From Candidatus Baldrarchaeum yapensis (GTDB lineage Archaea > Asgardarchaeota > Baldrarchaeia > Baldrarchaeales > Baldrarchaeaceae), in NCBI GenBank assembly GCA_016840465.1, contig JAEOSH010000007.1:1-62201 (forward strand): a stretch of 62,201 bases of DNA. Reading direction: 5' to 3'. This document shows, piece after piece, positions 1 to 62,201 of this stretch. A program made the position numbers and the translations under genes. A model generated the notes under the pieces. That model was not told the DNA's origin. It made no database searches and saw nothing but the letters and a program-made list of their open reading frames with translations. Position 1 is the first letter of the stretch, and the number at the start of each line of letters is the position of its first letter.

Positions 1-17
1 GTGCAACCTCCGTTACC

Positions 18-24
18 TTTAAAT
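18..24 (+). promoter_or_regulatory. TATA box for the initiator tRNA
   Basis: A TTTAAAT box lies about 55 bases before the mature tRNA 5' end. The A+T-rich stretch around 33-45 follows it, and transcription would be expected to start near 45. This matches the general archaeal TATA arrangement. The assignment is inferred from position only. Confidence 0.6.
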
Positions 25-72
25 CCCTCCCCTAAATTATAATTTACGAGGAAAAGGAGAGGCCACCCCGGT

Positions 73-189
73 AGCGGGGTGGGGTAGCCAGGTTAGCCCG
101 CGGGAGGCCTGGCCGCGCCTGCAAGGCGCGACCGTCCCGCGAAGCTCATAACCCCGAGGTCCGAGGTTCAAATCCTCGCCCCGCTACCA
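73..189 (+). tRNA. Initiator tRNA-Met (CAT) with a 39-nt intron in the anticodon stem
   Basis: The acceptor strand AGCGGGG (73-79) pairs with CCCCGCT (179-185), followed by A186 and an encoded CCA (187-189). The D stem is 82-85/96-99. The T stem is 162-166/174-178 around a TTCAAAT loop. Joining 73-104 to 144-189 gives anticodon stem CGGGG/CCCCG around loop CTCATAA, anticodon CAT at 147-149. The A1-T72 pair and the run of G-C pairs at 29-31/39-41 are initiator hallmarks. The intron falls between tRNA positions 30 and 31, not at the usual 37/38. Elongator Met or Ile2 is unlikely given A1-T72 and the stem GGG/CCC. Confidence 0.95.
105..143 (+). other. tRNA intron with bulge-helix-bulge junction
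   Basis: Four pairs (99-102 with 138-141) form the central helix. A 3-nt bulge GGA lies at 103-105 on one side and AAG at 142-144 on the other. Cleavage after the second base of each bulge removes exactly 105-143 and restores a perfect anticodon stem. Inside the intron, 114-119 and 125-130 form a six-pair GC hairpin with loop TGCAA. The expected processing is by the archaeal splicing endonuclease, then RtcB ligation. An rtcB gene lies at 14.4-15.8 kb. Confidence 0.85.
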
Positions 190-375
190 GTCCCCTCTAC
201 TTCTTACAATTTCACCATTGTATCGTGAGTCCTCATCACAGTTCTAATAAATTCTACAATTGTTGAACTGTAAGTTTTCGTCCTGTTTATTTTGTCTCTG
301 GAAGGTTTCCGATGAAATTTAAGATCATTTGAAGCGTATGCCTAAAATTGATGAAAAGAACGTGTTGAACTGATA

Positions 376-1380
376 TTATAGCAACAATGATCCGTTTTTC
401 ATGATTTCCGTTTCGTGCCCATCTTTGTATCTTACCACAACGGTAGGTTCCGTTATTAAGAAATCTATGTGCCCTTTTGACCTATTCCTACCGCCGGGGA
501 AGTCCTCGTTGTTTCCGAATGCTATATGTACCGTTCCGTGGACTTTTTCTGTTTCTAAGAATTCCTTAACAATTCTTGCACGTTTGTTCAATCCTATTGC
601 GAACTCTCCGGTGACGTTGGCGGTTGCGTCTATGTTGAGGGCGTTTGAAATTCTCTTAGATGCGTCGGGATCTGCGCATTCGACGCTTATGACTTTTCCA
701 TCTTTTACTGTCAGTTTTGCGGGATCTTTGAGGGGTCCTATTCCACCAGCGGCGTCTGCCACTATGCATCCGTTCATACTATTTTCGACGGGAGCGACGA
801 GCACCTCTCCCACCGGAAGGTTGACCCAGTTCATGAATCTCTTGCTGATTTCCACATCTGTGAAGAAAGGGCGCCCCATTACCGAGAATGAGATGTCCGT
901 ACCGGAGGAATTCGTCACCCTAATTTCGGCGGCATCTTCAAGTAATAGTATCAGTTTATGTGCGAGGGTTTTCATCTCGCGGTACTCTTCCCTTGTTAGT
1001 GCCATGGCACCTTCGGTGAGCATGTTCATTGTTATACCGGGACAGTGTGCGAGTCTGGTGTTCCCCCGTCGTTCCAGTTCTATCAGTTCTATTCTGAAGG
1101 GTACTTCCTCGATGATTCCTCGTAATACGTTAACAAATACGTCGATAGTGGGTCGGTTTGAGATTATGATTTCCCTGAGGAAATCGGGTACGCTCTTTCT
1201 AGGCGATTCGGGTTCCTTTAGTACAAGCAATCGCGTCCACATGCCTATTGAAATCGCCGCGCGTGAGAATACCTCTGCGATGTCTGCTTTTTCCTCATCC
1301 GCGATGATTAATATTCTCTCCCCAGATGTAGCTTCCAGCACTTCTAGTAGCGCGTTCTTCGCGGCCTCGTCGGCTCTCAT
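376..1380 (-). CDS. M29-family (aminopeptidase T/AmpS-like) metallopeptidase
   Basis: The 334-residue protein resembles COG2309/peptidase family M29, cytosolic aminopeptidases that use one or two divalent metals. Recognisable family segments are HCPGIT near residue 113, TGEFAIGLN near 258, HIAFGNNEDFPGG near 286 and a final GHIDFLI. The Glu and His residues in these blocks are the expected metal-site candidates. It is a little shorter than typical 370-410-residue members, mainly at the N-terminus. The start is the ATG at 1380. The next gene on the strand (1408-1935) is upstream by 27 bases, so the two may be co-transcribed. The peptide substrate cannot be told from sequence; some relatives have other activities. 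Confidence 0.78.
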   Translation of the reverse strand: MRADEAAKNALLEVLEATSGERILIIADEEKADIAEVFSRAAISIGMWTRLLVLKEPESPRKSVPDFLREIIISNRPTIDVFVNVLRGIIEEVPFRIELIELERRGNTRLAHCPGITMNMLTEGAMALTREEYREMKTLAHKLILLLEDAAEIRVTNSSGTDISFSVMGRPFFTDVEISKRFMNWVNLPVGEVLVAPVENSMNGCIVADAAGGIGPLKDPAKLTVKDGKVISVECADPDASKRISNALNIDATANVTGEFAIGLNKRARIVKEFLETEKVHGTVHIAFGNNEDFPGGRNRSKGHIDFLITEPTVVVRYKDGHETEIMKNGSLLL

Positions 1381-1407
1381 GCACTCACCCTAGGTGCGCG
1401 TGGTCTA

Positions 1408-1935
1408 TTAGTAATTAATGTCGCTCTTCTGTCTTTTTAGTTTCCATTTAAAAAGGCAGAAGTTCCCGCCTAGTCCTATTTCCGAGTCCCGCTCGAAGGA
1501 GACGTTGGGGTTTATTGCTCGGGTCCATTCTCGATACAAGTTAATGCAGATTTTACTGCATATATCGGGTATTATTGAGTGTCTATCCGCTTTTCGCAAA
1601 CCGTCGACCCATGGGCAACGCAACACTTTTACGATGCACTCTTCGTCGGATTTCTTTACTACCTCATAATTCCAGCCTTCTAGTTTCCAGCGCACCTCTA
1701 TCGTCTCGAAAATGGAGGACGGGTCTTCTCCCTCTATTCCGTACATTTTCTTTATCCTAGTAGCGACTCTCTTTGCGAACTCCGTCCATACTTCGTTATC
1801 GAGTTCGAGTGCGGCAGCGTAGCCGAATTTGTTTTCCACAAGCCTGAACCAAAGTCCATCGACGAGCATGTACATTTTCTTGAGAAGTTCTATATCTCGT
1901 TGTGCAGAGAGGGATGAGGATCTGCGCGTCATCAA
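1408..1935 (-). CDS. ATC-hydrolase-like / DUF6125-type protein
   Basis: The 175-residue soluble protein resembles the family named after L-2-amino-thiazoline-4-carboxylate hydrolase. It shows an all-helical N-terminal half, a central CPWVDGLRKADRH block near residue 107, a conserved pair of cysteines (SKICINLYREW) near 130, and a terminal GGNFCLFKW. Cysteines in these places are shared by the family. True ATC hydrolysis is known for only a few members, and most archaeal ones are of unknown role. It begins with two ATG codons at 1935/1932. It lies just upstream of the M29 peptidase gene on the same strand. Confidence 0.6.
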   Translation of the reverse strand: MMTRRSSSLSAQRDIELLKKMYMLVDGLWFRLVENKFGYAAALELDNEVWTEFAKRVATRIKKMYGIEGEDPSSIFETIEVRWKLEGWNYEVVKKSDEECIVKVLRCPWVDGLRKADRHSIIPDICSKICINLYREWTRAINPNVSFERDSEIGLGGNFCLFKWKLKRQKSDINY

Positions 1936-1991
1936 TAAAAGTAGGGGTCACGTAGTTATAAAGGTTTCATGGTTAGTGGGTAATAAAATAT

Positions 1992-2375
1992 ATGAGAGCG
2001 GGAAGTGAAAATATCACTGCCGATGATGAATTCCGGCGTTTAGGAGAGGATGACTGGCGGCACCTTTCTGAGGCGTCTCATATTTATCGTATTTCAGAGA
2101 GAGTTGTGGGAGTACCTTTTCCGAGAGAGAAGTATGAGCAAAGGCTATCCAAGGTTAGGAGGAACGCCGAGGAGGAAGGATTTGACGCCGTTATAACGTG
2201 TGTCGAGGAGGATATTTATTATCTGATGGGCATCGCGTTCAGGATGTTTGAATGTCCCTTCATTCTCGTGGTGCTGGTCAAGGACACTTCCTTAATCCTG
2301 TTACCGCTACTCGAGGAGGATTATTTTCTGTCGCAGATGGCAATGAAATTCGGGCATGAAATGTATGATGAGTAA
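1992..2375 (+). pseudogene. Truncated creatinase/prolidase (M24) N-terminal domain
   Basis: Residues ~45-110 match the start of the creatinase N-terminal domain: a YEQRLSKVRRNAEEEGFDAV segment, then EEDIYYLMGI, then hydrophobic strands ending in LLPLLEE. The reading frame stops at 2373-2375 after 127 residues. The catalytic pita-bread domain, which should supply two Asp, one His and two Glu, is absent downstream in any frame. A full member is 350-400 residues. I read this as a decayed remnant, though a free-standing N-domain protein cannot be excluded. No clear Shine-Dalgarno site precedes the ATG at 1992. Confidence 0.6.
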
Positions 2376-2688
2376 TCGCATTCCGAAGAACGATAATATA
2401 TTGCGATATTGCTTGAGAAAATTGGAGAATAGAAGACGATTTATGTGTTACTAGAGGCTAATTTGAGATTTGGGCATGACATGACTGCAAAGAATTGCAA
2501 AGAGCAGCAAAAAGGTGCATGTAAATGCGTTTTGCAGAGGCTCTGTTTTATCAAGACGGGTAAGGAAATAGATGGAAGATGAGAAGGGTTTCCGCCGCAA
2601 ATGCATCAAAAGGTTACAAAAGTAGCGGAGAGTCGGAACGGTATATTACAGGTCTGTAGGAAGACTAAATAAGATTGTCCATTCGTAT
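2376..2688. other. Gene-poor stretch, probably decayed M24-type sequence
   Basis: No intact gene is visible. In the plus frame at 2445-2490, a peptide reading LLEANLRFGHDM echoes the end of the preceding fragment (LLEEDYFLSQMAMKFGHEM) with about seven residues missing. At DNA level, TTACTAGAGG and TTTGGGCATGACATG recall CTACTCGAGG and TTCGGGCATGAAATG at 2310-2366. This suggests a partial second copy, or relic, of the same element. Stops interrupt all frames before 2689. Confidence 0.4.
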
Positions 2689-3258
2689 TTAGGCAAACTT
2701 CTCGTTAACAAAGACTCTGAGCCTTGCGCCCTCGTCAAGTATAAGGGATGAACTCGGAAATTTCAGCAGTTGAAATGAAGATATAATGTCCCACACAGAA
2801 GCACCAGTATTTGCTGCGATCAGCACTGCGATCTCGGTTCTGAATGGAGAAAGGATTACCAGCAGAAATAAGAACACAAAATTTAAAGCTAGAAGGGGAG
2901 TTAAAAGCACGAAAATGGCACTATTCCTCCTAAGCGGTTGAAATGACGCAACATAAACGGCCAGAATAAGAACCTTGTATTTTATTTTCACCCCAACACG
3001 AGGTCTTCCCCTTCTCATCAAAATAACAACTGCATGTATAATCTCATGTAACGGTACTATCGCCAGTATCAGAAGTCCTGCCTTTAATAGTTCCAATGGG
3101 CTCTTTAGGAACCGAAAACCAGTATTAAAGACATAGTGTATTAATACATAAGTTCCGGCCATCAGCAAAAAGCCAAGAACGGTCGAAAACTCAAGGTTTG
3201 GTTCAACGATATATTCCTTTACGGATCTGCCCTCACTACATGTCTGATGACGAGTCAT
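2689..3258 (-). CDS. DUF3267-type membrane zincin (putative metalloprotease)
   Basis: The 189-residue protein has about four hydrophobic segments (roughly residues 27-47, 58-80, 92-108, 114-148). The motif PLHEIIHAV at 69-77 is a classic HExxH zinc site at the end of a membrane helix. A later NTGASVWDII (~150-159) places an Asp where site-2-protease-like enzymes carry their third ligand. This architecture matches DUF3267 putative zincin peptidases. The substrate is unknown. It starts at the ATG at 3258, diverging from pantoate kinase. It is not obviously in an operon. Confidence 0.72.
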   Translation of the reverse strand: MTRHQTCSEGRSVKEYIVEPNLEFSTVLGFLLMAGTYVLIHYVFNTGFRFLKSPLELLKAGLLILAIVPLHEIIHAVVILMRRGRPRVGVKIKYKVLILAVYVASFQPLRRNSAIFVLLTPLLALNFVFLFLLVILSPFRTEIAVLIAANTGASVWDIISSFQLLKFPSSSLILDEGARLRVFVNEKFA

Positions 3259-3305
3259 TAACTGGCACCCGCATTAAGACTTAAGAGGATGCCAGCAAAA
3301 ATGCC

Positions 3306-3314
3306 AATATAAAC
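3306..3314 (+). promoter_or_regulatory. TATA-like box for the CoA-synthesis pair
   Basis: AATATAAAC is centred about 33 bases before the ATG at 3343, so the messenger would have a very short leader. The spacing fits archaeal promoters. Inferred from position. Confidence 0.45.
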
Positions 3315-3342
3315 TTATTCAGCACGAAAACTGGTGGGTTTC

Positions 3343-4251
3343 ATGAAAAGAGCGAAAGCTTTCTGCCCAGGACATATAACCGCGTTTTTCGAGATATGTA
3401 CTGAGGACCCTGATCCTCTTAAAAAGGGCTCTCGGGGAGCGGGCGTTTCAATAAGCAGAGGTGTGGTAACAATAGTCGAACTTAGAGAGTCCGATCGGAC
3501 AACTGTGAACGTATACATAAACGGAGAAGTTTCGGACGCGCCGGTTAGCAAAACAGCAGCATTAAAAATATTAAATCTTGTTGATGATAAGTACGACGTA
3601 CGCATTTTCCATGAGCTGGAAATACCCGTGGGCGCGGGGTTCGGAGCAAGTGGAGCCGGCGCGTTCAGCACAGCAATAGCAATCTCTATGGCATTGAACC
3701 TCCCCTTAACCCTAACAAAGATTGCACAAATAGCTCATATATCAGAAATAGAGTGCATGACGGGACTTGGCGACGTAATTGCTCAATTTCACGGAGGTGT
3801 TGAAATAAGAACAAAGGCGGGAGCCCCCGGTGTGGGTGAGGTACAAAAAATATTGGTAGACCCAGATGTGAGGGTCGTATGTGCATCCTCAGGGGTCATA
3901 GAGACCAAGAAGATTCTCGCAGACCCCGGAAAACGCAAGAAGATAAACATGATCGGGCGATCCTTTATAGAGCAGATAATCAAAACACCGACTATAACCA
4001 GATTGATGGAATTGGGTAGAATGTTTAGTGTAAAGACGGGCCTGGCATCGCTAAAAGTATTGAAGATCCTAAAGGAGTTTGAAAACGTGGGCATTGGGGG
4101 AGCCAGCATGGTTATGCTGGGAGAATCAATCTTCTGTTTCGCATGGAAGGAAGATGCTCAGATGATCGCTGAAAGTTTCAAAAAGTTTATGCCGGACGCA
4201 TGGGTTTCTGTTGCAGAGATAGATTTCTGTGGCGCACGTCCCATATGGTGA
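3343..4251 (+). CDS. Pantoate kinase (archaeal CoA pathway)
   Basis: A GHMP-superfamily kinase that phosphorylates pantoate to 4-phosphopantoate in the archaeal route to coenzyme A. The N-terminal [11 protein letters not shown] is the signature of the archaeal enzyme (COG1829). The phosphate-binding loop [13 protein letters not shown] lies near residue 95. A C-terminal [12 protein letters not shown] strand also fits the fold. The ATG at 3343 is preferred: GGTGG lies five bases upstream and family members begin here. An in-frame GTG at 3334 is the alternative. The stop TGA at 4249-4251 overlaps the ATG of the next gene, whose product uses this enzyme's product. Confidence 0.92.
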
Positions 4252-5063
4252 TGAATATGGAAGTGCCGGAAGGACATCCTCGTGCCGAGTCGCTCAGAAT
4301 AAGGGAGAAGTTGATAAGAGGATTCGAAATGGGAGTCGTTGCAAAGGCGGGCCTCATAGCACATGGAAGAGGTGAAGCTTTTGATTATATAATTGGGGAA
4401 GAAACAATAGAGCCGGCAATGAATGCAATAAGAGCGGCGGTAGCCCTCATGCTGACCGCAGAACACCCCGTCATTAGTGTGAATGGAAACACTGCAGCAT
4501 TGGTTCCCAAGGAGATAGTCGAACTGGCAAAGTTGGTTAATGCGAAGATAGAGGTGAACATATTCTATCATTCCCCCGAGAGGGTCAACGCCATAAGAAG
4601 GTTGCTCGAAGACGCGGGCGCCGAGGAGATTCTGGGAATTGACGACCAATATAAGACCACAATACCGGAGATATCGAGCATGAGAAGATATGTTGATGTT
4701 CGTGGGATCTATAAGGCGGACGTGGTCCTAGTACCACTGGAAGATGGAGACCGCACCGAGGCCCTCGTGAAACTCGGAAAGAAGGTAATTGCTATAGATT
4801 TGAACCCGCTGAGCAGAACCGCCCAGTGGGCGACCATAACAATAGTCGACAACATTGTGCGATGCGTGCCGTTAATGTGCGATATCGCAAGGGAACTGAG
4901 AGGGAGGGATAGGCAGGAACTCGGGAGAATAGTAGAGAAATTTGATAACAGAGAAAACTTAAAACTTGTGATAAGGCACATTCTCGAAAGGTTGTCTGAA
5001 TTGTCGAAAAAGGGTATTTATCTTCCAGAGGTATCGGAAGTCTTCAAAGAGATGAGAGAATGA
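4251..5063 (+). CDS. 4-phosphopantoate--beta-alanine ligase (phosphopantothenate synthetase)
   Basis: It joins 4-phosphopantoate and beta-alanine using ATP, the second archaeal-specific CoA step (COG1701). The N-terminal [18 protein letters not shown] and the [12 protein letters not shown] block are highly characteristic, followed by [11 protein letters not shown] and [15 protein letters not shown]. The ATG at 4251 overlaps the kinase stop as TGATG, implying translational coupling. ATGs at 4245 and 4257 are alternatives. The kinase/ligase order is the common archaeal operon. Ketopantoate-forming genes are not in the window. Confidence 0.93.
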
Positions 5064-5081
5064 AGAAAAGTATACGGCGTT

Positions 5082-5954
5082 TTATTGCTTCTCCACGAGC
5101 CAGGACCCCAATACTATCAGCACACCACCAAATATCACCGGGAGAGAAAGATACTCTCCCAATAGCACTTGTGCCAGCACCGCCGCTACTACCACCTCCA
5201 TAAGCAAATAAACCGCGGATGAAGAGACCCTTATCACCTTGAGACTCAAATACCACAGAAAGAACGGAGCAACAGTGCAAGCAGCTGCAGTGTACAGGAT
5301 TGCAATCCAGCCACGAAGATCCGGAACCGTGTGCTCGAACATGAATATCGGGGTAAGAAAGATAGCCGTATATATCAGCATTAAGAAGGAAACGGCAGTT
5401 GCATCAACATTTGAATCCTTAAGTACACTCTTCGATGCAACCATGTAAATCGACCAGACAAAACCCGCCAAAATGCATAGAACATCTCCTATTATCCTTC
5501 CAGAGAGCAGTATCGACAAATCACCATTACTAACTAGTATGATGACACCTACGAATGCCGCAAGTACGCCAGCCGACCTTACAAGTGTTAGTTTTTCATC
5601 TAATACGAAATGCGATATTATTGCGACGAAAATGGCAGTAGTGTTCACAAGGATGGAAGCCTTTGCCGCGGTTGTCCATTGCATCCCTATAAATTGCAGA
5701 AAATACGCAACGGCATTTGTGAATCCTAAGAACATTATTAATCGTTTATTCAAAAGAATCCTCATAGAAAAGCTAAATGTTCTCTTAAATAATGGATAGA
5801 GCAGGATAAGAATCCCGGAAGCCATCAAAAATCTATACGCAACAAAAACAGCGGGCGATAAGTATTGCAACCCCCACTTTATCGCCACAAAGGAAGTACC
5901 CCACAGAAATGCCGCCATAAGCGTTAAAGCCCGCGCCTCGGCAGTCTTATTCAT
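5082..5954 (-). CDS. EamA-family (drug/metabolite) transporter
   Basis: About ten hydrophobic helices in two five-helix EamA repeats. The first starts at ALTLMAAFLWGTSFVAIKWG, with the typical WGTSF and later FVAYRFLMA motifs. The second is around ILAGFVWSIYMV and ends with a GGVLIVLGSWLVE helix. It probably exports or imports a small metabolite across the cell membrane; the substrate cannot be predicted. The ATG at 5954 is chosen because GGTGG is just upstream and the first helix begins soon after. Upstream in-frame ATGs (5972, 6011) would add a non-membrane tail. Its 3' end lies 18 bases from the convergent ligase gene. Confidence 0.85.
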   Translation of the reverse strand: MNKTAEARALTLMAAFLWGTSFVAIKWGLQYLSPAVFVAYRFLMASGILILLYPLFKRTFSFSMRILLNKRLIMFLGFTNAVAYFLQFIGMQWTTAAKASILVNTTAIFVAIISHFVLDEKLTLVRSAGVLAAFVGVIILVSNGDLSILLSGRIIGDVLCILAGFVWSIYMVASKSVLKDSNVDATAVSFLMLIYTAIFLTPIFMFEHTVPDLRGWIAILYTAAACTVAPFFLWYLSLKVIRVSSSAVYLLMEVVVAAVLAQVLLGEYLSLPVIFGGVLIVLGSWLVEKQ

Positions 5955-6058
5955 ATAACCACCGATCCTCATAAGTCCACGTGTTGTGCACGGGAGGCTA
6001 GATAACTTCAAACGGCTATTTAACTCTTAAGAAATGGAAGTACAGTAAGGGTGAAAGC

Positions 6059-6805
6059 ATGTCTGATGTGTGGCCTGAGAAAAAGCGAGCATCCCTCGTG
6101 ATAACGATAAACTTATCGGAGAAAACCGCAGGTGGTGCCACGGCATCTGCACAACTAAACTACGGGATAAGAAGGGGGATTCCGAAAATCCTAAAGATAC
6201 TTGACGAAAACCGGTTGAAGGCGACTTTTTTCGTTTCAAAGGACTTTTTCGTCAAATACCGAAATATAATAGCTGAAATATATAGTCGAGGGCACGAAAT
6301 AGCGCTGTTGATCGATAAAAAACTCAAAGATGCCGAAAACGAAATAAAAGTGTCAGTAAGAACTTTTCTTGAGGAAAAATATAAACCGTTGGGCATTAGA
6401 ATACTAAAACGGGAAGAACTAACAAATTATATGATAATAGCGGCAAATATTGGAATTCTTTATGACAGTTCTCTTCCAAGCAATGACTTTCCACACGTTA
6501 TCGACGAGTTGGGTATCATCGAGATACCCTACTTCGAGTATCTCGTCGACATAAACGTATTCGATAAAAAATTGAAAACGCCCGCCGAGGCATATGAATT
6601 GCTACTATCAGAATTAGATAGCGCGTATGAAGAGGGATCTCTGCTAACATTAGTCTTTCATCCCTCGTGTATCGCGAGACCCCCTCGCCTGAGAGTACTA
6701 AACGACCTGTTAATACAAGCACAGCGTTATAAGGGTCTATGGATAGCTAGAGCGGCCAAAGTTGCCGAATGGATCCGTGAAAGGACAAAAAGCGAATTTC
6801 GTTGA
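6059..6805 (+). CDS. Polysaccharide-deacetylase-like (NodB fold) protein, catalytic residues lost
   Basis: The 248 residues follow the carbohydrate esterase 4 pattern. It has an opening beta strand (ASLVITINLS), then GIPKILKILDENRLKATFFVSKD, then IAEIYSRGHEIALL, and a late LTLVFHPSC strand with the HP motif. The first metal-binding Asp pair (usually TFDDG) is INLSEKT here. The HxxxH motif that normally follows RGHEIG is also missing. It is therefore probably not a working deacetylase, or its chemistry differs. GGGTGA precedes the ATG at 6059. It stands alone between divergent EamA and the next gene. Confidence 0.65.
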   Translation: MSDVWPEKKRASLVITINLSEKTAGGATASAQLNYGIRRGIPKILKILDENRLKATFFVSKDFFVKYRNIIAEIYSRGHEIALLIDKKLKDAENEIKVSVRTFLEEKYKPLGIRILKREELTNYMIIAANIGILYDSSLPSNDFPHVIDELGIIEIPYFEYLVDINVFDKKLKTPAEAYELLLSELDSAYEEGSLLTLVFHPSCIARPPRLRVLNDLLIQAQRYKGLWIARAAKVAEWIRERTKSEFR

Positions 6806-6874
6806 CACATGAAAATGCTTTTATTCCTCGAAGCATAAGAATAACGTGTCTCAGAATGAAACGGAGGACACTGA

Positions 6875-7684
6875 ATGCCATACTGCCAGTACTGTGGTAA
6901 AGAGATTGTTCTTCCATTTGTATGTAAGTACTGTGGAGGCATTTTCTGTGAAGACCACAGGCTTCCCGAGGCCCACGATTGCCCATATATGCCTCGTGTC
7001 AAAGAATGGGTCATTCGTCCTACAGTTTACGTTCCGGTCCCACCGCCACCACCCGCCCCAGCACCACAGATAGTTGAAGTAAAGAAAGCTAGATTCAGCA
7101 GCACTGAGATAATGCACCTATTTATAGGATGTATACTGATATTGCTCGTAGGATTCTCGTTATTCATGGATCCACGTTTCATCTTCGGCGTAGAACCGTT
7201 TATGGCATTCTTACTCGCGTTATCGTTCATACCGGCTTTCTTGTTTCATGAACTCGCTCATAAGTTCGTTGCCCAGAGGTATGGGTGCTGGGCAGAGTTT
7301 CGTCTCATAGAATGGGGCCTCATCTTAACATTACTTTCAATTCTCCCCTACTCTCCCCTTAAAATCATAGCACCGGGGGCCGTGATGATAGCTGGGGGGT
7401 ATGATAGGGACGTTGTTGGGAAGATAGCGCTCGCGGGTCCCTGTATAAACCTGGCGTTGGCTCTCATCTCATTGCCCCTGTACTTCATTTTCGCCACAAA
7501 TCCGATAATTGCAGGGCTGATGAGGTTTAACATCTACCTTAACAGTTTCTTAGGTCTCTTTAACATGTTGCCACTCGGAATACTGGATGGAAAGAAGGTA
7601 TTCGACTGGCGACCCGACATCGGAATCATTACGCTTGCAGCTCTCGCGGCTCTCTTTGGAATCTCAATAATGTATCTTTTGTAG
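6875..7684 (+). CDS. AN1-type zinc finger fused to a site-2-protease-like membrane peptidase
   Basis: Residues 1-40 form an AN1-like finger with Cys/His pairs at C4-C7, C17-C20, C25, H28, H34 and C36. A proline-rich linker (PVPPPPPAPAP) follows at 54-64. Then come about six membrane helices. HELAHKF near residue 126 is the zinc site, and NMLPLGILDGKKVFDW near 229 supplies the family's Asp ligand. This is M50-type architecture, so cleavage of a membrane-embedded substrate is expected, with the finger probably recruiting it. The AN1/S2P pairing is seen in other archaea. GGAGG lies seven bases before the ATG. Confidence 0.82.
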   Translation: MPYCQYCGKEIVLPFVCKYCGGIFCEDHRLPEAHDCPYMPRVKEWVIRPTVYVPVPPPPPAPAPQIVEVKKARFSSTEIMHLFIGCILILLVGFSLFMDPRFIFGVEPFMAFLLALSFIPAFLFHELAHKFVAQRYGCWAEFRLIEWGLILTLLSILPYSPLKIIAPGAVMIAGGYDRDVVGKIALAGPCINLALALISLPLYFIFATNPIIAGLMRFNIYLNSFLGLFNMLPLGILDGKKVFDWRPDIGIITLAALAALFGISIMYLL

Positions 7685-7722
7685 CAATGTATCTCAAACG
7701 TACCCCTCCCTGTAACGATTCC

Positions 7723-7730
7723 TTTATATC
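7723..7730 (+). promoter_or_regulatory. TATA box upstream of the short ORF and VAT gene
   Basis: TTTATATC lies about 100 bases before the VAT TTG codon and 40 before the short ORF ATG at 7768. Transcription would therefore start near 7750, just before that ORF's Shine-Dalgarno site. Position-based inference. Confidence 0.6.
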
Positions 7731-7767
7731 CCGTCTTCCGTTACTTAAGAGTAAAGGAGAACTGAAA

Positions 7768-10069
<2,302 letters not shown>

Positions 10070-10070
10070 G

Positions 10071-11297
10071 GTGTTATACTTGAAAGAATCGGACATCTTG
10101 GTGGTCGGTGGGGGCCCCTCTGGTCTACTTTTTTCTACGTTGGCAGCAAGAGAGGGACTAAGAGTAACGGTCTTAGACAAATGGGATCCTCCCAATTTTC
10201 GTAAGCCGTGCGGTGGTATGCTCACACTCAGGGCAATCAAGAGGTTCAAGATAAGGACCGAAGGGGATGCTAGAGGAATAAACAAAATAAGAGTAAACAC
10301 ACCAGTCGGTGTTTTTGAAAAATCCTTTAGACGTGCCATCTGCATAAATATGGATAGGCGAGATCTGATAAGGCAACTGGCCGAAAGAGCAGAAAGCGAA
10401 GGGGTGAGAATAGTAACAAGGTCATATGTGCGTGCAGTGAGAATAAAGAACCAGAATATTAAGGTATACACTAAGAATGACGCACTAGAGGCGGTTCTCC
10501 TTGTGGGAGCGGATGGTGTAAATTCCGTTGTACGAAGGCAAATTTTCAAACAGAAACTACTAGCCGACAGACTTGGGTTCTGTGTACAATACTTAATAGA
10601 AGCCGATGAGCGGAAAGTAAATTCCTTATTCAATGATACAAACTTTTTCTTTTACGGAAGGCAGTATTCCCCATATGGATACGCTTACATCTTCCCGCGA
10701 AAAAACACCGTCGCCGTGGGCGTCGGTGCGCTTTTTTCAAAAATAGATAGGCGGTTAACGGAGTACCTTAATCGATTTATCTCAAAAAATAAATCCATGA
10801 GAGAACTTCTTGAAAACTCTAGAAGTGTGAAACTGGAGGGATATTATGTCCCCTTATGCGGATTTCTTGAAAACATAGTTGCAAATTCATGCGTTCTAAT
10901 AGGTGATGCTGCCGGAACGGTGTCTCCCATCACTGGTGAGGGACTGTACTATTCGATGACGTCAGCCGAGATAGCTTTCCAAGCTGTTAAAGCGGCGTTT
11001 GAAAACGAAGACACATCAATATCATTTCTAAAGGAACACTATGTCAAACCCCTAAATAACGTCATAGGAAGTGATCTTACATGGGGATTTAGGCTAATGA
11101 AACTCTTTAAAACTGGATTTTCGCTGGGAGAAACTCTTAGCAAAACAGCAGTCAGCGTAGGGGATGAAGTCGTGAATATAATTGCTGGTGTAAAACCATA
11201 CATTCATTGCATACTAGCAGCTCTTCCTCAGGTGGTCCGTACTCTGGGAGTCAGCACAATACGCAGGCTATTCGGGCGAGTAGATTCTCAAATGTGA
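10071..11297 (+). CDS. Geranylgeranyl reductase family flavoprotein
   Basis: The 408-residue FAD enzyme likely saturates isoprenoid chains of archaeal membrane lipids (digeranylgeranylglycerophospholipid reductase group). The FAD fold starts with DILVVGGGPSGL at ~8-19. KPCGGMLTLRAIKRF (~45-59) carries the family cysteine. GDAAGTVSPITGEGLYYSM near 283 binds the flavin. A helical C-terminal tail follows. It starts at GTG 10071, one base after the VAT stop, so it is probably translated from the same messenger. An in-frame TTG at 10080 is possible. A plant-style chlorophyll reductase role is excluded by context. Confidence 0.85.
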   Translation: MLYLKESDILVVGGGPSGLLFSTLAAREGLRVTVLDKWDPPNFRKPCGGMLTLRAIKRFKIRTEGDARGINKIRVNTPVGVFEKSFRRAICINMDRRDLIRQLAERAESEGVRIVTRSYVRAVRIKNQNIKVYTKNDALEAVLLVGADGVNSVVRRQIFKQKLLADRLGFCVQYLIEADERKVNSLFNDTNFFFYGRQYSPYGYAYIFPRKNTVAVGVGALFSKIDRRLTEYLNRFISKNKSMRELLENSRSVKLEGYYVPLCGFLENIVANSCVLIGDAAGTVSPITGEGLYYSMTSAEIAFQAVKAAFENEDTSISFLKEHYVKPLNNVIGSDLTWGFRLMKLFKTGFSLGETLSKTAVSVGDEVVNIIAGVKPYIHCILAALPQVVRTLGVSTIRRLFGRVDSQM

Positions 11298-11467
11298 CAC
11301 GACAAAAAGAGCGTTAGACATTATTGTGTTAATAATTAGCAAATATCCACAAATTTTATACAAATATTTGGTGAGAAATCTGCCAGTATGATGCGCAATG
11401 CCGTCTCTCATAAAATTTATAAGATTTGTTGCCTCACGGATTTACTCGTGATTTCCCACATTCGATA

Positions 11468-11476
11468 TTTTTAAAT
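11468..11476 (+). promoter_or_regulatory. TATA box for the TFS-like gene
   Basis: TTTTTAAAT is centred about 25 bases before the ATG at 11497 and 55 before 11527. The spacing would permit a leaderless transcript beginning at 11497. Confidence 0.5.
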
Positions 11477-11526
11477 GGCGGAGATCGTCGGAATTCATGC
11501 AAAAACCCTACCGGTGCGTAATGGTT

Positions 11527-11817
11527 ATGAAGTTCTGCCCTAAGTGCGAATCGATAATGGTCCCGAAGAAGAAAGAAGATGGCTCCACAGTGCTTGTCTG
11601 CGAAAACTGCGGGTATACACTGGCCACCGGAGTGAAAACCAGTGAGTACACGATCACATTTAGAATATCTCACTCGCCTCGAGAGGAAATAGTCGTACTT
11701 AAGGAGGAACCTAAGGTCAGGCGATATGTTCCATCGAAGGATGAGCGGGTCGAGGCATACAAGGAGGCCCTCGAATTCTATGAGGAGTGGGAGTATGGGT
11801 CCGAGGGAGAGGACTGA
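11527..11817 (+). CDS. TFS/RPB9-like protein with only the N-terminal zinc ribbon
   Basis: The N-terminal CPKCESIMVP and VCENCGYTLATG form the four-Cys ribbon of transcription factor S and RNA polymerase RPB9-type proteins. Those have a second ribbon (TFIIS type, with catalytic acidic residues) at the C-terminus. Here the rest is a lysine/glutamate-rich tail ending EYGSEGED with no further cysteines. If it binds RNA polymerase, it cannot supply the transcript-cleavage loop. It is about 96 residues, close to TFS length, so the tail replaces the second ribbon rather than being cut off. ATG 11527 is chosen by homology; ATGs at 11521 and 11497 are in frame. Its partner is unproven. Confidence 0.65.
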   Translation: MKFCPKCESIMVPKKKEDGSTVLVCENCGYTLATGVKTSEYTITFRISHSPREEIVVLKEEPKVRRYVPSKDERVEAYKEALEFYEEWEYGSEGED

Positions 11818-12024
11818 GTAGAGGAGCACGCCCCATCCCTATTTATTAATGGCTGTCAATATTTTTTACATGACTTCTTCTACCCGAACATAGGATTCTC
11901 GTAACTGGTACTTAGGTATCTGGAATTGACGATATTAGCGGGCAATATATCTCATTTCGTCCGAAAAAGTTATATCACGTATGTATGTGAGAGTACCCTT
12001 ACAAACATCCGACGGGGAGGTCTC

Positions 12025-13575
12025 ATGAGGGATAACGGTTATGAAATTGTTCTTACCGCGGAAAGATGTCTCATGAGCGACTACAATGGAGCGATATTTC
12101 TCGGCTTCTGCGCATGTGGCCCTAAGAACATGTGGCCACCATTCCTGTTCTTCAGGCTAATATGCCCTCCCGCACCGAAGAAGAAAAACGGAGAGGCGAT
12201 ACTCGCTCCCTATGGTTTAAGAAAAATAGAAGCCGCCCTTCTTGAATACGGTTTCTCGAGGGACCAAGTAATAGTTGCACATCCGGAGAAACTTAAGAAA
12301 GTTATAGGACCTAATACAAAGATTGTGGGAATCTCGACAAATGACCCTCTCGGTAAGGGGCCCGCTAGCACGACGTTCTCCGGCGAAACCGGCCTCGTAA
12401 ACCAAGAGTCATATAACGCATGGAAGTTCCGGGAACTGGTAACGAACCCATTGCTCAAAAAGTGGGAAGCAAAAATTGTAGTTGGAGGGCCGGGTGCATG
12501 GCAATTGGTCCCAGATGAGACAAGAAAAAGATTAGGAATCGATGTTGTCGTCGTCGGCGAAGGAGAAAATGTCGTCCCACCACTGTTTGAGAAAATTATT
12601 AATGGAGAAGATGTACCTGAGGTCGTCAAGGGAGACGTCGTCGAGGTCTCCCAGATGCCAATTATTAGAGGCGGAACGGTAGGGGGCATTGTCGAAATAG
12701 CAAGAGGCTGTGGGAGAGGCTGTCGCTTCTGTGTGCCGACACTTGCAAGACTAAGGTCACGTCCTCTCGAACATATACTCGAGGAAGTAAGAGTGAATGT
12801 CTCCGTCGGACAGACACAAATAATACTCCATGCCGAGGACATACTTAGGTACAATGCAAGGGGTCTCGACATAGATCCTGATGCTGTCCTGAAATTATTC
12901 GATGCAGTATCGAGTTTTGAGGGAGTAACGGGAGTAGGGCCAAGTCATTTTGCACTCGCAAGTGTTGCAAGTCAGCCGAAATTGGTCAAGGAGATCGGAG
13001 AGATGCTTGAAAGCAGAGACAAGTTTGGGCCAACACCGTGGATGGCGGGACAAACGGGCATAGAGACGGGAAGCCCGAGGCTCATAGAGAAACTCATGAG
13101 AGGAAAGGTAAAACCATTTAAACCAGAAGAGTGGCCAGATGTAGTGGAAAAAGCATTCGCTATCTGTGAAGAAAGCAAATGGGTTCCCTGTGCGACGCTC
13201 ATAATGGGCCTGCCAGGTGAGACTCCAGACGACGTGATTAAAACAATAGAGTTGCTGGATAGACTTAAAAGCTACAAGAGCCTTGTCGTTCCACTCTTCT
13301 TCGTACCACTAGGAGCACTCAGCAAGGAGAAACCATTCACAATTTACGACCTGACCGATGAACACTGGGAATTACTCTTGACATGCTGGAAATACGATGT
13401 GAAGTGGCTCAAAGAGTTAGCAATGGACTATCTCAGAGGGACTAGGTGGCTAGCACGGAAGTTCCTGTTAAGGTTCGTAGACTGGATTGTAAATAAAGCG
13501 GATAAGAAAATCATGGATATGATACGGAGAAAGCGCGAAGAAATAGAGGCAAGAAAGAGACAGATCGCAAGTTAA
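12025..13575 (+). CDS. B12-binding-type radical SAM protein
   Basis: About 516 residues. The N-terminal half resembles a cobalamin-binding Rossmann domain (KIVGISTNDPLG, KIVVGGPGAWQL, IDVVVVGEGE). CGRGCRFC near residue 228 is the CxxxCxxC [4Fe-4S] motif, followed by a TIM-barrel with GQTGIETGSPRLIEKLMRGK and ATLIMGLPGET. This is the architecture of B12-dependent radical SAM methylases and related enzymes; the substrate is unknown. The ATG at 12025 is taken because GGGGAGG is eight bases upstream. The gene ends in GTTAAC, where its TAA overlaps the stop of convergent sir2. Confidence 0.8.
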   Translation: MRDNGYEIVLTAERCLMSDYNGAIFLGFCACGPKNMWPPFLFFRLICPPAPKKKNGEAILAPYGLRKIEAALLEYGFSRDQVIVAHPEKLKKVIGPNTKIVGISTNDPLGKGPASTTFSGETGLVNQESYNAWKFRELVTNPLLKKWEAKIVVGGPGAWQLVPDETRKRLGIDVVVVGEGENVVPPLFEKIINGEDVPEVVKGDVVEVSQMPIIRGGTVGGIVEIARGCGRGCRFCVPTLARLRSRPLEHILEEVRVNVSVGQTQIILHAEDILRYNARGLDIDPDAVLKLFDAVSSFEGVTGVGPSHFALASVASQPKLVKEIGEMLESRDKFGPTPWMAGQTGIETGSPRLIEKLMRGKVKPFKPEEWPDVVEKAFAICEESKWVPCATLIMGLPGETPDDVIKTIELLDRLKSYKSLVVPLFFVPLGALSKEKPFTIYDLTDEHWELLLTCWKYDVKWLKELAMDYLRGTRWLARKFLLRFVDWIVNKADKKIMDMIRRKREEIEARKRQIAS

Positions 13576-14381
13576 CTAAAAAAATCAAGAAGTTTCGAAA
13601 GCCTACTCTTTTTCGTCATTCTAATCACGTATTTAACAACTTTTGGAAGAACAAGTCCAACTCTCTCGTGTATGACAATATCGCATGCGTTATCAAACCA
13701 AGTTGGCTCCATGTTGATGATCACAAGTTTCGCACCATTACGTTTTGCGATCCTCGGAATCTGTGCCGCGGGCTCAACCACGAGGCTTGAACCTAGAATT
13801 AACATCAAGTCACACTTCTTAGCCTCCTCCGCCGCGCGTTCTATTGCATCCTCCGGAGGCTTTTCCTCGAAGAACGTTGCCATGGGCTTTAAGGGCCCTC
13901 CGCATAACTCACAATACGGGAACGCGTCATTTTTCAGTTTCTTGCGAACGTATTCTATGTCGTAAACGACCTTGCAAAACATGCAAATGAATTTTTCAAT
14001 ATTCCCGTGTATCTCTATGACGTTCACGCTACCCGCCTTCTGATGAAGCCCATCAATGTTCTGCGTTATCACGGCTTTTATGTATCCCATCTTTTCAAGC
14101 TTGGCGAGCGCCTTATGAGCAGGATTTGGTTTCGCCTTTAACAATTTATCTCCAATCTCACGTGCAAACTTCCAAAACTGCTCGGGATTTTTTGAGAAAA
14201 ATGATAGAGTGGCAACCTCGGGGTTGTAAGTTTTCCACAGACCCTGAGGCCCACGGAAGTCGGGTATTCCGCTTTCAACACTCATTCCAGCGCCGGTGAA
14301 TGCGACCGCATATCTCGACTCTATTAACATCCTTGCAACTTTCTGAATAGCATCCTCAAGGTCATCCCTATTCTGGTGCAA
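13572..14381 (-). CDS. Sir2-family NAD-dependent protein deacylase
   Basis: The sirtuin signature is complete: FTGAGMSVESGIPDFRG, TQNIDGLHQKAG with the catalytic His region (VIEIHGN), a four-Cys zinc module (CMFCK and CELCGG), and LILGSSLVVEPAA. In archaea such enzymes deacylate chromatin proteins such as Alba, among other targets. The start is uncertain. TTG at 14381 has GGTG seven bases upstream and lies just after the RtcB stop. The longer frame from 14450 would overlap rtcB by 56 bases. It is probably in one transcript with rtcB. Confidence 0.88.
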   Translation of the reverse strand: MHQNRDDLEDAIQKVARMLIESRYAVAFTGAGMSVESGIPDFRGPQGLWKTYNPEVATLSFFSKNPEQFWKFAREIGDKLLKAKPNPAHKALAKLEKMGYIKAVITQNIDGLHQKAGSVNVIEIHGNIEKFICMFCKVVYDIEYVRKKLKNDAFPYCELCGGPLKPMATFFEEKPPEDAIERAAEEAKKCDLMLILGSSLVVEPAAQIPRIAKRNGAKLVIINMEPTWFDNACDIVIHERVGLVLPKVVKYVIRMTKKSRLSKLLDFFS

Positions 14382-14394
14382 CCTCGTGCACCAG

Positions 14395-15846
14395 TTATCC
14401 CTTAGTAACTCCCATTGGAACCATTCGTGCAACAAGGGTGGCAATTCCAACCTTGTGGCTCACCATGGCAACTCTATCAATGTCCTTATAGGCTTCAGGG
14501 GTCTCCTCCGCGACCACCTTCATGTTGGCTGCCCTTATCAATATTCCACGTTGCTCAAGCCTCCTCTTTACCTCCGATCCGCGATATCTCCTCTTTGCGG
14601 CTTCTCTTGACATGAATCTACCGGCTCCATGAGCGGTGCTGCCAAAAGTGATCTCCATGGCCTTCGGGGTCCCAATGAGCAGGTAACTTGCCGTTCCCAT
14701 GCTACCGGGTATCAGTACCGGTTGCCCTATCCGCCTATACTTCGCGGGGATGTCGGGATGCCCGGGTGGAAACGCTCTTGTTGCTCCCTTTCTGTGAACG
14801 AATACCTTCACCCTCTTACCATCGACTCTGTGTTCCTCCAACTTTGCTATGTTGTGCGCGACATCGTAAATCAGATGCATGTCAAGATTCTCGGCATCTC
14901 TTCCAAAGACCTTTTGGAATGACTCCCTGACCCAGTGGGTTATCAACTGTCTGTTTGCCCACGCAAAGTTGGCCGCACATTGCATCGCCTGGAAGTACTC
15001 CTCAGCCTCTCGGCTGTTCGCCGGGGCACATGCTAGTTCCCTATCGGGTAAGCGTATGCCATACTTGTGAGCCGCACGCTCCATGACCCTCAGATAATCG
15101 CTACAAACCTGATGACCAAATCCGCGGCTACCCGTATGAACCATGACTGTCACTTGGCCCTCATACTCGATTCCTAAAAGCTTTGCAACCTCTGGGTTGT
15201 AGATTTTATCAACATACTGAATTTCGAGGAAGTGGTTCCCACTACCGAGAGTTCCAAGCTGTGGTCTACCCCTTTCCTTTGCTCTTGGCGATATCAGATC
15301 CGGGTTTGCCCCCGGCATCGCTCCCTCTTCTTCACATAACTTGTAGTCTTCATCCCATCCGTAACCCCTCTCTACTGCCCATTTTGCGCCACCAACCAGC
15401 GCCTCATCCAATTCCTTTGTCGAGAGTCTAAGTTTTCCGGTACTCCCAACACCACTTGGCACGTTTCTGAAGAGTTCCTCCAGTAACCTAGGCAACACTT
15501 TTTGTACTTCTTCCTTGCTCAAATTTGTTCTTATGAGCCTAACTCCACAATTTATGTCATAACCGACTCCACCGGGGCTGATAACTCCCTCCTCGGCGTC
15601 AAAAGCGGCCACACCGCCGATTGGGAACCCATATCCTTGATGTCCATCGGGGAGGACGATGCTGTACTTGTAAATCCCGGGAAGACAGGCAACATTTGCT
15701 GCTTGCTCTAACGTAAGATCCTCCCTCATCTTCTGTAACAATATCTCGTCGGCAAAAATCCTAGCGGGTACGCGCATTCCCCTCTTGAAGTTTTGTGGAA
15801 TCTCCCACACGTACTCATCCAACCTTTTGAGTGGAATAGAAGCCAT
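14395..15846 (-). CDS. rtcB: RNA-splicing ligase RtcB
   Basis: It joins 2',3'-cyclic-phosphate and 5'-OH RNA ends with GTP and Mn2+, including tRNA exons after intron removal. Visible motifs are [14 protein letters not shown] with metal-binding Asp and Cys, [11 protein letters not shown], a YDVAHN block, [13 protein letters not shown], and TAHGAGR with the guanylylated His region near the C-terminus. At 483 residues it is full length and has no intein, unlike many archaeal copies. The ATG at 15846 has GGTGATT five or six bases upstream; an in-frame ATG at 15858 is less likely. The intron-bearing tRNA at 73-189 is an obvious substrate. Confidence 0.96.
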
Positions 15847-15943
15847 AAGAATCACCACATTTCCCGAGAATTCTCACTCACTTTTTATACACTCTAGGAA
15901 TACAAACTTAATATTACTCTTTCCTTTAATGACCCGTGCCCAC

Positions 15944-16756
15944 CTACTCTTCCTTCTCTACCCACTCGGTATATAAGACCTTTTTCACATCCCTCACAAG
16001 CTTGTCCCCGAATCCCCTCAAGGCCTTCCACTTTTCAACGTTGTTAAGCGCATTCATCGGTGTTCTAAATACTCTAAGGAGGGCTTTTGCCCTCGCCGTA
16101 TTAATACCCGGCAAACCCGCTAAAAAGAAGACCTGCATCTCATCCAGGTCCATGGTCTTCGGCTTTGTCCTTATAACAGGAGCCCTCCTCTTAACGTCCT
16201 CATCCCATATTGTAAGTTCCTTCTTCTTGCCAAGGAGCTCCTCCAACTTCTTCAATATGAAGACTGCCGTGTGAGCATGATTATATGTTTCCACGACCTC
16301 GACTCCCCTATTTCTTATGCTCTCCAAGAGCGCGTCATAGGCCCGTGGACTTATGTTTATTTTCTTCTCTATCACTATGTAGTGAACTCCATCTTTGGAC
16401 TTACGCTTTAGGGGCAGAAAGATGCACTTCCGAATGGGATCCTTTCGGATCCTGAGACCGCCCTCCACCACGAAAATGGGGTACTCGTAACGTTCAAGCA
16501 TGGAGTCTAGCTGTGCATGGAGTCTTGGTACTCCTTTCTCAGAGCCTCTTAAAGTGTTTATAAGGTCGGTCACAGTTTTCCTTTCTATCACAACCCCCTT
16601 GGGAAGCAGATAGTCCCCTATAGGAAGGGGCTTTACATCGTATTGGTAATTTCTCTTCTCGAGCATTCTTATTAGTATAGATGCGGCTCCCTTGTGTCTC
16701 GTCTCGTGAACGTCTATCACGATCACCGGAACCCTTCCAAAGAGGTCGCTCTGCAC
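15944..16756 (-). CDS. XPF/Mus81-type structure-specific endonuclease (short form)
   Basis: The 270-residue protein lacks the SF2 helicase of euryarchaeal Hef. The ERCC4 nuclease core spans roughly 10-160. It has the essential ERKTVTDL (ERKxxxD) near 58-65, and PIGDYLLP before it. A tandem helix-hairpin-helix region (GLPGINTARAKALLRVF, LRGFGDKLV) ends the protein. Short crenarchaeal-type XPFs cut 3'-flaps and similar structures with PCNA. I see no clear PCNA-binding box; the tail is YTEWVEKEE. It starts at ATG 16756. The convergent or near neighbour RtcB lies about 100 bases downstream. Confidence 0.9.
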   Translation of the reverse strand: MQSDLFGRVPVIVIDVHETRHKGAASILIRMLEKRNYQYDVKPLPIGDYLLPKGVVIERKTVTDLINTLRGSEKGVPRLHAQLDSMLERYEYPIFVVEGGLRIRKDPIRKCIFLPLKRKSKDGVHYIVIEKKINISPRAYDALLESIRNRGVEVVETYNHAHTAVFILKKLEELLGKKKELTIWDEDVKRRAPVIRTKPKTMDLDEMQVFFLAGLPGINTARAKALLRVFRTPMNALNNVEKWKALRGFGDKLVRDVKKVLYTEWVEKEE

Positions 16757-16877
16757 CTACTCTACCTCCGCCATCTTGGCAACATAATGGAGAAAGTCTA
16801 AAAATGTAAGTGTGTTTGATACCATAGCCAGTATCACCTACAACCACTGACAATAACAATATATCGCTCGATGACGA

Positions 16878-17870
16878 ATGGTGCGTGATCGCGTGTTGAA
16901 AAAACTCAAAATATTACCTATATCGTCCGAAAGTTGTGGAGTAAGGTCTATGGCGACTCTTGTCGAGACCCCGGATGTCAGAATCCTGTTAGACCCCTCC
17001 GCAGCGCTGGGCAAACGCATGGGGCTCCCTCCCCACCCCGAAGAATATAAGGCAGTGAGGGAGGCGACAAAACGAATAATCCTCATGGCCAGAAAGTGTG
17101 AGGTTCTCGTTATAAGTCATTATCATTTTGATCACTTTAAGCCTTTCATTAGAAACTTCACATTCATGTGGAGCAGCCCCGAAATTGCAACCGAAATCTA
17201 CATGGATAAGGTGTTACTCGTTAAGGACATTTCCGACAACATAAATCATAGCCAGAGAATAAGGGGGCATGCCTTTCATAAATCCGTAAAGGAAGTTGCA
17301 AGAAAGATCGAATGGGCCGATGGCAGAACCTTCGTCATCGGAGATACTAAGATTTCCTTCTCCCCACCGATGCCTCACGGGGAAGAGGGTTCAAAACTCG
17401 GCTACGTTTTATTGTGCACAATAAGATATGGTGACGAATCCTTTTTGTTTGCCCCAGACGTTCAAGGCCCAATGGCGGATGCGACACTAAAATACATACT
17501 AAACGAAAAACCAAGCGTCGCGTACATAGGAGGCCCTCCCATTTATCTTGCAGGGGCAAAAACAAAATGGGACTCCGTGCAGAAGGGACTAAACAATCTC
17601 GAGGAGATAGTCCGCGAGATTCCAATAGTAATAATAGATCATCATCTTCTGAGAGACTTTTCATGGAGGGACCACTGTGCAAACATATTTGATACGGCCG
17701 AGAGAAGCGGACACAGAATAATGTGCGCAATGGAGTTTGTGGGTCAACGCCCCCTGCTCCTTGAAGCAATGAGGCGTGAACTTTATGAGAAAAGCCCACC
17801 GTCGGATGACTTCATAAAATGGACGAAATTAAGAAAGGAGGAGAGAAGGGAGACGCCGCCGCCCCTTTGA
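16878..17870 (+). CDS. UPF0282-family metallo-beta-lactamase-fold protein
   Basis: PISSESCGVRSMAT near the N-terminus is the hallmark of the archaeal UPF0282 family. SHYHFDHFKPF near 78 is the metal-binding HxHxDH motif, followed by DVQGPM and IDHHLLRD. The fold suggests a hydrolase; no substrate is established. The ATG at 16878 lies only about 17 bases from a possible TATA box (AATATATC at 16858-16866). If that box is real, GTG 16893 may be the true start, which would still keep the signature. It is divergent from the XPF gene. Confidence 0.85.
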   Translation: MVRDRVLKKLKILPISSESCGVRSMATLVETPDVRILLDPSAALGKRMGLPPHPEEYKAVREATKRIILMARKCEVLVISHYHFDHFKPFIRNFTFMWSSPEIATEIYMDKVLLVKDISDNINHSQRIRGHAFHKSVKEVARKIEWADGRTFVIGDTKISFSPPMPHGEEGSKLGYVLLCTIRYGDESFLFAPDVQGPMADATLKYILNEKPSVAYIGGPPIYLAGAKTKWDSVQKGLNNLEEIVREIPIVIIDHHLLRDFSWRDHCANIFDTAERSGHRIMCAMEFVGQRPLLLEAMRRELYEKSPPSDDFIKWTKLRKEERRETPPPL

Positions 17871-17879
17871 GTTCAAAGG

Positions 17880-17887
17880 TTTTAAAG
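17880..17887 (+). promoter_or_regulatory. TATA box for GAPDH
   Basis: TTTTAAAG lies about 57 bases before the ATG at 17941. The implied leader contains the Shine-Dalgarno site AGGGTGA. Position-based. Confidence 0.6.
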
Positions 17888-17934
17888 GCATTAATCCTAA
17901 CTCTATTGTGGGAGTGCTTGGATAATAAGGGTGA

Positions 17935-18966
<1,032 letters not shown>

Positions 18967-18976
18967 CAAACCTCTA

Positions 18977-18982
18977 TTTTTT
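18977..18982 (+). terminator. T-tract after GAPDH
   Basis: Six Ts lie 11 bases after the stop with no preceding hairpin. Archaeal RNA polymerase often stops at such tracts. Weak by itself. Confidence 0.35.
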
Positions 18983-19030
18983 ACAATGTGTTTCTCCTCC
19001 CCTCCTCTCCGCTCATGTTAATACCACCAG

Positions 19031-19038
19031 TTTTAAAT
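19031..19038 (+). promoter_or_regulatory. TATA box for IMP dehydrogenase
   Basis: TTTTAAAT lies about 48 bases before the ATG at 19083. It implies a leader of about 25 bases that contains GGCTGGTG. Confidence 0.6.
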
Positions 19039-19082
19039 CACCACCCGTTTTCATAGATTAAAAAGGCTGGTGTTTTGCAAAA

Positions 19083-20540
19083 ATGCCCAAAGGAAGATTT
19101 AGAGAGAAAATAAAGTCAGCAGAACTTGCGATTACCTTCAATGACCTCATAATTCTGCCCTCGCATACGTCCGTTGAACCATCAGAGGTTGATGTTTCTA
19201 CATACGTCACTATGAACTACAAACTGAATATTCCATTCGTATCTTCACCCATGGACACCGTAACTGGGCCAGAAATGGCAATAGCGCTGGCAAGGCAAGG
19301 AGGTCTCGGCGTACTTCACAGAAACTGCAGTGCCGAGGAAGAAGTAGAAATGGCAAAAAGAGTCAAACGCGCAGAGTCCTTCATAATAAGGGACGTGGTG
19401 GTAATCCACCCAGATGCGACTGTTGCTGATGCGCTTAAACTTATGCAAAGACACGAAATCCACGGGCTTCCGGTAGTTGACGACAAGGGCTACTTGATAG
19501 GGATAGTCACATGGAGAGATGTCAGGTTCGCGGATCTGAACCTTAAGGTTAGGGACGTAATGACCGGAAAGGACAGACTGATCACCGCGCCAGAGGAAAT
19601 AACGCTGGAGGAGGCGAAGTCTCTGATGCACAAGCACAGGGTGGAGAAGCTACCCATCGTAGACGAACACGGAAAACTGAAGGGTTTGATCACAATAAAA
19701 GACTTAGAGCTTAAAGGCAAGTACCCCAATGCCGTTCGGGACGAAGAGGGAAGGCTTCTATGTGCAGCCGCGGTTTCGCCGTTTGACCTCAAGAGGGCCA
19801 AGATGCTCGATAAGTATGTCGACATACTGGTGATAGATGTTGCACATTTCCATAATGACAACGTGATAAGGGCAACGAAGCGGATTATGAGAGAAGTATC
19901 GGCAGATATGATAATAGGTAACATAGGGACATATGAAGCCGCAGTCGACTGCATATCCGAGTTAGAGGAAGTCCATGGGATGAGAGTAGGTATTGGAAGT
20001 GGGTCCATCTGCACCACCACGGTGGTCACGAGGATAGGTGCACCAACGCTATATGCTGTTGCTAGCGTTGCCGATGCCATACACGAGTTAGGAGCAAAAA
20101 TACCAATTATCGCTGATGGTGGAATTAGAAACCCGGGAGATGTGGCTTTAGCGTTATCTGTTGGTGCATCATGTGTAATGATGGGAAACGTCTTTGCCGG
20201 GTGTAAGGAAAGTCCAGGAAGATTAGTTGCCCTAGAAGGGCGTTACTACAAGGAATACTATGGTATGGGAAGTGAAAGAGCCCGTAGAAAACGCTATGCT
20301 CTAGATAGATATAACAGACCGGCAAAAGGAATTCCCGAGGGAGTGGAAGGCTGGGTTCCATATAGAGGCACTGTTGAAGACGTGGTAAGAGAGTTCGTAG
20401 ATGGACTTAAGGCAGCAATGGGTTATGTTGGTGCACGGACAATCCCAGAAATGTGGGAGAAGGCCCAATTGGCATTCATCTCACCAGCAGGGATGCAGGA
20501 AATGCGCCCTCATGACATCTTGCTACCGAAACGCGAATGA
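19083..20540 (+). CDS. guaB: IMP dehydrogenase
   Basis: It converts IMP to XMP with NAD+, the first committed step to GMP. SSPMDTVTG and GGLGVLHRN open the barrel. A CBS pair (about residues 97-215) is inserted, with HGLPVVDDKGYLIGIVT and EKLPIVDEHGKLKGLIT. GSGSICTTT near 302 is the catalytic Cys loop. IADGGIRNPGDVALAL and a flap with GMGS and EGVEGWVPYRG follow. All catalytic elements are present at 485 residues. The CBS pair probably binds adenine nucleotides and tunes activity. Confidence 0.96.
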   Translation: MPKGRFREKIKSAELAITFNDLIILPSHTSVEPSEVDVSTYVTMNYKLNIPFVSSPMDTVTGPEMAIALARQGGLGVLHRNCSAEEEVEMAKRVKRAESFIIRDVVVIHPDATVADALKLMQRHEIHGLPVVDDKGYLIGIVTWRDVRFADLNLKVRDVMTGKDRLITAPEEITLEEAKSLMHKHRVEKLPIVDEHGKLKGLITIKDLELKGKYPNAVRDEEGRLLCAAAVSPFDLKRAKMLDKYVDILVIDVAHFHNDNVIRATKRIMREVSADMIIGNIGTYEAAVDCISELEEVHGMRVGIGSGSICTTTVVTRIGAPTLYAVASVADAIHELGAKIPIIADGGIRNPGDVALALSVGASCVMMGNVFAGCKESPGRLVALEGRYYKEYYGMGSERARRKRYALDRYNRPAKGIPEGVEGWVPYRGTVEDVVREFVDGLKAAMGYVGARTIPEMWEKAQLAFISPAGMQEMRPHDILLPKRE

Positions 20541-20560
20541 AGCGCCCGCCACGTCGAAGA

Positions 20561-20568
20561 TTTTATAC
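20561..20568 (+). promoter_or_regulatory. TATA box for the nitroreductase
   Basis: TTTTATAC lies 37-44 bases before the ATG at 20605, just after the guaB stop. It implies independent transcription of the nitroreductase. Confidence 0.55.
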
Positions 20569-20604
20569 GTACAACGGAAATTGTATGAACAGAGGGGAAT
20601 GGTC

Positions 20605-21144
20605 ATGGAAGTTTTCGAATGCATTTTCGGGAGGAGAAGTATAAGGCGTTTCAAAAGCAACCCGATACCGGAGGAGCACCTAAAGAAGATTTTGGAGGCG
20701 GCGATATGGGCCCCGTCTGCCGGTAACCTCCAAAGCTGGGAATTCATAGTCGTAAAGGATCAAAGACGAAAGGAAGCCCTGGCCAGAGCCGCTCTGAACC
20801 AGATGTTCATCGCAACGGCCCCCGTTGTCATAGTCGCCTGTGCAAACATGATGCGCTCCGCAAGCGTGTATGGAGAACGGGGTAGGAGGTTATATTGCCT
20901 GCTAGATACGGCGGCAGCAGTCCAGAATCTCATGCTCGCCGCATATGCCTTAGGTTATGGAACTTGCTGGATAGGTGCATTTAGGGATGAGGAGGTTATG
21001 AGAATCTTAAACATACCGCCGGAACTCCGCCCTGTTGCAATAATACCACTAGGAGTGCCAGCAGAAGAACCCCGCGCTCCGCCAAGAATGCCACTTAGAA
21101 ACGTGGTTCATGAAGAGGAATATGGGCGCCCATATCGCTTCTAA
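20605..21144 (+). CDS. Nitroreductase-family FMN oxidoreductase
   Basis: About 179 residues with the family opening IFGRRSIRRFKSNPIPEEHL, whose arginines contact FMN phosphate. WAPSAGNLQSWEFIVV follows, then AAAVQNLMLAAYALGYGTCWIGAF and IIPLGVPAE. It would reduce quinone, nitro or flavin-like substrates with NAD(P)H, but the substrate is unknown. AGAGGGG seven bases upstream decides ATG 20605 over the ATG at 20599. The stop TAA (21142-21144) directly abuts the stop of the convergent gene with no base between. Confidence 0.88.
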   Translation: MEVFECIFGRRSIRRFKSNPIPEEHLKKILEAAIWAPSAGNLQSWEFIVVKDQRRKEALARAALNQMFIATAPVVIVACANMMRSASVYGERGRRLYCLLDTAAAVQNLMLAAYALGYGTCWIGAFRDEEVMRILNIPPELRPVAIIPLGVPAEEPRAPPRMPLRNVVHEEEYGRPYRF

Positions 21145-21534
21145 TTATTTGAGATGCCCGTACTCCTCTAAGAACTCCAGCGATATATCTGATAAATTCC
21201 TCCTGACAAAAGAGATTGCCTTTGGTGTTAAGCAGGCTCTCACATATATGTTGCCGCATGATAATATGGCAACATACCCCTTCTTTTCCAACTTTTTCAA
21301 CGATGAAAGAACTAAGTTCGAAAGCTCCTCGTCACTAAGTAATAATCTGCCGTCTGGCAATTGAAATTCCTTTACATGTCTTAGAATTCTCTTTATACTC
21401 GATAAGTACCTTCGCTTAGTCTCATAAGGGCTTGCATAAAGCCACAAAATTATTATCAGGTCCACTAGCGAGAGATCCGGATCCGTGGACTGTATGTCCT
21501 TAAGTGCACGGGCCAACAGTTCCACTGCGGGCAT
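21145..21534 (-). CDS. Unrecognised helical protein, possibly winged-helix
   Basis: About 129 residues, soluble and mostly helical. Its C-terminal half has an NLVLSSLKKLEKKGYVAIL segment followed by NIYVRACLTPKAISFV, which looks like a recognition helix plus wing. I do not recognise the family. The start overlaps the upstream gene's stop as TAATG with GGAGG just before, so the two are translated together. A DNA-binding or regulatory partner role for the zinc-ribbon protein is a guess. Confidence 0.6.
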   Translation of the reverse strand: MPAVELLARALKDIQSTDPDLSLVDLIIILWLYASPYETKRRYLSSIKRILRHVKEFQLPDGRLLLSDEELSNLVLSSLKKLEKKGYVAILSCGNIYVRACLTPKAISFVRRNLSDISLEFLEEYGHLK

Positions 21535-22298
21535 TAACCTCCCACCCACTCGTAAGTTCCACTCACGTTCTTTATCACCATTCCCCTACTCAGAAGAGCC
21601 TCTAATGCGGCATCAGCTTGCTCGGAAGAAAAGCCCTCCTCAAGCATGAAATTCAGAAAGTCATCATAACTAGCTTGCGACATCCTCCTAAAGAACTCCA
21701 TGGCGACCTTGATAGGGTTCCTACTCTTGCGTGCCCTTACAGCGACTTTCCGCCGTACCCTTGATACGACGATACCTTCAACCCCACCGCTCATGTACTG
21801 AATGTGCCAGGGGTCCGGAAATATCACCATACCGTCACGTGCCATAGCTTCAATTCTTGATAACGCCCATTCTTCCTCAAGCCCATACTTTGCACAGAGT
21901 TTCCTAAAATCGTTTAGGTGTAACGGTTTCTGGCTGCAGCGCTCCTCCAATAACTTGAGTAATCTTCTTACCTTAGAATGCTCCGCAATCACAATTTCCT
22001 CAGCGCTACCTTTCTCCGCTCTCTCTTTCTCCTTTTCCGTAACTTCTAAAATTTCGAGAACCTTTTCTCGTTGCGCCTCCAATAATCTCTTAAAATCTTT
22101 CCATCCATCCCTCATGTTGAACTTCTTAACGAGAAGCGCGGCCTTGTACTTGTCATCAACTATGATGGCATTAGCGGTGCTTATCTTAATGACCTTCCCA
22201 CAATAGCTACATACTCTGGTCTTCTGCCCGATAGGGGAGTATGTAAAGTGCCCGCAGTGCTGGCATCGGAACACTAGGTACCGGTCCGCCAAGGGCAC
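21534..22298 (-). CDS. DUF1922-like zinc ribbon protein with helical/winged C-terminus
   Basis: The first 45 residues form a zinc ribbon (CQHCGHF and VCSYCGKVIKI) with a YLVFRC opening like the archaeal DUF1922 ribbon. A charged helix follows around 75-100. Two segments then look like winged helices: HLNDFRKLCAKYGLEEEWALSRIEAMARDG at ~128-157, and a matching SYDDFLNFMLEEGFSSEQADAALEALLSRG at ~210-239, each with an aromatic/hydrophobic wing. The two have the same layout, so they may be an internal duplication. The GTG start at 22298 sits behind GGGG. Function unknown; nucleic-acid binding is likely. Confidence 0.68.
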   Translation of the reverse strand: MPLADRYLVFRCQHCGHFTYSPIGQKTRVCSYCGKVIKISTANAIIVDDKYKAALLVKKFNMRDGWKDFKRLLEAQREKVLEILEVTEKEKERAEKGSAEEIVIAEHSKVRRLLKLLEERCSQKPLHLNDFRKLCAKYGLEEEWALSRIEAMARDGMVIFPDPWHIQYMSGGVEGIVVSRVRRKVAVRARKSRNPIKVAMEFFRRMSQASYDDFLNFMLEEGFSSEQADAALEALLSRGMVIKNVSGTYEWVGG

Positions 22299-22382
22299 CC
22301 CCTACCATTGCAAATATTAGAGGCGATGGAATTTTAACTGATGTGATGCGGACAAGAGAGGTATCACTGGGAGTGTATAGAT

Positions 22383-22964
22383 TTGGAAAGCGATGTTGAA
22401 ACACTTGCCGAATTGAAGAAGTATCTTGAAACGGAAATAGAGAAGCGAATGAAGGAAGTAAATATGCTCAAGAAATTTCTACGTGTAATCGACAATCTAC
22501 TCGTTAAAAAGAGTTTCGTGCGCGCATCTGAGATGTTAAAAGGGGGCGAAGTCCCGCACATGGAAACCAGAAAAATAGTATCTCAAAAGACCGGGGAAAC
22601 TCTCGCATACATGTACATAGAACCGAAGAGAGTGAGGATAGTTATAAGTGAAAACGTAATCGTGGACTCGCGGTCCGCGCCCTTCAGATCTTTCTTCGTC
22701 GGTAGAGTTCTAGAACCGTTGCGCAGAAAGGATGTGGAACTGAAAAAAATGGGTAAGATATCGGATGAGGAGGCTTTTAACTATGATATAATTCTCGATG
22801 GGAATATAGTCAGGGAAATAATACTGGAAAACTACGGCACAGGGGAACAACTCAGAAGACTCGAGGACAAACTGAGATGGACCCTAGAAACCGCAATGAA
22901 AAGTTTAAGAGCCGAGACCAGAACAGAAGATAGCCGCTATTCTGATTACTACCAAGAGTGGTAA
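22383..22964 (+). CDS. Conserved-looking archaeal coiled-coil protein
   Basis: 193 residues. Residues 5-45 form a charged coiled coil (ETLAELKKYLETEIEKRMKE and on). A globular alpha/beta part follows, including ETLAYMYIEPKRVRIVISE, then a helical tail. There are no membrane segments or catalytic motifs. I do not recognise a named family, though similar proteins occur in archaea. It starts at TTG 22383, because no ATG or GTG is in frame after the upstream stop. Its last bases overlap the frame of the phosphodiesterase gene, suggesting one operon. Confidence 0.65.
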   Translation: MESDVETLAELKKYLETEIEKRMKEVNMLKKFLRVIDNLLVKKSFVRASEMLKGGEVPHMETRKIVSQKTGETLAYMYIEPKRVRIVISENVIVDSRSAPFRSFFVGRVLEPLRRKDVELKKMGKISDEEAFNYDIILDGNIVREIILENYGTGEQLRRLEDKLRWTLETAMKSLRAETRTEDSRYSDYYQEW

Positions 22965-22966
22965 CA

Positions 22967-24250
22967 ATGGAGGAACTCGTGGAGGAAGCCCTGAAAATAG
23001 TAAGACCGGCAAAGTTCCTCGAAAACCTCTATTTGCCAAATTACGAGAGAAATGTTTTCATGGTCATGCCAACAGCATATGCACTCATGGGGATTGAGGT
23101 AGAAAACAGAAGGACTCTTCTCGGAAACAAGAAGATAAAAAAAGTCTTCGAAGACGCCGGATGCATGAGCGTAAAAAACGTAATCGCCATACTAATAGAC
23201 TCTCTCGGATTCGAACAGATACCCTACTCTAGAATCCTGATGAGAGCAAGGGAGTCCGGTAACCTCATTTTACTATCCTCCGTGTTTCCCACAATAACAT
23301 CAACCGTTCTGACATCCATATACACGGGAGTTCCGCCAGAATGTCATGGAATTGTCGGGTTCAAAATATACATCCCCGAAATAGGTAACGTTGTGGACAC
23401 TCTCAACATGTGCACCCTCGATGCACGTGAAAGGGACGCCCTGCCATCAGTAGGCGTCAACATAAAGGTGTTCATGTGGGAACAAACAGTATATGAAAAC
23501 GTGAGCGATGACCACTTACATGTAAGACTGTTAGAGAGTGCAATTGCCAGAACGGGGATCTCTAAACTCATTTCCGAGGATGTAAAACACCTGCTGGGAT
23601 ATCACAACATGATCGATTGTTTTTCAACCGCAAGAGAATTGTTAACAAGATATCAAGACAGAAAAATATTAATGGAAATATATACGGGGCTCTTAGACGA
23701 ATTGGCGCACGTTTACGGGCCAAATAGCCGTGAATACATGCTGGGATTGCGGTATCTCGAAGAAAATCTGCTAAGGCTGGCATTTGAACTTGACGACCGA
23801 ATCTGCGAAAATACGGCGGTTCTCATATTTTCTGATCACGGACAAGTGGAGCTGGGCAACGGTGAAGTTGTGAAACTAAAGAGAGAGGACTTCGAAGAAG
23901 CAAAGGAGTTCCTTCTTGCAAGACCAGGAAAGAGCGGGAGAATAATGCACTTTTACGTTAAAGAGGAGAAAGTAGACGAGTTTAGAAAGTGGATCGAGGA
24001 CAAGACGGGAGGAAAACTGGTGATGGAATTTGACCGTATCTTTAAACGTGTTTACCCGTACAAGAAAAACAAGGACGCGATCAAAGCGAGACTCGGAAAC
24101 TTGATAGGATTCTTCGAAATGGTAATTGAAAGAGATGAGGAGGAAATTCTGCCACCTAGAATCGTAAGTTCTCATGGCTCTCTCCTGCTTAATGAACTTG
24201 TAGTCCCACTTGCGTTCTTCCGTCTCAGTGATCTGAGAACAATCATTTGA
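22967..24250 (+). CDS. Alkaline-phosphatase-superfamily phosphodiesterase/nucleotide pyrophosphatase
   Basis: 427 residues. NVIAILIDSLGF (~72) gives the first metal Asp. SSVFPTITSTVLTSIYTGVPP supplies the nucleophilic Thr, followed by CHGIVGF. DELAHVYGPNS (~246) and LIFSDHGQVE (~288) complete the metal set seen in type I phosphodiesterases. The substrate could be a nucleotide, phospholipid or phosphonate ester. No signal peptide is visible, so it is probably cytoplasmic. The ATG at 22967 is preferred to an in-frame GTG at 22958. It lies downstream of the coiled-coil gene with overlap. Confidence 0.85.
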   Translation: MEELVEEALKIVRPAKFLENLYLPNYERNVFMVMPTAYALMGIEVENRRTLLGNKKIKKVFEDAGCMSVKNVIAILIDSLGFEQIPYSRILMRARESGNLILLSSVFPTITSTVLTSIYTGVPPECHGIVGFKIYIPEIGNVVDTLNMCTLDARERDALPSVGVNIKVFMWEQTVYENVSDDHLHVRLLESAIARTGISKLISEDVKHLLGYHNMIDCFSTARELLTRYQDRKILMEIYTGLLDELAHVYGPNSREYMLGLRYLEENLLRLAFELDDRICENTAVLIFSDHGQVELGNGEVVKLKREDFEEAKEFLLARPGKSGRIMHFYVKEEKVDEFRKWIEDKTGGKLVMEFDRIFKRVYPYKKNKDAIKARLGNLIGFFEMVIERDEEEILPPRIVSSHGSLLLNELVVPLAFFRLSDLRTII

Positions 24251-24330
24251 ATGGCAATTAGGTAAGAGTTAAAGTTCTTTCGGGCCAAAATATTAAACCG
24301 GAAAAATATCAAACTTTCAAAGTGAGGAAG

Positions 24331-25488
24331 ATGATCTTCAGGGTTTTTAGATATTCAAAGCCAACCGAAAAGGAATGCAAGGTCTGCGGAAAGAAAAGCA
24401 TACTAATTGCGGAAGTGCTGGGCGTATGTGGCGAATGTATAAGGGAAAATCCCGAAAGCGCACTCCCCTATGCAAGAGAGGCCCATGCCTACAGTAAGAG
24501 AATGTTTAACCTCCCCTCTGAACCTCCTAGGGATAAAAATGGCGTAAAATGCGGAATGTGTGTCAATCAGTGTCAGATACCCGAAGGTGGATTGGGTTTT
24601 TGCGGTCTCGTCAAGAACGTTGGAGGAAAACTCGTAAGACTTGCAGGCACCCCAGAAAAGGGATTACTTGAATGGTATTATGATCCGTTGCCGACAAATT
24701 GTGTTGCATATTTTGTATGCCCTGGCTGCACGGGGGCTGGATATCCAAAATACGCCTATAGAAATGGCCCGGAGGTTGGATACGAGAATCTGGCAGTATT
24801 TTACGGATCATGTACATTTGATTGCCTATTCTGCCAAAACTGGCACTTTAGGGACCTGACTGCAAAACTTCGCCCCTTGATGAGCGCAAAGGAACTCGCA
24901 AGCAAAGTGAACAAGCGTGTAAGTTGCATTTGCTACTTTGGCGGAGACCCTAGCTCTCAAATGCTACATGCTCTTAGGACATCCGAACTTGCAATCGAAA
25001 GGGCAAAGCAGTGGAATGGAATAATGAGAATATGCTGGGAGACCAACGGTACCATGAATTGGCGTCTTCTTGAAAAAGCAGCAGAATTATCGTTTGAAAG
25101 TGGTGGATGCATAAAATTCGATCTTAAGGCCTGGACCGAATCGATAAACATAGCCCTCACAGGTGTGACTAATAGACAAACGCTAGAAAACTTCCGCAAA
25201 CTCGGAAAGTACTTCCATGAAAGACCAAACCCGCCATTCCTGATAGCAAGTACTCTACTGGTTCCTGGATATGTGGACACAGAGGAGGTCCGCCAGATAG
25301 CATCATTTCTGGCAGATATAAGCCCTGACATTCCGTACTCTCTACTTGCATTCCATCCACAATATCTGATGAGCGATCTTCCAACAACTAGCCGAAGACA
25401 CGCGGAGGAATGCCTGAAAGCAGCAAAGGAGGAAGGTCTTACCAATGTCCATATAGGTAACGTGTGGTTGCTGTCAAATGCTTATTAA
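24331..25488 (+). CDS. Radical SAM protein of the PflA-like / AmmeMemoRadiSam-related group
   Basis: The N-terminus carries extra zinc-ribbon-like cysteines (CKVCGKK, CGECIRE) and the family block CGMCVNQCQIPEGGLGFCG. The [4Fe-4S] motif CTFDCLFCQNWHFRD lies near 165-180. Then come YFGGDPSS, WETNGTMN, KFDLKAWTE and AFHPQY. This layout is COG1313/COG1180-like. AmmeMemoRadiSam enzymes are often genetically linked with MEMO proteins; one is at 45.9-46.7 kb, but not adjacent. The substrate is unknown. ATG 24331 is preferred to GTG 24322. Its TAA abuts the convergent gene's stop. Confidence 0.82.
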   Translation: MIFRVFRYSKPTEKECKVCGKKSILIAEVLGVCGECIRENPESALPYAREAHAYSKRMFNLPSEPPRDKNGVKCGMCVNQCQIPEGGLGFCGLVKNVGGKLVRLAGTPEKGLLEWYYDPLPTNCVAYFVCPGCTGAGYPKYAYRNGPEVGYENLAVFYGSCTFDCLFCQNWHFRDLTAKLRPLMSAKELASKVNKRVSCICYFGGDPSSQMLHALRTSELAIERAKQWNGIMRICWETNGTMNWRLLEKAAELSFESGGCIKFDLKAWTESINIALTGVTNRQTLENFRKLGKYFHERPNPPFLIASTLLVPGYVDTEEVRQIASFLADISPDIPYSLLAFHPQYLMSDLPTTSRRHAEECLKAAKEEGLTNVHIGNVWLLSNAY

Positions 25489-26892
25489 CTAAAAAATGTG
25501 CATTTGTGAAATTCTTAACGGCGGAGCGCCCACTCCAACCGGGATATCGCCCTCCGTATGCGCGTATAACCTGACCTTCTTCCCTATCCCGTTGATACCG
25601 TTTAAAAACTTACTTATCTCCTCACTAACAGTCAGATCTCTTACAGCAATCTTTATCTCTCCCTTCTCTATCAAAAATGCTATCTGAGGCTTTATGGTTA
25701 TTCTTCCTCCTTCTATCTCAACCCCTCGTACACCGTGCAAGTAGAACCCAAGATCTACACCCTCTATCAATTCTTCAAGGGACCAATCCTTAGATCTCAC
25801 ATACACGTTGCCTGGAATTGCGTGAGGCACGGATCGTAGTCCTCTCCCGTTACCCGTTGGCTCCTCCCCCATCAATGTTGCGTGCAACTTTGTGTTTATG
25901 ATGGTCACAAGATATCCATCCTCCATGATCTTCTTTCTCCGTGTCCTCACACCCTCATCATCGAAGGCGTAGGACCCATATCCATTCGACAACATCGGAT
26001 CATCGAAAATTGTCAATTCCTCGCTTGCAACTCTTGTACCTATGAGCTCCGTTGGTTGCTGTCCACTGACAAAAATACTATCCGAGGTGAACTTCTCAAG
26101 CAGAATCTTATATATTGCCATAGCACTCAAATCGCAATCTAAAACCACTGGTAATCTTCTTCCTCTCCATAAAGGATTAAGAACCCTCGCACCTGTCAAA
26201 TGCCTAGCAATACCCGCACAATTGTTCACTAACTGCTCAATAATTCCAGAAAACATAACCTCCATGCCGCCAACACTGCCCACCCTAAACCCCATTCCAA
26301 GCACCTTTCTACGCGGAACCTTAACATTAACCTCAAATTCTACCCCGGAAAATGGTCTCTCCTCATAAATGTCTGTGCCATCACTGCCCAGCACCCTTTT
26401 AGAAATCTTCCTATAGGTCATCCTTGTCCTCGAACTCAAATAATAGGTCCCTAACACATCAATGGCAAGTGCGCGTATCTTTGATAAGAAGTCCGCAAAA
26501 TCAGACGGGCTTAAACTTGTAGGAGGAAGTCTCTCGGGAATCACAAAACTTCCCTGCCCTGCGCCCCAATCGAAAATTTTACTGCTTAACTGATGAAGCT
26601 TTGCATAACCGCACAGTGTTGCGGCAAATACGGCTCGATCTAGGGCCTTTTGTAAACCTTCGGGCGAAATATCGTCAGTAACTTCTATTCCCCAGCCCCT
26701 CTTGGTGAGAACCCTAGCGACTCCGTATTTTCTCCTAGACTGCTCTCTAATGAAGGTACCATCACATCCCTCAACACTGAAAGTCTCCTCCTGTACGAGT
26801 ACGACTTCCGCGTGCAGCGCGCCCTTATCAGTGATGCCTTTTAATACCTCGTGTATTGAACCCACAGGACTTATGTCCCCCGTCTGTAACAC
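25489..26892 (-). CDS. TldE/PmbA-like protein (TldD superfamily, no HExxxH)
   Basis: The 467-residue protein follows the TldD/PmbA fold: an N-terminal half with QSRRKYGVARVLTKRGWGIEV and DRAVFAATLCGY, and a C-terminal half with RLPVVLDCDLSAMAIYKI, DDEGVRTRRK, GNGRG and PGNVYV. At the position where TldD carries its zinc-binding HExxxH, this protein reads LSAMAIYKILLEKF, so it should be the non-catalytic TldE-type partner. The TldD subunit is not in the window. TldD/TldE together clip unfolded peptides. It starts at GTG 26892. Very close convergent spacing separates it from the radical SAM gene. Confidence 0.82.
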   Translation of the reverse strand: MLQTGDISPVGSIHEVLKGITDKGALHAEVVLVQEETFSVEGCDGTFIREQSRRKYGVARVLTKRGWGIEVTDDISPEGLQKALDRAVFAATLCGYAKLHQLSSKIFDWGAGQGSFVIPERLPPTSLSPSDFADFLSKIRALAIDVLGTYYLSSRTRMTYRKISKRVLGSDGTDIYEERPFSGVEFEVNVKVPRRKVLGMGFRVGSVGGMEVMFSGIIEQLVNNCAGIARHLTGARVLNPLWRGRRLPVVLDCDLSAMAIYKILLEKFTSDSIFVSGQQPTELIGTRVASEELTIFDDPMLSNGYGSYAFDDEGVRTRRKKIMEDGYLVTIINTKLHATLMGEEPTGNGRGLRSVPHAIPGNVYVRSKDWSLEELIEGVDLGFYLHGVRGVEIEGGRITIKPQIAFLIEKGEIKIAVRDLTVSEEISKFLNGINGIGKKVRLYAHTEGDIPVGVGAPPLRISQMHIF

Positions 26893-26942
26893 TTCCCGTT
26901 CTCTATTCTAATCTTTTAATAACCCTGCGCAACCTATATTAG

Positions 26943-27152
26943 TTACTCCTCCCTGTAAAGCGAGAAACCGAATATTAGGAGGAAAAGCATCACCATAAGT
27001 ACCGGAACCCATTGGTCTGGCTGTCCATGCACCAGCAATACTATTAGAATTATCATCAGAATGACGGCGAACGTGAGCATGCCTATTGCCGCAACAGTAG
27101 CTTTGCTAACCTTCCTTATCTCCTCGGACAGTGAGGTCTCCTTATTCATCAT
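26943..27152 (-). CDS. Small two-helix membrane protein
   Basis: About 69 residues with a charged N-terminus, then two hydrophobic helices (VAAIGMLTFAVILMIILIVLL and WVPVLMVMLFLLIFGFSLY) and an REE end. GGTG lies shortly before twin ATGs at 27152/27149. I recognise no family. It is plausible as a gene because of its ribosome site and clean membrane pattern. It is transcribed toward the TldE-like gene, 50 bases upstream. Confidence 0.55.
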   Translation of the reverse strand: MMNKETSLSEEIRKVSKATVAAIGMLTFAVILMIILIVLLVHGQPDQWVPVLMVMLFLLIFGFSLYREE

Positions 27153-27333
27153 TAACACCACACGCTTGCCACCACTTTAATACACACCTCGCACTTTTAT
27201 AACCTGCGGATCATGGGGTTAGCGATCCTGTAAAAATAAAATTTGTGCAATTTCGAGCACATGGTTCATCGGCAATTCTAATAAATGCTCGAATGTCCAA
27301 AGCCCCATAACGACCGTTTCACATGAGTGTAAA

Positions 27334-27342
27334 TTTTTAAAT
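27334..27342 (+). promoter_or_regulatory. TATA box for the coiled-coil gene
   Basis: TTTTTAAAT lies about 60 bases before the GTG at 27399. The leader contains GGTGAGGG. Confidence 0.55.
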
Positions 27343-27398
27343 GACCATTCGCTCTACGCAAACGTACATATAGCAAGAAAAACGGTGAGGGTAACTCT

Positions 27399-28292
27399 GT
27401 GCAGTTAGAGGAAGTGAAATCTCTAGCATTGCAGATCTCCGACTTGCGAAAGAGAAGATTTGAAATAATAGAAGAGTTAAAGAAATTGCGAGAAACGGCA
27501 AGGAAATACAGAGAGGAGAGGGATAAGATAAACGCAAAGGTCAAGGAGATATCAGAGAAAATAAGGGAGATAAGAAGCCGCAGGGGAGAGATAATAGAAA
27601 ATCTGAAATTCTTGAGGGAAGTAAGGAGAACTCTGCGCGAAAAAATAAGAAAAATAATAGGAGAAATCCGAGAAATCCGAGGATCTATGCCAAAGGTGCG
27701 CGGAAACCCTCAACGCCTCTTAGAACTGAGGGATCGCCTCGATTGGAGAATACAAACGGAGGCACTTTCGCTCGAAGAGGAGAAGAGATTGATAAAGGAG
27801 ATAATCCGTATAGAACAGGAGTTGCTCGTATACTACGAACGAGAGGAAAAAAGGGCTCAAATAGAGAATCTGAGGAAGCATCTCGATGAACTCAGAACCC
27901 AACTTGAGGAGCTACAGGGAAAGATAGATGAGGAGCAAAAGAAAGTTGATGAGTACAACCAGCAAATAGAGGAATTAATGAAGATGAGAGACGAATATAA
28001 ACAGCAGGCAGACGCCTATCACAAGAACTATCTAAATGCACGGGAAAGAATAAGGGCCCTCGAGCAAGAGTTGGAAAACATTTCACAAATGATAAAAGAT
28101 GGAACGAAAAAGCTAAAAGAGGCAAAGGCCATGGCGCTTGCACAGAAAATCCTAGAGAGGTGGAAAGAGGAGGAGGAAATGATACGCGAAAGGGTAAAAC
28201 GAATAGAGGAGAAGTTCAAGAAGACGAGAAGGTTAACCTTAGAAGAATTCATTCTTCTACAACAATATAGGGATCTACTCAAGAAGTCGTAA
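27399..28292 (+). CDS. Archaeal coiled-coil protein (COG1340-like)
   Basis: 297 residues, almost entirely coiled coil, rich in Lys, Glu and Arg with heptad leucines throughout. There is a short break around 95-125 (GSMPKVRGNPQRLLELRDR). It ends with LTLEEFILLQQYRD, typical of the COG1340 family found across archaea. It has no enzymatic motifs. A structural or scaffolding role is likely; the partner is unknown. GTG 27399 follows GGTGAGGG by a usual distance. Downstream genes on the same strand encode the longin-like protein. Confidence 0.78.
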   Translation: MQLEEVKSLALQISDLRKRRFEIIEELKKLRETARKYREERDKINAKVKEISEKIREIRSRRGEIIENLKFLREVRRTLREKIRKIIGEIREIRGSMPKVRGNPQRLLELRDRLDWRIQTEALSLEEEKRLIKEIIRIEQELLVYYEREEKRAQIENLRKHLDELRTQLEELQGKIDEEQKKVDEYNQQIEELMKMRDEYKQQADAYHKNYLNARERIRALEQELENISQMIKDGTKKLKEAKAMALAQKILERWKEEEEMIRERVKRIEEKFKKTRRLTLEEFILLQQYRDLLKKS

Positions 28293-28401
28293 CGGCATAA
28301 AGTCCACGGTAATATGAAACAATATATTTCCGCGTTCTAAATTTTCTGACAACACCAAACCCATTAAAGCGGGGGGCCTCTCTCTGATACATGCAATACT
28401 A

Positions 28402-28761
28402 GTGCTCGAAGACTCAGGGATTCCGGTCGTTGTGAAAAGTTTGAGACCTCTTCCGACAAATGAGGTCCTTATCTCAGGATACCTCGTTGCCTTGGACTCC
28501 CTTGCAAGAACACTATCCATGGGGAGGTGTCAACTTTACAGGACCGAAAAATACAACCTTATCTTCTCTCACAACGGCAACATAATAGTAGTACTAATAA
28601 CGGACCCTCACGATGAGATTGAACGCGCAAGAGAACTCGCAGACAAAATTCTGGCAGAAATCTCAAATTTGAAGAACGAAGACCCCGAATATCTGGAACA
28701 GGTTCTGGAGAAGTACATACCATTGGGAATATCAGAACAATTTTCTATACGCGCGGATTAA
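28402..28761 (+). CDS. Longin/roadblock-like small protein
   Basis: From GTG 28402 this reads 119 residues. The open frame before it continues the likely first beta strand (LIHAILVLEDSGIPVVV), which matches the opening of longin-like domains. A helix (NEVLISGYLVALDSLARTL) and strands YNLIFSHNGNIIVVLIT follow, then a helical tail. That order is longin-like. No ATG, GTG or TTG precedes the strand in frame, so initiation may use CTG 28384 or ATA 28387, or GTG 28402 with a shortened fold. Its last 30 bases overlap the convergent gene. A trafficking-type GTPase partner is possible: an Arf-like GTPase lies 12 kb away. Confidence 0.6.
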   Translation: MLEDSGIPVVVKSLRPLPTNEVLISGYLVALDSLARTLSMGRCQLYRTEKYNLIFSHNGNIIVVLITDPHDEIERARELADKILAEISNLKNEDPEYLEQVLEKYIPLGISEQFSIRAD

Positions 28762-29112
28762 AAGTCTCAAAAGACCGCTCATATGCTTATAATTAAGCTT
28801 CACAGGTATGAATAACTGCTTTATTTGCCCGTTTTCCTTATAAAGCATCAAGAACCCATCCTTCGTTTTCTGGAATTCGACATCATAGAGCTTTCCGTGT
28901 ATTGAGAAGGATCTACCATCTGCAAGCATCCTCATCAACTCCATCAACTCATCTTTTGTCATCTTAAGCGAGGCCTTGCTCTTACCAAGATTCATCTCTA
29001 ACTCGTAAATCTTTGTCTTTTTTAGAAGTTTGCCCACCACGGTCTCCTTCAGAAGCATGTTGTCTACCTGTGCAATGATTCTCTCGCCGTTCCCTTTCAT
29101 TGCCACCACCAT
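28732..29112 (-). CDS. Unrecognised small beta-rich protein
   Basis: 126 residues, no membrane segments. Alternating strands (RIIAQVDNMLL, KIYELEMNLGKSKASLKM) are followed by a helix (DELMELMRMLADG), further strands and a basic C-terminus (LLRLLIRAYRKLF). GAGGTGAT sits five or six bases before the ATG at 29112. A TATA-like TTTTTATATG lies around 29157-29166. I do not recognise the family. Its 3' end overlaps the convergent longin-like gene by 30 bases. Confidence 0.6.
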   Translation of the reverse strand: MVVAMKGNGERIIAQVDNMLLKETVVGKLLKKTKIYELEMNLGKSKASLKMTKDELMELMRMLADGRSFSIHGKLYDVEFQKTKDGFLMLYKENGQIKQLFIPVKLNYKHMSGLLRLLIRAYRKLF

Positions 29113-29435
29113 CGCCGATCACCTCGTTTCTTCCTCATAATATAATAAATAGTTGTCATATAAAAAGTTATTTTTTGAAGTGATATCTATTACAACTATG
29201 AGTTGTAAAGAAATTGCTCTTTTATTCTTAAAAAGGCATTGCGGTACTGATGCTTTTCATGCAAGAATGTAAAGCAACCTCTGAACCTATGTCATACGTT
29301 TTGTTGACAAAATGCCGAAATGCCGAAAGCCTATCACTGATAACATCGATGACCGCCACGCCTATCGGCTTGATTTAAATAATTCCTCGTGACCAAAATA
29401 CACGATATGTGTCTCACTAAAAGAAGTGATTCGAA
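29113..29435. other. Intergenic region between divergent genes
   Basis: No gene is seen in these 323 bases. The left end holds a minus-strand TATA-like TTTTTATATG (29157-29166) for the gene at 28732-29112. The right end has GATTTAAATAA (29373-29383) about 55 bases before nreA. In between is A+T-rich sequence with a short direct repeat (ATGCCGAA at 29311 and 29319). Confidence 0.5.
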
Positions 29436-30686
29436 ATGCCTCATACGCCGAGGGAAAGAGGCCTCTGTGCAAAATGTAAGGGATCAAGAAGATTGTGCGG
29501 GAGGCCGAAATGCCCAATATTGTTCAGAGTCGAGGCAATGAAGCAGGTCGCAATAAATTTGGAAAATAAAGAAGAAATGTTCGGATCCACCCCGCCATCT
29601 ACGCTCGTTGGTGAGTGGAATTACCCGCAAATTTACGTTGGAGGTTTAATTCCGCCCGAAATTGGTGATAATGCTGCATTTTTTGATTCTCCAAGACTAT
29701 GGCTCGTCAAGGGGGTAACCCTCGACGAGATAATCAGGTTGCGGTCATCAATGGTCAACTCTCGAACTCAGGTTCACGTTAGGGATGCTGCTTTCCCGAG
29801 AAACAAGGTTTTAGAACGAATTCAGGAGATGGTCATCTCCTCGAGGCCCATCGACGTAGAGGTTCACTTTGAAAAGAGGCCAAGATTCAGATTCACGTTC
29901 GATGGTATCATAACACCCGTGGGGGTAACCGCGCACACAAGGGATCTAATACTTGCGCAGAACCCGTCAGTACCTAGAGTTGTCGATAGGATTGTGTGCG
30001 ATTACGATCTGAAAGCGTCACAAGCAATACTAAAGCTGTATTCCCATGGCATCGATGTGTATCACATACAAAGGCTACTAAGTACCGGATTACTCGGTAT
30101 AAAGAAGCAAAGGCGCATCGTTCCCACTAGATGGTCGATAACAGCAGTTGACAAAATCATCGGTGACTTCTTACTGAAGGAAGTAAAGTGCATGCCGCTC
30201 ATAAATGAAATTTTACTTTTCCATCATGAGTATCTCGGGAATCATTACGAAATCCTACTTATACCCCGTCCATACAGCTTCGAAATGATAGAGATATGGA
30301 TGCCGCGGAGTGTGTGGGTCAGCGGAAAGAATCCTTCTGTTTTTGTAAACTGGGAGCTACATGATGGAAGAGCACAGGAGATGGATGGCGGATACTATGC
30401 GGTTAGGTTACCGGTACTTGAGTATTTAAGGCGCATAAAAAGGCAGGCATGTGTGATAGCGGTAAGAGAAATAAGACCGGAATATTATGCTCCTGTCGGC
30501 AACTGGCAAATAAGAGAAAACGTGAGAGCGGCGCTTTCGAGAAATCCTGAGGTGTTTGATGACGTACGCGAGGCCATTGCGAGAATGTCATCACGTTTGA
30601 AAACATCACTCCACCTGTGGCTTCCAAAGTCGTATTTACTCAAATTGTTGGAGAAGCAAACAATATTGGACTCATTTCTCCGATGA
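29436..30686 (+). CDS. nreA: DNA repair protein NreA
   Basis: The N-terminus has an unusual zinc motif with Cys at 11, 14, 21 and 26 (CAKCKGSRRLCG, CPI), diagnostic of archaeal NreA (COG1602). Long conserved blocks follow, including STPPSTLVGEWNYPQIYVGG and STGLLGIKKQRRIVPTRWSIT. The C-terminus QTILDSFL resembles a PCNA-interacting QxxLxxFF box. Genetic work on haloarchaeal homologues links the family to DNA damage tolerance. The biochemical activity is unsettled. The ATG at 29436 has no strong Shine-Dalgarno site. Confidence 0.92.
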   Translation: MPHTPRERGLCAKCKGSRRLCGRPKCPILFRVEAMKQVAINLENKEEMFGSTPPSTLVGEWNYPQIYVGGLIPPEIGDNAAFFDSPRLWLVKGVTLDEIIRLRSSMVNSRTQVHVRDAAFPRNKVLERIQEMVISSRPIDVEVHFEKRPRFRFTFDGIITPVGVTAHTRDLILAQNPSVPRVVDRIVCDYDLKASQAILKLYSHGIDVYHIQRLLSTGLLGIKKQRRIVPTRWSITAVDKIIGDFLLKEVKCMPLINEILLFHHEYLGNHYEILLIPRPYSFEMIEIWMPRSVWVSGKNPSVFVNWELHDGRAQEMDGGYYAVRLPVLEYLRRIKRQACVIAVREIRPEYYAPVGNWQIRENVRAALSRNPEVFDDVREAIARMSSRLKTSLHLWLPKSYLLKLLEKQTILDSFLR

Positions 30687-30697
30687 GCACAATTTCT

Positions 30698-31630
30698 CTA
30701 TTGGATCTTCAGAACAACATTATCTCCGACCGATAGACCTATATGCTCCGCTATCGGCGGGCACTTGACCCTCAATATCAAGAATACCGGTTTCTCGAGG
30801 CGCCCTATGAAGTGCGTGAACGTCTCGTAATTTGATTGTCCTTTTGCAATTACGAAATCGCAACTCCTATAAACTTCGATGAACTTCCTAGACATTCTCC
30901 TAAAATCGACTCCCAAGATGTTATTTCCGGTGCTTATGATCTCGGCATACTTGTCGATACCCACGTATCTCGCATCCTCTACCGTGGCGTCATTGGAAAT
31001 CGGCGCGTCCTTTGCAGCATAATAAACTTTCAATCCCATCTCTACCAAGAATCTGACAAGTATTCTGTCAAATGCCGTCTCTCCCGCGTTATCTCCAATG
31101 TATAACACGATCCTGCTCTCCTTAATTTTCTTTAACAGCAATGACAGGTCGTTTACTGCAAAGCCACGCTCAAGAATCTCTTTGTATATTCCAGTTAACT
31201 GATTGAGATCAAATTTGTGCAGAGCACTTCCATAATCTATGACGTTCCCCGTAATTGCGGCAGCAACCGCTTTGTATAACCGTTTATAGACATCCTTCTC
31301 CGAGAACACATCCTCTTCTACCTTCGCCGCAACCGCCATCCCCATCCTATTGCTCTCTTCCTTTAACACTTTATAGGGATCCGGGTTTCCCGTCACGTCT
31401 GCAATCTCCCAGTAGAGTTCTGTCGCAATCCACGCCGGTCTATCCATAACCATCTCATCAAACCTATCATGCAATATCGCCAGCACCCTTTTTATCGCTT
31501 TGAACTTCTTTTCCTCATCTGGCGTTGAGAGATCTATCGTTTTTATCGCAACATCCAGAAGACAGAGAAAACACACGGGTTTTGTGATGCTTCTCCTTAA
31601 CTCCTCTGGTGAGACCTTCCTTTCGCCCAT
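30698..31630 (-). CDS. DUF89/ARMT1-type damage-control phosphatase
   Basis: 310 residues. The conserved core has VLYIGDNAGETAFDRILV with the metal-binding Asp/Asn, VYYAAKDAPISNDATVEDA, and FVIAKGQSNYETF. A two-Cys motif (VCFLCLLD) near the N-terminus is typical of the archaeal/short branch (COG1578). Family members dephosphorylate damaged or over-abundant sugar and cofactor phosphates. The exact substrate is unknown. ATG 31630 has GGTGAT upstream; ATG 31636 is the alternative. Either overlaps the end of the agmatinase-like gene, implying coupling. Confidence 0.85.
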   Translation of the reverse strand: MGERKVSPEELRRSITKPVCFLCLLDVAIKTIDLSTPDEEKKFKAIKRVLAILHDRFDEMVMDRPAWIATELYWEIADVTGNPDPYKVLKEESNRMGMAVAAKVEEDVFSEKDVYKRLYKAVAAAITGNVIDYGSALHKFDLNQLTGIYKEILERGFAVNDLSLLLKKIKESRIVLYIGDNAGETAFDRILVRFLVEMGLKVYYAAKDAPISNDATVEDARYVGIDKYAEIISTGNNILGVDFRRMSRKFIEVYRSCDFVIAKGQSNYETFTHFIGRLEKPVFLILRVKCPPIAEHIGLSVGDNVVLKIQ

Positions 31631-31653
31631 CAGCATCACCACAATATGGGGAT

Positions 31654-32550
31654 TTATTTGTCTGTTTGTAAAATCCTCGCAAGCATCTCGATTATGAATA
31701 TCGAGCATAGCGAACACGTTATGCCGTTACTGTCATAGGTTGGCGTCACTTCTACCAAGTCAAATCCCACAACATCTCCCCTAATACCGCGAATCAGAGT
31801 TATAAGTTCGGTGGGAGAAAGACCAGCTGGCTCGGGGTTCGATACCCCAGGAGCCCATGCGGGATCTATGACGTCGACATCTAAACTGACATACACGACG
31901 TCAGTATCCTCGAAAATTTCCGTGATTTTCCTTATAATCATCCTAATATCCTTTTTTACAACATCAGAACTAATTACGTTGAGCCCCAATTTTCTAGCGT
32001 CCCGATACTCATTAGGTACCGTAGAATACCCCCTGAACCCGATAACCGCAATATTTCTGGGATTTACGTTACATTTCTCAATAATGTTTCTGAGTACAGT
32101 CGCATATGATAGTCGGAACCCCCGCGGATACTCCTTCATGAAATCCAAATGTGCATCAAGCCAAAGTATCCCGAGTGATCCGACATTTTTAGAAATACCT
32201 CTAATTATCGGGAAAGAGATGCTGTGGTCCCCGCCCATTGCCACAAACGGCACTCCCTCGGAGGAGATTCTCATGAAAGCATCCTCTATGAGCGAAAGAC
32301 ATCTGTTAATGCTAAAGAAAAATGCAAACTTCAAATTTCCCGCATCTCCAATACTTCCCTCGCAAACGTCGATATCAAGATCCGGGATCCACCCGCTATA
32401 AATCAAAGATGCACGTCTTATAGCATCTGGTGCCTTTTTTGACCCCTTACGGGAAAAGCACAGCCTATCGAACGGTACTCCAATAATAATCGCTTGTAAC
32501 CCTCTTATTTCGTCCAACCTGACACGTGGAAAGTTTAGGAAGGTTACCAT
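31654..32550 (-). CDS. Agmatinase/arginase-family ureohydrolase
   Basis: 298 residues with the full Mn2+ set: GGDHSISFP, DAHLDF and SLDVDVIDP, plus PGVSNPEPAGLSP and the closing EVTPTYD. The family hydrolyses guanidino groups (agmatine, arginine, guanidinobutyrate); the preference cannot be read reliably. In archaea agmatinase normally feeds polyamine synthesis. The ATG overlaps the beta-CASP stop as TAATG, so it is coupled to that gene. The third gene, DUF89, follows with a further overlap. Confidence 0.9.
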   Translation of the reverse strand: MVTFLNFPRVRLDEIRGLQAIIIGVPFDRLCFSRKGSKKAPDAIRRASLIYSGWIPDLDIDVCEGSIGDAGNLKFAFFFSINRCLSLIEDAFMRISSEGVPFVAMGGDHSISFPIIRGISKNVGSLGILWLDAHLDFMKEYPRGFRLSYATVLRNIIEKCNVNPRNIAVIGFRGYSTVPNEYRDARKLGLNVISSDVVKKDIRMIIRKITEIFEDTDVVYVSLDVDVIDPAWAPGVSNPEPAGLSPTELITLIRGIRGDVVGFDLVEVTPTYDSNGITCSLCSIFIIEMLARILQTDK

Positions 32551-33827
32551 TACGGACACACGTGGAACTTGTCTCCAGGCGCAGGACAGTATGCCTCGAT
32601 GCCATAAATCTCCCTTAACTCGTTAGCCAACCCAATGGTCGACTCCTCATCACCATGAACCGTGAAAACAGTTGCACCATTGCATACTTTAGTTAACATG
32701 GAAAGTAGTTCGGTCCGGCCCGAGTGAGATGACAATTCAAAGTATCTTATTTCCGCCTTTACCTCCTTTTCCTTTCCACCAATTCTTATCTTCTTCGTCT
32801 CCAGGATTTCCCTGCCTGGCGTCCCCTTAACCTGATATGAAACGTAGAATAGCGCACTAGTCGGGTCGTTGTATATGTACTTTAAGTACCAGTCAGCAGA
32901 TCCTCCAACCAACATGCCTGCCGGTGAAACTATGACGCTGGGGCTTGAAATTACCTTATACCGCTCGTTTGCATCCTGTATCCATTTCACGCTTTTAAGG
33001 GCCTCGACCAGAAGATTGTAATCCTTCACAGCCTCCGGATGTTGTAGTAGTATTCTACTCGCGTGTCTTGCCATCCCGTCAAGAACAACTCTTCCATCGA
33101 ACCCGTATTTTCTGAAAATACACAGAACCTCCTGTGACCTGCCAACCGAAAATGCGGGTATCAGCACCACGCCGCCTCTTTCCAAAACTTCTTTAGTGGC
33201 CTCTATAAGCTTTCTCTCCTCCCTCTTCCGTGGCGGATGATCTCTAAGCGCGTATGTGCTCTCAGTTATTATTACATCGACGTGTCCGATCTCCGTATCC
33301 GCAGGCCTTAGCAGTTGGGTCTCCCTGGTGTTTATATCCCCGGTGTACCAGATTCTCACCCCATCAATATCGAGTAATATCGATGCGCTACCCGGTATGT
33401 GCCCGGCGTCGAGCAATTTTACTCTTATCCTATCATTAATGTTGTACCACGTGTTCGGATTCAGGAGAATGGCATTGTTGCGCATCAGCTTGACTTCTCT
33501 CTTACTGAACGGCAGCGGTTCTCTTGCGACATTGAACATGTCATAGATTAGGAGTTCCGTAAGGTCGAGGGTTGCAGGGGTCATTATCACGGGTACTTCT
33601 GAAAAGTTAAACAGCAGTGGTATTGCCCCACTATGGTCAATGTGGGCGTGAGTTAGTATTACTGCATCCAGATGCACGACGTCGCATGGTAGTGGCCATT
33701 CTATCTTTTTAGAGGGTGTGGCACCATAATCCAGCAAAATTCTTCCTTCTTCACACTCGACAAGTATTGCAGAGCATCCTACTTTTCTCGCGCCACCAAG
33801 AAACCTTAACGTGACCTCTTTCTTCAT
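32550..33827 (-). CDS. Beta-CASP ribonuclease (archaeal CPSF-like, without KH domains)
   Basis: 426 residues. The metallo-beta-lactamase motif THAHIDHSGAIP lies near 67, followed by GHIPGSASILL and YTGDINTRETQLL. The beta-CASP insert follows, with ITESTYALRDHP, PAFSVGRSQE, a late SSHSGRTELL and VHGDEES. It lacks the N-terminal KH domains of aCPSF1, so it fits the aCPSF2/aRNase J-related group that processes or degrades RNA. ATG 33827 has GGAGAG upstream and is preferred to the ORF start at 33914. It is first of a three-gene overlapping operon with the agmatinase-like and DUF89 genes. Confidence 0.88.
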   Translation of the reverse strand: MKKEVTLRFLGGARKVGCSAILVECEEGRILLDYGATPSKKIEWPLPCDVVHLDAVILTHAHIDHSGAIPLLFNFSEVPVIMTPATLDLTELLIYDMFNVAREPLPFSKREVKLMRNNAILLNPNTWYNINDRIRVKLLDAGHIPGSASILLDIDGVRIWYTGDINTRETQLLRPADTEIGHVDVIITESTYALRDHPPRKREERKLIEATKEVLERGGVVLIPAFSVGRSQEVLCIFRKYGFDGRVVLDGMARHASRILLQHPEAVKDYNLLVEALKSVKWIQDANERYKVISSPSVIVSPAGMLVGGSADWYLKYIYNDPTSALFYVSYQVKGTPGREILETKKIRIGGKEKEVKAEIRYFELSSHSGRTELLSMLTKVCNGATVFTVHGDEESTIGLANELREIYGIEAYCPAPGDKFHVCP

Positions 33828-33961
33828 TTTTCTCTCCACTATGGGTTTTCGCTCTTTGTTGAAAGGAGAGACTATGAATTTAAAGCTTATGATAGCAAGA
33901 ACACCGGACGGCAAAATAATCAGATCAGCGTGCTCGGAATGGACTAGGGTGTGAGAAAAAG

Positions 33962-36900
33962 TTACCAGAATATAGAGGGAAGGTATTCCCAGTATTCATC
34001 GAGTGCCAGCACCTGCATTTTTCCAAAACCTCCAAGTTCCCTGTACTCCCTGATAGCTCTCACTATCGCCGCCGCGAGTTCGAGATTCGTAACGACTGGA
34101 ATGTTGAACTCAACGGCCTTTCTCCTTATGAGATACTCATCCTCCAGCATTGCGGAGTACTTTTCCAGCGTTATACTGGAGGGTATATTTATTACTAGAG
34201 AGATCTTCCGATCTACAATGTAATCCCATATATTGGGCTTCCGTTCCGGCTCACTTATCTTGTATAGCACGTGTGCGTTTATCCCATGCTCCCTTAATGC
34301 CTCAGCGGTATGCTCTGTTGCGTAGATCTTAAATCCTAAACTCTCCAACTCCTTCGCTATCGGGATTATCGCCTTCTTAAGTTCCGGTCCACCGACCGAT
34401 ATTAATACCGACCCGCCGTCTACCGGAACCTTAAAACCAGCCGCAAACAGCGCCTTTATCAGCGCCTCGGAAAAGTGGAACCCGAAGCAAGCGACTTCCC
34501 CGGTGCTCACCATTTCAACTCCCACTACGGGGTCCGCGCCATCCAGTCTCATGAATGAGAACTGCGGCACCTTCACGCCCACATAAGGTAGGTTCTCAAA
34601 GTTATTCGGAATATTGAGTTCTCTGAGTTTCTTGCCAAGAATGACTGCGGTGGCAACCTCCATCAGGTTAACTCCTATTGTTTTACTTACGAACGGCATG
34701 CTCCTAGACGCCCTCAGATTGCATTCTATTACGTACACGGTGCCGTTCTTGACCAAGTACTGTATGTTGAAGGGTCCTCGAATGCGTAAGGCTCTTGCAA
34801 TCTTCCACGTGTACTCCCTTATCTTGTCGAGTATCTCGGATGAAATCGTCTGCGGCGGAATACTCATAGTTGCATCTCCGCTATGCACACCGGCATTTTC
34901 CACATGCTCTATTATCGCACCTATGAACACATCCTCCCCATCAGATACCGCGTCGACCTCGACCTCGCGTGCACCCATTATGAACTTGCTAATAACAACC
35001 GGATGCTCCTCCGAAACCTTTGCGGCCTCCATAAGATACTTCCTTAATTGCGTCGGCGTATAAGCGACGTTCATCGCGGATCCGGATAATACGTAACTGG
35101 GCCGCACGAGCACCGGATACCCTATCTTCCTAGCGAACTCCTCCGCATCCTCTATACTTGTGAACTCACTCCATGGAGGTTGTGGAATTCCCAACTCATC
35201 TAGCAGTTTGCTGAACTTTGCCCTATCCTCGGCCCTATCTATGCTCTCCGCCGATGTGCCTAAGATGTTAACACCAGCCCTCGCTAACTTTAACGCTAAG
35301 TTGTTCGGAATCTGTCCTCCCACCGATAAGATTACGCCGAGAGGCCCCTCCTTCTCCACGATGTCAAGCACCCTTTCAACGGTCAGTTCCTCGAAATAAA
35401 GTTTGTCGGTGATGTCATAGTCGGTTGAAACAGTTTCGGGGTTGTAATTTATTATGATGACCTCGTCTATGCCGTTCCTCTTGAGCGCCCACACCGTGTT
35501 AACCGAACACCAGTCGAATTCAACAGATGACCCTATTCGGTAAGTTCCGGAACCGAGCACTATGACCTTTTTCTTTTCGTTCGAAAAGGATATGTCGTCC
35601 TCCTCTCCACCATACGTTACATATAAATAATTTGTCTTTGCGGGCCACTCTGCGGCGAGAGTGTCTATCTGCTTAACAACGGGAACTACACCGAGCTCCT
35701 TTCTTAACCTCCTAACCTCCTCCTCTTTCATTCCCCAGCATCGTGCAATCTGCGCATCACTGAATCCCAGGCGTTTAGCCTCCTTTAACAACCTTTTGAG
35801 GAACTTTTTATCTTTAAATTTCTCCCTAGGAATTGCCCTGAGCCTTCTCTCCATGTCAACTATATTCTTTATCCTGTAAAGGAACCACTTGTCTATGCCA
35901 GTCAATTTGTAAATTTCGTCAATCGAGAGCCCCATTTTGATTGCCTTAACTATCTTAAAGAGACGCTCGTCCGTCGGGTTCTTTAAAACATCAATTACCT
36001 TCTCAAGTGGCTCGGGCTCGTCATCATCGGGGTTGCATACGAGGCCTACCTTTCCTATGTCCAGCATTCTGACAGCTTTCTGAATAGCCTCTTCGAAACA
36101 CCTGCCTATCGCCATTACCTCTCCTACGCTCTTCATCTGGGTCCCTATCCGCCTGCTAACTCTACGGAACTTTCTGAAGTCCCATCTCGGTATCTTCACA
36201 ACAACGTAATCAAGGGCAGGCTCAAAGCACGCCGTGGTGATTCCCGTCACTTTGTTCAACAGTTCCGGAAGCGTGTACCCTATCGCGAGTTTTGCAGCAA
36301 TATATGCGAGGGGATATCCCGTCGCTTTCGAGGCAAGGGCTGAACTTCGTGAGAGGCGCGGATTAAGTTCTATTGCTCGATAATCCTCCGAACTTGGACT
36401 GAGAGCAAACTGTATGTTGCATTCGCCGACTATTTTTAATTCACGAACAATCCTTATACTTGCCGCGCGTAAGAGATGATATTCCGTATTTGTGAGAGTC
36501 TGCGAGGGTGCTATGACTATACTTTCCCCGGTATGTATTCCCATGGGATCAAAATTCTCCATATTGCATACGGTTATGCAGTTGTCCTCATAATCCCTAA
36601 CAACCTCGTACTCTATCTCCTTCCACCTGTCTAAATACTCCTCCACTAGTATCTGTCCGATCATGCTTTGGGCAAGTCCTCTTCTGGCTATCTCTATGAG
36701 TTCCTCCCTATTGCGGGCAACACCCGATCCCTTACCACCGAGAGCATAGGCCACACGAACTATAACAGGATACCCTATCTCTTCCGCAATCTCAACGGCT
36801 TCCTCGACGGAAAATGCCGATCTGCTTTTCGGTATCGGAACATTGGCTCTCATCATCGCCTGCCTGAAAAGTTCCCTGTCTTCCGCTATTTTTATTGATT

Positions 36901-37261
36901 CTATCGAGGTTCCCAGAACCTCAACACCGTACTTCTCAAAGACTCCCCTCTCTGCGAGTTCTACTCCACAGTTAAGGGCCGTCTGTCCTCCAAACCCGAG
37001 TAGTATTCCATCGGGTCTTTCTTTCTTTATGACCTCTTCCACGAACTCCGGACTCACGGGCAAAAGATAAACCTTATCGGCGAGCCTAGGATCCGTCTGG
37101 ATCGTTGCAACGTTCGGGTTCACGAGTATGGTCTTTATACCCTCCTCCTTAAGGGCCTTCAACGCTTGGCTTCCCGAGTAGTCGAACTCCCCTGCCTCTC
37201 CAATTTTTATTGCGCCGCTTCCCAGTATTATTACCTTCTTTATCCACTCAAACCTAGGCAT
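33962..37261 (-). CDS. carB: Carbamoyl-phosphate synthase large subunit
   Basis: 1099 residues, full length and a single chain. It makes carbamoyl phosphate from bicarbonate, glutamine-derived ammonia and two ATP for arginine and pyrimidines. The first half has LGSGAIKIGEAGEFDYSGSQ, an ATP-grasp with GGKGSGVARN and ELNPRLSRSSALASKATGYP. A helical oligomerisation domain (~410-545) includes GIDKWFLYRI. The second half repeats the pattern (LGSGTYRIGSSVEFDWC, ECNLRASRSMPFVSK). The C-terminal MGS-like allosteric domain starts near 960. It overlaps the end of carA by eight bases. Confidence 0.97.
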   Translation of the reverse strand: MPRFEWIKKVIILGSGAIKIGEAGEFDYSGSQALKALKEEGIKTILVNPNVATIQTDPRLADKVYLLPVSPEFVEEVIKKERPDGILLGFGGQTALNCGVELAERGVFEKYGVEVLGTSIESIKIAEDRELFRQAMMRANVPIPKSRSAFSVEEAVEIAEEIGYPVIVRVAYALGGKGSGVARNREELIEIARRGLAQSMIGQILVEEYLDRWKEIEYEVVRDYEDNCITVCNMENFDPMGIHTGESIVIAPSQTLTNTEYHLLRAASIRIVRELKIVGECNIQFALSPSSEDYRAIELNPRLSRSSALASKATGYPLAYIAAKLAIGYTLPELLNKVTGITTACFEPALDYVVVKIPRWDFRKFRRVSRRIGTQMKSVGEVMAIGRCFEEAIQKAVRMLDIGKVGLVCNPDDDEPEPLEKVIDVLKNPTDERLFKIVKAIKMGLSIDEIYKLTGIDKWFLYRIKNIVDMERRLRAIPREKFKDKKFLKRLLKEAKRLGFSDAQIARCWGMKEEEVRRLRKELGVVPVVKQIDTLAAEWPAKTNYLYVTYGGEEDDISFSNEKKKVIVLGSGTYRIGSSVEFDWCSVNTVWALKRNGIDEVIIINYNPETVSTDYDITDKLYFEELTVERVLDIVEKEGPLGVILSVGGQIPNNLALKLARAGVNILGTSAESIDRAEDRAKFSKLLDELGIPQPPWSEFTSIEDAEEFARKIGYPVLVRPSYVLSGSAMNVAYTPTQLRKYLMEAAKVSEEHPVVISKFIMGAREVEVDAVSDGEDVFIGAIIEHVENAGVHSGDATMSIPPQTISSEILDKIREYTWKIARALRIRGPFNIQYLVKNGTVYVIECNLRASRSMPFVSKTIGVNLMEVATAVILGKKLRELNIPNNFENLPYVGVKVPQFSFMRLDGADPVVGVEMVSTGEVACFGFHFSEALIKALFAAGFKVPVDGGSVLISVGGPELKKAIIPIAKELESLGFKIYATEHTAEALREHGINAHVLYKISEPERKPNIWDYIVDRKISLVINIPSSITLEKYSAMLEDEYLIRRKAVEFNIPVVTNLELAAAIVRAIREYRELGGFGKMQVLALDEYWEYLPSIFW

Positions 37262-38501
37262 GTCTCCTCACCATTCTCAAGAACTCGTCGAAGAGGTGGC
37301 TCGTATCAACCGGACCCGGCGACGCCTCAGGATGAAACTGTACTGAGAATGCAGGCATCTTCTTATGCCGAATGCCCTCAATCGTCTTGTCGTTCACGTT
37401 TATAAACCACAACTCTAGATCTGTGCCCTTAAGGGAGTCCATGCTGACGGCGTAGCCGTGATTCTGTGAGGTGATAAAGCATCTTCCGCTTTGAATTTCC
37501 ATACATGGCTGATTTTGGGATCTATGGCCATATTTGAGTTTATAGGTATCAGCACCCATCGATAAGGCGAGTATCTGGTTTCCCAAACATATTCCGAAGA
37601 AAGGAATTCCCCCCTCTACGATCTCTCTCACAGCGTCTACCGTCTCCCTCACCATCTTCGGATCTCCCGGACCATTGCTTGCAAGTACACCGTCAGGCTT
37701 GAACTCCAATATTTCATCGGCGGGCATGTCGTATGGGGTTCTTATAACCTCCGCTCCCCGTGCAAGAAGACTTCTAATAATATTTAGTTTAACACCGCAA
37801 TCTATCACCACTATCCGATACTTTGGCCTCGGAACGGTGTGAATCACGGGTTCCTTGGGACTCACATATTTTACCAGATTCTCAGTGTTCGGATCCTCCA
37901 TTTTTCTCAGTTTCTCAAACAATTTCTCGAAAGGAATGTCATCATCCGAGTCGAAAAATGCAATCATCCCCTTCATTACGCCGTATTCCCGAAGCCTCCT
38001 CACAAGCGCCCTCGTATCTATACCTTCTATCCCTGGTATCCCCTCTTCCAGTAGCCAGTCGTGTAGTGACCGACTCGATGACCAATGACTTGGTTGCTTG
38101 CATAATTCGTTAACTACTAAGCCGCGTACCTTTATTCCCATGGACTCAAAATACCGCGGAAGTCCGTACTCATCCTTCACGGAATATGACGGAACTCCAT
38201 AATTTCCAATGTGAGGATATGTTAAGACGAGTATCTGCCCGTAATATGAAGGATCCGTTAATGTTTCGGGATACCCTACCATTCCAGTATTAAAGACGAC
38301 CTCTCCATATGTGTCGGTGGGGGAGCCGAAGGCCTTGCCTATAAAAAAGCTTCCGTTCTCTAATAGTAGTACGGCGACCTTCTCCGTATCATCCTCGTAA
38401 TAGCCCAGAGGAATGTCACCAGCCGTCAGGGCGAAACCCTCAGAGACATAGGAAGGTACTTTTTTAAGGTTTTTGGTATCTTTCGGATCATAATGGCACA
38501 A
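37254..38501 (-). CDS. carA: Carbamoyl-phosphate synthase small (glutaminase) subunit
   Basis: It hydrolyses glutamine and passes ammonia to CarB. The N-terminal CarA domain (VVFNTGMVGYPETLTDPSY) and a class I glutamine amidotransferase domain are present. In the latter, FGICLGNQILAL carries the nucleophilic Cys and VQFHPEASPGP the His/Glu. The TTG start at 38501 leaves about 42 residues ahead of the usual beginning (KVAVLLLENGSFFIG). No good internal start is visible, and the TATA-like CCTTAAAAAAG at 38460-38470 would lie inside the gene. The start is therefore unsure. carA and carB are coupled by an 8-base overlap. Confidence 0.93.
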   Translation of the reverse strand: MCHYDPKDTKNLKKVPSYVSEGFALTAGDIPLGYYEDDTEKVAVLLLENGSFFIGKAFGSPTDTYGEVVFNTGMVGYPETLTDPSYYGQILVLTYPHIGNYGVPSYSVKDEYGLPRYFESMGIKVRGLVVNELCKQPSHWSSSRSLHDWLLEEGIPGIEGIDTRALVRRLREYGVMKGMIAFFDSDDDIPFEKLFEKLRKMEDPNTENLVKYVSPKEPVIHTVPRPKYRIVVIDCGVKLNIIRSLLARGAEVIRTPYDMPADEILEFKPDGVLASNGPGDPKMVRETVDAVREIVEGGIPFFGICLGNQILALSMGADTYKLKYGHRSQNQPCMEIQSGRCFITSQNHGYAVSMDSLKGTDLELWFINVNDKTIEGIRHKKMPAFSVQFHPEASPGPVDTSHLFDEFLRMVRRHA

Positions 38502-38951
38502 CTAAGTTACATATGTATCATTGGAGGGAATGAAGACGGTATTTGTGACCGAGGCAAGCAATTTAGCACGTACCATGTATAACATAGAGGCAATGTTCAC
38601 GTTCCTCTTAAACTCGATAACTTACCTAAAATCGGAATCGAATATTCACAGTATCCATTTTCTTGATACAGATTGTTATTCTGCAAATGAGAGCGTATCC
38701 GCGTATCATATGGCGATGGACTTTAAATCGGGAAAAACATTCCTATTGGAGTTTATTATCGTGAGAACATATGCCCCGCTTTGGTTAGAGGCACGACTCT
38801 TTAAACGATCTTTTGGGGAAATAGTCACGGTAGTATGCGGAGCGTTTTATAGAAAATTCCAAGCAATATCGTTACCATTCGTGTGTATGAATCCCCATTT
38901 GGAATCCTTTAAGCGAAATTTATTTTTTGGTGATTTCCTTAATATAATCTG
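38502..38951. other. Region between carA and the Lrp gene; weak ORF only
   Basis: A plus-strand open frame (38521-38958, 145 codons) runs nearly the full length. Its translation has scattered Phe, Tyr, Cys and Met, no domain and no clear start: GGAGGGA sits directly against ATG 38530. I think it is non-coding or a decayed gene. TATA-like sequence (TTTATTTTTT at 38918-38929) lies before the Lrp gene. The region probably carries the promoters of carAB and lrp. Confidence 0.4.
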
Positions 38952-39374
38952 GTGTTGAAATTGCTCGATGAACTGGACAAGCGGATTATCGAAATATTAA
39001 AAGAGGATGCTAGGACGCCTTTCACCACCATAGCTAGCAAGTTAGGTATCTCTGAAGCAGCGGTAAGGAAGAGAGTCCGAAGGCTTGTCGACTCCGGTGT
39101 CATAAAGAAATTCACTATAGAAACGTCTATGGAGGGTGGCGCGCAGGCTATTGTAATGTTATCCGTCAATACAAAAATTCCGTGCCCCGAAATATCGAGG
39201 GAAGTGAGAAAAATAGAAGGAGTACGTGCAGTTTATGAGGTATCAGGCGAATACGATATTGTGGTGTTTCTGAACGGTCCGGATAATGATGCGCTCAACC
39301 GTATGATCGATGAGATAAGAAAAATAAATGGCGTTCTTAAGACGACAACAATGGTAATATTGAAGGCGTGGTGA
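38952..39374 (+). CDS. Lrp/AsnC-family transcriptional regulator
   Basis: 140 residues. The N-terminal helix-turn-helix is LDKRIIEILKEDARTPF through ISEAAVRKRVRRLVDSGVI, followed by a RAM ligand domain with AIVMLSVNTK, VYEVSGEYDIVVFL and VLKTTTMVILK. Such proteins sense amino acids or small molecules and bind DNA as multimers. It starts at GTG 38952. It overlaps the methionine aminopeptidase gene by seven bases. Divergent carAB is a possible target; this is only context. Confidence 0.9.
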   Translation: MLKLLDELDKRIIEILKEDARTPFTTIASKLGISEAAVRKRVRRLVDSGVIKKFTIETSMEGGAQAIVMLSVNTKIPCPEISREVRKIEGVRAVYEVSGEYDIVVFLNGPDNDALNRMIDEIRKINGVLKTTTMVILKAW

Positions 39375-40285
39375 GGCCGCTGAAGCCTCATGCACGGGAA
39401 TACCTAAAAGCAGCAGCGGAGATCGCAGAGAGAGTTCTCAAAGAGGCAGAAAAAATAATAAAACCGGGAATAAAGATAATTGAAATCTGTGAAAAACTAG
39501 AACAGTTGATAAGAAGGCTAGGAGGGCGCCCCGCGTTTCCAGTGAATATTTCAATAAACGATATCGCGGCCCATTATTCCTCCCCTCCCCAGGATCCAAA
39601 AAGAATACCTCACGGATCCCTCGTTAAGGTGGATATCGGGGTACACGTTAATGGCTATATTGTCGATATCGCAAAAACTCTAAACCTCGGAAGCGGCCTG
39701 ACGGATCTAATAAAGGCAACTGAGGACGCGTTGGAGGCCGCAATCGACCACATCAAGGCAGGTGTTAGGGTTTCGGAGATAGGTGCAGTGATAGAAAGAG
39801 AAATTAAAAGATATGGTTATAATCCGATAAAAAACCTTGCTGGTCATGCAATGGAACGTTATAATCTTCATGCTGGACTTTCAATACCAAATGTTTCGTC
39901 ACCACGCCCTTTGGGCATACTAGCCCCCAAGCTGCATGAAGGAATGATAGTGGCAATAGAGCCATTCGCCACCACAGGAAAACGAGCATATGTTGTTGAC
40001 GATCGCCCCATCTCGATATTTAAACTCACTGAGAAAAAGCCCAAAACAAGGGACGAGTCACGAATTTACTCTTTAATATGCAGGAGATGCCAGATGTTGC
40101 CTTTCTCATTAAGATGGTTTGACGAGATAACCGGATCCGGAAAAGCGGTGAAAACATTTACGAAAATGATATCAGAAGGGATAATTTATGCATATCCCCC
40201 ACTTAGGGAAGTCGATAAGAATCCTGTGGCTCAGGCAGAAACCACCGTGATCGTACATAAAAATGGAGCCGAAAGACTTGTATAG
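39368..40285 (+). CDS. map: Type II methionine aminopeptidase
   Basis: It removes the initiator Met from new proteins. Metal and catalytic residues are all visible: DIAAHYSSP (His), VKVDIGVHVNGYIVDIAKT (two Asp), LAGHAMERYNLHAG (His), VAIEPFAT (Glu) and AQAETTVIV (Glu). An insert (FKLTEKKPKTRDESRIYSLI) marks the type II/archaeal form at about 305 residues. It starts at GTG 39368 or 39371, inside the Lrp gene's end. Its TAG (40283-40285) abuts the stop of the convergent gene with no base between. Confidence 0.95.
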   Translation: MVRPLKPHAREYLKAAAEIAERVLKEAEKIIKPGIKIIEICEKLEQLIRRLGGRPAFPVNISINDIAAHYSSPPQDPKRIPHGSLVKVDIGVHVNGYIVDIAKTLNLGSGLTDLIKATEDALEAAIDHIKAGVRVSEIGAVIEREIKRYGYNPIKNLAGHAMERYNLHAGLSIPNVSSPRPLGILAPKLHEGMIVAIEPFATTGKRAYVVDDRPISIFKLTEKKPKTRDESRIYSLICRRCQMLPFSLRWFDEITGSGKAVKTFTKMISEGIIYAYPPLREVDKNPVAQAETTVIVHKNGAERLV

Positions 40286-40681
40286 TTATCGTCTTCTCCT
40301 TCTCCTTCTTCTCCTTCTAGTAATACTTTTCGTAACCTTCTTTTCTTCGGTTATAGGCTCTCCTCTTTCTATTTTCTCCACAATCTCCCTTATGTGGCTC
40401 ATGCTCTTCTCCAAACCATCGTTTCCCTTTATGAAAACACATGTTACTTCCATTTCTTTGATGAAAGCCGCTATTGAGAACTCATCAAACGCAATGAACC
40501 GGGGCTTCGGCTTATCAAGGCTTCCACCCATGAACCACAAATAAATGTTCACGAAGAGGTCCTCTATGTTCACATTGAAGTTTTCATCGAGTTTTTTGAC
40601 TTCTTTGAGCACAGGACCCTGCTCTATATCGAAGTCTATCTTTACGATCGCCGCTATGTCTTTGACACCAAACTCAAACAC
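40286..40681 (-). CDS. Longin-like protein with a deca-arginine tail, partner of Arf-like GTPase
   Basis: 131 residues. Residues ~8-105 look like a longin/roadblock-type fold. Two strands (DIAAIVKIDFDIEQGPVLKEV) are followed by a helix (NIEDLFVNIYLWFMGG), three strands (PRFIAFDEFSIAAFI, MEVTCVFIKGN) and a helix (HIREIVEKIERG). The C-terminus is ITR followed by nine more Arg, ten in total, just before the stop. The gene starts at GTG directly after the GTPase stop (TGAGTG), with GGAGGTGA upstream, so the two are tightly coupled. The longin assignment is by pattern only. The basic tail could bind phospholipid heads or nucleic acid. Confidence 0.7.
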   Translation of the reverse strand: MFEFGVKDIAAIVKIDFDIEQGPVLKEVKKLDENFNVNIEDLFVNIYLWFMGGSLDKPKPRFIAFDEFSIAAFIKEMEVTCVFIKGNDGLEKSMSHIREIVEKIERGEPITEEKKVTKSITRRRRRRRRRR

Positions 40682-41164
40682 TCACTTCACCTCCAGTGCC
40701 AATTTTTTGAACTCCTTCATGAGGATGTGATACATTTTCACTCTCTCACGAGGGTCTATTGCCACAAGACCATACGTGGGAACTTCTAATAAATCTTGCA
40801 CACGGTTCGGCTTCATCGCACCTGGGAGGTCCTGCTTATTCGCAATCGCAATTACACGGTATCCGTCAATTTTCTTTAACTCCTCTAGTATTTTCTTCGA
40901 CTGCAGAACATTCACGGGAGTGCTATCGGTCACCAGGATAACAAGGGTGCTCCCCTTGAGTATCTGGGGCCATAGAGTCCGAAACCTCTCATGCCCCGCT
41001 AGGTCGAAAAGCGAAACCTCATGCTCTCCGAATGATATTTTCCCGAGGTCAAAGCCTATAGTTGGTCTATATTCGAGCGGAGGTGGAGCACCGGTCAACA
41101 ATTTTATTATTGTCGTTTTACCAACCCCCGGTAGTCCCACGAAGCTCACTTTCACTGTGCCCAT
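40682..41164 (-). CDS. Arf/Sar1-like small GTPase
   Basis: 160 residues. The P-loop GLPGVGKT is at 10-17. Switch I PTIGF at 34-38 matches Arf PTIGFN. Switch II DLAGHERFRTLW at 54-65 has the His found in Sar1 in place of Gln. NKQDLPGA at 109-116 is the Arf-family base-specificity motif. There is no N-terminal amphipathic helix ahead of the fold. It lies with a coupled longin-like gene and near a roadblock gene, the same protein classes that regulate eukaryotic small GTPases. A membrane or signalling switch is a reasonable inference; the activity is untested. GGGGG precedes the ATG. Confidence 0.88.
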   Translation of the reverse strand: MGTVKVSFVGLPGVGKTTIIKLLTGAPPPLEYRPTIGFDLGKISFGEHEVSLFDLAGHERFRTLWPQILKGSTLVILVTDSTPVNVLQSKKILEELKKIDGYRVIAIANKQDLPGAMKPNRVQDLLEVPTYGLVAIDPRERVKMYHILMKEFKKLALEVK

Positions 41165-41232
41165 GTAGACCCCCTCTGTAAGACCGAACCCATCAATTTA
41201 AGAGTAGGTAATAGTAAGAAAGCAGGGTGAGA

Positions 41233-41568
41233 ATGTTGGAAGAGTACGCCGAGAACCAGTTAACACGACGCGAGAAGATAATGAAGATACTAGAGGAATC
41301 GGACCACTTCATGACGGTAGATGAACTTGCGTATATACTAGAAATCAAAGGAAAGGAGCGAAGGAGGCTATACGAGGACATAACGCACGTTGCCAAGAGC
41401 GTAAGGGCACTCTCGCAGGGAAGAAAGATTCTTGTAATGCAACCCCCTCAATGCAGAAAGTGCGGGTTCGTTTTCACAAACTTAAAAAAGCCGTCGAAAC
41501 CTAGAAGATGTCCCAAATGTTATTCAACGTGGATAGAACCCCCAAAGTTCAAGATAGTTAAAAGATGA
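41233..41568 (+). CDS. HTH plus zinc-ribbon predicted transcriptional regulator (COG3357-like)
   Basis: About 112 residues. A winged-helix-like N-terminal part (TRREKIMKILEESDHFMTVDEL through RRRLYEDITHVAKSV) is followed by a ribbon with CRKCGFVFTNLKKPSKPRRCPKCYSTWI. This is the archaeal COG3357 layout. It lies between, and opposite to, the GTPase and roadblock genes. AGGGTGA is close to ATG 41233; GTG 41227 is the alternative. Control of the flanking minus-strand genes is possible but inferred from position. Confidence 0.82.
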   Translation: MLEEYAENQLTRREKIMKILEESDHFMTVDELAYILEIKGKERRRLYEDITHVAKSVRALSQGRKILVMQPPQCRKCGFVFTNLKKPSKPRRCPKCYSTWIEPPKFKIVKR

Positions 41569-41578
41569 AGTTGTATAA

Positions 41579-41914
41579 CTAGAATTTCCTCCTAAGTACA
41601 CAGAGGTACATATCTTCCTCCGTTGCTATAACTATTTGCTTCTCCTCGCCCCTCTCATTTACAAAATCGACTATCACAAAGAGCAACTTGCCCAGATTTA
41701 ACTCGTTGGCGGCCCTTCGTGCCTCCGTACTAACACTCTTCACATGAGCGGCGAGCGCCTCGGCGTGCGAAGTCTTAAGGGTGGACTGTAAGGGGAACCC
41801 CTCGTCATCAACTACAAGTACACCTTCGACTCCTCTTTCACGTGATAAGTTCTCAAGAGTCTTCTGCAAGGCTATCGGCAATAATAGATAACTTGAGTCT
41901 CTCTCGTCGCTCAT
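41579..41914 (-). CDS. Roadblock/LC7-domain protein
   Basis: About 111 residues with the roadblock pattern. A helix (LQKTLENLSRERGVEGVLVV) leads into DDEGFPLQSTL, then a helix (AEALAAHVKSVSTEARRAANEL), then LGKLLFVIVDF, QIVIATEEDMYLCVLR. In bacteria and archaea such proteins act as GTPase activators or scaffolds (MglB-like). AGGGG is six bases before ATG 41914, and a TATA box lies at 41967-41974. The Arf-like GTPase gene starts about 400 bases away on the same strand, separated by one opposite gene. Confidence 0.85.
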   Translation of the reverse strand: MSDERDSSYLLLPIALQKTLENLSRERGVEGVLVVDDEGFPLQSTLKTSHAEALAAHVKSVSTEARRAANELNLGKLLFVIVDFVNERGEEKQIVIATEEDMYLCVLRRKF

Positions 41915-41966
41915 AGGAACCCCTTGCACCACACTGAGTGTTCTTTTTACAATTAGTAACAATACC

Positions 41967-41974
41967 TTAATATA
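41967..41974 (-). promoter_or_regulatory. TATA box for the roadblock gene
   Basis: TTATATTA on the minus strand lies about 55 bases before ATG 41914. Position-based. Confidence 0.5.
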
Positions 41975-42042
41975 ATGTGCGCTCCATCTACAATCAACGG
42001 AAGGTGTATTACCGATAAAGTAGTGGGACGGGGTGAGCAGTT

Positions 42043-42690
42043 TTGGTTAAAGTAAAATGGCTGGGACACGCATGCTTTGAGATAAAAGGCGAAACTGTAA
42101 CTATAGTTACGGATCCACACGACGGCACATCACTCAACATACCTCGTCCGAAAGCGGAAGCCGACATAGTCCTCGTAAGCCATACGCACTTCGACCACAT
42201 GGACGGCATAAAATTCGTTAAAAGGCCCGATGCCGAGGAGATAGTTGCAAAGACGGGAGAGATGGAGATCAAGGGCGTAAAAATAAAGGGAATAAAGAGT
42301 TATCACGACAAATCGATGGGAAGACAACGGGGAGAAAACGTAATATATGTATTTGAAGTTGATGGAGTGCGATTTTGCCACCTTGGTGATCTAGGGCATA
42401 TTCTGACGGATGAACAAGTGCGTGAGATCGGGGAAGTTGACGTTCTCCTCATTCCGGTGGGTGGCACGTTCACCATCGACGCCCGTGAGGCGTCCGAAAT
42501 CATTGAAATGCTCAAACCGAAGATCGTAATTCCTATGCACTACAAAATAAAGGGACTGAATTTGCCCATATCTGGTGTAGAAGAATTCATTGCGGATAAA
42601 AAGAATGTAGAGAAGATTTCAGGGTCTGAGGTTGAGATAACAAAGGAGAACCTGCCGGGCGAGACGAAGATCATAGTATTGTCAATATGA
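42043..42690 (+). CDS. UPF0173-type metallo-beta-lactamase-fold hydrolase
   Basis: 215 residues. WLGHACFEIKGETVTIVTDP opens the fold. SHTHFDHMDGI near 46 is the metal motif, followed by CHLGDLGHILT and VIPMHYKIK, each supplying expected His/Asp ligands. It belongs to the UPF0173/UlaG-like group; the substrate is unknown. The TTG at 42043 has GGGGTGAG about eight bases upstream, and the family N-terminus fits. It converges on the small helical gene, six bases away. Confidence 0.85.
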   Translation: MVKVKWLGHACFEIKGETVTIVTDPHDGTSLNIPRPKAEADIVLVSHTHFDHMDGIKFVKRPDAEEIVAKTGEMEIKGVKIKGIKSYHDKSMGRQRGENVIYVFEVDGVRFCHLGDLGHILTDEQVREIGEVDVLLIPVGGTFTIDAREASEIIEMLKPKIVIPMHYKIKGLNLPISGVEEFIADKKNVEKISGSEVEITKENLPGETKIIVLSI

Positions 42691-42696
42691 CAACAC

Positions 42697-42897
42697 TCAC
42701 TTTGACAAAATCCTTTTTCTTAGAGATGAAATGTACTGCTGAAGTTTCTCGGTGGCATTTATCGCAAGAGCAATTTTTCTCTTCATGATGTCATCGTCCA
42801 AATTCTCCTGTATTCTCTGGAGTTCCGCAAGTAAACTAGATAAAAGATTACTGGCTTCTATGAAACACCTTTCTAGAAGTTCGTACTTCGTGCTCAT
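42697..42897 (-). CDS. Small helical protein
   Basis: 66 residues, entirely helical by pattern (KYELLERCFIEASNLLSSLL, ATEKLQQYISSLRKRI), probably a coiled-coil hairpin. ATG 42897 has GGATGGTG upstream. It sits 13 bases after the MoCF-domain gene on the same strand, at the tail of a six-gene cluster. No family is recognised. Confidence 0.6.
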   Translation of the reverse strand: MSTKYELLERCFIEASNLLSSLLAELQRIQENLDDDIMKRKIALAINATEKLQQYISSLRKRILSK

Positions 42898-42910
42898 ACA
42901 CACCATCCTC

Positions 42911-43696
42911 TTAAACTTTGGAACACATTTCCTTTAACATTTTGATTGCTCTTTTTACCTTTATCTTGGCCTCCTCCAAGTTACTTCCCCTTGCGGAAAC
43001 CCAGACTTTAATTCTAATCGTATCCCTGAACGCCCCCGGCATCGACTTTATATATACTCCCTCGATTTTCCTCATAACCTCGTCTATTAGTGGTGAAAGC
43101 TTGGATTCGTCGATTATGGGCATTTCAGCAATTTCCTCATACATGACGCCCTTGATTCTGGACTTTATTATTTCTGAAACCTGATTATCGAATATCCATT
43201 TGAGTTCTCGGGGAACTCCAGGAAGACATATTATCATCGCGTTCGGAAGTTCTAATAACACTCCAGGCGCCCCTCCAACCCTGTTATCGAGGGCTTTTGC
43301 TCCCTCAGGCAACATTGCCATCTTCTTCCTAGGTGGTGTTATCTCAGGTGTATCCACTATACCAAGTTGATAAAAAAGTTGATACTGCCTTTTAACAATT
43401 TCTAGTGCCTCCTCGTTAAGCACTAACTTTAAATTGAACGCGTGAGCCACACCCTCTAGGGTTTTATCGTCATGTGTAGGGCCAAGTCCTCCACTTGTTA
43501 TCACAATTTCGCAACCATCATCAATTAATCGTTTTAACGCCTTTGCAATATCATTCACGTTATCTCTCACTACCATTATTTCCTTTACCAAAAAACCCAT
43601 TTCCTTCAACTTCTTCGCAAGCCAATTGCTGTTCGTGTCCTGGATTACTCCGTCAAGTATCTCATTTCCGATCACAAGTATCCCCACAGTTATCAT
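42911..43696 (-). CDS. MoCF-domain protein (CinA-like, COG1058)
   Basis: About 261 residues. The opening ILVIGNEILDGVIQDTNSNWLAKK through VITSGGLGPTHDDKT is the molybdopterin-binding fold of the CinA N-terminal domain, followed by KKMAMLPEGAKALDN and CLPGVPRELKWIF. The C-terminal deamidase domain of full CinA is absent, replaced by a short alpha/beta tail. Bacterial relatives act on ADP-ribose or NAD-derived waste; the archaeal role is not certain. GGGGGTGGGA precedes ATG 43696, which is chosen over the upstream in-frame start. Confidence 0.85.
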   Translation of the reverse strand: MITVGILVIGNEILDGVIQDTNSNWLAKKLKEMGFLVKEIMVVRDNVNDIAKALKRLIDDGCEIVITSGGLGPTHDDKTLEGVAHAFNLKLVLNEEALEIVKRQYQLFYQLGIVDTPEITPPRKKMAMLPEGAKALDNRVGGAPGVLLELPNAMIICLPGVPRELKWIFDNQVSEIIKSRIKGVMYEEIAEMPIIDESKLSPLIDEVMRKIEGVYIKSMPGAFRDTIRIKVWVSARGSNLEEAKIKVKRAIKMLKEMCSKV

Positions 43697-43706
43697 TCCC
43701 ACCCCC

Positions 43707-44285
43707 TCAACGACTTCGTGCTCGCCATTCAAATGCAATTACCACAAACATTATGAAAATGAAGAATGCAACCAGCATCGGAGTGAACGTCTTGACAATA
43801 TATCGTACTGCAAGCATTTTCATATCCTCAATATTTACTATCGTTCTTCGTGCGAATACCAGCAGTATCACATATGCGCCATACGCTGCAAACACGGGCC
43901 ATGCCAAGTACCCGCCTCCTAGAAGCATAAGTAAAATTGCGACGCCCAACTTGCTAAACGTTGGGTCGAGTACCTGATGGGGCAATTCTTCATCGGGGTC
44001 GTATTGAAAATAGTATGTTAGTAGGAACGGTGGGATTTCAAGCCTAATAAGGGAAATTGCTTGAAGAGCCGCCTGTATTGGCAGTAAAACGGCGCAAATA
44101 ACAAGCGCATAAAGAAACAACATGTCAGAGAGCGAAGATGGAGGGAAAATATGGGGAAATGCCTCAGTAATTCCTATAAATGCCAATCCTATGAAAACAA
44201 CAGATATTATATGGATGACAGCGGCCTTAAATGCGTGTTTAAGGTTCCTTATCTTTACTTCCTTTTCCTCTTCGACCCCCAGCAT
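43707..44285 (-). CDS. Polytopic membrane protein of unknown function
   Basis: 192 residues with about five hydrophobic helices (near 20-42, 55-75, 110-128, 128-145, 165-185) and a short charged N-terminus. A loop with YYFQYDPDEELPHQ lies between helices two and three. I recognise no family with confidence; the layout recalls Yip1-like proteins. The ATG lies 47 bases inside the end of the seryl-tRNA synthetase gene, behind AGGGGAA, so it is probably read from the same messenger. Confidence 0.65.
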   Translation of the reverse strand: MLGVEEEKEVKIRNLKHAFKAAVIHIISVVFIGLAFIGITEAFPHIFPPSSLSDMLFLYALVICAVLLPIQAALQAISLIRLEIPPFLLTYYFQYDPDEELPHQVLDPTFSKLGVAILLMLLGGGYLAWPVFAAYGAYVILLVFARRTIVNIEDMKMLAVRYIVKTFTPMLVAFFIFIMFVVIAFEWRARSR

Positions 44286-45852
44286 TTCCCCTGCCCCCAG
44301 GCGGCCATGTTATCAATTTGGGAACTTCGGGCAATTCATCCCCAATGTACTTCTTTATTTCATCGGGCCATTCGTTGAATTCAAAACCCCATCTCGTCAG
44401 GAAGACATATGCCCATCTGGACGGACCAATACCAGCGCACCCTGTCCATATGGGTCTATTTGCACGGTCTCTAAACCTGAACCTCTTAGCGTAAAAGTCC
44501 GTATGCACATGGAACGATGAAATTTCCAGCTCCGCCTCTGGTCGGCTCTTCGTTTGGAAAGGCAATATTACCGTGAGATCATATGTTTTCACGAATTCAG
44601 TACTTTCTTCTTTTTCAACTTTACCAGCATGTTCCAAATACACGGCAGTTGTTGCATCAACCCTCCACTCTAGGTCAAAGATTTTGTCAATGATTTCAAC
44701 GGCCCGTTCAAGAACTTGATCACGTATTTCAATGCATTTTTCGGGAGTTGTTAGCCATGTAAACTCTATCCTGTGGAACTCATTAAGCCTCTCTAAACCT
44801 TTCAGCCCACCTCCTTCCCAGCGCCATGTTGGCCCATTTCTGTCAAAGAACTTTATGGGGTTCTTTTCAAGTTCGCTTGCGTCCACAATCTCGTTACGGA
44901 AGAGCTCGTAGAACGGCTCACATTGGGCATACGAGAGCGCGTATAATGGCGGTCTCAGTTTTTCCTTGAGCAGATCAACTGGTATTTCATCGGTTATTTC
45001 AACGAGGTCTATGAAATCCTCAAAGTCCTCGACATTCCTAGAAATCGGTGGACAGACGAATAGCATCTCGTGCGGAATTGCAAGTTGCCCCTTTCTCTTC
45101 TCAACATCAAGGGGTATCAACCTAGGAAATATTACCTCGATGAATCCGAGTGGTTTTGCTATCCTGTCTATCACAAGTTGCTCTATAGCTCTTATTAATG
45201 CAGTGAAGGGAGGCAACAATTGCCAGACACCGGCACCCGGATATTCTTTAACCCATCCGAGCCTCACAGCCTCTTCTGTCGGATCGCTCCTTAACTTGTA
45301 CTTATGGAGTCTGGGCTCGCTTCTCCTGACTGTTCTTACGAACTCCGCCTTGCCTCTTATTCTCTGTGCAATGATCTTTTCTTCAAGTCTTCTGAGCAGT
45401 CTATCAATGTAATTATCGCGTAGCGCTTTCTCATCGATATCTTCAAGTTCAAGGTACACCTTTTTTCCGTCAAATCTAAGCTCCTTAACGAAAGGCAACC
45501 TTACGGGCTCTAAAGGCTCCTCCGAAACCTCGGTCTCTATTTTAAATTCCTGCACCTCTATGTCCTTTACCCCAATCTTGTACTTTCTACCTAGATTTGC
45601 AGCGAGAACGTTCTTTAATCGAAGAATCGCAACATGGGACCTGACATATCGCCCACTCATTATGTGGACCCATATTCCATCGTCTAATATTTTCCAGTCA
45701 ACAATTCTTGGGGCCTCCTCTCTTTTGTCTGCAGGACAACCCTTAAGAAATTCCTTTTCCTCAACTTTTGCAATAAGATCGGCGATGAAGTCCTTAGCAT
45801 CCTCGGGTATCTGCCTAGTGAGTTTAAGAACAGCCTTAAGATCAAATTTCAC
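44239..45852 (-). CDS. serS: Type 2 (methanogen-type) seryl-tRNA synthetase
   Basis: It charges tRNA-Ser. The N-terminal domain (MKFDLKAVLKLTRQIP, then FLKGCP and IWVHIMSGRYVRSH) is the mixed alpha/beta tRNA-binding domain of SerRS2, not the long coiled-coil arm of ordinary SerRS. The core includes FPRLIPLD and a motif 2 with TWRWEGGGLKGLERLNEFHR. The zinc-associated CEPFYELF lies around 310. Motif 3 is GCAGIGPSRWAYVFLTRWG near 487. The type has been described mainly in methanogens. The Gly/Arg/Lys-rich tail (GGRGNAGGRRGKGSK) is extra. It starts at GTG 45852 behind GAGGTG. Confidence 0.92.
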   Translation of the reverse strand: MKFDLKAVLKLTRQIPEDAKDFIADLIAKVEEKEFLKGCPADKREEAPRIVDWKILDDGIWVHIMSGRYVRSHVAILRLKNVLAANLGRKYKIGVKDIEVQEFKIETEVSEEPLEPVRLPFVKELRFDGKKVYLELEDIDEKALRDNYIDRLLRRLEEKIIAQRIRGKAEFVRTVRRSEPRLHKYKLRSDPTEEAVRLGWVKEYPGAGVWQLLPPFTALIRAIEQLVIDRIAKPLGFIEVIFPRLIPLDVEKRKGQLAIPHEMLFVCPPISRNVEDFEDFIDLVEITDEIPVDLLKEKLRPPLYALSYAQCEPFYELFRNEIVDASELEKNPIKFFDRNGPTWRWEGGGLKGLERLNEFHRIEFTWLTTPEKCIEIRDQVLERAVEIIDKIFDLEWRVDATTAVYLEHAGKVEKEESTEFVKTYDLTVILPFQTKSRPEAELEISSFHVHTDFYAKRFRFRDRANRPIWTGCAGIGPSRWAYVFLTRWGFEFNEWPDEIKKYIGDELPEVPKLITWPPGGRGNAGGRRGKGSKDKEP

Positions 45853-45886
45853 AAGCGCACACCTCTCACAAGTCTTATCTCCGATA

Positions 45887-46741
45887 TCATTTGAAGATTT
45901 TTATCGATGCGTACCCGACAACTCTGCCAAGATCTCCGGTGATGTCGCCGGACGTCGCATATTTTAAAAGCTTTGCGCCCTTGGCTCCCATATTTTTCAC
46001 AGCAACCAGCATCGCCGCCACCGGCCCATATCCGCACATCGAAATCCTGAACTTATCGACCTTCGAAAACAATTCCCTTTCGTCTAATGCTAAGATCGCG
46101 GAAATCGCCTGAGCATCCTTGTCCATGGCAACATTATGTGGCTCATAATGCGTGAAGTCCGTGCTAGCAATGATCACGCAGTTAAGCCCTTTAACGGCAG
46201 ATGAGATTGCCTTTCCCAGGTCTCTTGCAGCTGAAAGAGTCTGTAAAAGCATGGTAATGGGAACGAACTCAAAACTCCCGTAAATGTACTGCAAAAACGG
46301 AATTTGCACCTCGACACTATGCTCGTACGTGTGTCCCAAATCGTCCTCCGACGCGTACTCGCTGTTCTTTATAATTTCCTTAGCAATATCTTCATCTATC
46401 CTGACCCGTCCAAGTGGGGTTTCCCACTCACCCGTGGACATCACAGAAATCGAGGAACCCACACCACTGTGATTAGGACCTATTATTATGAAAAGATCCG
46501 GCCGACCATCAGTTGCAAGATCTAAGAACCCGTGGGCAGCAACTGGACCGCTATACATGTAGCCAGCATGTGGAGAAACGAGCCCCAAGATTCTTCTCTC
46601 CCCGGCCACATTCACTCTCGGAAGTGTTTGAGGACCAAGCCTGTGAAGGAAACACCCTTCTATTTGCTTCTTTAAGTTCTCAGGATCTCCCGCGTAGAAC
46701 GTTCCCGCAACGTACGGTCTTCTAACGGTGTCTTTCTTCAT
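45887..46741 (-). CDS. MEMO1-family protein (AmmeMemoRadiSam protein B)
   Basis: 284 residues. RRPYVAGTFYAGDPENLKKQ opens the family. SPHAGYMYSGPVAAHGF (His), IIGPNHSGVGS (His) and RISMCGYGPVAAML (Cys) supply the conserved His/His/Cys site. Family members resemble extradiol dioxygenases; human MEMO1 binds iron or copper. In prokaryotes it often goes with AMMECR1 and a radical SAM protein, proposed to modify an unknown substrate. A related radical SAM gene is at 24.3 kb; no AMMECR1 is seen. ATG overlaps the dUTPase stop by four bases. Confidence 0.92.
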   Translation of the reverse strand: MKKDTVRRPYVAGTFYAGDPENLKKQIEGCFLHRLGPQTLPRVNVAGERRILGLVSPHAGYMYSGPVAAHGFLDLATDGRPDLFIIIGPNHSGVGSSISVMSTGEWETPLGRVRIDEDIAKEIIKNSEYASEDDLGHTYEHSVEVQIPFLQYIYGSFEFVPITMLLQTLSAARDLGKAISSAVKGLNCVIIASTDFTHYEPHNVAMDKDAQAISAILALDERELFSKVDKFRISMCGYGPVAAMLVAVKNMGAKGAKLLKYATSGDITGDLGRVVGYASIKIFK

Positions 46742-47235
46742 TTCGATTCCTCCAATCCCTCATACTGATAGGTCCCACTGTATCCCCTTTCTACTTTTTC
46801 GGCTTTTATAAAAATTATTTGCGCAATGCGCGCATTCTCGGTTAAGACGATCCCGTATGGATTGAAAACCGCAAGTAGCCCTACCGCCCTTCCCTGATAG
46901 CCCGCATCGTAGAGAGCTGTGAAGATAGTTGCCCCCATCCTTAATAGTGAAGAGCGCGGGAGAACTATTGCAACGTGATCGAGAGGGACCTTTACGATCT
47001 CACGATACCTTATCAGGTACGATCCGGGATTCAGCTTGTACCTTCCATTTTCCGGGAGCAATCTCTCGGTGCGTGGCAGTTTTCTAAGTGAGTTGTCAAA
47101 ATCCAGAACTCCGGCCTCGATGAAGCCGTACAACTCGCCGATTGTGAGATCCACCCCGTTGGGTTGCACCTGCACGTTCTTGGAAATGAAATTTTCAATA
47201 AAACCGAGCGCGCGGCTTCCGAGTATCACGCACAC
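46738..47235 (-). CDS. dUTPase / dCTP-deaminase family protein, probably dUTPase
   Basis: 165 residues. NGVDLTIGELYGF, PRSSLLRMGATIFTALYDAGYQGR and NARIAQIIF are conserved. The DAGYQGR block has the Asp expected of a dUTPase. Where dCTP deaminase has its catalytic Glu (LExxN) this protein reads LLAVFN, so deamination is unlikely. The enzyme would keep dUTP out of DNA. It starts at GTG 47235 behind AAGGGG, with GTG 47229 possible. It is the first gene of the six-gene minus-strand cluster. Confidence 0.85.
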   Translation of the reverse strand: MCVILGSRALGFIENFISKNVQVQPNGVDLTIGELYGFIEAGVLDFDNSLRKLPRTERLLPENGRYKLNPGSYLIRYREIVKVPLDHVAIVLPRSSLLRMGATIFTALYDAGYQGRAVGLLAVFNPYGIVLTENARIAQIIFIKAEKVERGYSGTYQYEGLEESK

Positions 47236-47344
47236 GCCCCTTCACCAACACATATTTTGGGAGTTGTTGCCAAAAATATTTGCAATACACTGTTACGACT
47301 CTCAAATCAATACCCCGCGTCAGCCATACTTGAGATGGTGAAGG

Positions 47345-48262
47345 ATGATTAAGGATCCTTACGGAAGGCCCGTCACGGGGCTTAGAATCTCAATAACACG
47401 TAGATGTAACCTCAATTGCATTTACTGTCATAGAGAAGGGGAAGAGTCATCACACATTCCTACTGAAATGTCGCCTGAAGAGATCAGTAAGATAGTGGAG
47501 ATCGCAACAACCCTCGGAATCTCAAAAATAAAACTTACAGGAGGCGAACCCCTAATAAGGGCCGATATCGTCGAAATAGTGAGGAAAATTTCCGAAATAG
47601 GAAGTATACAGGATCTCTCAATTACAACTAACGGGGTACTTCTTGAAAAGTACGCAGACAGACTATATAATGCGGGGTTAATGAGAGTGAATGTCAGCCT
47701 CGACACCTTAGATCCCGAGAAATATAAGAGGATAACCGGGCATGCCTTCTTGGAAAACGTCAAGAGAGGGATAAAGAAGGCGCGGGAGGTGGGGCTCTAT
47801 CCAATAAAGGTCAACATGGTCATACTCAGAGGAATTAATGAAGATGAAGTGTGGAAGATGGTAGAGTTTTGCAACCGAATGGAAGCAATTTTACAACTAA
47901 TAGAACTTGTCCCGCTGGGCACGCCCGATTTCGGAAAATATTACGTCGATCTCGATAAGATAGAGCAAGAACTTGCAATGCGGGCAGAAAAGGTAATTCC
48001 TCGCAAACTCCACCACAGAATGAAATATTACCTTTATGATGGAGCCGAAGTAGAAGTAGTTCGCCCCTTTCATAATTCCATCTTCTGTGCGAACTGCACA
48101 AGGATAAGGCTCACAAGTGATGGGAAATTAAAGCCTTGCCTTATGCGTAACGACAATCTCGTGGACATATTAACACCCCTCAGAAGGGGAGCTTCGGATG
48201 AGGAACTGAAAAACCTCTTCTTAAAGGCAATATCCTTGCGAGAACCGTTCTATAAGGGGTGA
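47345..48262 (+). CDS. moaA: GTP 3',8-cyclase MoaA
   Basis: First step of molybdenum or tungsten cofactor synthesis. The radical SAM motif CNLNCIYCHREGEE is at ~22-35, followed by KLTGGEPLIRADIVEIV, TTNGVLLEKYADRL and SLDTLDPEKYKRITG. The second cluster motif is CANCTRIRLTSDGKLKPCL near 250-268. The C-terminus ends FYKG rather than the Gly-Gly pair of most MoaA proteins. GGTGAAGG lies before ATG 47345. No other moa genes occur in the window. It is divergent from the dUTPase gene. Confidence 0.93.
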   Translation: MIKDPYGRPVTGLRISITRRCNLNCIYCHREGEESSHIPTEMSPEEISKIVEIATTLGISKIKLTGGEPLIRADIVEIVRKISEIGSIQDLSITTNGVLLEKYADRLYNAGLMRVNVSLDTLDPEKYKRITGHAFLENVKRGIKKAREVGLYPIKVNMVILRGINEDEVWKMVEFCNRMEAILQLIELVPLGTPDFGKYYVDLDKIEQELAMRAEKVIPRKLHHRMKYYLYDGAEVEVVRPFHNSIFCANCTRIRLTSDGKLKPCLMRNDNLVDILTPLRRGASDEELKNLFLKAISLREPFYKG

Positions 48263-48266
48263 TTTT

Positions 48267-48551
48267 ATGGGAAAAATCGTAAAGATAATCCTGCTATTCA
48301 TCTTACTGGTGATGGTATCGACGTCCTTCTTCTTCCATTGCAATCTGTTGCTGGAACTGGAAGAATCGATTAAATACGGGTATTCTATAATAGGCTTTGA
48401 GCAGAAACCATTCATGTATAAAATAGATCTTTTACGGGGCAGTAAGGAGTATCCGGGAATATGGACACTTGATATCGCGCAAATAACTCTTTTGATATCG
48501 CTGATAATAACATTGGTTTTACTACTGTTAGATATCACTAAAAAAGAATGA
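48267..48551 (+). CDS. Small two-helix membrane protein next to moaA
   Basis: 94 residues: an N-terminal hydrophobic helix (IVKIILLFILLVMVSTSFFF) and a C-terminal one (ITLLISLIITLVLLLLDI). The loop between them is of ordinary polarity, with KYGYSIIGFEQKPFMYKIDL. AGGGGTGA from the end of moaA provides the ribosome site, so it is co-translated. No family is recognised. The loop probably lies outside the membrane. Confidence 0.6.
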   Translation: MGKIVKIILLFILLVMVSTSFFFHCNLLLELEESIKYGYSIIGFEQKPFMYKIDLLRGSKEYPGIWTLDIAQITLLISLIITLVLLLLDITKKE

Positions 48552-48565
48552 ATTGGAAATTAAAG

Positions 48566-49744
48566 TCAGAACAACTTATTCGAGAGTATATGGACACACG
48601 ACACCTGGGGTCCTGCACCGCCAATGTTGTGCTGTAATCCGATCTCTGCACCCTCAACTTGCCTTTTTCCAGCCTCGTTTCTGAGTTGCCAGAAGATCTC
48701 AACTATCTGCGCGGTCCCAGTCGCGCCTATCGGATGTCCATGAGACTTCAATCCACCACTCGGATTCACTGGCAACTTTCCGCCAAGGTATGGTATTCCC
48801 TCCTCTATGAACTTCCCTCCCTCGCCCTTCTTGCAGAATCCAAGATCCTCATAGCTTATCAACTCGGTCGGTGTGAAGCAGTCGTGCACCTCCGCGAAGT
48901 CTATGTCCTTAGGCTCTATCTTTGCCATCTTATACGCTTGTCTTGCTGCCTCAACTGTAGGTTCCATGGTAACATAAGACTTCCTTAAATGTATCAGGAA
49001 GGGGTTCGTTGCAAGCCCACTTCCCTGGACATACACTGGTGCATCCGTGTACTTCTTCGCAAGGTCTGCTCTACATACTATAACGGCGGCGGCTCCGTCA
49101 GTTATCGGGCAACAATCCAGAAGGTGCAGAGGCCACGAAACTATCGGCGACTTTAGCACATCTTCGACCTTTATTTCCCTTCTAATATGCGAATAAGGAT
49201 TGAGAGCCCCATGCTTGTGGTTCTTTACCGCAATCATTGCAAAATGCTCTATTTTCGTACCGAACTCGTGCATGTGGCGTGTGGCGTAAAGAGCAAAGGC
49301 GGAAGGCATCGTTATTGCGTAAACCCATGGATAGTGAGGAACCGCACGCCCTATTGCCTCTATGAGTCCACCTGGTCTATCTAACATCTTTTCGCAAGAA
49401 ATGACCAGTACCACATCATAAAGCCCAGCGGCAACAGCCATACATGCGTTTCTAAAAGCGTCACTACCAGTTGCGCACGCATTCTCGACGCGTGTTATCG
49501 GTTTTCCTACGAGCCCTGTGACCTCGGCAACAGTGGCCCCAGTTGCCGGTCCCATAACCGTACCGTACCACACTGCCTCGATTTCCTTCTGTGGGTCGAT
49601 ACCCTTATCAACGCTGTTTATACAGTTGATATAAGCCTCAGCAAGCATATCCTCGAAACTCTTGTCGTAATGTTCCCCGAAGGGTATCATCCCCGCTCCT
49701 ACTACCGCAACCTTATTCCTCAGGGATCTTATCTCGATCGACAT
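48566..49744 (-). CDS. Archaeal-type thiolase (acetyl-CoA C-acetyltransferase family)
   Basis: 392 residues. The nucleophile motif is ENACATGSDAFRNACMAV near 88. SGGLKSHGHPIGATGTAQ (~340) carries the catalytic His, and LQHNIGGAGPQVSC ends the fold. The closing HNIGG rather than CxGGG marks the SCP-x/archaeal branch. In archaea this enzyme forms a complex with DUF35 and HMG-CoA synthase, whose genes follow the same order. The HMG-CoA synthase here is abnormal, so the acyl substrate may differ from acetoacetyl-CoA. GGTGAT precedes the ATG. Confidence 0.88.
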   Translation of the reverse strand: MSIEIRSLRNKVAVVGAGMIPFGEHYDKSFEDMLAEAYINCINSVDKGIDPQKEIEAVWYGTVMGPATGATVAEVTGLVGKPITRVENACATGSDAFRNACMAVAAGLYDVVLVISCEKMLDRPGGLIEAIGRAVPHYPWVYAITMPSAFALYATRHMHEFGTKIEHFAMIAVKNHKHGALNPYSHIRREIKVEDVLKSPIVSWPLHLLDCCPITDGAAAVIVCRADLAKKYTDAPVYVQGSGLATNPFLIHLRKSYVTMEPTVEAARQAYKMAKIEPKDIDFAEVHDCFTPTELISYEDLGFCKKGEGGKFIEEGIPYLGGKLPVNPSGGLKSHGHPIGATGTAQIVEIFWQLRNEAGKRQVEGAEIGLQHNIGGAGPQVSCVHILSNKLF

Positions 49745-49758
49745 ATGATCACCTCACA

Positions 49759-50145
49759 CTACCTTATCGGTCTAAATTTATACCCGTATTCCACCCTTCC
49801 CTCTTCCTCGCTTATTCTCCTAAACACTATCTCCACCGGCATATCGACCTTCACTTCCTTGGGATCACATTCTGTCAGGTACCCAGTCAAACGGGCGCCA
49901 TCTTCCATCTCGACAACCGCATAAATTGCCGGAGTTTCAGCGCCCCGCGGCATTATGTAGCTTATTGTGTAGGTAACGATTTTTCCTTTCCTTGCAACCT
50001 CAACCTTTTCGAGGTCTGTGCTTCCGCATTCTATACAGATTTTCCTAGTTGGAAACATTATTTTCCCGCATTTCTTGCATTTTGAAGCTTCTAACCTATA
50101 AATCGATGGACTCAGCCTCCAAAAATCTGGAAATGCGGTTGCCAT
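49759..50145 (-). CDS. DUF35 OB-fold zinc-ribbon protein
   Basis: 128 residues: a rubredoxin-like ribbon (CKKCGKIMFPTRKICIECGS) at ~22-41 and an OB fold (KVEVARKGKIVTYTISYI). In the known archaeal acetyltransferase complex this family bridges thiolase and HMG-CoA synthase and holds the shared CoA channel. It lies between those two genes here, with six- and 14-base gaps. The start ATG 50145 has AAGGT close by. Confidence 0.92.
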   Translation of the reverse strand: MATAFPDFWRLSPSIYRLEASKCKKCGKIMFPTRKICIECGSTDLEKVEVARKGKIVTYTISYIMPRGAETPAIYAVVEMEDGARLTGYLTECDPKEVKVDMPVEIVFRRISEEEGRVEYGYKFRPIR

Positions 50146-50151
50146 ACCTTA

Positions 50152-51213
50152 TCACCTCATCCCGTACATCATTTGGTATAATTTCAGAAATCTCAAATAT
50201 GTCGGGTAATCGATGTACGTCTTCTTGTTGATGTACGTGTTGACTATTTTCTGCCTCTTAGCCTCTATGGCATCAGTCACCTTAATTGAAAAAGCGTCAC
50301 TACAGCCGCTACCATACGATGCCATCAATATCCTTTCTCTCGGTTTCGCCATGTCGAGTACGGCCGCCAGTGCTATTAAAACCGATGCACATCCGCAATC
50401 TCCGATGAACTGCGCAATGGGCATCATTCCGGCCATTATGTGAGCAGGTGTTAACCCGATCTTTGGTGCAAGTCTCATCAAGTAACCTCTAGGGTCAGGC
50501 GGTTCTGTGAACACGGCATACTTGAAATCGGATGGCTTGAGATTCAGTTTCTCATATAGGCTCTTGCACGCTTTCTCCACATGCATTATGTAACCAAACT
50601 CCCTCGAGAACCTTGACAAGGAAACCCTTGGCACTTGGTCCTCGACGTTCTTCCAACGCTCTGTGAAGTCAGTAGAATATGTGGCGAACCCCTCGATTTC
50701 TGCAATGATGTTGTCCTTGCCCAGAACTAGCGCAGCGGCTCCCGCACTCATTGTGAACTCCATGCCTTCCCTATCGCCAGGTGGTGGCACCAGCACATCA
50801 GTCCCTATCACGAGGCCATAATTTACTTCTCCCGATCTTATTGCGTTTACGCATGCTATAAGAGCGGCAGTACTGGCTCTCGCCGATCCTGTGAAGTCTA
50901 TCCTCTGTGCACTCGCACTTGCTCCGACAACTTCGGCAATTATCGTTGATACTTGCTTTTCCAAATACGGGCTGCTTGTTGTTCCGACGTATACTGCACC
51001 AAGTTCACTGCCATCAATTTTTGCATGCTTAATTGCGTTTAATGCCGCTTCCACGGCCATCGTGACAGCGTCCTCGTCATAATACGGCACCGTTTTTTCG
51101 CCTGGTGGCTTCATTGGTAGCTTCCAGGCCTCAGCGATGTCTGACAATTTTATCCTGCACCAGGGAATATAGACGCCGTATCCAACAATGCCCGCCTTAG
51201 GTCCATCAGACAA
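50152..51213 (-). CDS. HMG-CoA-synthase-like protein lacking the catalytic triad
   Basis: About 353 residues with the family frame: GIVGYGVYIP at the start, TSAGAAALVLG-like core, GDCGCASVLIALAAVLD and YGSGCSDAFS at the end. Key residues are changed. The catalytic Glu (family GxES) is Thr in GTTSSPY at residue 79. The nucleophilic Cys (ACKAGTAAL) is Ala in ARASTAAL at 111. The His (FHxP) is Thr in FTEPPD at 236. The TATA box at 51263-51270 rules out the ATG at 51255. TTG 51213 with GGTGAT is chosen; GTG 51222 is possible. The loss of all three argues against mevalonate synthesis by this copy. Confidence 0.75.
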   Translation of the reverse strand: MSDGPKAGIVGYGVYIPWCRIKLSDIAEAWKLPMKPPGEKTVPYYDEDAVTMAVEAALNAIKHAKIDGSELGAVYVGTTSSPYLEKQVSTIIAEVVGASASAQRIDFTGSARASTAALIACVNAIRSGEVNYGLVIGTDVLVPPPGDREGMEFTMSAGAAALVLGKDNIIAEIEGFATYSTDFTERWKNVEDQVPRVSLSRFSREFGYIMHVEKACKSLYEKLNLKPSDFKYAVFTEPPDPRGYLMRLAPKIGLTPAHIMAGMMPIAQFIGDCGCASVLIALAAVLDMAKPRERILMASYGSGCSDAFSIKVTDAIEAKRQKIVNTYINKKTYIDYPTYLRFLKLYQMMYGMR

Positions 51214-51262
51214 TTTGATCACCGGAATTACATGACTAGGCAGAAAAAATGTCATAATCGCA

Positions 51263-51270
51263 TATATAAA
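51263..51270 (-). promoter_or_regulatory. TATA box of the HMG-CoA-synthase-like/DUF35/thiolase operon
   Basis: TTTATATA on the minus strand. Transcription would begin near 51240, downstream of the 51255 ATG and 20-30 bases before the GTG and TTG candidates. It therefore helps decide the start of the first gene. Confidence 0.65.
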
Positions 51271-51313
51271 GGTTCCACGGGTATGCAACTGGCGAAATTT
51301 AGGAAAATAACTT

Positions 51314-52732
51314 TCAACAACGAATATCTCCTTTCCTCAGTTTTATTCGTTCACGAACCTCAGCATATTTTGCAAGCCCGGCTAATGCCTTAACCGCTCT
51401 CTCGGGCGACGGAAACAGCGGAACTCCCTCCTCCTGCAATTTGTTCAAAAACTCCATATATTCCTTCGGGGGTGCCGTTATGGATGCAACTACCGGCTTT
51501 CCGGTCTCTTCTGCGATCTTTGCAAGTTTCCTAAGCGGTGGAAGAACTACTGGATGATACAGCGAGATGAACAAGAGAGCATCGACATTTGGATCCTTTG
51601 CAATGGCATCTAGGCACTTTTCCACGACCAGAGGATTCGTTGTCGAAACAAACCCTAAGTCAACCGGGTTTGATCTTATGGTAACTGGCGGAAGCAACTC
51701 CCCTATGATATTAGTTGTATCTTCCGAAAACTCTGCAACTTCAAGTCCATGTTCATGCAGGAAGTCCAATGCCACCATGGAAGGTCCAGCCTCCTTTGAT
51801 GCGATAGCAACTCTCTTCCCTCTCGGTATTGGGCATAAAGATAGTGCCTTGGCAACGTCAAATAATTCGATACAGCTATTCACGATCACTGCACCATGTT
51901 GTTTCAGTCCTGCAATGTACAATTTGTAATTGCCTGCAAGAGCGCCCGTATGCGATAATGACGCCTTATCGCTAATCGGCATTTTACCAACCTTATAAAC
52001 AACTACAGGCTTACGCTCAGAGGCGTATTCCAATGCAGCAAGGAGTTCACGCGCATTCTCCACCCCTTCTATGTAAAGCGCGATTACTCTCGTCTGAGGG
52101 TCATCAGCAAGATAATAGAGCATATCACTGAAGTCAACGATGCACCGATTACCGAGTCCTATTATCTTTCCGAATCCAAGTCCCTCATTCATTCCATAAT
52201 ACGCAATTATATGGCAGATACCACCGCTCTGACTGACTATTGAGACGTTTCCCCTCTTCACATTGCTCAATGTTGGGGTAAATGAAGCATTCATTTTTGC
52301 GTGAAGATTGACGATCCCGAATGTGTTTGGGCCGACTATTTTAATCCCATATTTTCTTCCAAGTTTTATTACTTCTTCTTGAAGCTTTATTCCCTCAGCT
52401 GATCCCGTTTCCTTGAAACCTGCACTTATTATAACGGCGGCTCGTACACCCTTCTCTCCGGCTTCTTTTACCACGGAGGGAACAACTCTCGCCGGCGTTG
52501 TCACCACTATCATATCAACTTCTTCTGGAATGTCTTTTATCGATTTGAAGCCTGGGACATCCTGTACATTTTCGCCTCGTGGATTTACTGCAAATATCCT
52601 GCCCTCGTACCCAGACGTTTTCAAACTCATGACGACATAAAAGCCGAGGTTTTCAAGCCTTGGTGTCGCTCCTACAACGGCTATGCTTCGGGGTTCGAGC
52701 AGGGGCGAATATTCGCTTAATATGTCGGTCAA
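51314..52732 (-). CDS. ADP-forming acyl-CoA synthetase, alpha subunit
   Basis: 472 residues. The CoA-binding domain opens EPRSIAVVGATPRLENLGFYV. IVGPNTFGIVN and SQSGGICHII follow, and ASLSHTGALAGN near 258 holds the phosphorylated His. The C-terminal domain ends with PVVASITAPPKEY. This is the alpha half only; the ATP-grasp beta subunit must be encoded elsewhere. The enzyme makes ATP and an acid from acyl-CoA in peptide- or sugar-fermenting archaea. It starts at TTG 52732 behind AGGTGAT. It sits upstream of the thiolase cluster on the same strand, which has its own promoter. Confidence 0.9.
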   Translation of the reverse strand: MTDILSEYSPLLEPRSIAVVGATPRLENLGFYVVMSLKTSGYEGRIFAVNPRGENVQDVPGFKSIKDIPEEVDMIVVTTPARVVPSVVKEAGEKGVRAAVIISAGFKETGSAEGIKLQEEVIKLGRKYGIKIVGPNTFGIVNLHAKMNASFTPTLSNVKRGNVSIVSQSGGICHIIAYYGMNEGLGFGKIIGLGNRCIVDFSDMLYYLADDPQTRVIALYIEGVENARELLAALEYASERKPVVVYKVGKMPISDKASLSHTGALAGNYKLYIAGLKQHGAVIVNSCIELFDVAKALSLCPIPRGKRVAIASKEAGPSMVALDFLHEHGLEVAEFSEDTTNIIGELLPPVTIRSNPVDLGFVSTTNPLVVEKCLDAIAKDPNVDALLFISLYHPVVLPPLRKLAKIAEETGKPVVASITAPPKEYMEFLNKLQEEGVPLFPSPERAVKALAGLAKYAEVRERIKLRKGDIRC

Positions 52733-52828
52733 AACGTATCACCTACTCATTATCAGCAAGATAACCTATGTTAACCAATTATTTAAGTTAAGGCCGAGTC
52801 GCGAATTTCGAAATAAAAAATGAAAAGG

Positions 52829-53479
52829 CTATCTTTTGCTCTCAAGCACCCTAATTATATCGTTAAAAACTTCATCTATGCTCCTCTCTCCATTTATGTT
52901 AATAAGTAGCCCCTTTTCCTCATAATACTTAAGTAACGGCAATGTTTGTTTTCTATAGACCTCTAATCTGTTCCTTATAACTTCCTCTTTGTCGTCATCT
53001 CTCTGATAAAGTTCTCCGCCGCACATATCGCAAATGTTATCCTCCTTGGGAGGGTCGAACATTAAATGGTAGATCTTCCCGCATTTTTTGCAAATTCTCC
53101 GGTATGACAATCTTCTTACGACCTCATCATCTGAAACTTCAAGATTTATCACCGCATCGAGTTTAATGTTCAATCTCCTAAGAAGGTCGTCAAGCGCCTC
53201 CGCCTGCGCCATTGTTCGTGGGAACCCGTCCAGTATGAATCCGTTTCTGCAGTCTTCTCTTTTCAGCCTCTCTTCAATTATTCTGATGATTATATCATCG
53301 GGAACCAGTTCGCCCCTGTCCATGTAGGATTTTGCAAGCTTCCCAAGCTCTGTCCCTCTTGCAACCTCTTCCCTCAATATGTCGCCAGTGGCGATGTGCG
53401 GTATTCCAAAAACCTCCGAAAGCTTTTTCGCCTGAGTCCCCTTGCCGGCGCCCGGCGGTCCGAACAGTATTATTCTCAT
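52829..53479 (-). CDS. adk: Bacterial-type adenylate kinase with zinc LID
   Basis: 216 residues. [14 protein letters not shown] is the P-loop, followed by [12 protein letters not shown] and [16 protein letters not shown]. The LID domain has [19 protein letters not shown] and CDMCGG, a four-Cys zinc site like that of Gram-positive bacteria. It interconverts AMP, ATP and ADP. Many TACK and methanogen lineages use the smaller archaeal adenylate kinase instead, so this form is notable. GGGAGA precedes the ATG. It follows the CBS gene by ten bases. Confidence 0.95.
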
Positions 53480-53489
53480 TTTCTCTCCC

Positions 53490-53942
53490 TCACATTTCCT
53501 CCTCTAGGAACCTCCTTATCCTCGGTGGTAGTTCTTCGCTTTTAACAATTTTGCGTATAGCGGAGAGTATGACCGGATGCCATCTCACGATATCGAAAAG
53601 AGTGACTATCCCTACAAGCTTCTTCCTTTCAACGATGGGGAGTTTTTTGATCCTATTGAGCACCAACTTCTTTGCGGCCTCTTCTAATGTCATAGTCGGG
53701 GTTCCGGTGACAATGGGAGTTGACATGACCTCCTCCACCTTAGTAGTATCGGGATTCTTTCCCTCAATTATGACCTTCCGCAGGACATCCCTTTCCGTCA
53801 AAATTCCAACAGGCTCGTCGTTCTTCACCACCACAACGCAACCTATCTCCTTCTCGTTCATCAGCCTCACGGCATTCTTCACGCTCTCATCGGGGGTTAC
53901 GGTGACAACGTCTCGTACCATAACATCCCCAACTTTAACGCT
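53490..53942 (-). CDS. Two-CBS-domain protein
   Basis: About 150 residues forming one CBS pair: [41 protein letters not shown], then [21 protein letters not shown] and [20 protein letters not shown]. Such proteins bind adenine nucleotides and sense energy charge. Being just upstream of adenylate kinase is suggestive. GGAGGCGAG five bases upstream decides ATG 53942 over the in-frame start at 53984. Confidence 0.9.
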
Positions 53943-54034
53943 CATGCTCTCGCCTCCGGCGTATGTTAAAGATAGAAGTGGCAATTGATATTTATAAATC
54001 AGCGTTCGTATAAATCCAATAAGGTGGCGACGGG

Positions 54035-54862
54035 ATGATTATGCTCCTCTGGATACTTCTCATAGTGTTGGCTCTATGCGTAGTCCTAGCACTGTTCCTC
54101 TGGAACTTTCCGTGGATATTGAGGTATTACACGCTAAAAATTTTCAAGTACGATATAAAACTTGATAACAAGGCAATATTTATTTCCGATCTCCATGTAA
54201 ATGTAAATGATGCATGTGATGGTAGATTTTTGCGTGTACTTGGCGAATTTATTGTTAATGAAAACGTTAAGCGCTTAGTGATCGCGGGAGATTTCGTGAA
54301 CTTCGTGCATAAGAGCATATCCAGAGATAGACTGGAAAAAATGATAGCACAGGCCGTTAGAACGATCGGCATCCCGAAAAATTACTACATTGAAATATTT
54401 TACGTTACTAGTACCACCTCACATGATCCTAAGGTCTCGGAGATGATAAACTTCTCCGTGGACAACGCCGAAGTGTTTGTCATCCCTGGTGCGCTAATTC
54501 TAGAGGTAAATGGGAGGACAAAGTTCTGTGTTGTACATGGTGATTACGTCTCCAGAAATGGTTTCCTATCGTCAATTTTGAACAGAATTGCTGCCATATT
54601 CGGAAGAAAATTATATCTGGAGAGAAAGTTGAAATCTGTAATAGGCTTAGACGCCGAAACATGGCTAATCATGGGGCACACGCACATGCCCGGCGTTGAC
54701 CCCGCAAATAGAGTTGCAAATTGTGGTTCGTGGGGCTCCCACTTCGCACGTTACGCGACCCGTACTCTGATCCTCATGGATCGTGGGTCCCTAAAGTTGC
54801 TCAAAAATTTAGGAAACGGTTCTTGGGCTACAATCTACAAAACAAGAATAGTGATAGATTGA
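54035..54862 (+). CDS. Membrane-anchored calcineurin-like metallophosphoesterase
   Basis: 275 residues. One N-terminal membrane helix (~3-28) precedes the enzyme: FISDLHVN (DxH), LVIAGDFVNF (GD), a degenerate third motif TTSHDP in place of GNH, FCVVHGDYV and IMGHTHMPG. Four of the five metal-site blocks are intact. The substrate could be a nucleotide or lipid phosphate at the membrane. GGTGGCGA lies before the ATG. It is divergent from the CBS gene. Confidence 0.82.
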   Translation: MIMLLWILLIVLALCVVLALFLWNFPWILRYYTLKIFKYDIKLDNKAIFISDLHVNVNDACDGRFLRVLGEFIVNENVKRLVIAGDFVNFVHKSISRDRLEKMIAQAVRTIGIPKNYYIEIFYVTSTTSHDPKVSEMINFSVDNAEVFVIPGALILEVNGRTKFCVVHGDYVSRNGFLSSILNRIAAIFGRKLYLERKLKSVIGLDAETWLIMGHTHMPGVDPANRVANCGSWGSHFARYATRTLILMDRGSLKLLKNLGNGSWATIYKTRIVID

Positions 54863-55015
54863 TTTATCGGTTGCAGAGTCTCATGACGGAGTGAAATGAT
54901 ACAGCTCATAACACCAGAGTATGATTGTGGCAACCTCAGCTATTTATGGTTCTCCGTACGAAATATTTAACGCCGGGCGATATTAGACTAATAAAAAATG
55001 ACGGAATGAACGAAA

Positions 55016-56917
55016 ATGAGGAAGTCACGGGCAAAAGCCTCATGGAAGGATCCCTTGCAGTATTTTCCATACACGCCCCGTGAGGGACAGATCGAACTGA
55101 TGGAGTTTATTCAAGATGCGATTTCTAAGAAGAAGAACGTGTGCATACATGCGGCCACCGGTTTTGGAAAAACTCCAGTTATTCTCGCTGCGCTTCTCCC
55201 GTATGTTATTCGGAGGCGCAAATATATAGTATGGGCGGTAAGAACCGGAAATGAGACCGATAGGCCTATCGAAGAACTGAAAGAGATCGTGAAGAGGAGG
55301 GGTGTGGAAGTTTTCGGCCTATCTCTCAGGGGAAAGCGAGATATGTGCCTTATCGCAAGAGAACTTGAGGTTTCTGACTACAATTCTGTCTCAATACTAT
55401 GTAAGAAGAAGAGAAAAGACTGCCCTTATTACCGTAGGGTTCAGGTAACCCCGGAAATACTGGAGGAGCCGCGGACGTTCTCCGAAATATTAACGTACGC
55501 TAAGGAAACGAAGATGTGCCCCTACTTCCTACAGATCAGCCTACTCGACCACGTGCAGGTAGTTTCGTTAAGTTACAATTACATAATCCGTGACGACTAC
55601 GGATGGATTATCCGTGGCGCTCTACCGCTTCGTGATACGTTTCTCGTCGTGGATGAGGCACATAACCTCCAGTTTGCCTGTGCAAATATAAACTCTGATA
55701 GGATAACTCTGAACTCGGTGGAGCGTGCAATAAGCGAATTGAGAAAGTTTTCGTCATCGCAGACTGGAGATCTAGGCAAGAAATTGCTGAAATTGCGAAA
55801 ATACATGGTGGATATTGGAGGAAATTTAAAGAAGGATCAAGATGCAACATTCGATCCGCAGGACATGTTAGAGAAAACATCGATACTCTATGACGATATG
55901 AAATTGATGATAAAACTCGGCGACATCATTCACACTAGGCAGATAAACCTAGGAAAGGCTCCTCGCTCATCACTTTATCACTTAGGGATATTTTTGGCCA
56001 ATTTACTCGATTGCATTGATGAAGAGGGAATAGCATTTTTGGTGTACAAAGAGAATGGAAATGTTGTTTTCGAGACTTGGGATATGCGTGCTGCGGAGGT
56101 CTTAGCATATAAATGGAAGCAGTTCTATGCTTGCATATTTTGTTCCGGTACTTTATCTCCTCTCGGAGCATTTGCAGATACAGTTGGCTTGGAAAATTGG
56201 AGCGGAAAAGTAATAACGTCGTTCGCGGATACGTCTAAGGTCATGACCTTAATACTGAAAACTTTAACAACGAAGGGAGAGGAATTGGAGCCCGAAATGG
56301 CAGATAAGTACCTGAAAGCGATTAAGATGTTCTTGGAAAACTTTCCCTATAATGCTGCGATTTTCTGCGCCAGTTACCGCATACAGAACGACCTACTCCC
56401 CGGAATAAAGGAGATAACCAGTGAATTGGGCAGGCCATTGTTTGTTGAGGTAGAGGGAATGAGTGGTGACGCTGCAAAGGGAGTCCTCGAAGAATTCAAA
56501 CAGTGTGCTCATAAGGGAAGACCGGCCGTTCTTTGTGCCACGATGACTGGACGTTTTTCTGAAGGTGCAGATTTCCCAGGAAAGGAATTGGAGGGAGTAT
56601 TTCTAGTGGGTATCCCGTTTGAGAAGATGACTACCCGCACGCGGCTTTATATCGACTACTACATCAGACTTTATGGAGAAGAAAAAGGACTCATGTACTC
56701 TTACGTAATTCCTGCGCTGAGAAGGGCATCACAGGCCATAGGAAGGGTCATAAGGTCAAAAGAAGACCGTGGCCTTTTCATATGCGGGGATGAGCGCTAT
56801 GCGTACATGAAATACTTTCAACTACTTCCGGATTACGTTCAGGAAACGGCCCGTGTCATAAAACCTGAATATCTCCCAAGTATGATAAAGTTGTTTGAGA
56901 GAAAGACCTCGAGTTGA
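55016..56917 (+). CDS. XPD/DinG-family iron-sulfur DNA helicase
   Basis: 633 residues. The start YTPREGQIELMEFIQDA leads to Walker A AATGFGKT near 46-53. Four cysteines near 109, 129, 136 and 167 (RDMC, ILCKKKRKDC, TKMCPYF) form the [4Fe-4S] domain of XPD-type helicases. LVVDEAHNLQ near 213 is the DEAH box. Helicase domain 2 has GRFSEGADFPG and RASQAIGRVIRSKEDRG. It unwinds DNA 5'-to-3' in repair. It starts at ATG 55016, though no strong Shine-Dalgarno site is seen. Confidence 0.93.
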   Translation: MRKSRAKASWKDPLQYFPYTPREGQIELMEFIQDAISKKKNVCIHAATGFGKTPVILAALLPYVIRRRKYIVWAVRTGNETDRPIEELKEIVKRRGVEVFGLSLRGKRDMCLIARELEVSDYNSVSILCKKKRKDCPYYRRVQVTPEILEEPRTFSEILTYAKETKMCPYFLQISLLDHVQVVSLSYNYIIRDDYGWIIRGALPLRDTFLVVDEAHNLQFACANINSDRITLNSVERAISELRKFSSSQTGDLGKKLLKLRKYMVDIGGNLKKDQDATFDPQDMLEKTSILYDDMKLMIKLGDIIHTRQINLGKAPRSSLYHLGIFLANLLDCIDEEGIAFLVYKENGNVVFETWDMRAAEVLAYKWKQFYACIFCSGTLSPLGAFADTVGLENWSGKVITSFADTSKVMTLILKTLTTKGEELEPEMADKYLKAIKMFLENFPYNAAIFCASYRIQNDLLPGIKEITSELGRPLFVEVEGMSGDAAKGVLEEFKQCAHKGRPAVLCATMTGRFSEGADFPGKELEGVFLVGIPFEKMTTRTRLYIDYYIRLYGEEKGLMYSYVIPALRRASQAIGRVIRSKEDRGLFICGDERYAYMKYFQLLPDYVQETARVIKPEYLPSMIKLFERKTSS

Positions 56918-56925
56918 GCATCTCA

Positions 56926-57372
56926 CTATTTTATGAGTTCAAATACACATTCCGGCGCTCCTGCCATCTTTGTCTGCACTCTTCTTATGCCCTTTATGTT
57001 AAAGAGAGAGCCAACTCCCTCGAGGAATCCCTCAGTTATTGCACAGAGCAGGGGCTCTCCTTTTATTTTCCAAAACGGACAGTTCTTTACCTTAACACGA
57101 ATGACATTCTCCAGCTCCTCTATCTCCGGTTCTACATTCAGCCTGGACATCGAGTGCTCGAGCACCTCTTTAAGGGTTCCCGCTCCCGTGAACTTCATGA
57201 TCGCCCGTGCCACATCCACGCCATACTTTCGGGAAGAGAACCTTAAAATTCCAGTCGCTCCTTTCTCCCCGATCACGTCCTTCATTCCCTTAATTGCAAC
57301 CCGGAGAAAGCTACCATAAAAGTAAAGTAACGCACTAAGTACACGAATTCTACGCCGATAGGTCTCCTCCAT
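56926..57372 (-). CDS. V4R-like (4-vinyl-reductase domain) protein
   Basis: 148 residues. The pattern is an alpha/beta fold with VLSALLYFYGSFLRVAI, EEL-ENVIRVKVKNCPFW, LLCAITEGFLEGVG and a closing APECVFEL. The Cys near the end and the CPFW Cys match V4R domains, which bind small hydrophobic ligands. No chlorophyll genes are present, so a sensor or carrier role is likelier. GGGGTGG precedes ATG 57372. It converges on the helicase gene, eight bases away. Confidence 0.7.
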   Translation of the reverse strand: MEETYRRRIRVLSALLYFYGSFLRVAIKGMKDVIGEKGATGILRFSSRKYGVDVARAIMKFTGAGTLKEVLEHSMSRLNVEPEIEELENVIRVKVKNCPFWKIKGEPLLCAITEGFLEGVGSLFNIKGIRRVQTKMAGAPECVFELIK

Positions 57373-57791
57373 AATATCCACCCCAAACACCGAGTATCTG
57401 GACGGCGCTCACGTACACCAAAAGTTGTCTTATTATTAAACTTAACCACACGGAAAAATCGTCGCTATAAATGTCCATTATCGAACGAGGGATTCCCTGT
57501 AAATGACATCGCCATCTACTCAAGAAAGCATCATGAAACTTTTCCTATGAGCATTTTAACAACCTTTAAGGAACCGTAAATCACATGGAGACGGAGGTGG
57601 TGGCCAGCCTTGGGCAGATAACTCGCTTGTGAGCACACCTTATATTTGCAAACCTGCAGGTATCGTTACGGAAATAATTCGACCTCGGAAATGTTTGTAT
57701 GTCAGAGTGTGTACCATGATTACATCGATCTTCCACGGATGTTCTTGCCGTAGTACCCGAATATAAACAACCGCCGCTTCCAGACTCTCTA
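57373..57791. other. Long leader/intergenic region before the homoserine-dehydrogenase-like gene
   Basis: No convincing gene is seen. It carries GCTATAAATG (57460-57469), CCTTTAAGG (57563-57571) and GAATATAAAC (57759-57768). The last lies about 30 bases before ATG 57792 and is the likely promoter of that gene. A 15-codon frame at 57585-57632 (METEVVASLGQITRL) would be almost leaderless from the CCTTTAAGG box. It has no ribosome site and I do not call it a gene. Confidence 0.45.
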
Positions 57792-58874
57792 ATGAGCCCA
57801 ATAGAGGGTGCATCGGAGATGCAAAATAAAATGCTGAATGTGAAGTTGTTGATCGCAGGGTTCGACGCCATGAATAAGCACTTTATCGAGACTCTCATAA
57901 AGAAATATGAAGTTCTGCAGAAAAATTTTAAAATACGCCCTGTAATTGTCGCAATCATAGATCCAGCTCTCGGATGCATATATGACGGAAAAGGGTTTCC
58001 TCTTCATGAAGTGCTCTGTATATACCAAGGTGAAAACGTGCTCCTCGGCACTAGAAAAATATGCACGCCCTCAGGAGCCCTAGATCTAATAAGAACTCTC
58101 GATTATGACATCATGGTCGAAATGGGCGCAGTCAACATGGAGACCGGAGAACCATCGCTATCATACATTAAAGAGGCAATAAAGAGTGGGCACCATGTGG
58201 TTACTTCCAATAAAGGCCCCATATTGGTTGCATACCGCATGCTATCTGAACTTGCAGAAAAACATGGAGTCGCTCTGAAATTTGAGTCCTCGGTCATGGA
58301 CGGAATTCCGATAATACGCTTAATAAAGGAAGGTCTTGCAGGCGATAATATTAGAAGAATAGACGGCATATTTGATGCAGGAGTGAATTATGTGCTATCT
58401 AAGATGGAAAATGGAGAATCTTTCGACGATGCTGTCTTTGAAGCCCGCCAGATGGGATTTCTGGAAGCGGATCCATACGTGAACCTAGATGGGTGGGACT
58501 CGGCAATAAAGGCGGTAATATTAGCAAATGTATTAATGAACGCTGATATGAGGCTCAGAGATGTCGAGAGGGAAGGAATATCTTGCCTGACTCGCGATGA
58601 CATGAGGTGGATTATGCGCAACGGTAGGAGGATAAGGTTGATAACTCGAATATGGAGAGAGAACGGAAAAGTACGCGCTTCCGTAAAACCAGAACTCTTG
58701 GAGTTCTCTGAAGAGTTCGCGTATGTGACAGGATATAGAATCTCGGTCTCGTTCACGCTGGAGGCTGCAGGAAAGATTGTAGTTATGGGAAGTGGTATGA
58801 GTAGTATGAGGATCGCGCAAGCCATTCTTTCAGATGTGATATCAATTTGTATGAAAATGAGGAATCGGGAATAA
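57792..58874 (+). CDS. Homoserine-dehydrogenase-like protein
   Basis: 360 residues. Family marks are GHHVVTSNKGPILVAY near 137, and GFLEADPYVNLDGWDSAIKAVILANVL near 217 with the Asp and Lys of the active site. The N-terminal Rossmann loop is unusual, reading KLLIAGFDAMNKHFIE instead of GxGxVG. Coenzyme binding may therefore be altered. The normal reaction makes homoserine from aspartate semialdehyde for Thr and Met. Neighbouring threonine-pathway genes are absent. The 30-base distance from a TATA box fits a short leader. Confidence 0.82.
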   Translation: MSPIEGASEMQNKMLNVKLLIAGFDAMNKHFIETLIKKYEVLQKNFKIRPVIVAIIDPALGCIYDGKGFPLHEVLCIYQGENVLLGTRKICTPSGALDLIRTLDYDIMVEMGAVNMETGEPSLSYIKEAIKSGHHVVTSNKGPILVAYRMLSELAEKHGVALKFESSVMDGIPIIRLIKEGLAGDNIRRIDGIFDAGVNYVLSKMENGESFDDAVFEARQMGFLEADPYVNLDGWDSAIKAVILANVLMNADMRLRDVEREGISCLTRDDMRWIMRNGRRIRLITRIWRENGKVRASVKPELLEFSEEFAYVTGYRISVSFTLEAAGKIVVMGSGMSSMRIAQAILSDVISICMKMRNRE

Positions 58875-58957
58875 ATGAAAACAGATGACCCTAAATGTCT
58901 CGACACGAGGAGAATCTGACAATAAATACAAAATCCTGTATGGCAAATAAAAGCAAG

Positions 58958-59131
58958 TTATTCCTCTTCTTCCTCCCATTCCTCTTCCTCTTCTTCTTCC
59001 CACTCCTCCTCTTCTTCCCACTCCTCTTCTTCTGGCCATTCTTCCTCTTCTTCCTCCCATTCCTCCTCAGGCCACTCTTCTTCCTCTTCCCACTCCTCTT
59101 CCTCCCATTCCTCGTTATCAAATCCGCTCAT
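58958..59131 (-). CDS. 57-residue Glu/Trp repeat protein
   Basis: After the start MSGFDN the protein is only Glu and Trp with two Pro. It has 41 Glu and 8 Trp, in runs of two to seven Glu each ended by W, spaced five to eight residues apart. It has no membrane or enzyme pattern, and the charge is about -42. GAGGTGG lies five bases before ATG 59131. TATA-like boxes (59183-59191 and 59202-59210) lie at a usual distance upstream, so expression is credible. It could sequester a basic protein or metal, or be unstructured. I recognise no family. Confidence 0.65.
   Translation of the reverse strand: MSGFDNEEWEEEEWEEEEEWPEEEWEEEEEEWPEEEEWEEEEEWEEEEEEEWEEEEE
58961..59113. repeat. GAA/GAG-type low-complexity tract
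   Basis: On the plus strand the tract is almost pure TTCC/TCTT pyrimidine, seen as repeated CTTCCTCCCATTCCTC-like units with TTC, CTC and CCA triplets. It encodes the Glu/Trp protein on the minus strand. The repeat units are six to eight codons long and unequal. Such tracts are prone to length change, and the other frames give basic Arg/Lys or Phe/Leu-rich nonsense. Confidence 0.75.
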
Positions 59132-59339
59132 ACTTTCCACCTCTTTCTCAACAACGATCTCTCGACATCTAAATGTGTACCAAATTTTTATCACAGATGA
59201 TGTTTAAAAAGTTAGTGAAGGAATAGACGTTCCTATGGTGCTGAATCTGAAGCTTTCACGATAGGAGAGGATTTGAATATTGTCAAGAAATGCTCTTCCG
59301 TCATGGTGTAACTCTAAACTTGGTCGGAGGTGTTATTAG

Positions 59340-59960
59340 GTGACGCTTTCTATCATTGCGATCGACCGCAAAGCAGGCCTAATGGGAGTCGGTGTCGTGA
59401 CGGGCTCCATAGCAGTAGGCTCACGGGTTCCATGGTCGGTAGCGGGAATAGGAGTAGTGGCGACACAGGCATACACGAATGTCTCCTATGGTTGCAAAGG
59501 ATTACTATTGCTGAAGCGTGGTCTTCGTCCAAAAGACGTTCTTAGCATATTGCTACAGGAGGACCCCGGGCGTGAGTATAGACAGGTATGTATAATGAAC
59601 TCTGAGGGAGAATTTGCTGTATTTACGGGTAAGCATTGTCCTCAAAGTTATGGCGAGTATCTGGGGAAGGATTTTTGTGTTATTGGGAACCTATTAGTAG
59701 GAACGGATGTTATAGAGGCAACAGCGAGCGCATTTGAGAAAACAAAATCTAACATTCTCCCAGTTAGGATATTAAAAGCACTGGAAGCGGGGGTTTGTGC
59801 TGGTGGAGATAAGCGTGGTCATAGGTCGGCCGCATTAATAATTAGCGAGACGATGCCTTCAGATATTCCATGGCTCATAAATCTGAGGGTCGACTTAAGC
59901 GAGAATCCGATAAATGAACTTTTTAAAATATACGAGATGTACCGTGCGTCTCTGGGTTAA
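59340..59960 (+). CDS. DUF1028-family protein
   Basis: 206 residues. MTLSIIAIDRKAGLMGVGVV at the start, a GSRVPWSVAGIGVVATQAYTN block, VMNSEGEFAVFTG-type strands and GGDKRGHRSAALIISE match DUF1028, thought to have an Ntn-hydrolase-like fold. No activity is known. GTG 59340 sits behind GGAGGTG. The GTG is at the very start of the family domain, so the start is likely right. Confidence 0.82.
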   Translation: MTLSIIAIDRKAGLMGVGVVTGSIAVGSRVPWSVAGIGVVATQAYTNVSYGCKGLLLLKRGLRPKDVLSILLQEDPGREYRQVCIMNSEGEFAVFTGKHCPQSYGEYLGKDFCVIGNLLVGTDVIEATASAFEKTKSNILPVRILKALEAGVCAGGDKRGHRSAALIISETMPSDIPWLINLRVDLSENPINELFKIYEMYRASLG

Positions 59961-59982
59961 TAAAAAATTAAGAGGATGTTAT

Positions 59983-60675
59983 CTACGGTCCCATGACCTC
60001 TTCCGGCTCCACTTCTATTATTCCAAGCAACTTGCCCATCAATTGATCAACTTTCTTCACGTGAGGCACCATCTCGAGCGTAATTGCCTTTCTTTCCGTG
60101 GGAAAGAAGAATGTTACTTTCCCACATCCAAATATCAAGTACTCGAAAACATCGCTTATTTCAATGTGGTATCTCATGCCAGTGGTCGAAAACCTCTCCA
60201 CCTTTCCGAATAAGCCCACTCTGTGGCTTATCTGATTAGGCTCTATGATCCAATAGTTCCATCTCCTGCTCAGCCATACCAAGAAAAGTATGAATAGCGT
60301 TCCTATTCCTATTGCCAAGAACGCCTCCGGAGAGAACGTTAAATTTAGTCCAAGCAGGGCTTTACCTATAGCTCCTGCTGTTACTGGCATGTAAGGTGAG
60401 AACACTATATATAGCAGGACGATTATGACGATCAAAAATATTAGCGCCAATGTTTTCATTTCATCGAACTCAAACGCCATCACGAGCACGTTAAACAGGA
60501 ATAACGCGATGAAAGCGAGCCCTAAGGTCGTCGCGAGTGTTGGCACGAACCACTCCACGATTCCGAAGATTACTGCCATTACCGCTGATGGAATTATCGC
60601 TATTACCTTAGGGTACGATCTTATGATTATCTTTTCCAACTCTCCCTGCTCTCTTTTTGTCTCAGTAGAACTCAT
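59983..60675 (-). CDS. Membrane protein with PH-like domain
   Basis: 230 residues. Hydrophobic helices span about 25-48, 52-67, 75-95 and 110-137. A soluble domain follows with RWNYWIIEPNQISHRVGLFG and FSTTGMRYHIEISDVFEYLI, then KVTFFFPTERKAITLE. That beta pattern resembles bacterial PH-like (bPH_2) membrane proteins. Function unknown. GAGGGAGAT precedes the ATG. The gene's 3' end lies close to convergent DUF1028. Confidence 0.68.
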   Translation of the reverse strand: MSSTETKREQGELEKIIIRSYPKVIAIIPSAVMAVIFGIVEWFVPTLATTLGLAFIALFLFNVLVMAFEFDEMKTLALIFLIVIIVLLYIVFSPYMPVTAGAIGKALLGLNLTFSPEAFLAIGIGTLFILFLVWLSRRWNYWIIEPNQISHRVGLFGKVERFSTTGMRYHIEISDVFEYLIFGCGKVTFFFPTERKAITLEMVPHVKKVDQLMGKLLGIIEVEPEEVMGP

Positions 60676-60800
60676 TCTATCTCCCTCAAGTATCCCTTAG
60701 CAATCAGATGTCGTGGCGAGTATAAAATTTTGTATCAAGGGAATTCTGTTCTTCCCACTTATATACTTAAACATCTGACAAAAAAAGAAATTTGCAAGGT

Positions 60801-61616
60801 TTATGCCTCTACGGTCTCGTTCTTATGGAGTCTATCAATCTTATTCAATATGAACATGAGCAATCTAGAGGACTGTGTGCGTGCACGCTTTTTCACAAGC
60901 GTTCTCCAATCTCTTTTCTCGAGTATTACAAAGTCCGCAAGAAGCCTGTCACACTGATCTCTTCGTGAGGCACTGTTAAGATGACTTATGTCTTTCCACA
61001 CCACAAGCCAGGGTTTTGAGATGTAGAAAAGATCATGCATACTCTCGATGACTCTTAAAATCTCTGACCACAAACTGTTGGCGTGGGAGGAGAGGGCGTA
61101 TGCAACCGCGTCATAGAAGTAATTGAAGTAACAGTTTGAAGAAACGCTAAAGAGGGCTTTCCTTAGGAACTTTAACTTGCCAAAGTATAGAGTGAACGTA
61201 CGCTCAACCTCTCTGATCTTACTGGTACATATTACCTCTAGTCCGGACTCCTCCACTAGTCCCCTTATCCTATTTCTCTCTTCCGCGTTCCTCATATAAG
61301 TCCTGAAGGTTGTAATGTCGTCAACCTCACCAGTGTAGTAGTACACTATCTTTTCATGTTCTCTTTTCCACACACCTCCCATTCGTATGAGTATGGGAAC
61401 CTCGCTCTTTATGTTGAACTCCTTAGGTAGCAGCTCTATTAATATTGAGAACCTGAAAGCATGAGTTCCTATTTCGAAGCACATGTCAGCGCTCTCAGGG
61501 ATTACCTTCACTGGGAATTTTCCCTCAAATTCACTCACATGGATATAGTATCCCTCAAGCAAGTTCCCCTTGAGCCACGGCCTTTTTATCCTACGGCAAA
61601 AGGATCTCTGAGGCAC
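60801..61616 (-). CDS. Unrecognised soluble protein
   Basis: Up to 271 residues, mixed alpha/beta. An N-terminal beta-rich part includes FPVKVIPESADMCFEIGTHA and VPILIRMGGVWKREHEK. A helical part around 150-215 follows, and the C-terminus is basic and helical (RTLVKKRARTQSSRLLMFIL). No catalytic motif or family is recognised. It may start at GTG 61616 or, given a TATA-like ATAAAAAGG at 61583-61590, at TTG 61562 behind AAGGGG. It is divergent from the chaperonin gene. Confidence 0.6.
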   Translation of the reverse strand: MPQRSFCRRIKRPWLKGNLLEGYYIHVSEFEGKFPVKVIPESADMCFEIGTHAFRFSILIELLPKEFNIKSEVPILIRMGGVWKREHEKIVYYYTGEVDDITTFRTYMRNAEERNRIRGLVEESGLEVICTSKIREVERTFTLYFGKLKFLRKALFSVSSNCYFNYFYDAVAYALSSHANSLWSEILRVIESMHDLFYISKPWLVVWKDISHLNSASRRDQCDRLLADFVILEKRDWRTLVKKRARTQSSRLLMFILNKIDRLHKNETVEA

Positions 61617-61819
61617 CTACAACCCTCTTCTTCCTTTATTGGAGAGATGACCATACCATAATATTAAGCGATCTTTCAAAATTTAATATTTGGGTGTTGC
61701 TCCTTCCTTTGCGATATGCATTTTGCCGACAATAGAAGTACCGGAATAACGGCGTAAATTGTCAAAGCCCCCTTCTTCGCAACCTCATGCTCCCTCTCAC
61801 CGTTCCAATAACCGTCACA

Positions 61820-61827
61820 TTTATATA
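61820..61827 (+). promoter_or_regulatory. TATA box for the chaperonin gene
   Basis: TTTATATA lies about 70 bases before ATG 61893, giving a leader of roughly 45 bases. Strong match to the archaeal consensus. Confidence 0.65.
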
Positions 61828-61892
61828 GAAGTGCTTATTGACTACATCACACGCTAACCTGAGGAAAGATTTCCCATCTAGGAGGGATTTCA

Positions 61893-62201
61893 ATGTACTT
61901 AAGTGGCCAACCTGTATTGATTCTTAAAGAAGGAACAAGAAGAGCAGTCGGACGCGACGCGATGCGGTCCAACATAATGGCCGCGCGCATAATTGCGGAG
62001 GCCGTCAGAACGACCCTAGGTCCGAAAGGAATGGACAAAATGTTAGTTGACAGTTTTGGTGACGTGACCATCACGAACGACGGCGCGACGATTCTGAAGG
62101 AGATAGACGTGCAGCACCCCGCTGCGAAGATGATGGTGGAGGTTGCGAAGGCGCAGGACAATGAGGTCGGCGACGGGACGACCACGGCCGTCGTCCTCGC
62201 G
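61893..62201 (+). CDS. Thermosome (group II chaperonin) subunit, 5' part
   Basis: The first 103 codons are present; the gene continues past the right edge. The opening [20 protein letters not shown] is typical of archaeal thermosomes. [30 protein letters not shown] and the ATP-site GDGTTT near 93-98 follow in the usual order. GGAGGG is seven bases before the ATG. The subunit type (alpha, beta) cannot be told. It folds proteins in a double-ring complex and often dominates in thermophiles. Confidence 0.95.

Follow-up and report, generated by a model that had tools for sequence, protein, structure and literature searches.

A gene pair of Asgard archaea encoding an Arf-side small GTPase and a longin-type protein with an exchangeable C-terminal end

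The locus described here lies in a 62,201-nucleotide stretch of the Asgard archaeon Candidatus Baldrarchaeum yapensis (contig JAEOSH010000007.1; hereafter the window), in which the gene of a small GTPase is followed directly by that of a 131-aa protein (Table 1). The GTPase matches PF00025 (Arf) with 70.1 bits (Pfam cut-off 22.3) and carries the motifs GLPGVGKTT, PTIGF, DLAGHE and ANKQDLPGA, so that its catalytic position is His (DLAGH); no extension precedes the P-loop at the N-terminus of the protein, which begins MGTVKVSFVGLPGVGKTT. At the junction of the two genes (TGAGTG), the TGA stop of the GTPase is immediately followed by GTG, the start codon of the 131-aa ORF, with GGAGGTGA just 5' of these six bases. 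The 131-aa protein belongs to no Pfam family, and its NCBIfam matches are sub-threshold noise. Exactly ten Arg codons (AGA, AGG and CGA) close its ORF, after which the TAA adjoins the stop of the convergent methionine aminopeptidase gene at position 40285. The GTPase motifs PTIGF, NKQDLPGA and DLAGHE, the direct coupling through TGAGTG, the ten C-terminal arginines (Arg10) and a roadblock gene near the pair had all been named in a preliminary description of this DNA, and each is confirmed here, the last as a Robl_LC7 ORF that probably starts with the ATG at 41914. That description had passed over the HTH/Zn-ribbon gene that sits between the GTPase and roadblock genes. Farther along the window (44239-45852, minus strand) lies an archaeal MJ-type (class II atypical) seryl-tRNA synthetase, which we regard as divergent since it scores 519 bits against a curated cut-off of 611 bits.

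Table 1. Genes and features of the GTPase–longin locus, with positions in the window and the evidence used
Feature	Position	Strand	Evidence
Type II methionine aminopeptidase, convergent neighbour	39368-40285	+	TIGR00501, 293 bits
Ten Arg codons and stop TAA	40286-40318	-	Sequence; genome-wide codon-run count
Predicted longin-fold partner, 131 aa (core about 1-112, disordered tail 113-131)	40286-40681	-	AlphaFold2, Foldseek, homologues
Translational coupling: Shine-Dalgarno-like GGAGGTGA, then TGA stop and GTG start	40679-40695	-	Sequence
Small GTPase, single-domain, 160 aa	40682-41164	-	PF00025 match, tree, AU test
PF0610-like winged-helix and Zn-ribbon gene, 113 aa, divergent	41227-41568	+	PF21476, 46.9 bits; PF23470, 45.6 bits
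Roadblock/LC7 protein	41579-41962	-	Robl_LC7 (Pfam), 49 bits, cut-off 23

The preliminary description had taken the GTPase for an Arf/Sar1-like protein with a Sar1-type His, and neither label holds. For the phylogeny, Arf1, Sar1A and RagA sequences were matched letter for letter to PDB, and true ArfRs were taken from family f17; the final tree left out RagA, which formed a very long branch. In the tree, Arf1, Sar1A and Arl8A group with the Asgard ArfRs in one clade (support 97/96), outside which fall the window GTPase and all of its relatives (99/98). Forcing the window GTPase into the Arf/Sar1/ArfR clade was rejected (p-AU 0.0059), as was forcing in the whole paired GTPase group (p-AU 0.0149), and on these results we reject membership of Arf/Sar1, Asgard ArfRs included. 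The window GTPase shares with these proteins the PF00025 G-domain, the PTIGF and NKQDLP motifs and a position on the Arf side of the Arf/Rab split; unlike the f17 ArfRs, however, it has no N-terminal amphipathic helix, and the Arf-type C-terminal end is not recognisable in it. A Rag-side origin has been proposed for similar proteins (PMC10933270). Within its own group, the GTPase of the window branches as the sister of the paired GTPases described below (95/88 in the final tree; 83/81 in an earlier tree with four long rows dropped), and in an earlier tree containing the long branches it stood at an unresolved fork. Apart from the window GTPase, the 115 GTPase rows show the His of DLAGHE in just one f8 genome, whose locus is present twice, and one paralogue of the Rab type; hence, it was not inherited from Sar1 and, judged from this distribution, looks like a parallel change.

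The longin-like call for the 131-aa protein, made at first by pattern, agrees with structure prediction. An AlphaFold2 model built from the window protein and 27 homologues (pLDDT 74.7) shows strands at residues 9-18 and 22-30, a helix at 39-51, strands at 62-64, 68-75 and 78-85 and a helix at 94-105, followed by disorder at 113-131. The resulting order, β-β-α-β-β-β-α, is that of longin and not of roadblock proteins (PMC10933270); the five-stranded sheet without an N-terminal helix is the longin arrangement, and one C-terminal helix is modelled where longins are expected to have two. The best 50 PDB matches found by Foldseek were all roadblock or longin proteins, with probabilities of 0.99-1.00 but E values >0.001 and TM scores mostly of 0.4-0.55; these loose matches include LAMTOR2/3, the MK-D1 roadblock protein, AP sigma, zeta-COP, TRAPP and DENND1A. 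The protein is thus predicted to have a longin-type topology. In the family alignment, the invariant residues of the longin core are F17, D18, G22, P23, Y47, F50, G52, G53, P60, F68, A72 and F83; no Arg is among them, which leaves no conserved arginine finger within the core.

Further analyses revealed that the pairing of the two genes extends well beyond the window. A scan for longin homologues in one genome per species (84,980 species), run with a narrow alignment biased to Loki-type sequences, yielded 60 loci, all in Asgard archaea. At 58 of these the GTPase gene lies directly upstream of the longin homologue, with a gap of -14 to +20 nt and often an overlap; of the other two, one lies at the very start of its contig, which opens with the longin gene (L066), and the other is a match to the second of two longin copies (L061). 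The pair was further seen in families f8, f13, f18 and f25-f29, so the gene order of the window recurs in its relatives. A profile search detected the longin family in 84 of the 228 Asgard genomes, nearly always as a single copy. Given both counts, we regard the pairing of GTPase and longin as genuine and ancient. The partnership can nevertheless be lost, as in the nearest relative (G003, locus L028): there the order PF0610-longin-aminopeptidase is retained, with a PF0610-like gene (7332-7652) adjoining the longin gene and an aminopeptidase start (8245-8475) after it, and the GTPase is missing. In families f6 and f12, too, the longin protein has no adjoining GTPase, a relative of which lies in an information-processing cluster instead.

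Several arrangements were observed beside these. The orphan longin proteins of f6 and f12 (L039-L045) have conserved, amphipathic-looking basic tails that start with SCLRSL. In one Loki genome (L061 and G126:C141) the GTPase is followed by two copies of the longin gene, and the product of the second ends in an apparent coiled coil and not in a winged helix. The window genome contains 12 Arf-profile matches, three of which resemble the window GTPase, two of these being longer (fused) proteins. It also holds a second operon (L005, G000:C76), in which a GTPase with an N-terminal longin-like part is coupled to a longin-like protein with weak HTH matches; a coiled coil and then another longin-like/HTH protein follow.

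While the longin core is shared, what follows it varies between lineages. A structure model of the full-length Loki-type protein shows the core and then a winged helix; most relatives' longin proteins have such an end, and the window protein lacks it. The profile of the Loki-type end matches DNA-binding winged helices in PDB (Lrs14, IclR and Z-DNA-binding; best E 1.7e-4), and in L170 HTH_5 and HTH_DeoR score above the Pfam cut-off. A winged helix does not necessarily bind DNA. The end found in Borrarchaeum and f8 is of another kind and has a GLGxKR pattern, by which it is possibly an HhH domain; in a PDB profile search, its best match was irrelevant (E 0.09). All homologues without such a domain are basic over their last 20 residues (+11 in the window protein, +9 in G003, +5/+6 in f6, +5 in f12). 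Arg10 itself was seen in one genome only, where it is the sole run of at least eight consecutive AGR/CGR codons in 2.27 Mb and hence does not look like a chance occurrence. The longin core therefore bears an exchangeable C-terminal end, which is a winged helix, possibly an HhH domain, a basic tail or Arg10, and which is newly described here.

Beyond the paired group, the nearest relatives of the GTPase were found among information-processing genes. They occupy whole or partial Csl4-RpoL-RNase III-like-TFS-[GTPase]-OB-PCNA-PriL-PriS clusters (L117, L119, L130 and L131; gene identities in L117 were assigned by Pfam), others adjoin TFS and OB genes (L122, L123), and in the Thor-like family f4 they lie between a glycerol-1-phosphate-dehydrogenase-like gene and RpoD. 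Relatives at L116, L118, L121, L127 and L128 were likewise noted in information-processing clusters or, in f4, near RpoD and ribosomal genes. The window genome keeps a Csl4-RpoL-TFS-PCNA-primase cluster without the GTPase and OB genes (L167, G000:C79:1-13000), no GTPase being present there between TFS and PCNA. The window GTPase could in principle be a cluster GTPase that has been relocated; we do not prefer this origin, against which stand AU values (p 0.05-0.06) for grouping it with the f6/f12 or the Borrarchaeum cluster copies.

The preliminary description had joined the GTPase, the longin-like protein and the roadblock protein in a three-part module. Its first half, the GTPase–longin coupling, is upheld by the conserved neighbourhood; the roadblock gene as third part is rejected. 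Around the 60 loci no roadblock relative was found with the window roadblock protein as single-sequence query, a search that distant relatives could escape. Where other genomes have an orthologue of the window roadblock protein, its gene is on a different contig from the pair or distant from it; in G003 one adjoins an MglA-looking GTPase, itself an Arf-profile match, and one of the two G003 copies adjoins a UPF0173 metallo-hydrolase, as in the window. In this G003 neighbourhood (L190 490-2191 and L191), the roadblock orthologue also adjoins another small longin-like protein, which has the basic tail KRLLKKLKNI. Judged from these neighbourhoods, the roadblock gene is assigned to a setting with the MglA-looking GTPase and UPF0173 and not to the GTPase–longin unit. 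The three-part module, for which its proximity in the window alone speaks, is thus very improbable indeed.

What might the pair do? We propose a conserved two-protein switch, in which a GTPase-bound longin platform carries an exchangeable targeting end and the state of the GTPase controls polyanion binding, a proposal to which we give an even chance of being right. Coupled translation would yield the GTPase and the longin protein, which most likely bind each other, given this coupling, the conserved pairing and the known binding of small GTPases by longin/roadblock proteins (PMC10933270). The longin protein, probably as a dimer, would serve as a docking platform and as a regulator or effector of the GTPase; since none of the invariant core residues is Arg, there is no support for an arginine finger like that of NPRL2, and a platform or effector is likelier than a GAP. 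Its C-terminal end would be the module that chooses the target: a winged helix in the Loki-type and several other families, probably an HhH domain in Borrarchaeum and f8, and otherwise a short basic tail, of which Arg10 would be the extreme. Such a tail would most likely bind a polyanion, with nucleic acid slightly likelier than membrane, and the nucleotide state of the GTPase would decide when it binds. Nucleic acid is slightly favoured because of the winged helix and the genomic company of the sister GTPases, a membrane target is possible because of the basic tails, and a protein contact because NPRL2/3 share the longin-winged-helix layout (PMC5681675).

A narrower version of the proposed switch, which we consider tentative and rather unlikely, is that this Arf-side Asgard system acts on nucleic acid and not on membrane, with a longin platform whose end (winged helix, HhH or Arg10) would bind DNA or RNA and with sister GTPases inside a replication/transcription gene cluster. 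Somewhat less likely is a membrane module, in which the longin partner would be anchored by its Arg tail to acidic lipids of the archaeal membrane, where the GTPase would act in the manner of Arf with coat subunits of longin fold. The C-termini of all domain-less members are indeed basic, f6/f12 tails such as CLRSLAARVNQFWKK look amphipathic, and the fold matches include AP sigma and zeta-COP, both of which occur in Arf1-bound coats; however, the GTPase falls outside the Arf/ArfR clade and lacks the N-terminal amphipathic helix, and in most orthologous partners the C-terminus is a winged helix and not a membrane-binding segment. The likeness to AP sigma and zeta-COP, longin-fold proteins of Arf-bound complexes, is at the level of the fold only, and the window has no coat subunits.

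Doubtful, too, and slightly more so, is that the longin protein is an NPRL2/3-like regulator, a GAP or GEF whose winged helix would serve for protein contacts and in which the Arg tail would be incidental. NPRL2 and NPRL3 act on Rag GTPases. Most relatives of the window protein share with these GATOR1 subunits the succession of longin and winged helix (PMC5681675), a partner that is a Rag/Arf-like GTPase and, for the Loki model, a fold match to a chain of a GATOR1-Gtr complex; regulation of small GTPases is also general among longin/roadblock proteins (PMC10933270). Yet what is shown is a resemblance in architecture, not a sequence-level kinship; the invariant core residues offer no conserved arginine finger, and in the window the relatives' single winged helix is replaced by Arg10. 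To the same low degree we credit the reading that Arg10 is a functionless, neutral by-product of a purine-rich repeat at a convergent gene end, where the plus strand has a pyrimidine tract, perhaps the aminopeptidase terminator. The tract is an AGA/AGG near-repeat adjoining the stop of the convergent gene and known from one genome only; the genome, however, has no second such run, and domain-less homologues of other lineages have basic ends of different sequence.

We found no published description of the two-gene unit or of its exchangeable end in a survey that lay outside the main Asgard Arf papers, for which (Vargova 2025; Zhu 2025) we follow the account in a review (PMC12554972). Longin-GTPase fusions and many Asgard longin proteins have already been published (PMC10933270, PMC4917890). 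Asgard longin-GTPase and roadblock-GTPase fusions (Tran et al. 2024, PMC10933270; Loki counts in PMC4917890) join the same two folds, and in our tree the longer fused GTPases are close paralogues of the window GTPase, whereas the window has two coupled genes with the longin downstream and bearing its own exchangeable end. MglA-MglB is likewise a two-gene system of a GTPase and a roadblock/longin-fold partner; the partner in the window, however, has the longin topology without an N-terminal helix, and the MglB-like gene there is the roadblock gene.

Asgard archaea encode dozens of small GTPases and longin proteins, the pairings of which are largely unknown, so that ideas about their function are borrowed from eukaryotic membrane traffic. 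The pair described here is defined, mostly single-copy, spread across many Asgard families and small enough for expression and testing. If the switch did act on nucleic acid, the membrane roles of Arf-type GTPases with their longin partners would represent no more than one branch of a system that is older and in part linked to nucleic acid. As one and the same longin core occurs with a winged helix, with what may be an HhH domain or with a poly-Arg tail, these genomes offer a natural experiment, which makes it testable whether the GTPase–longin partnership began at membranes or elsewhere.
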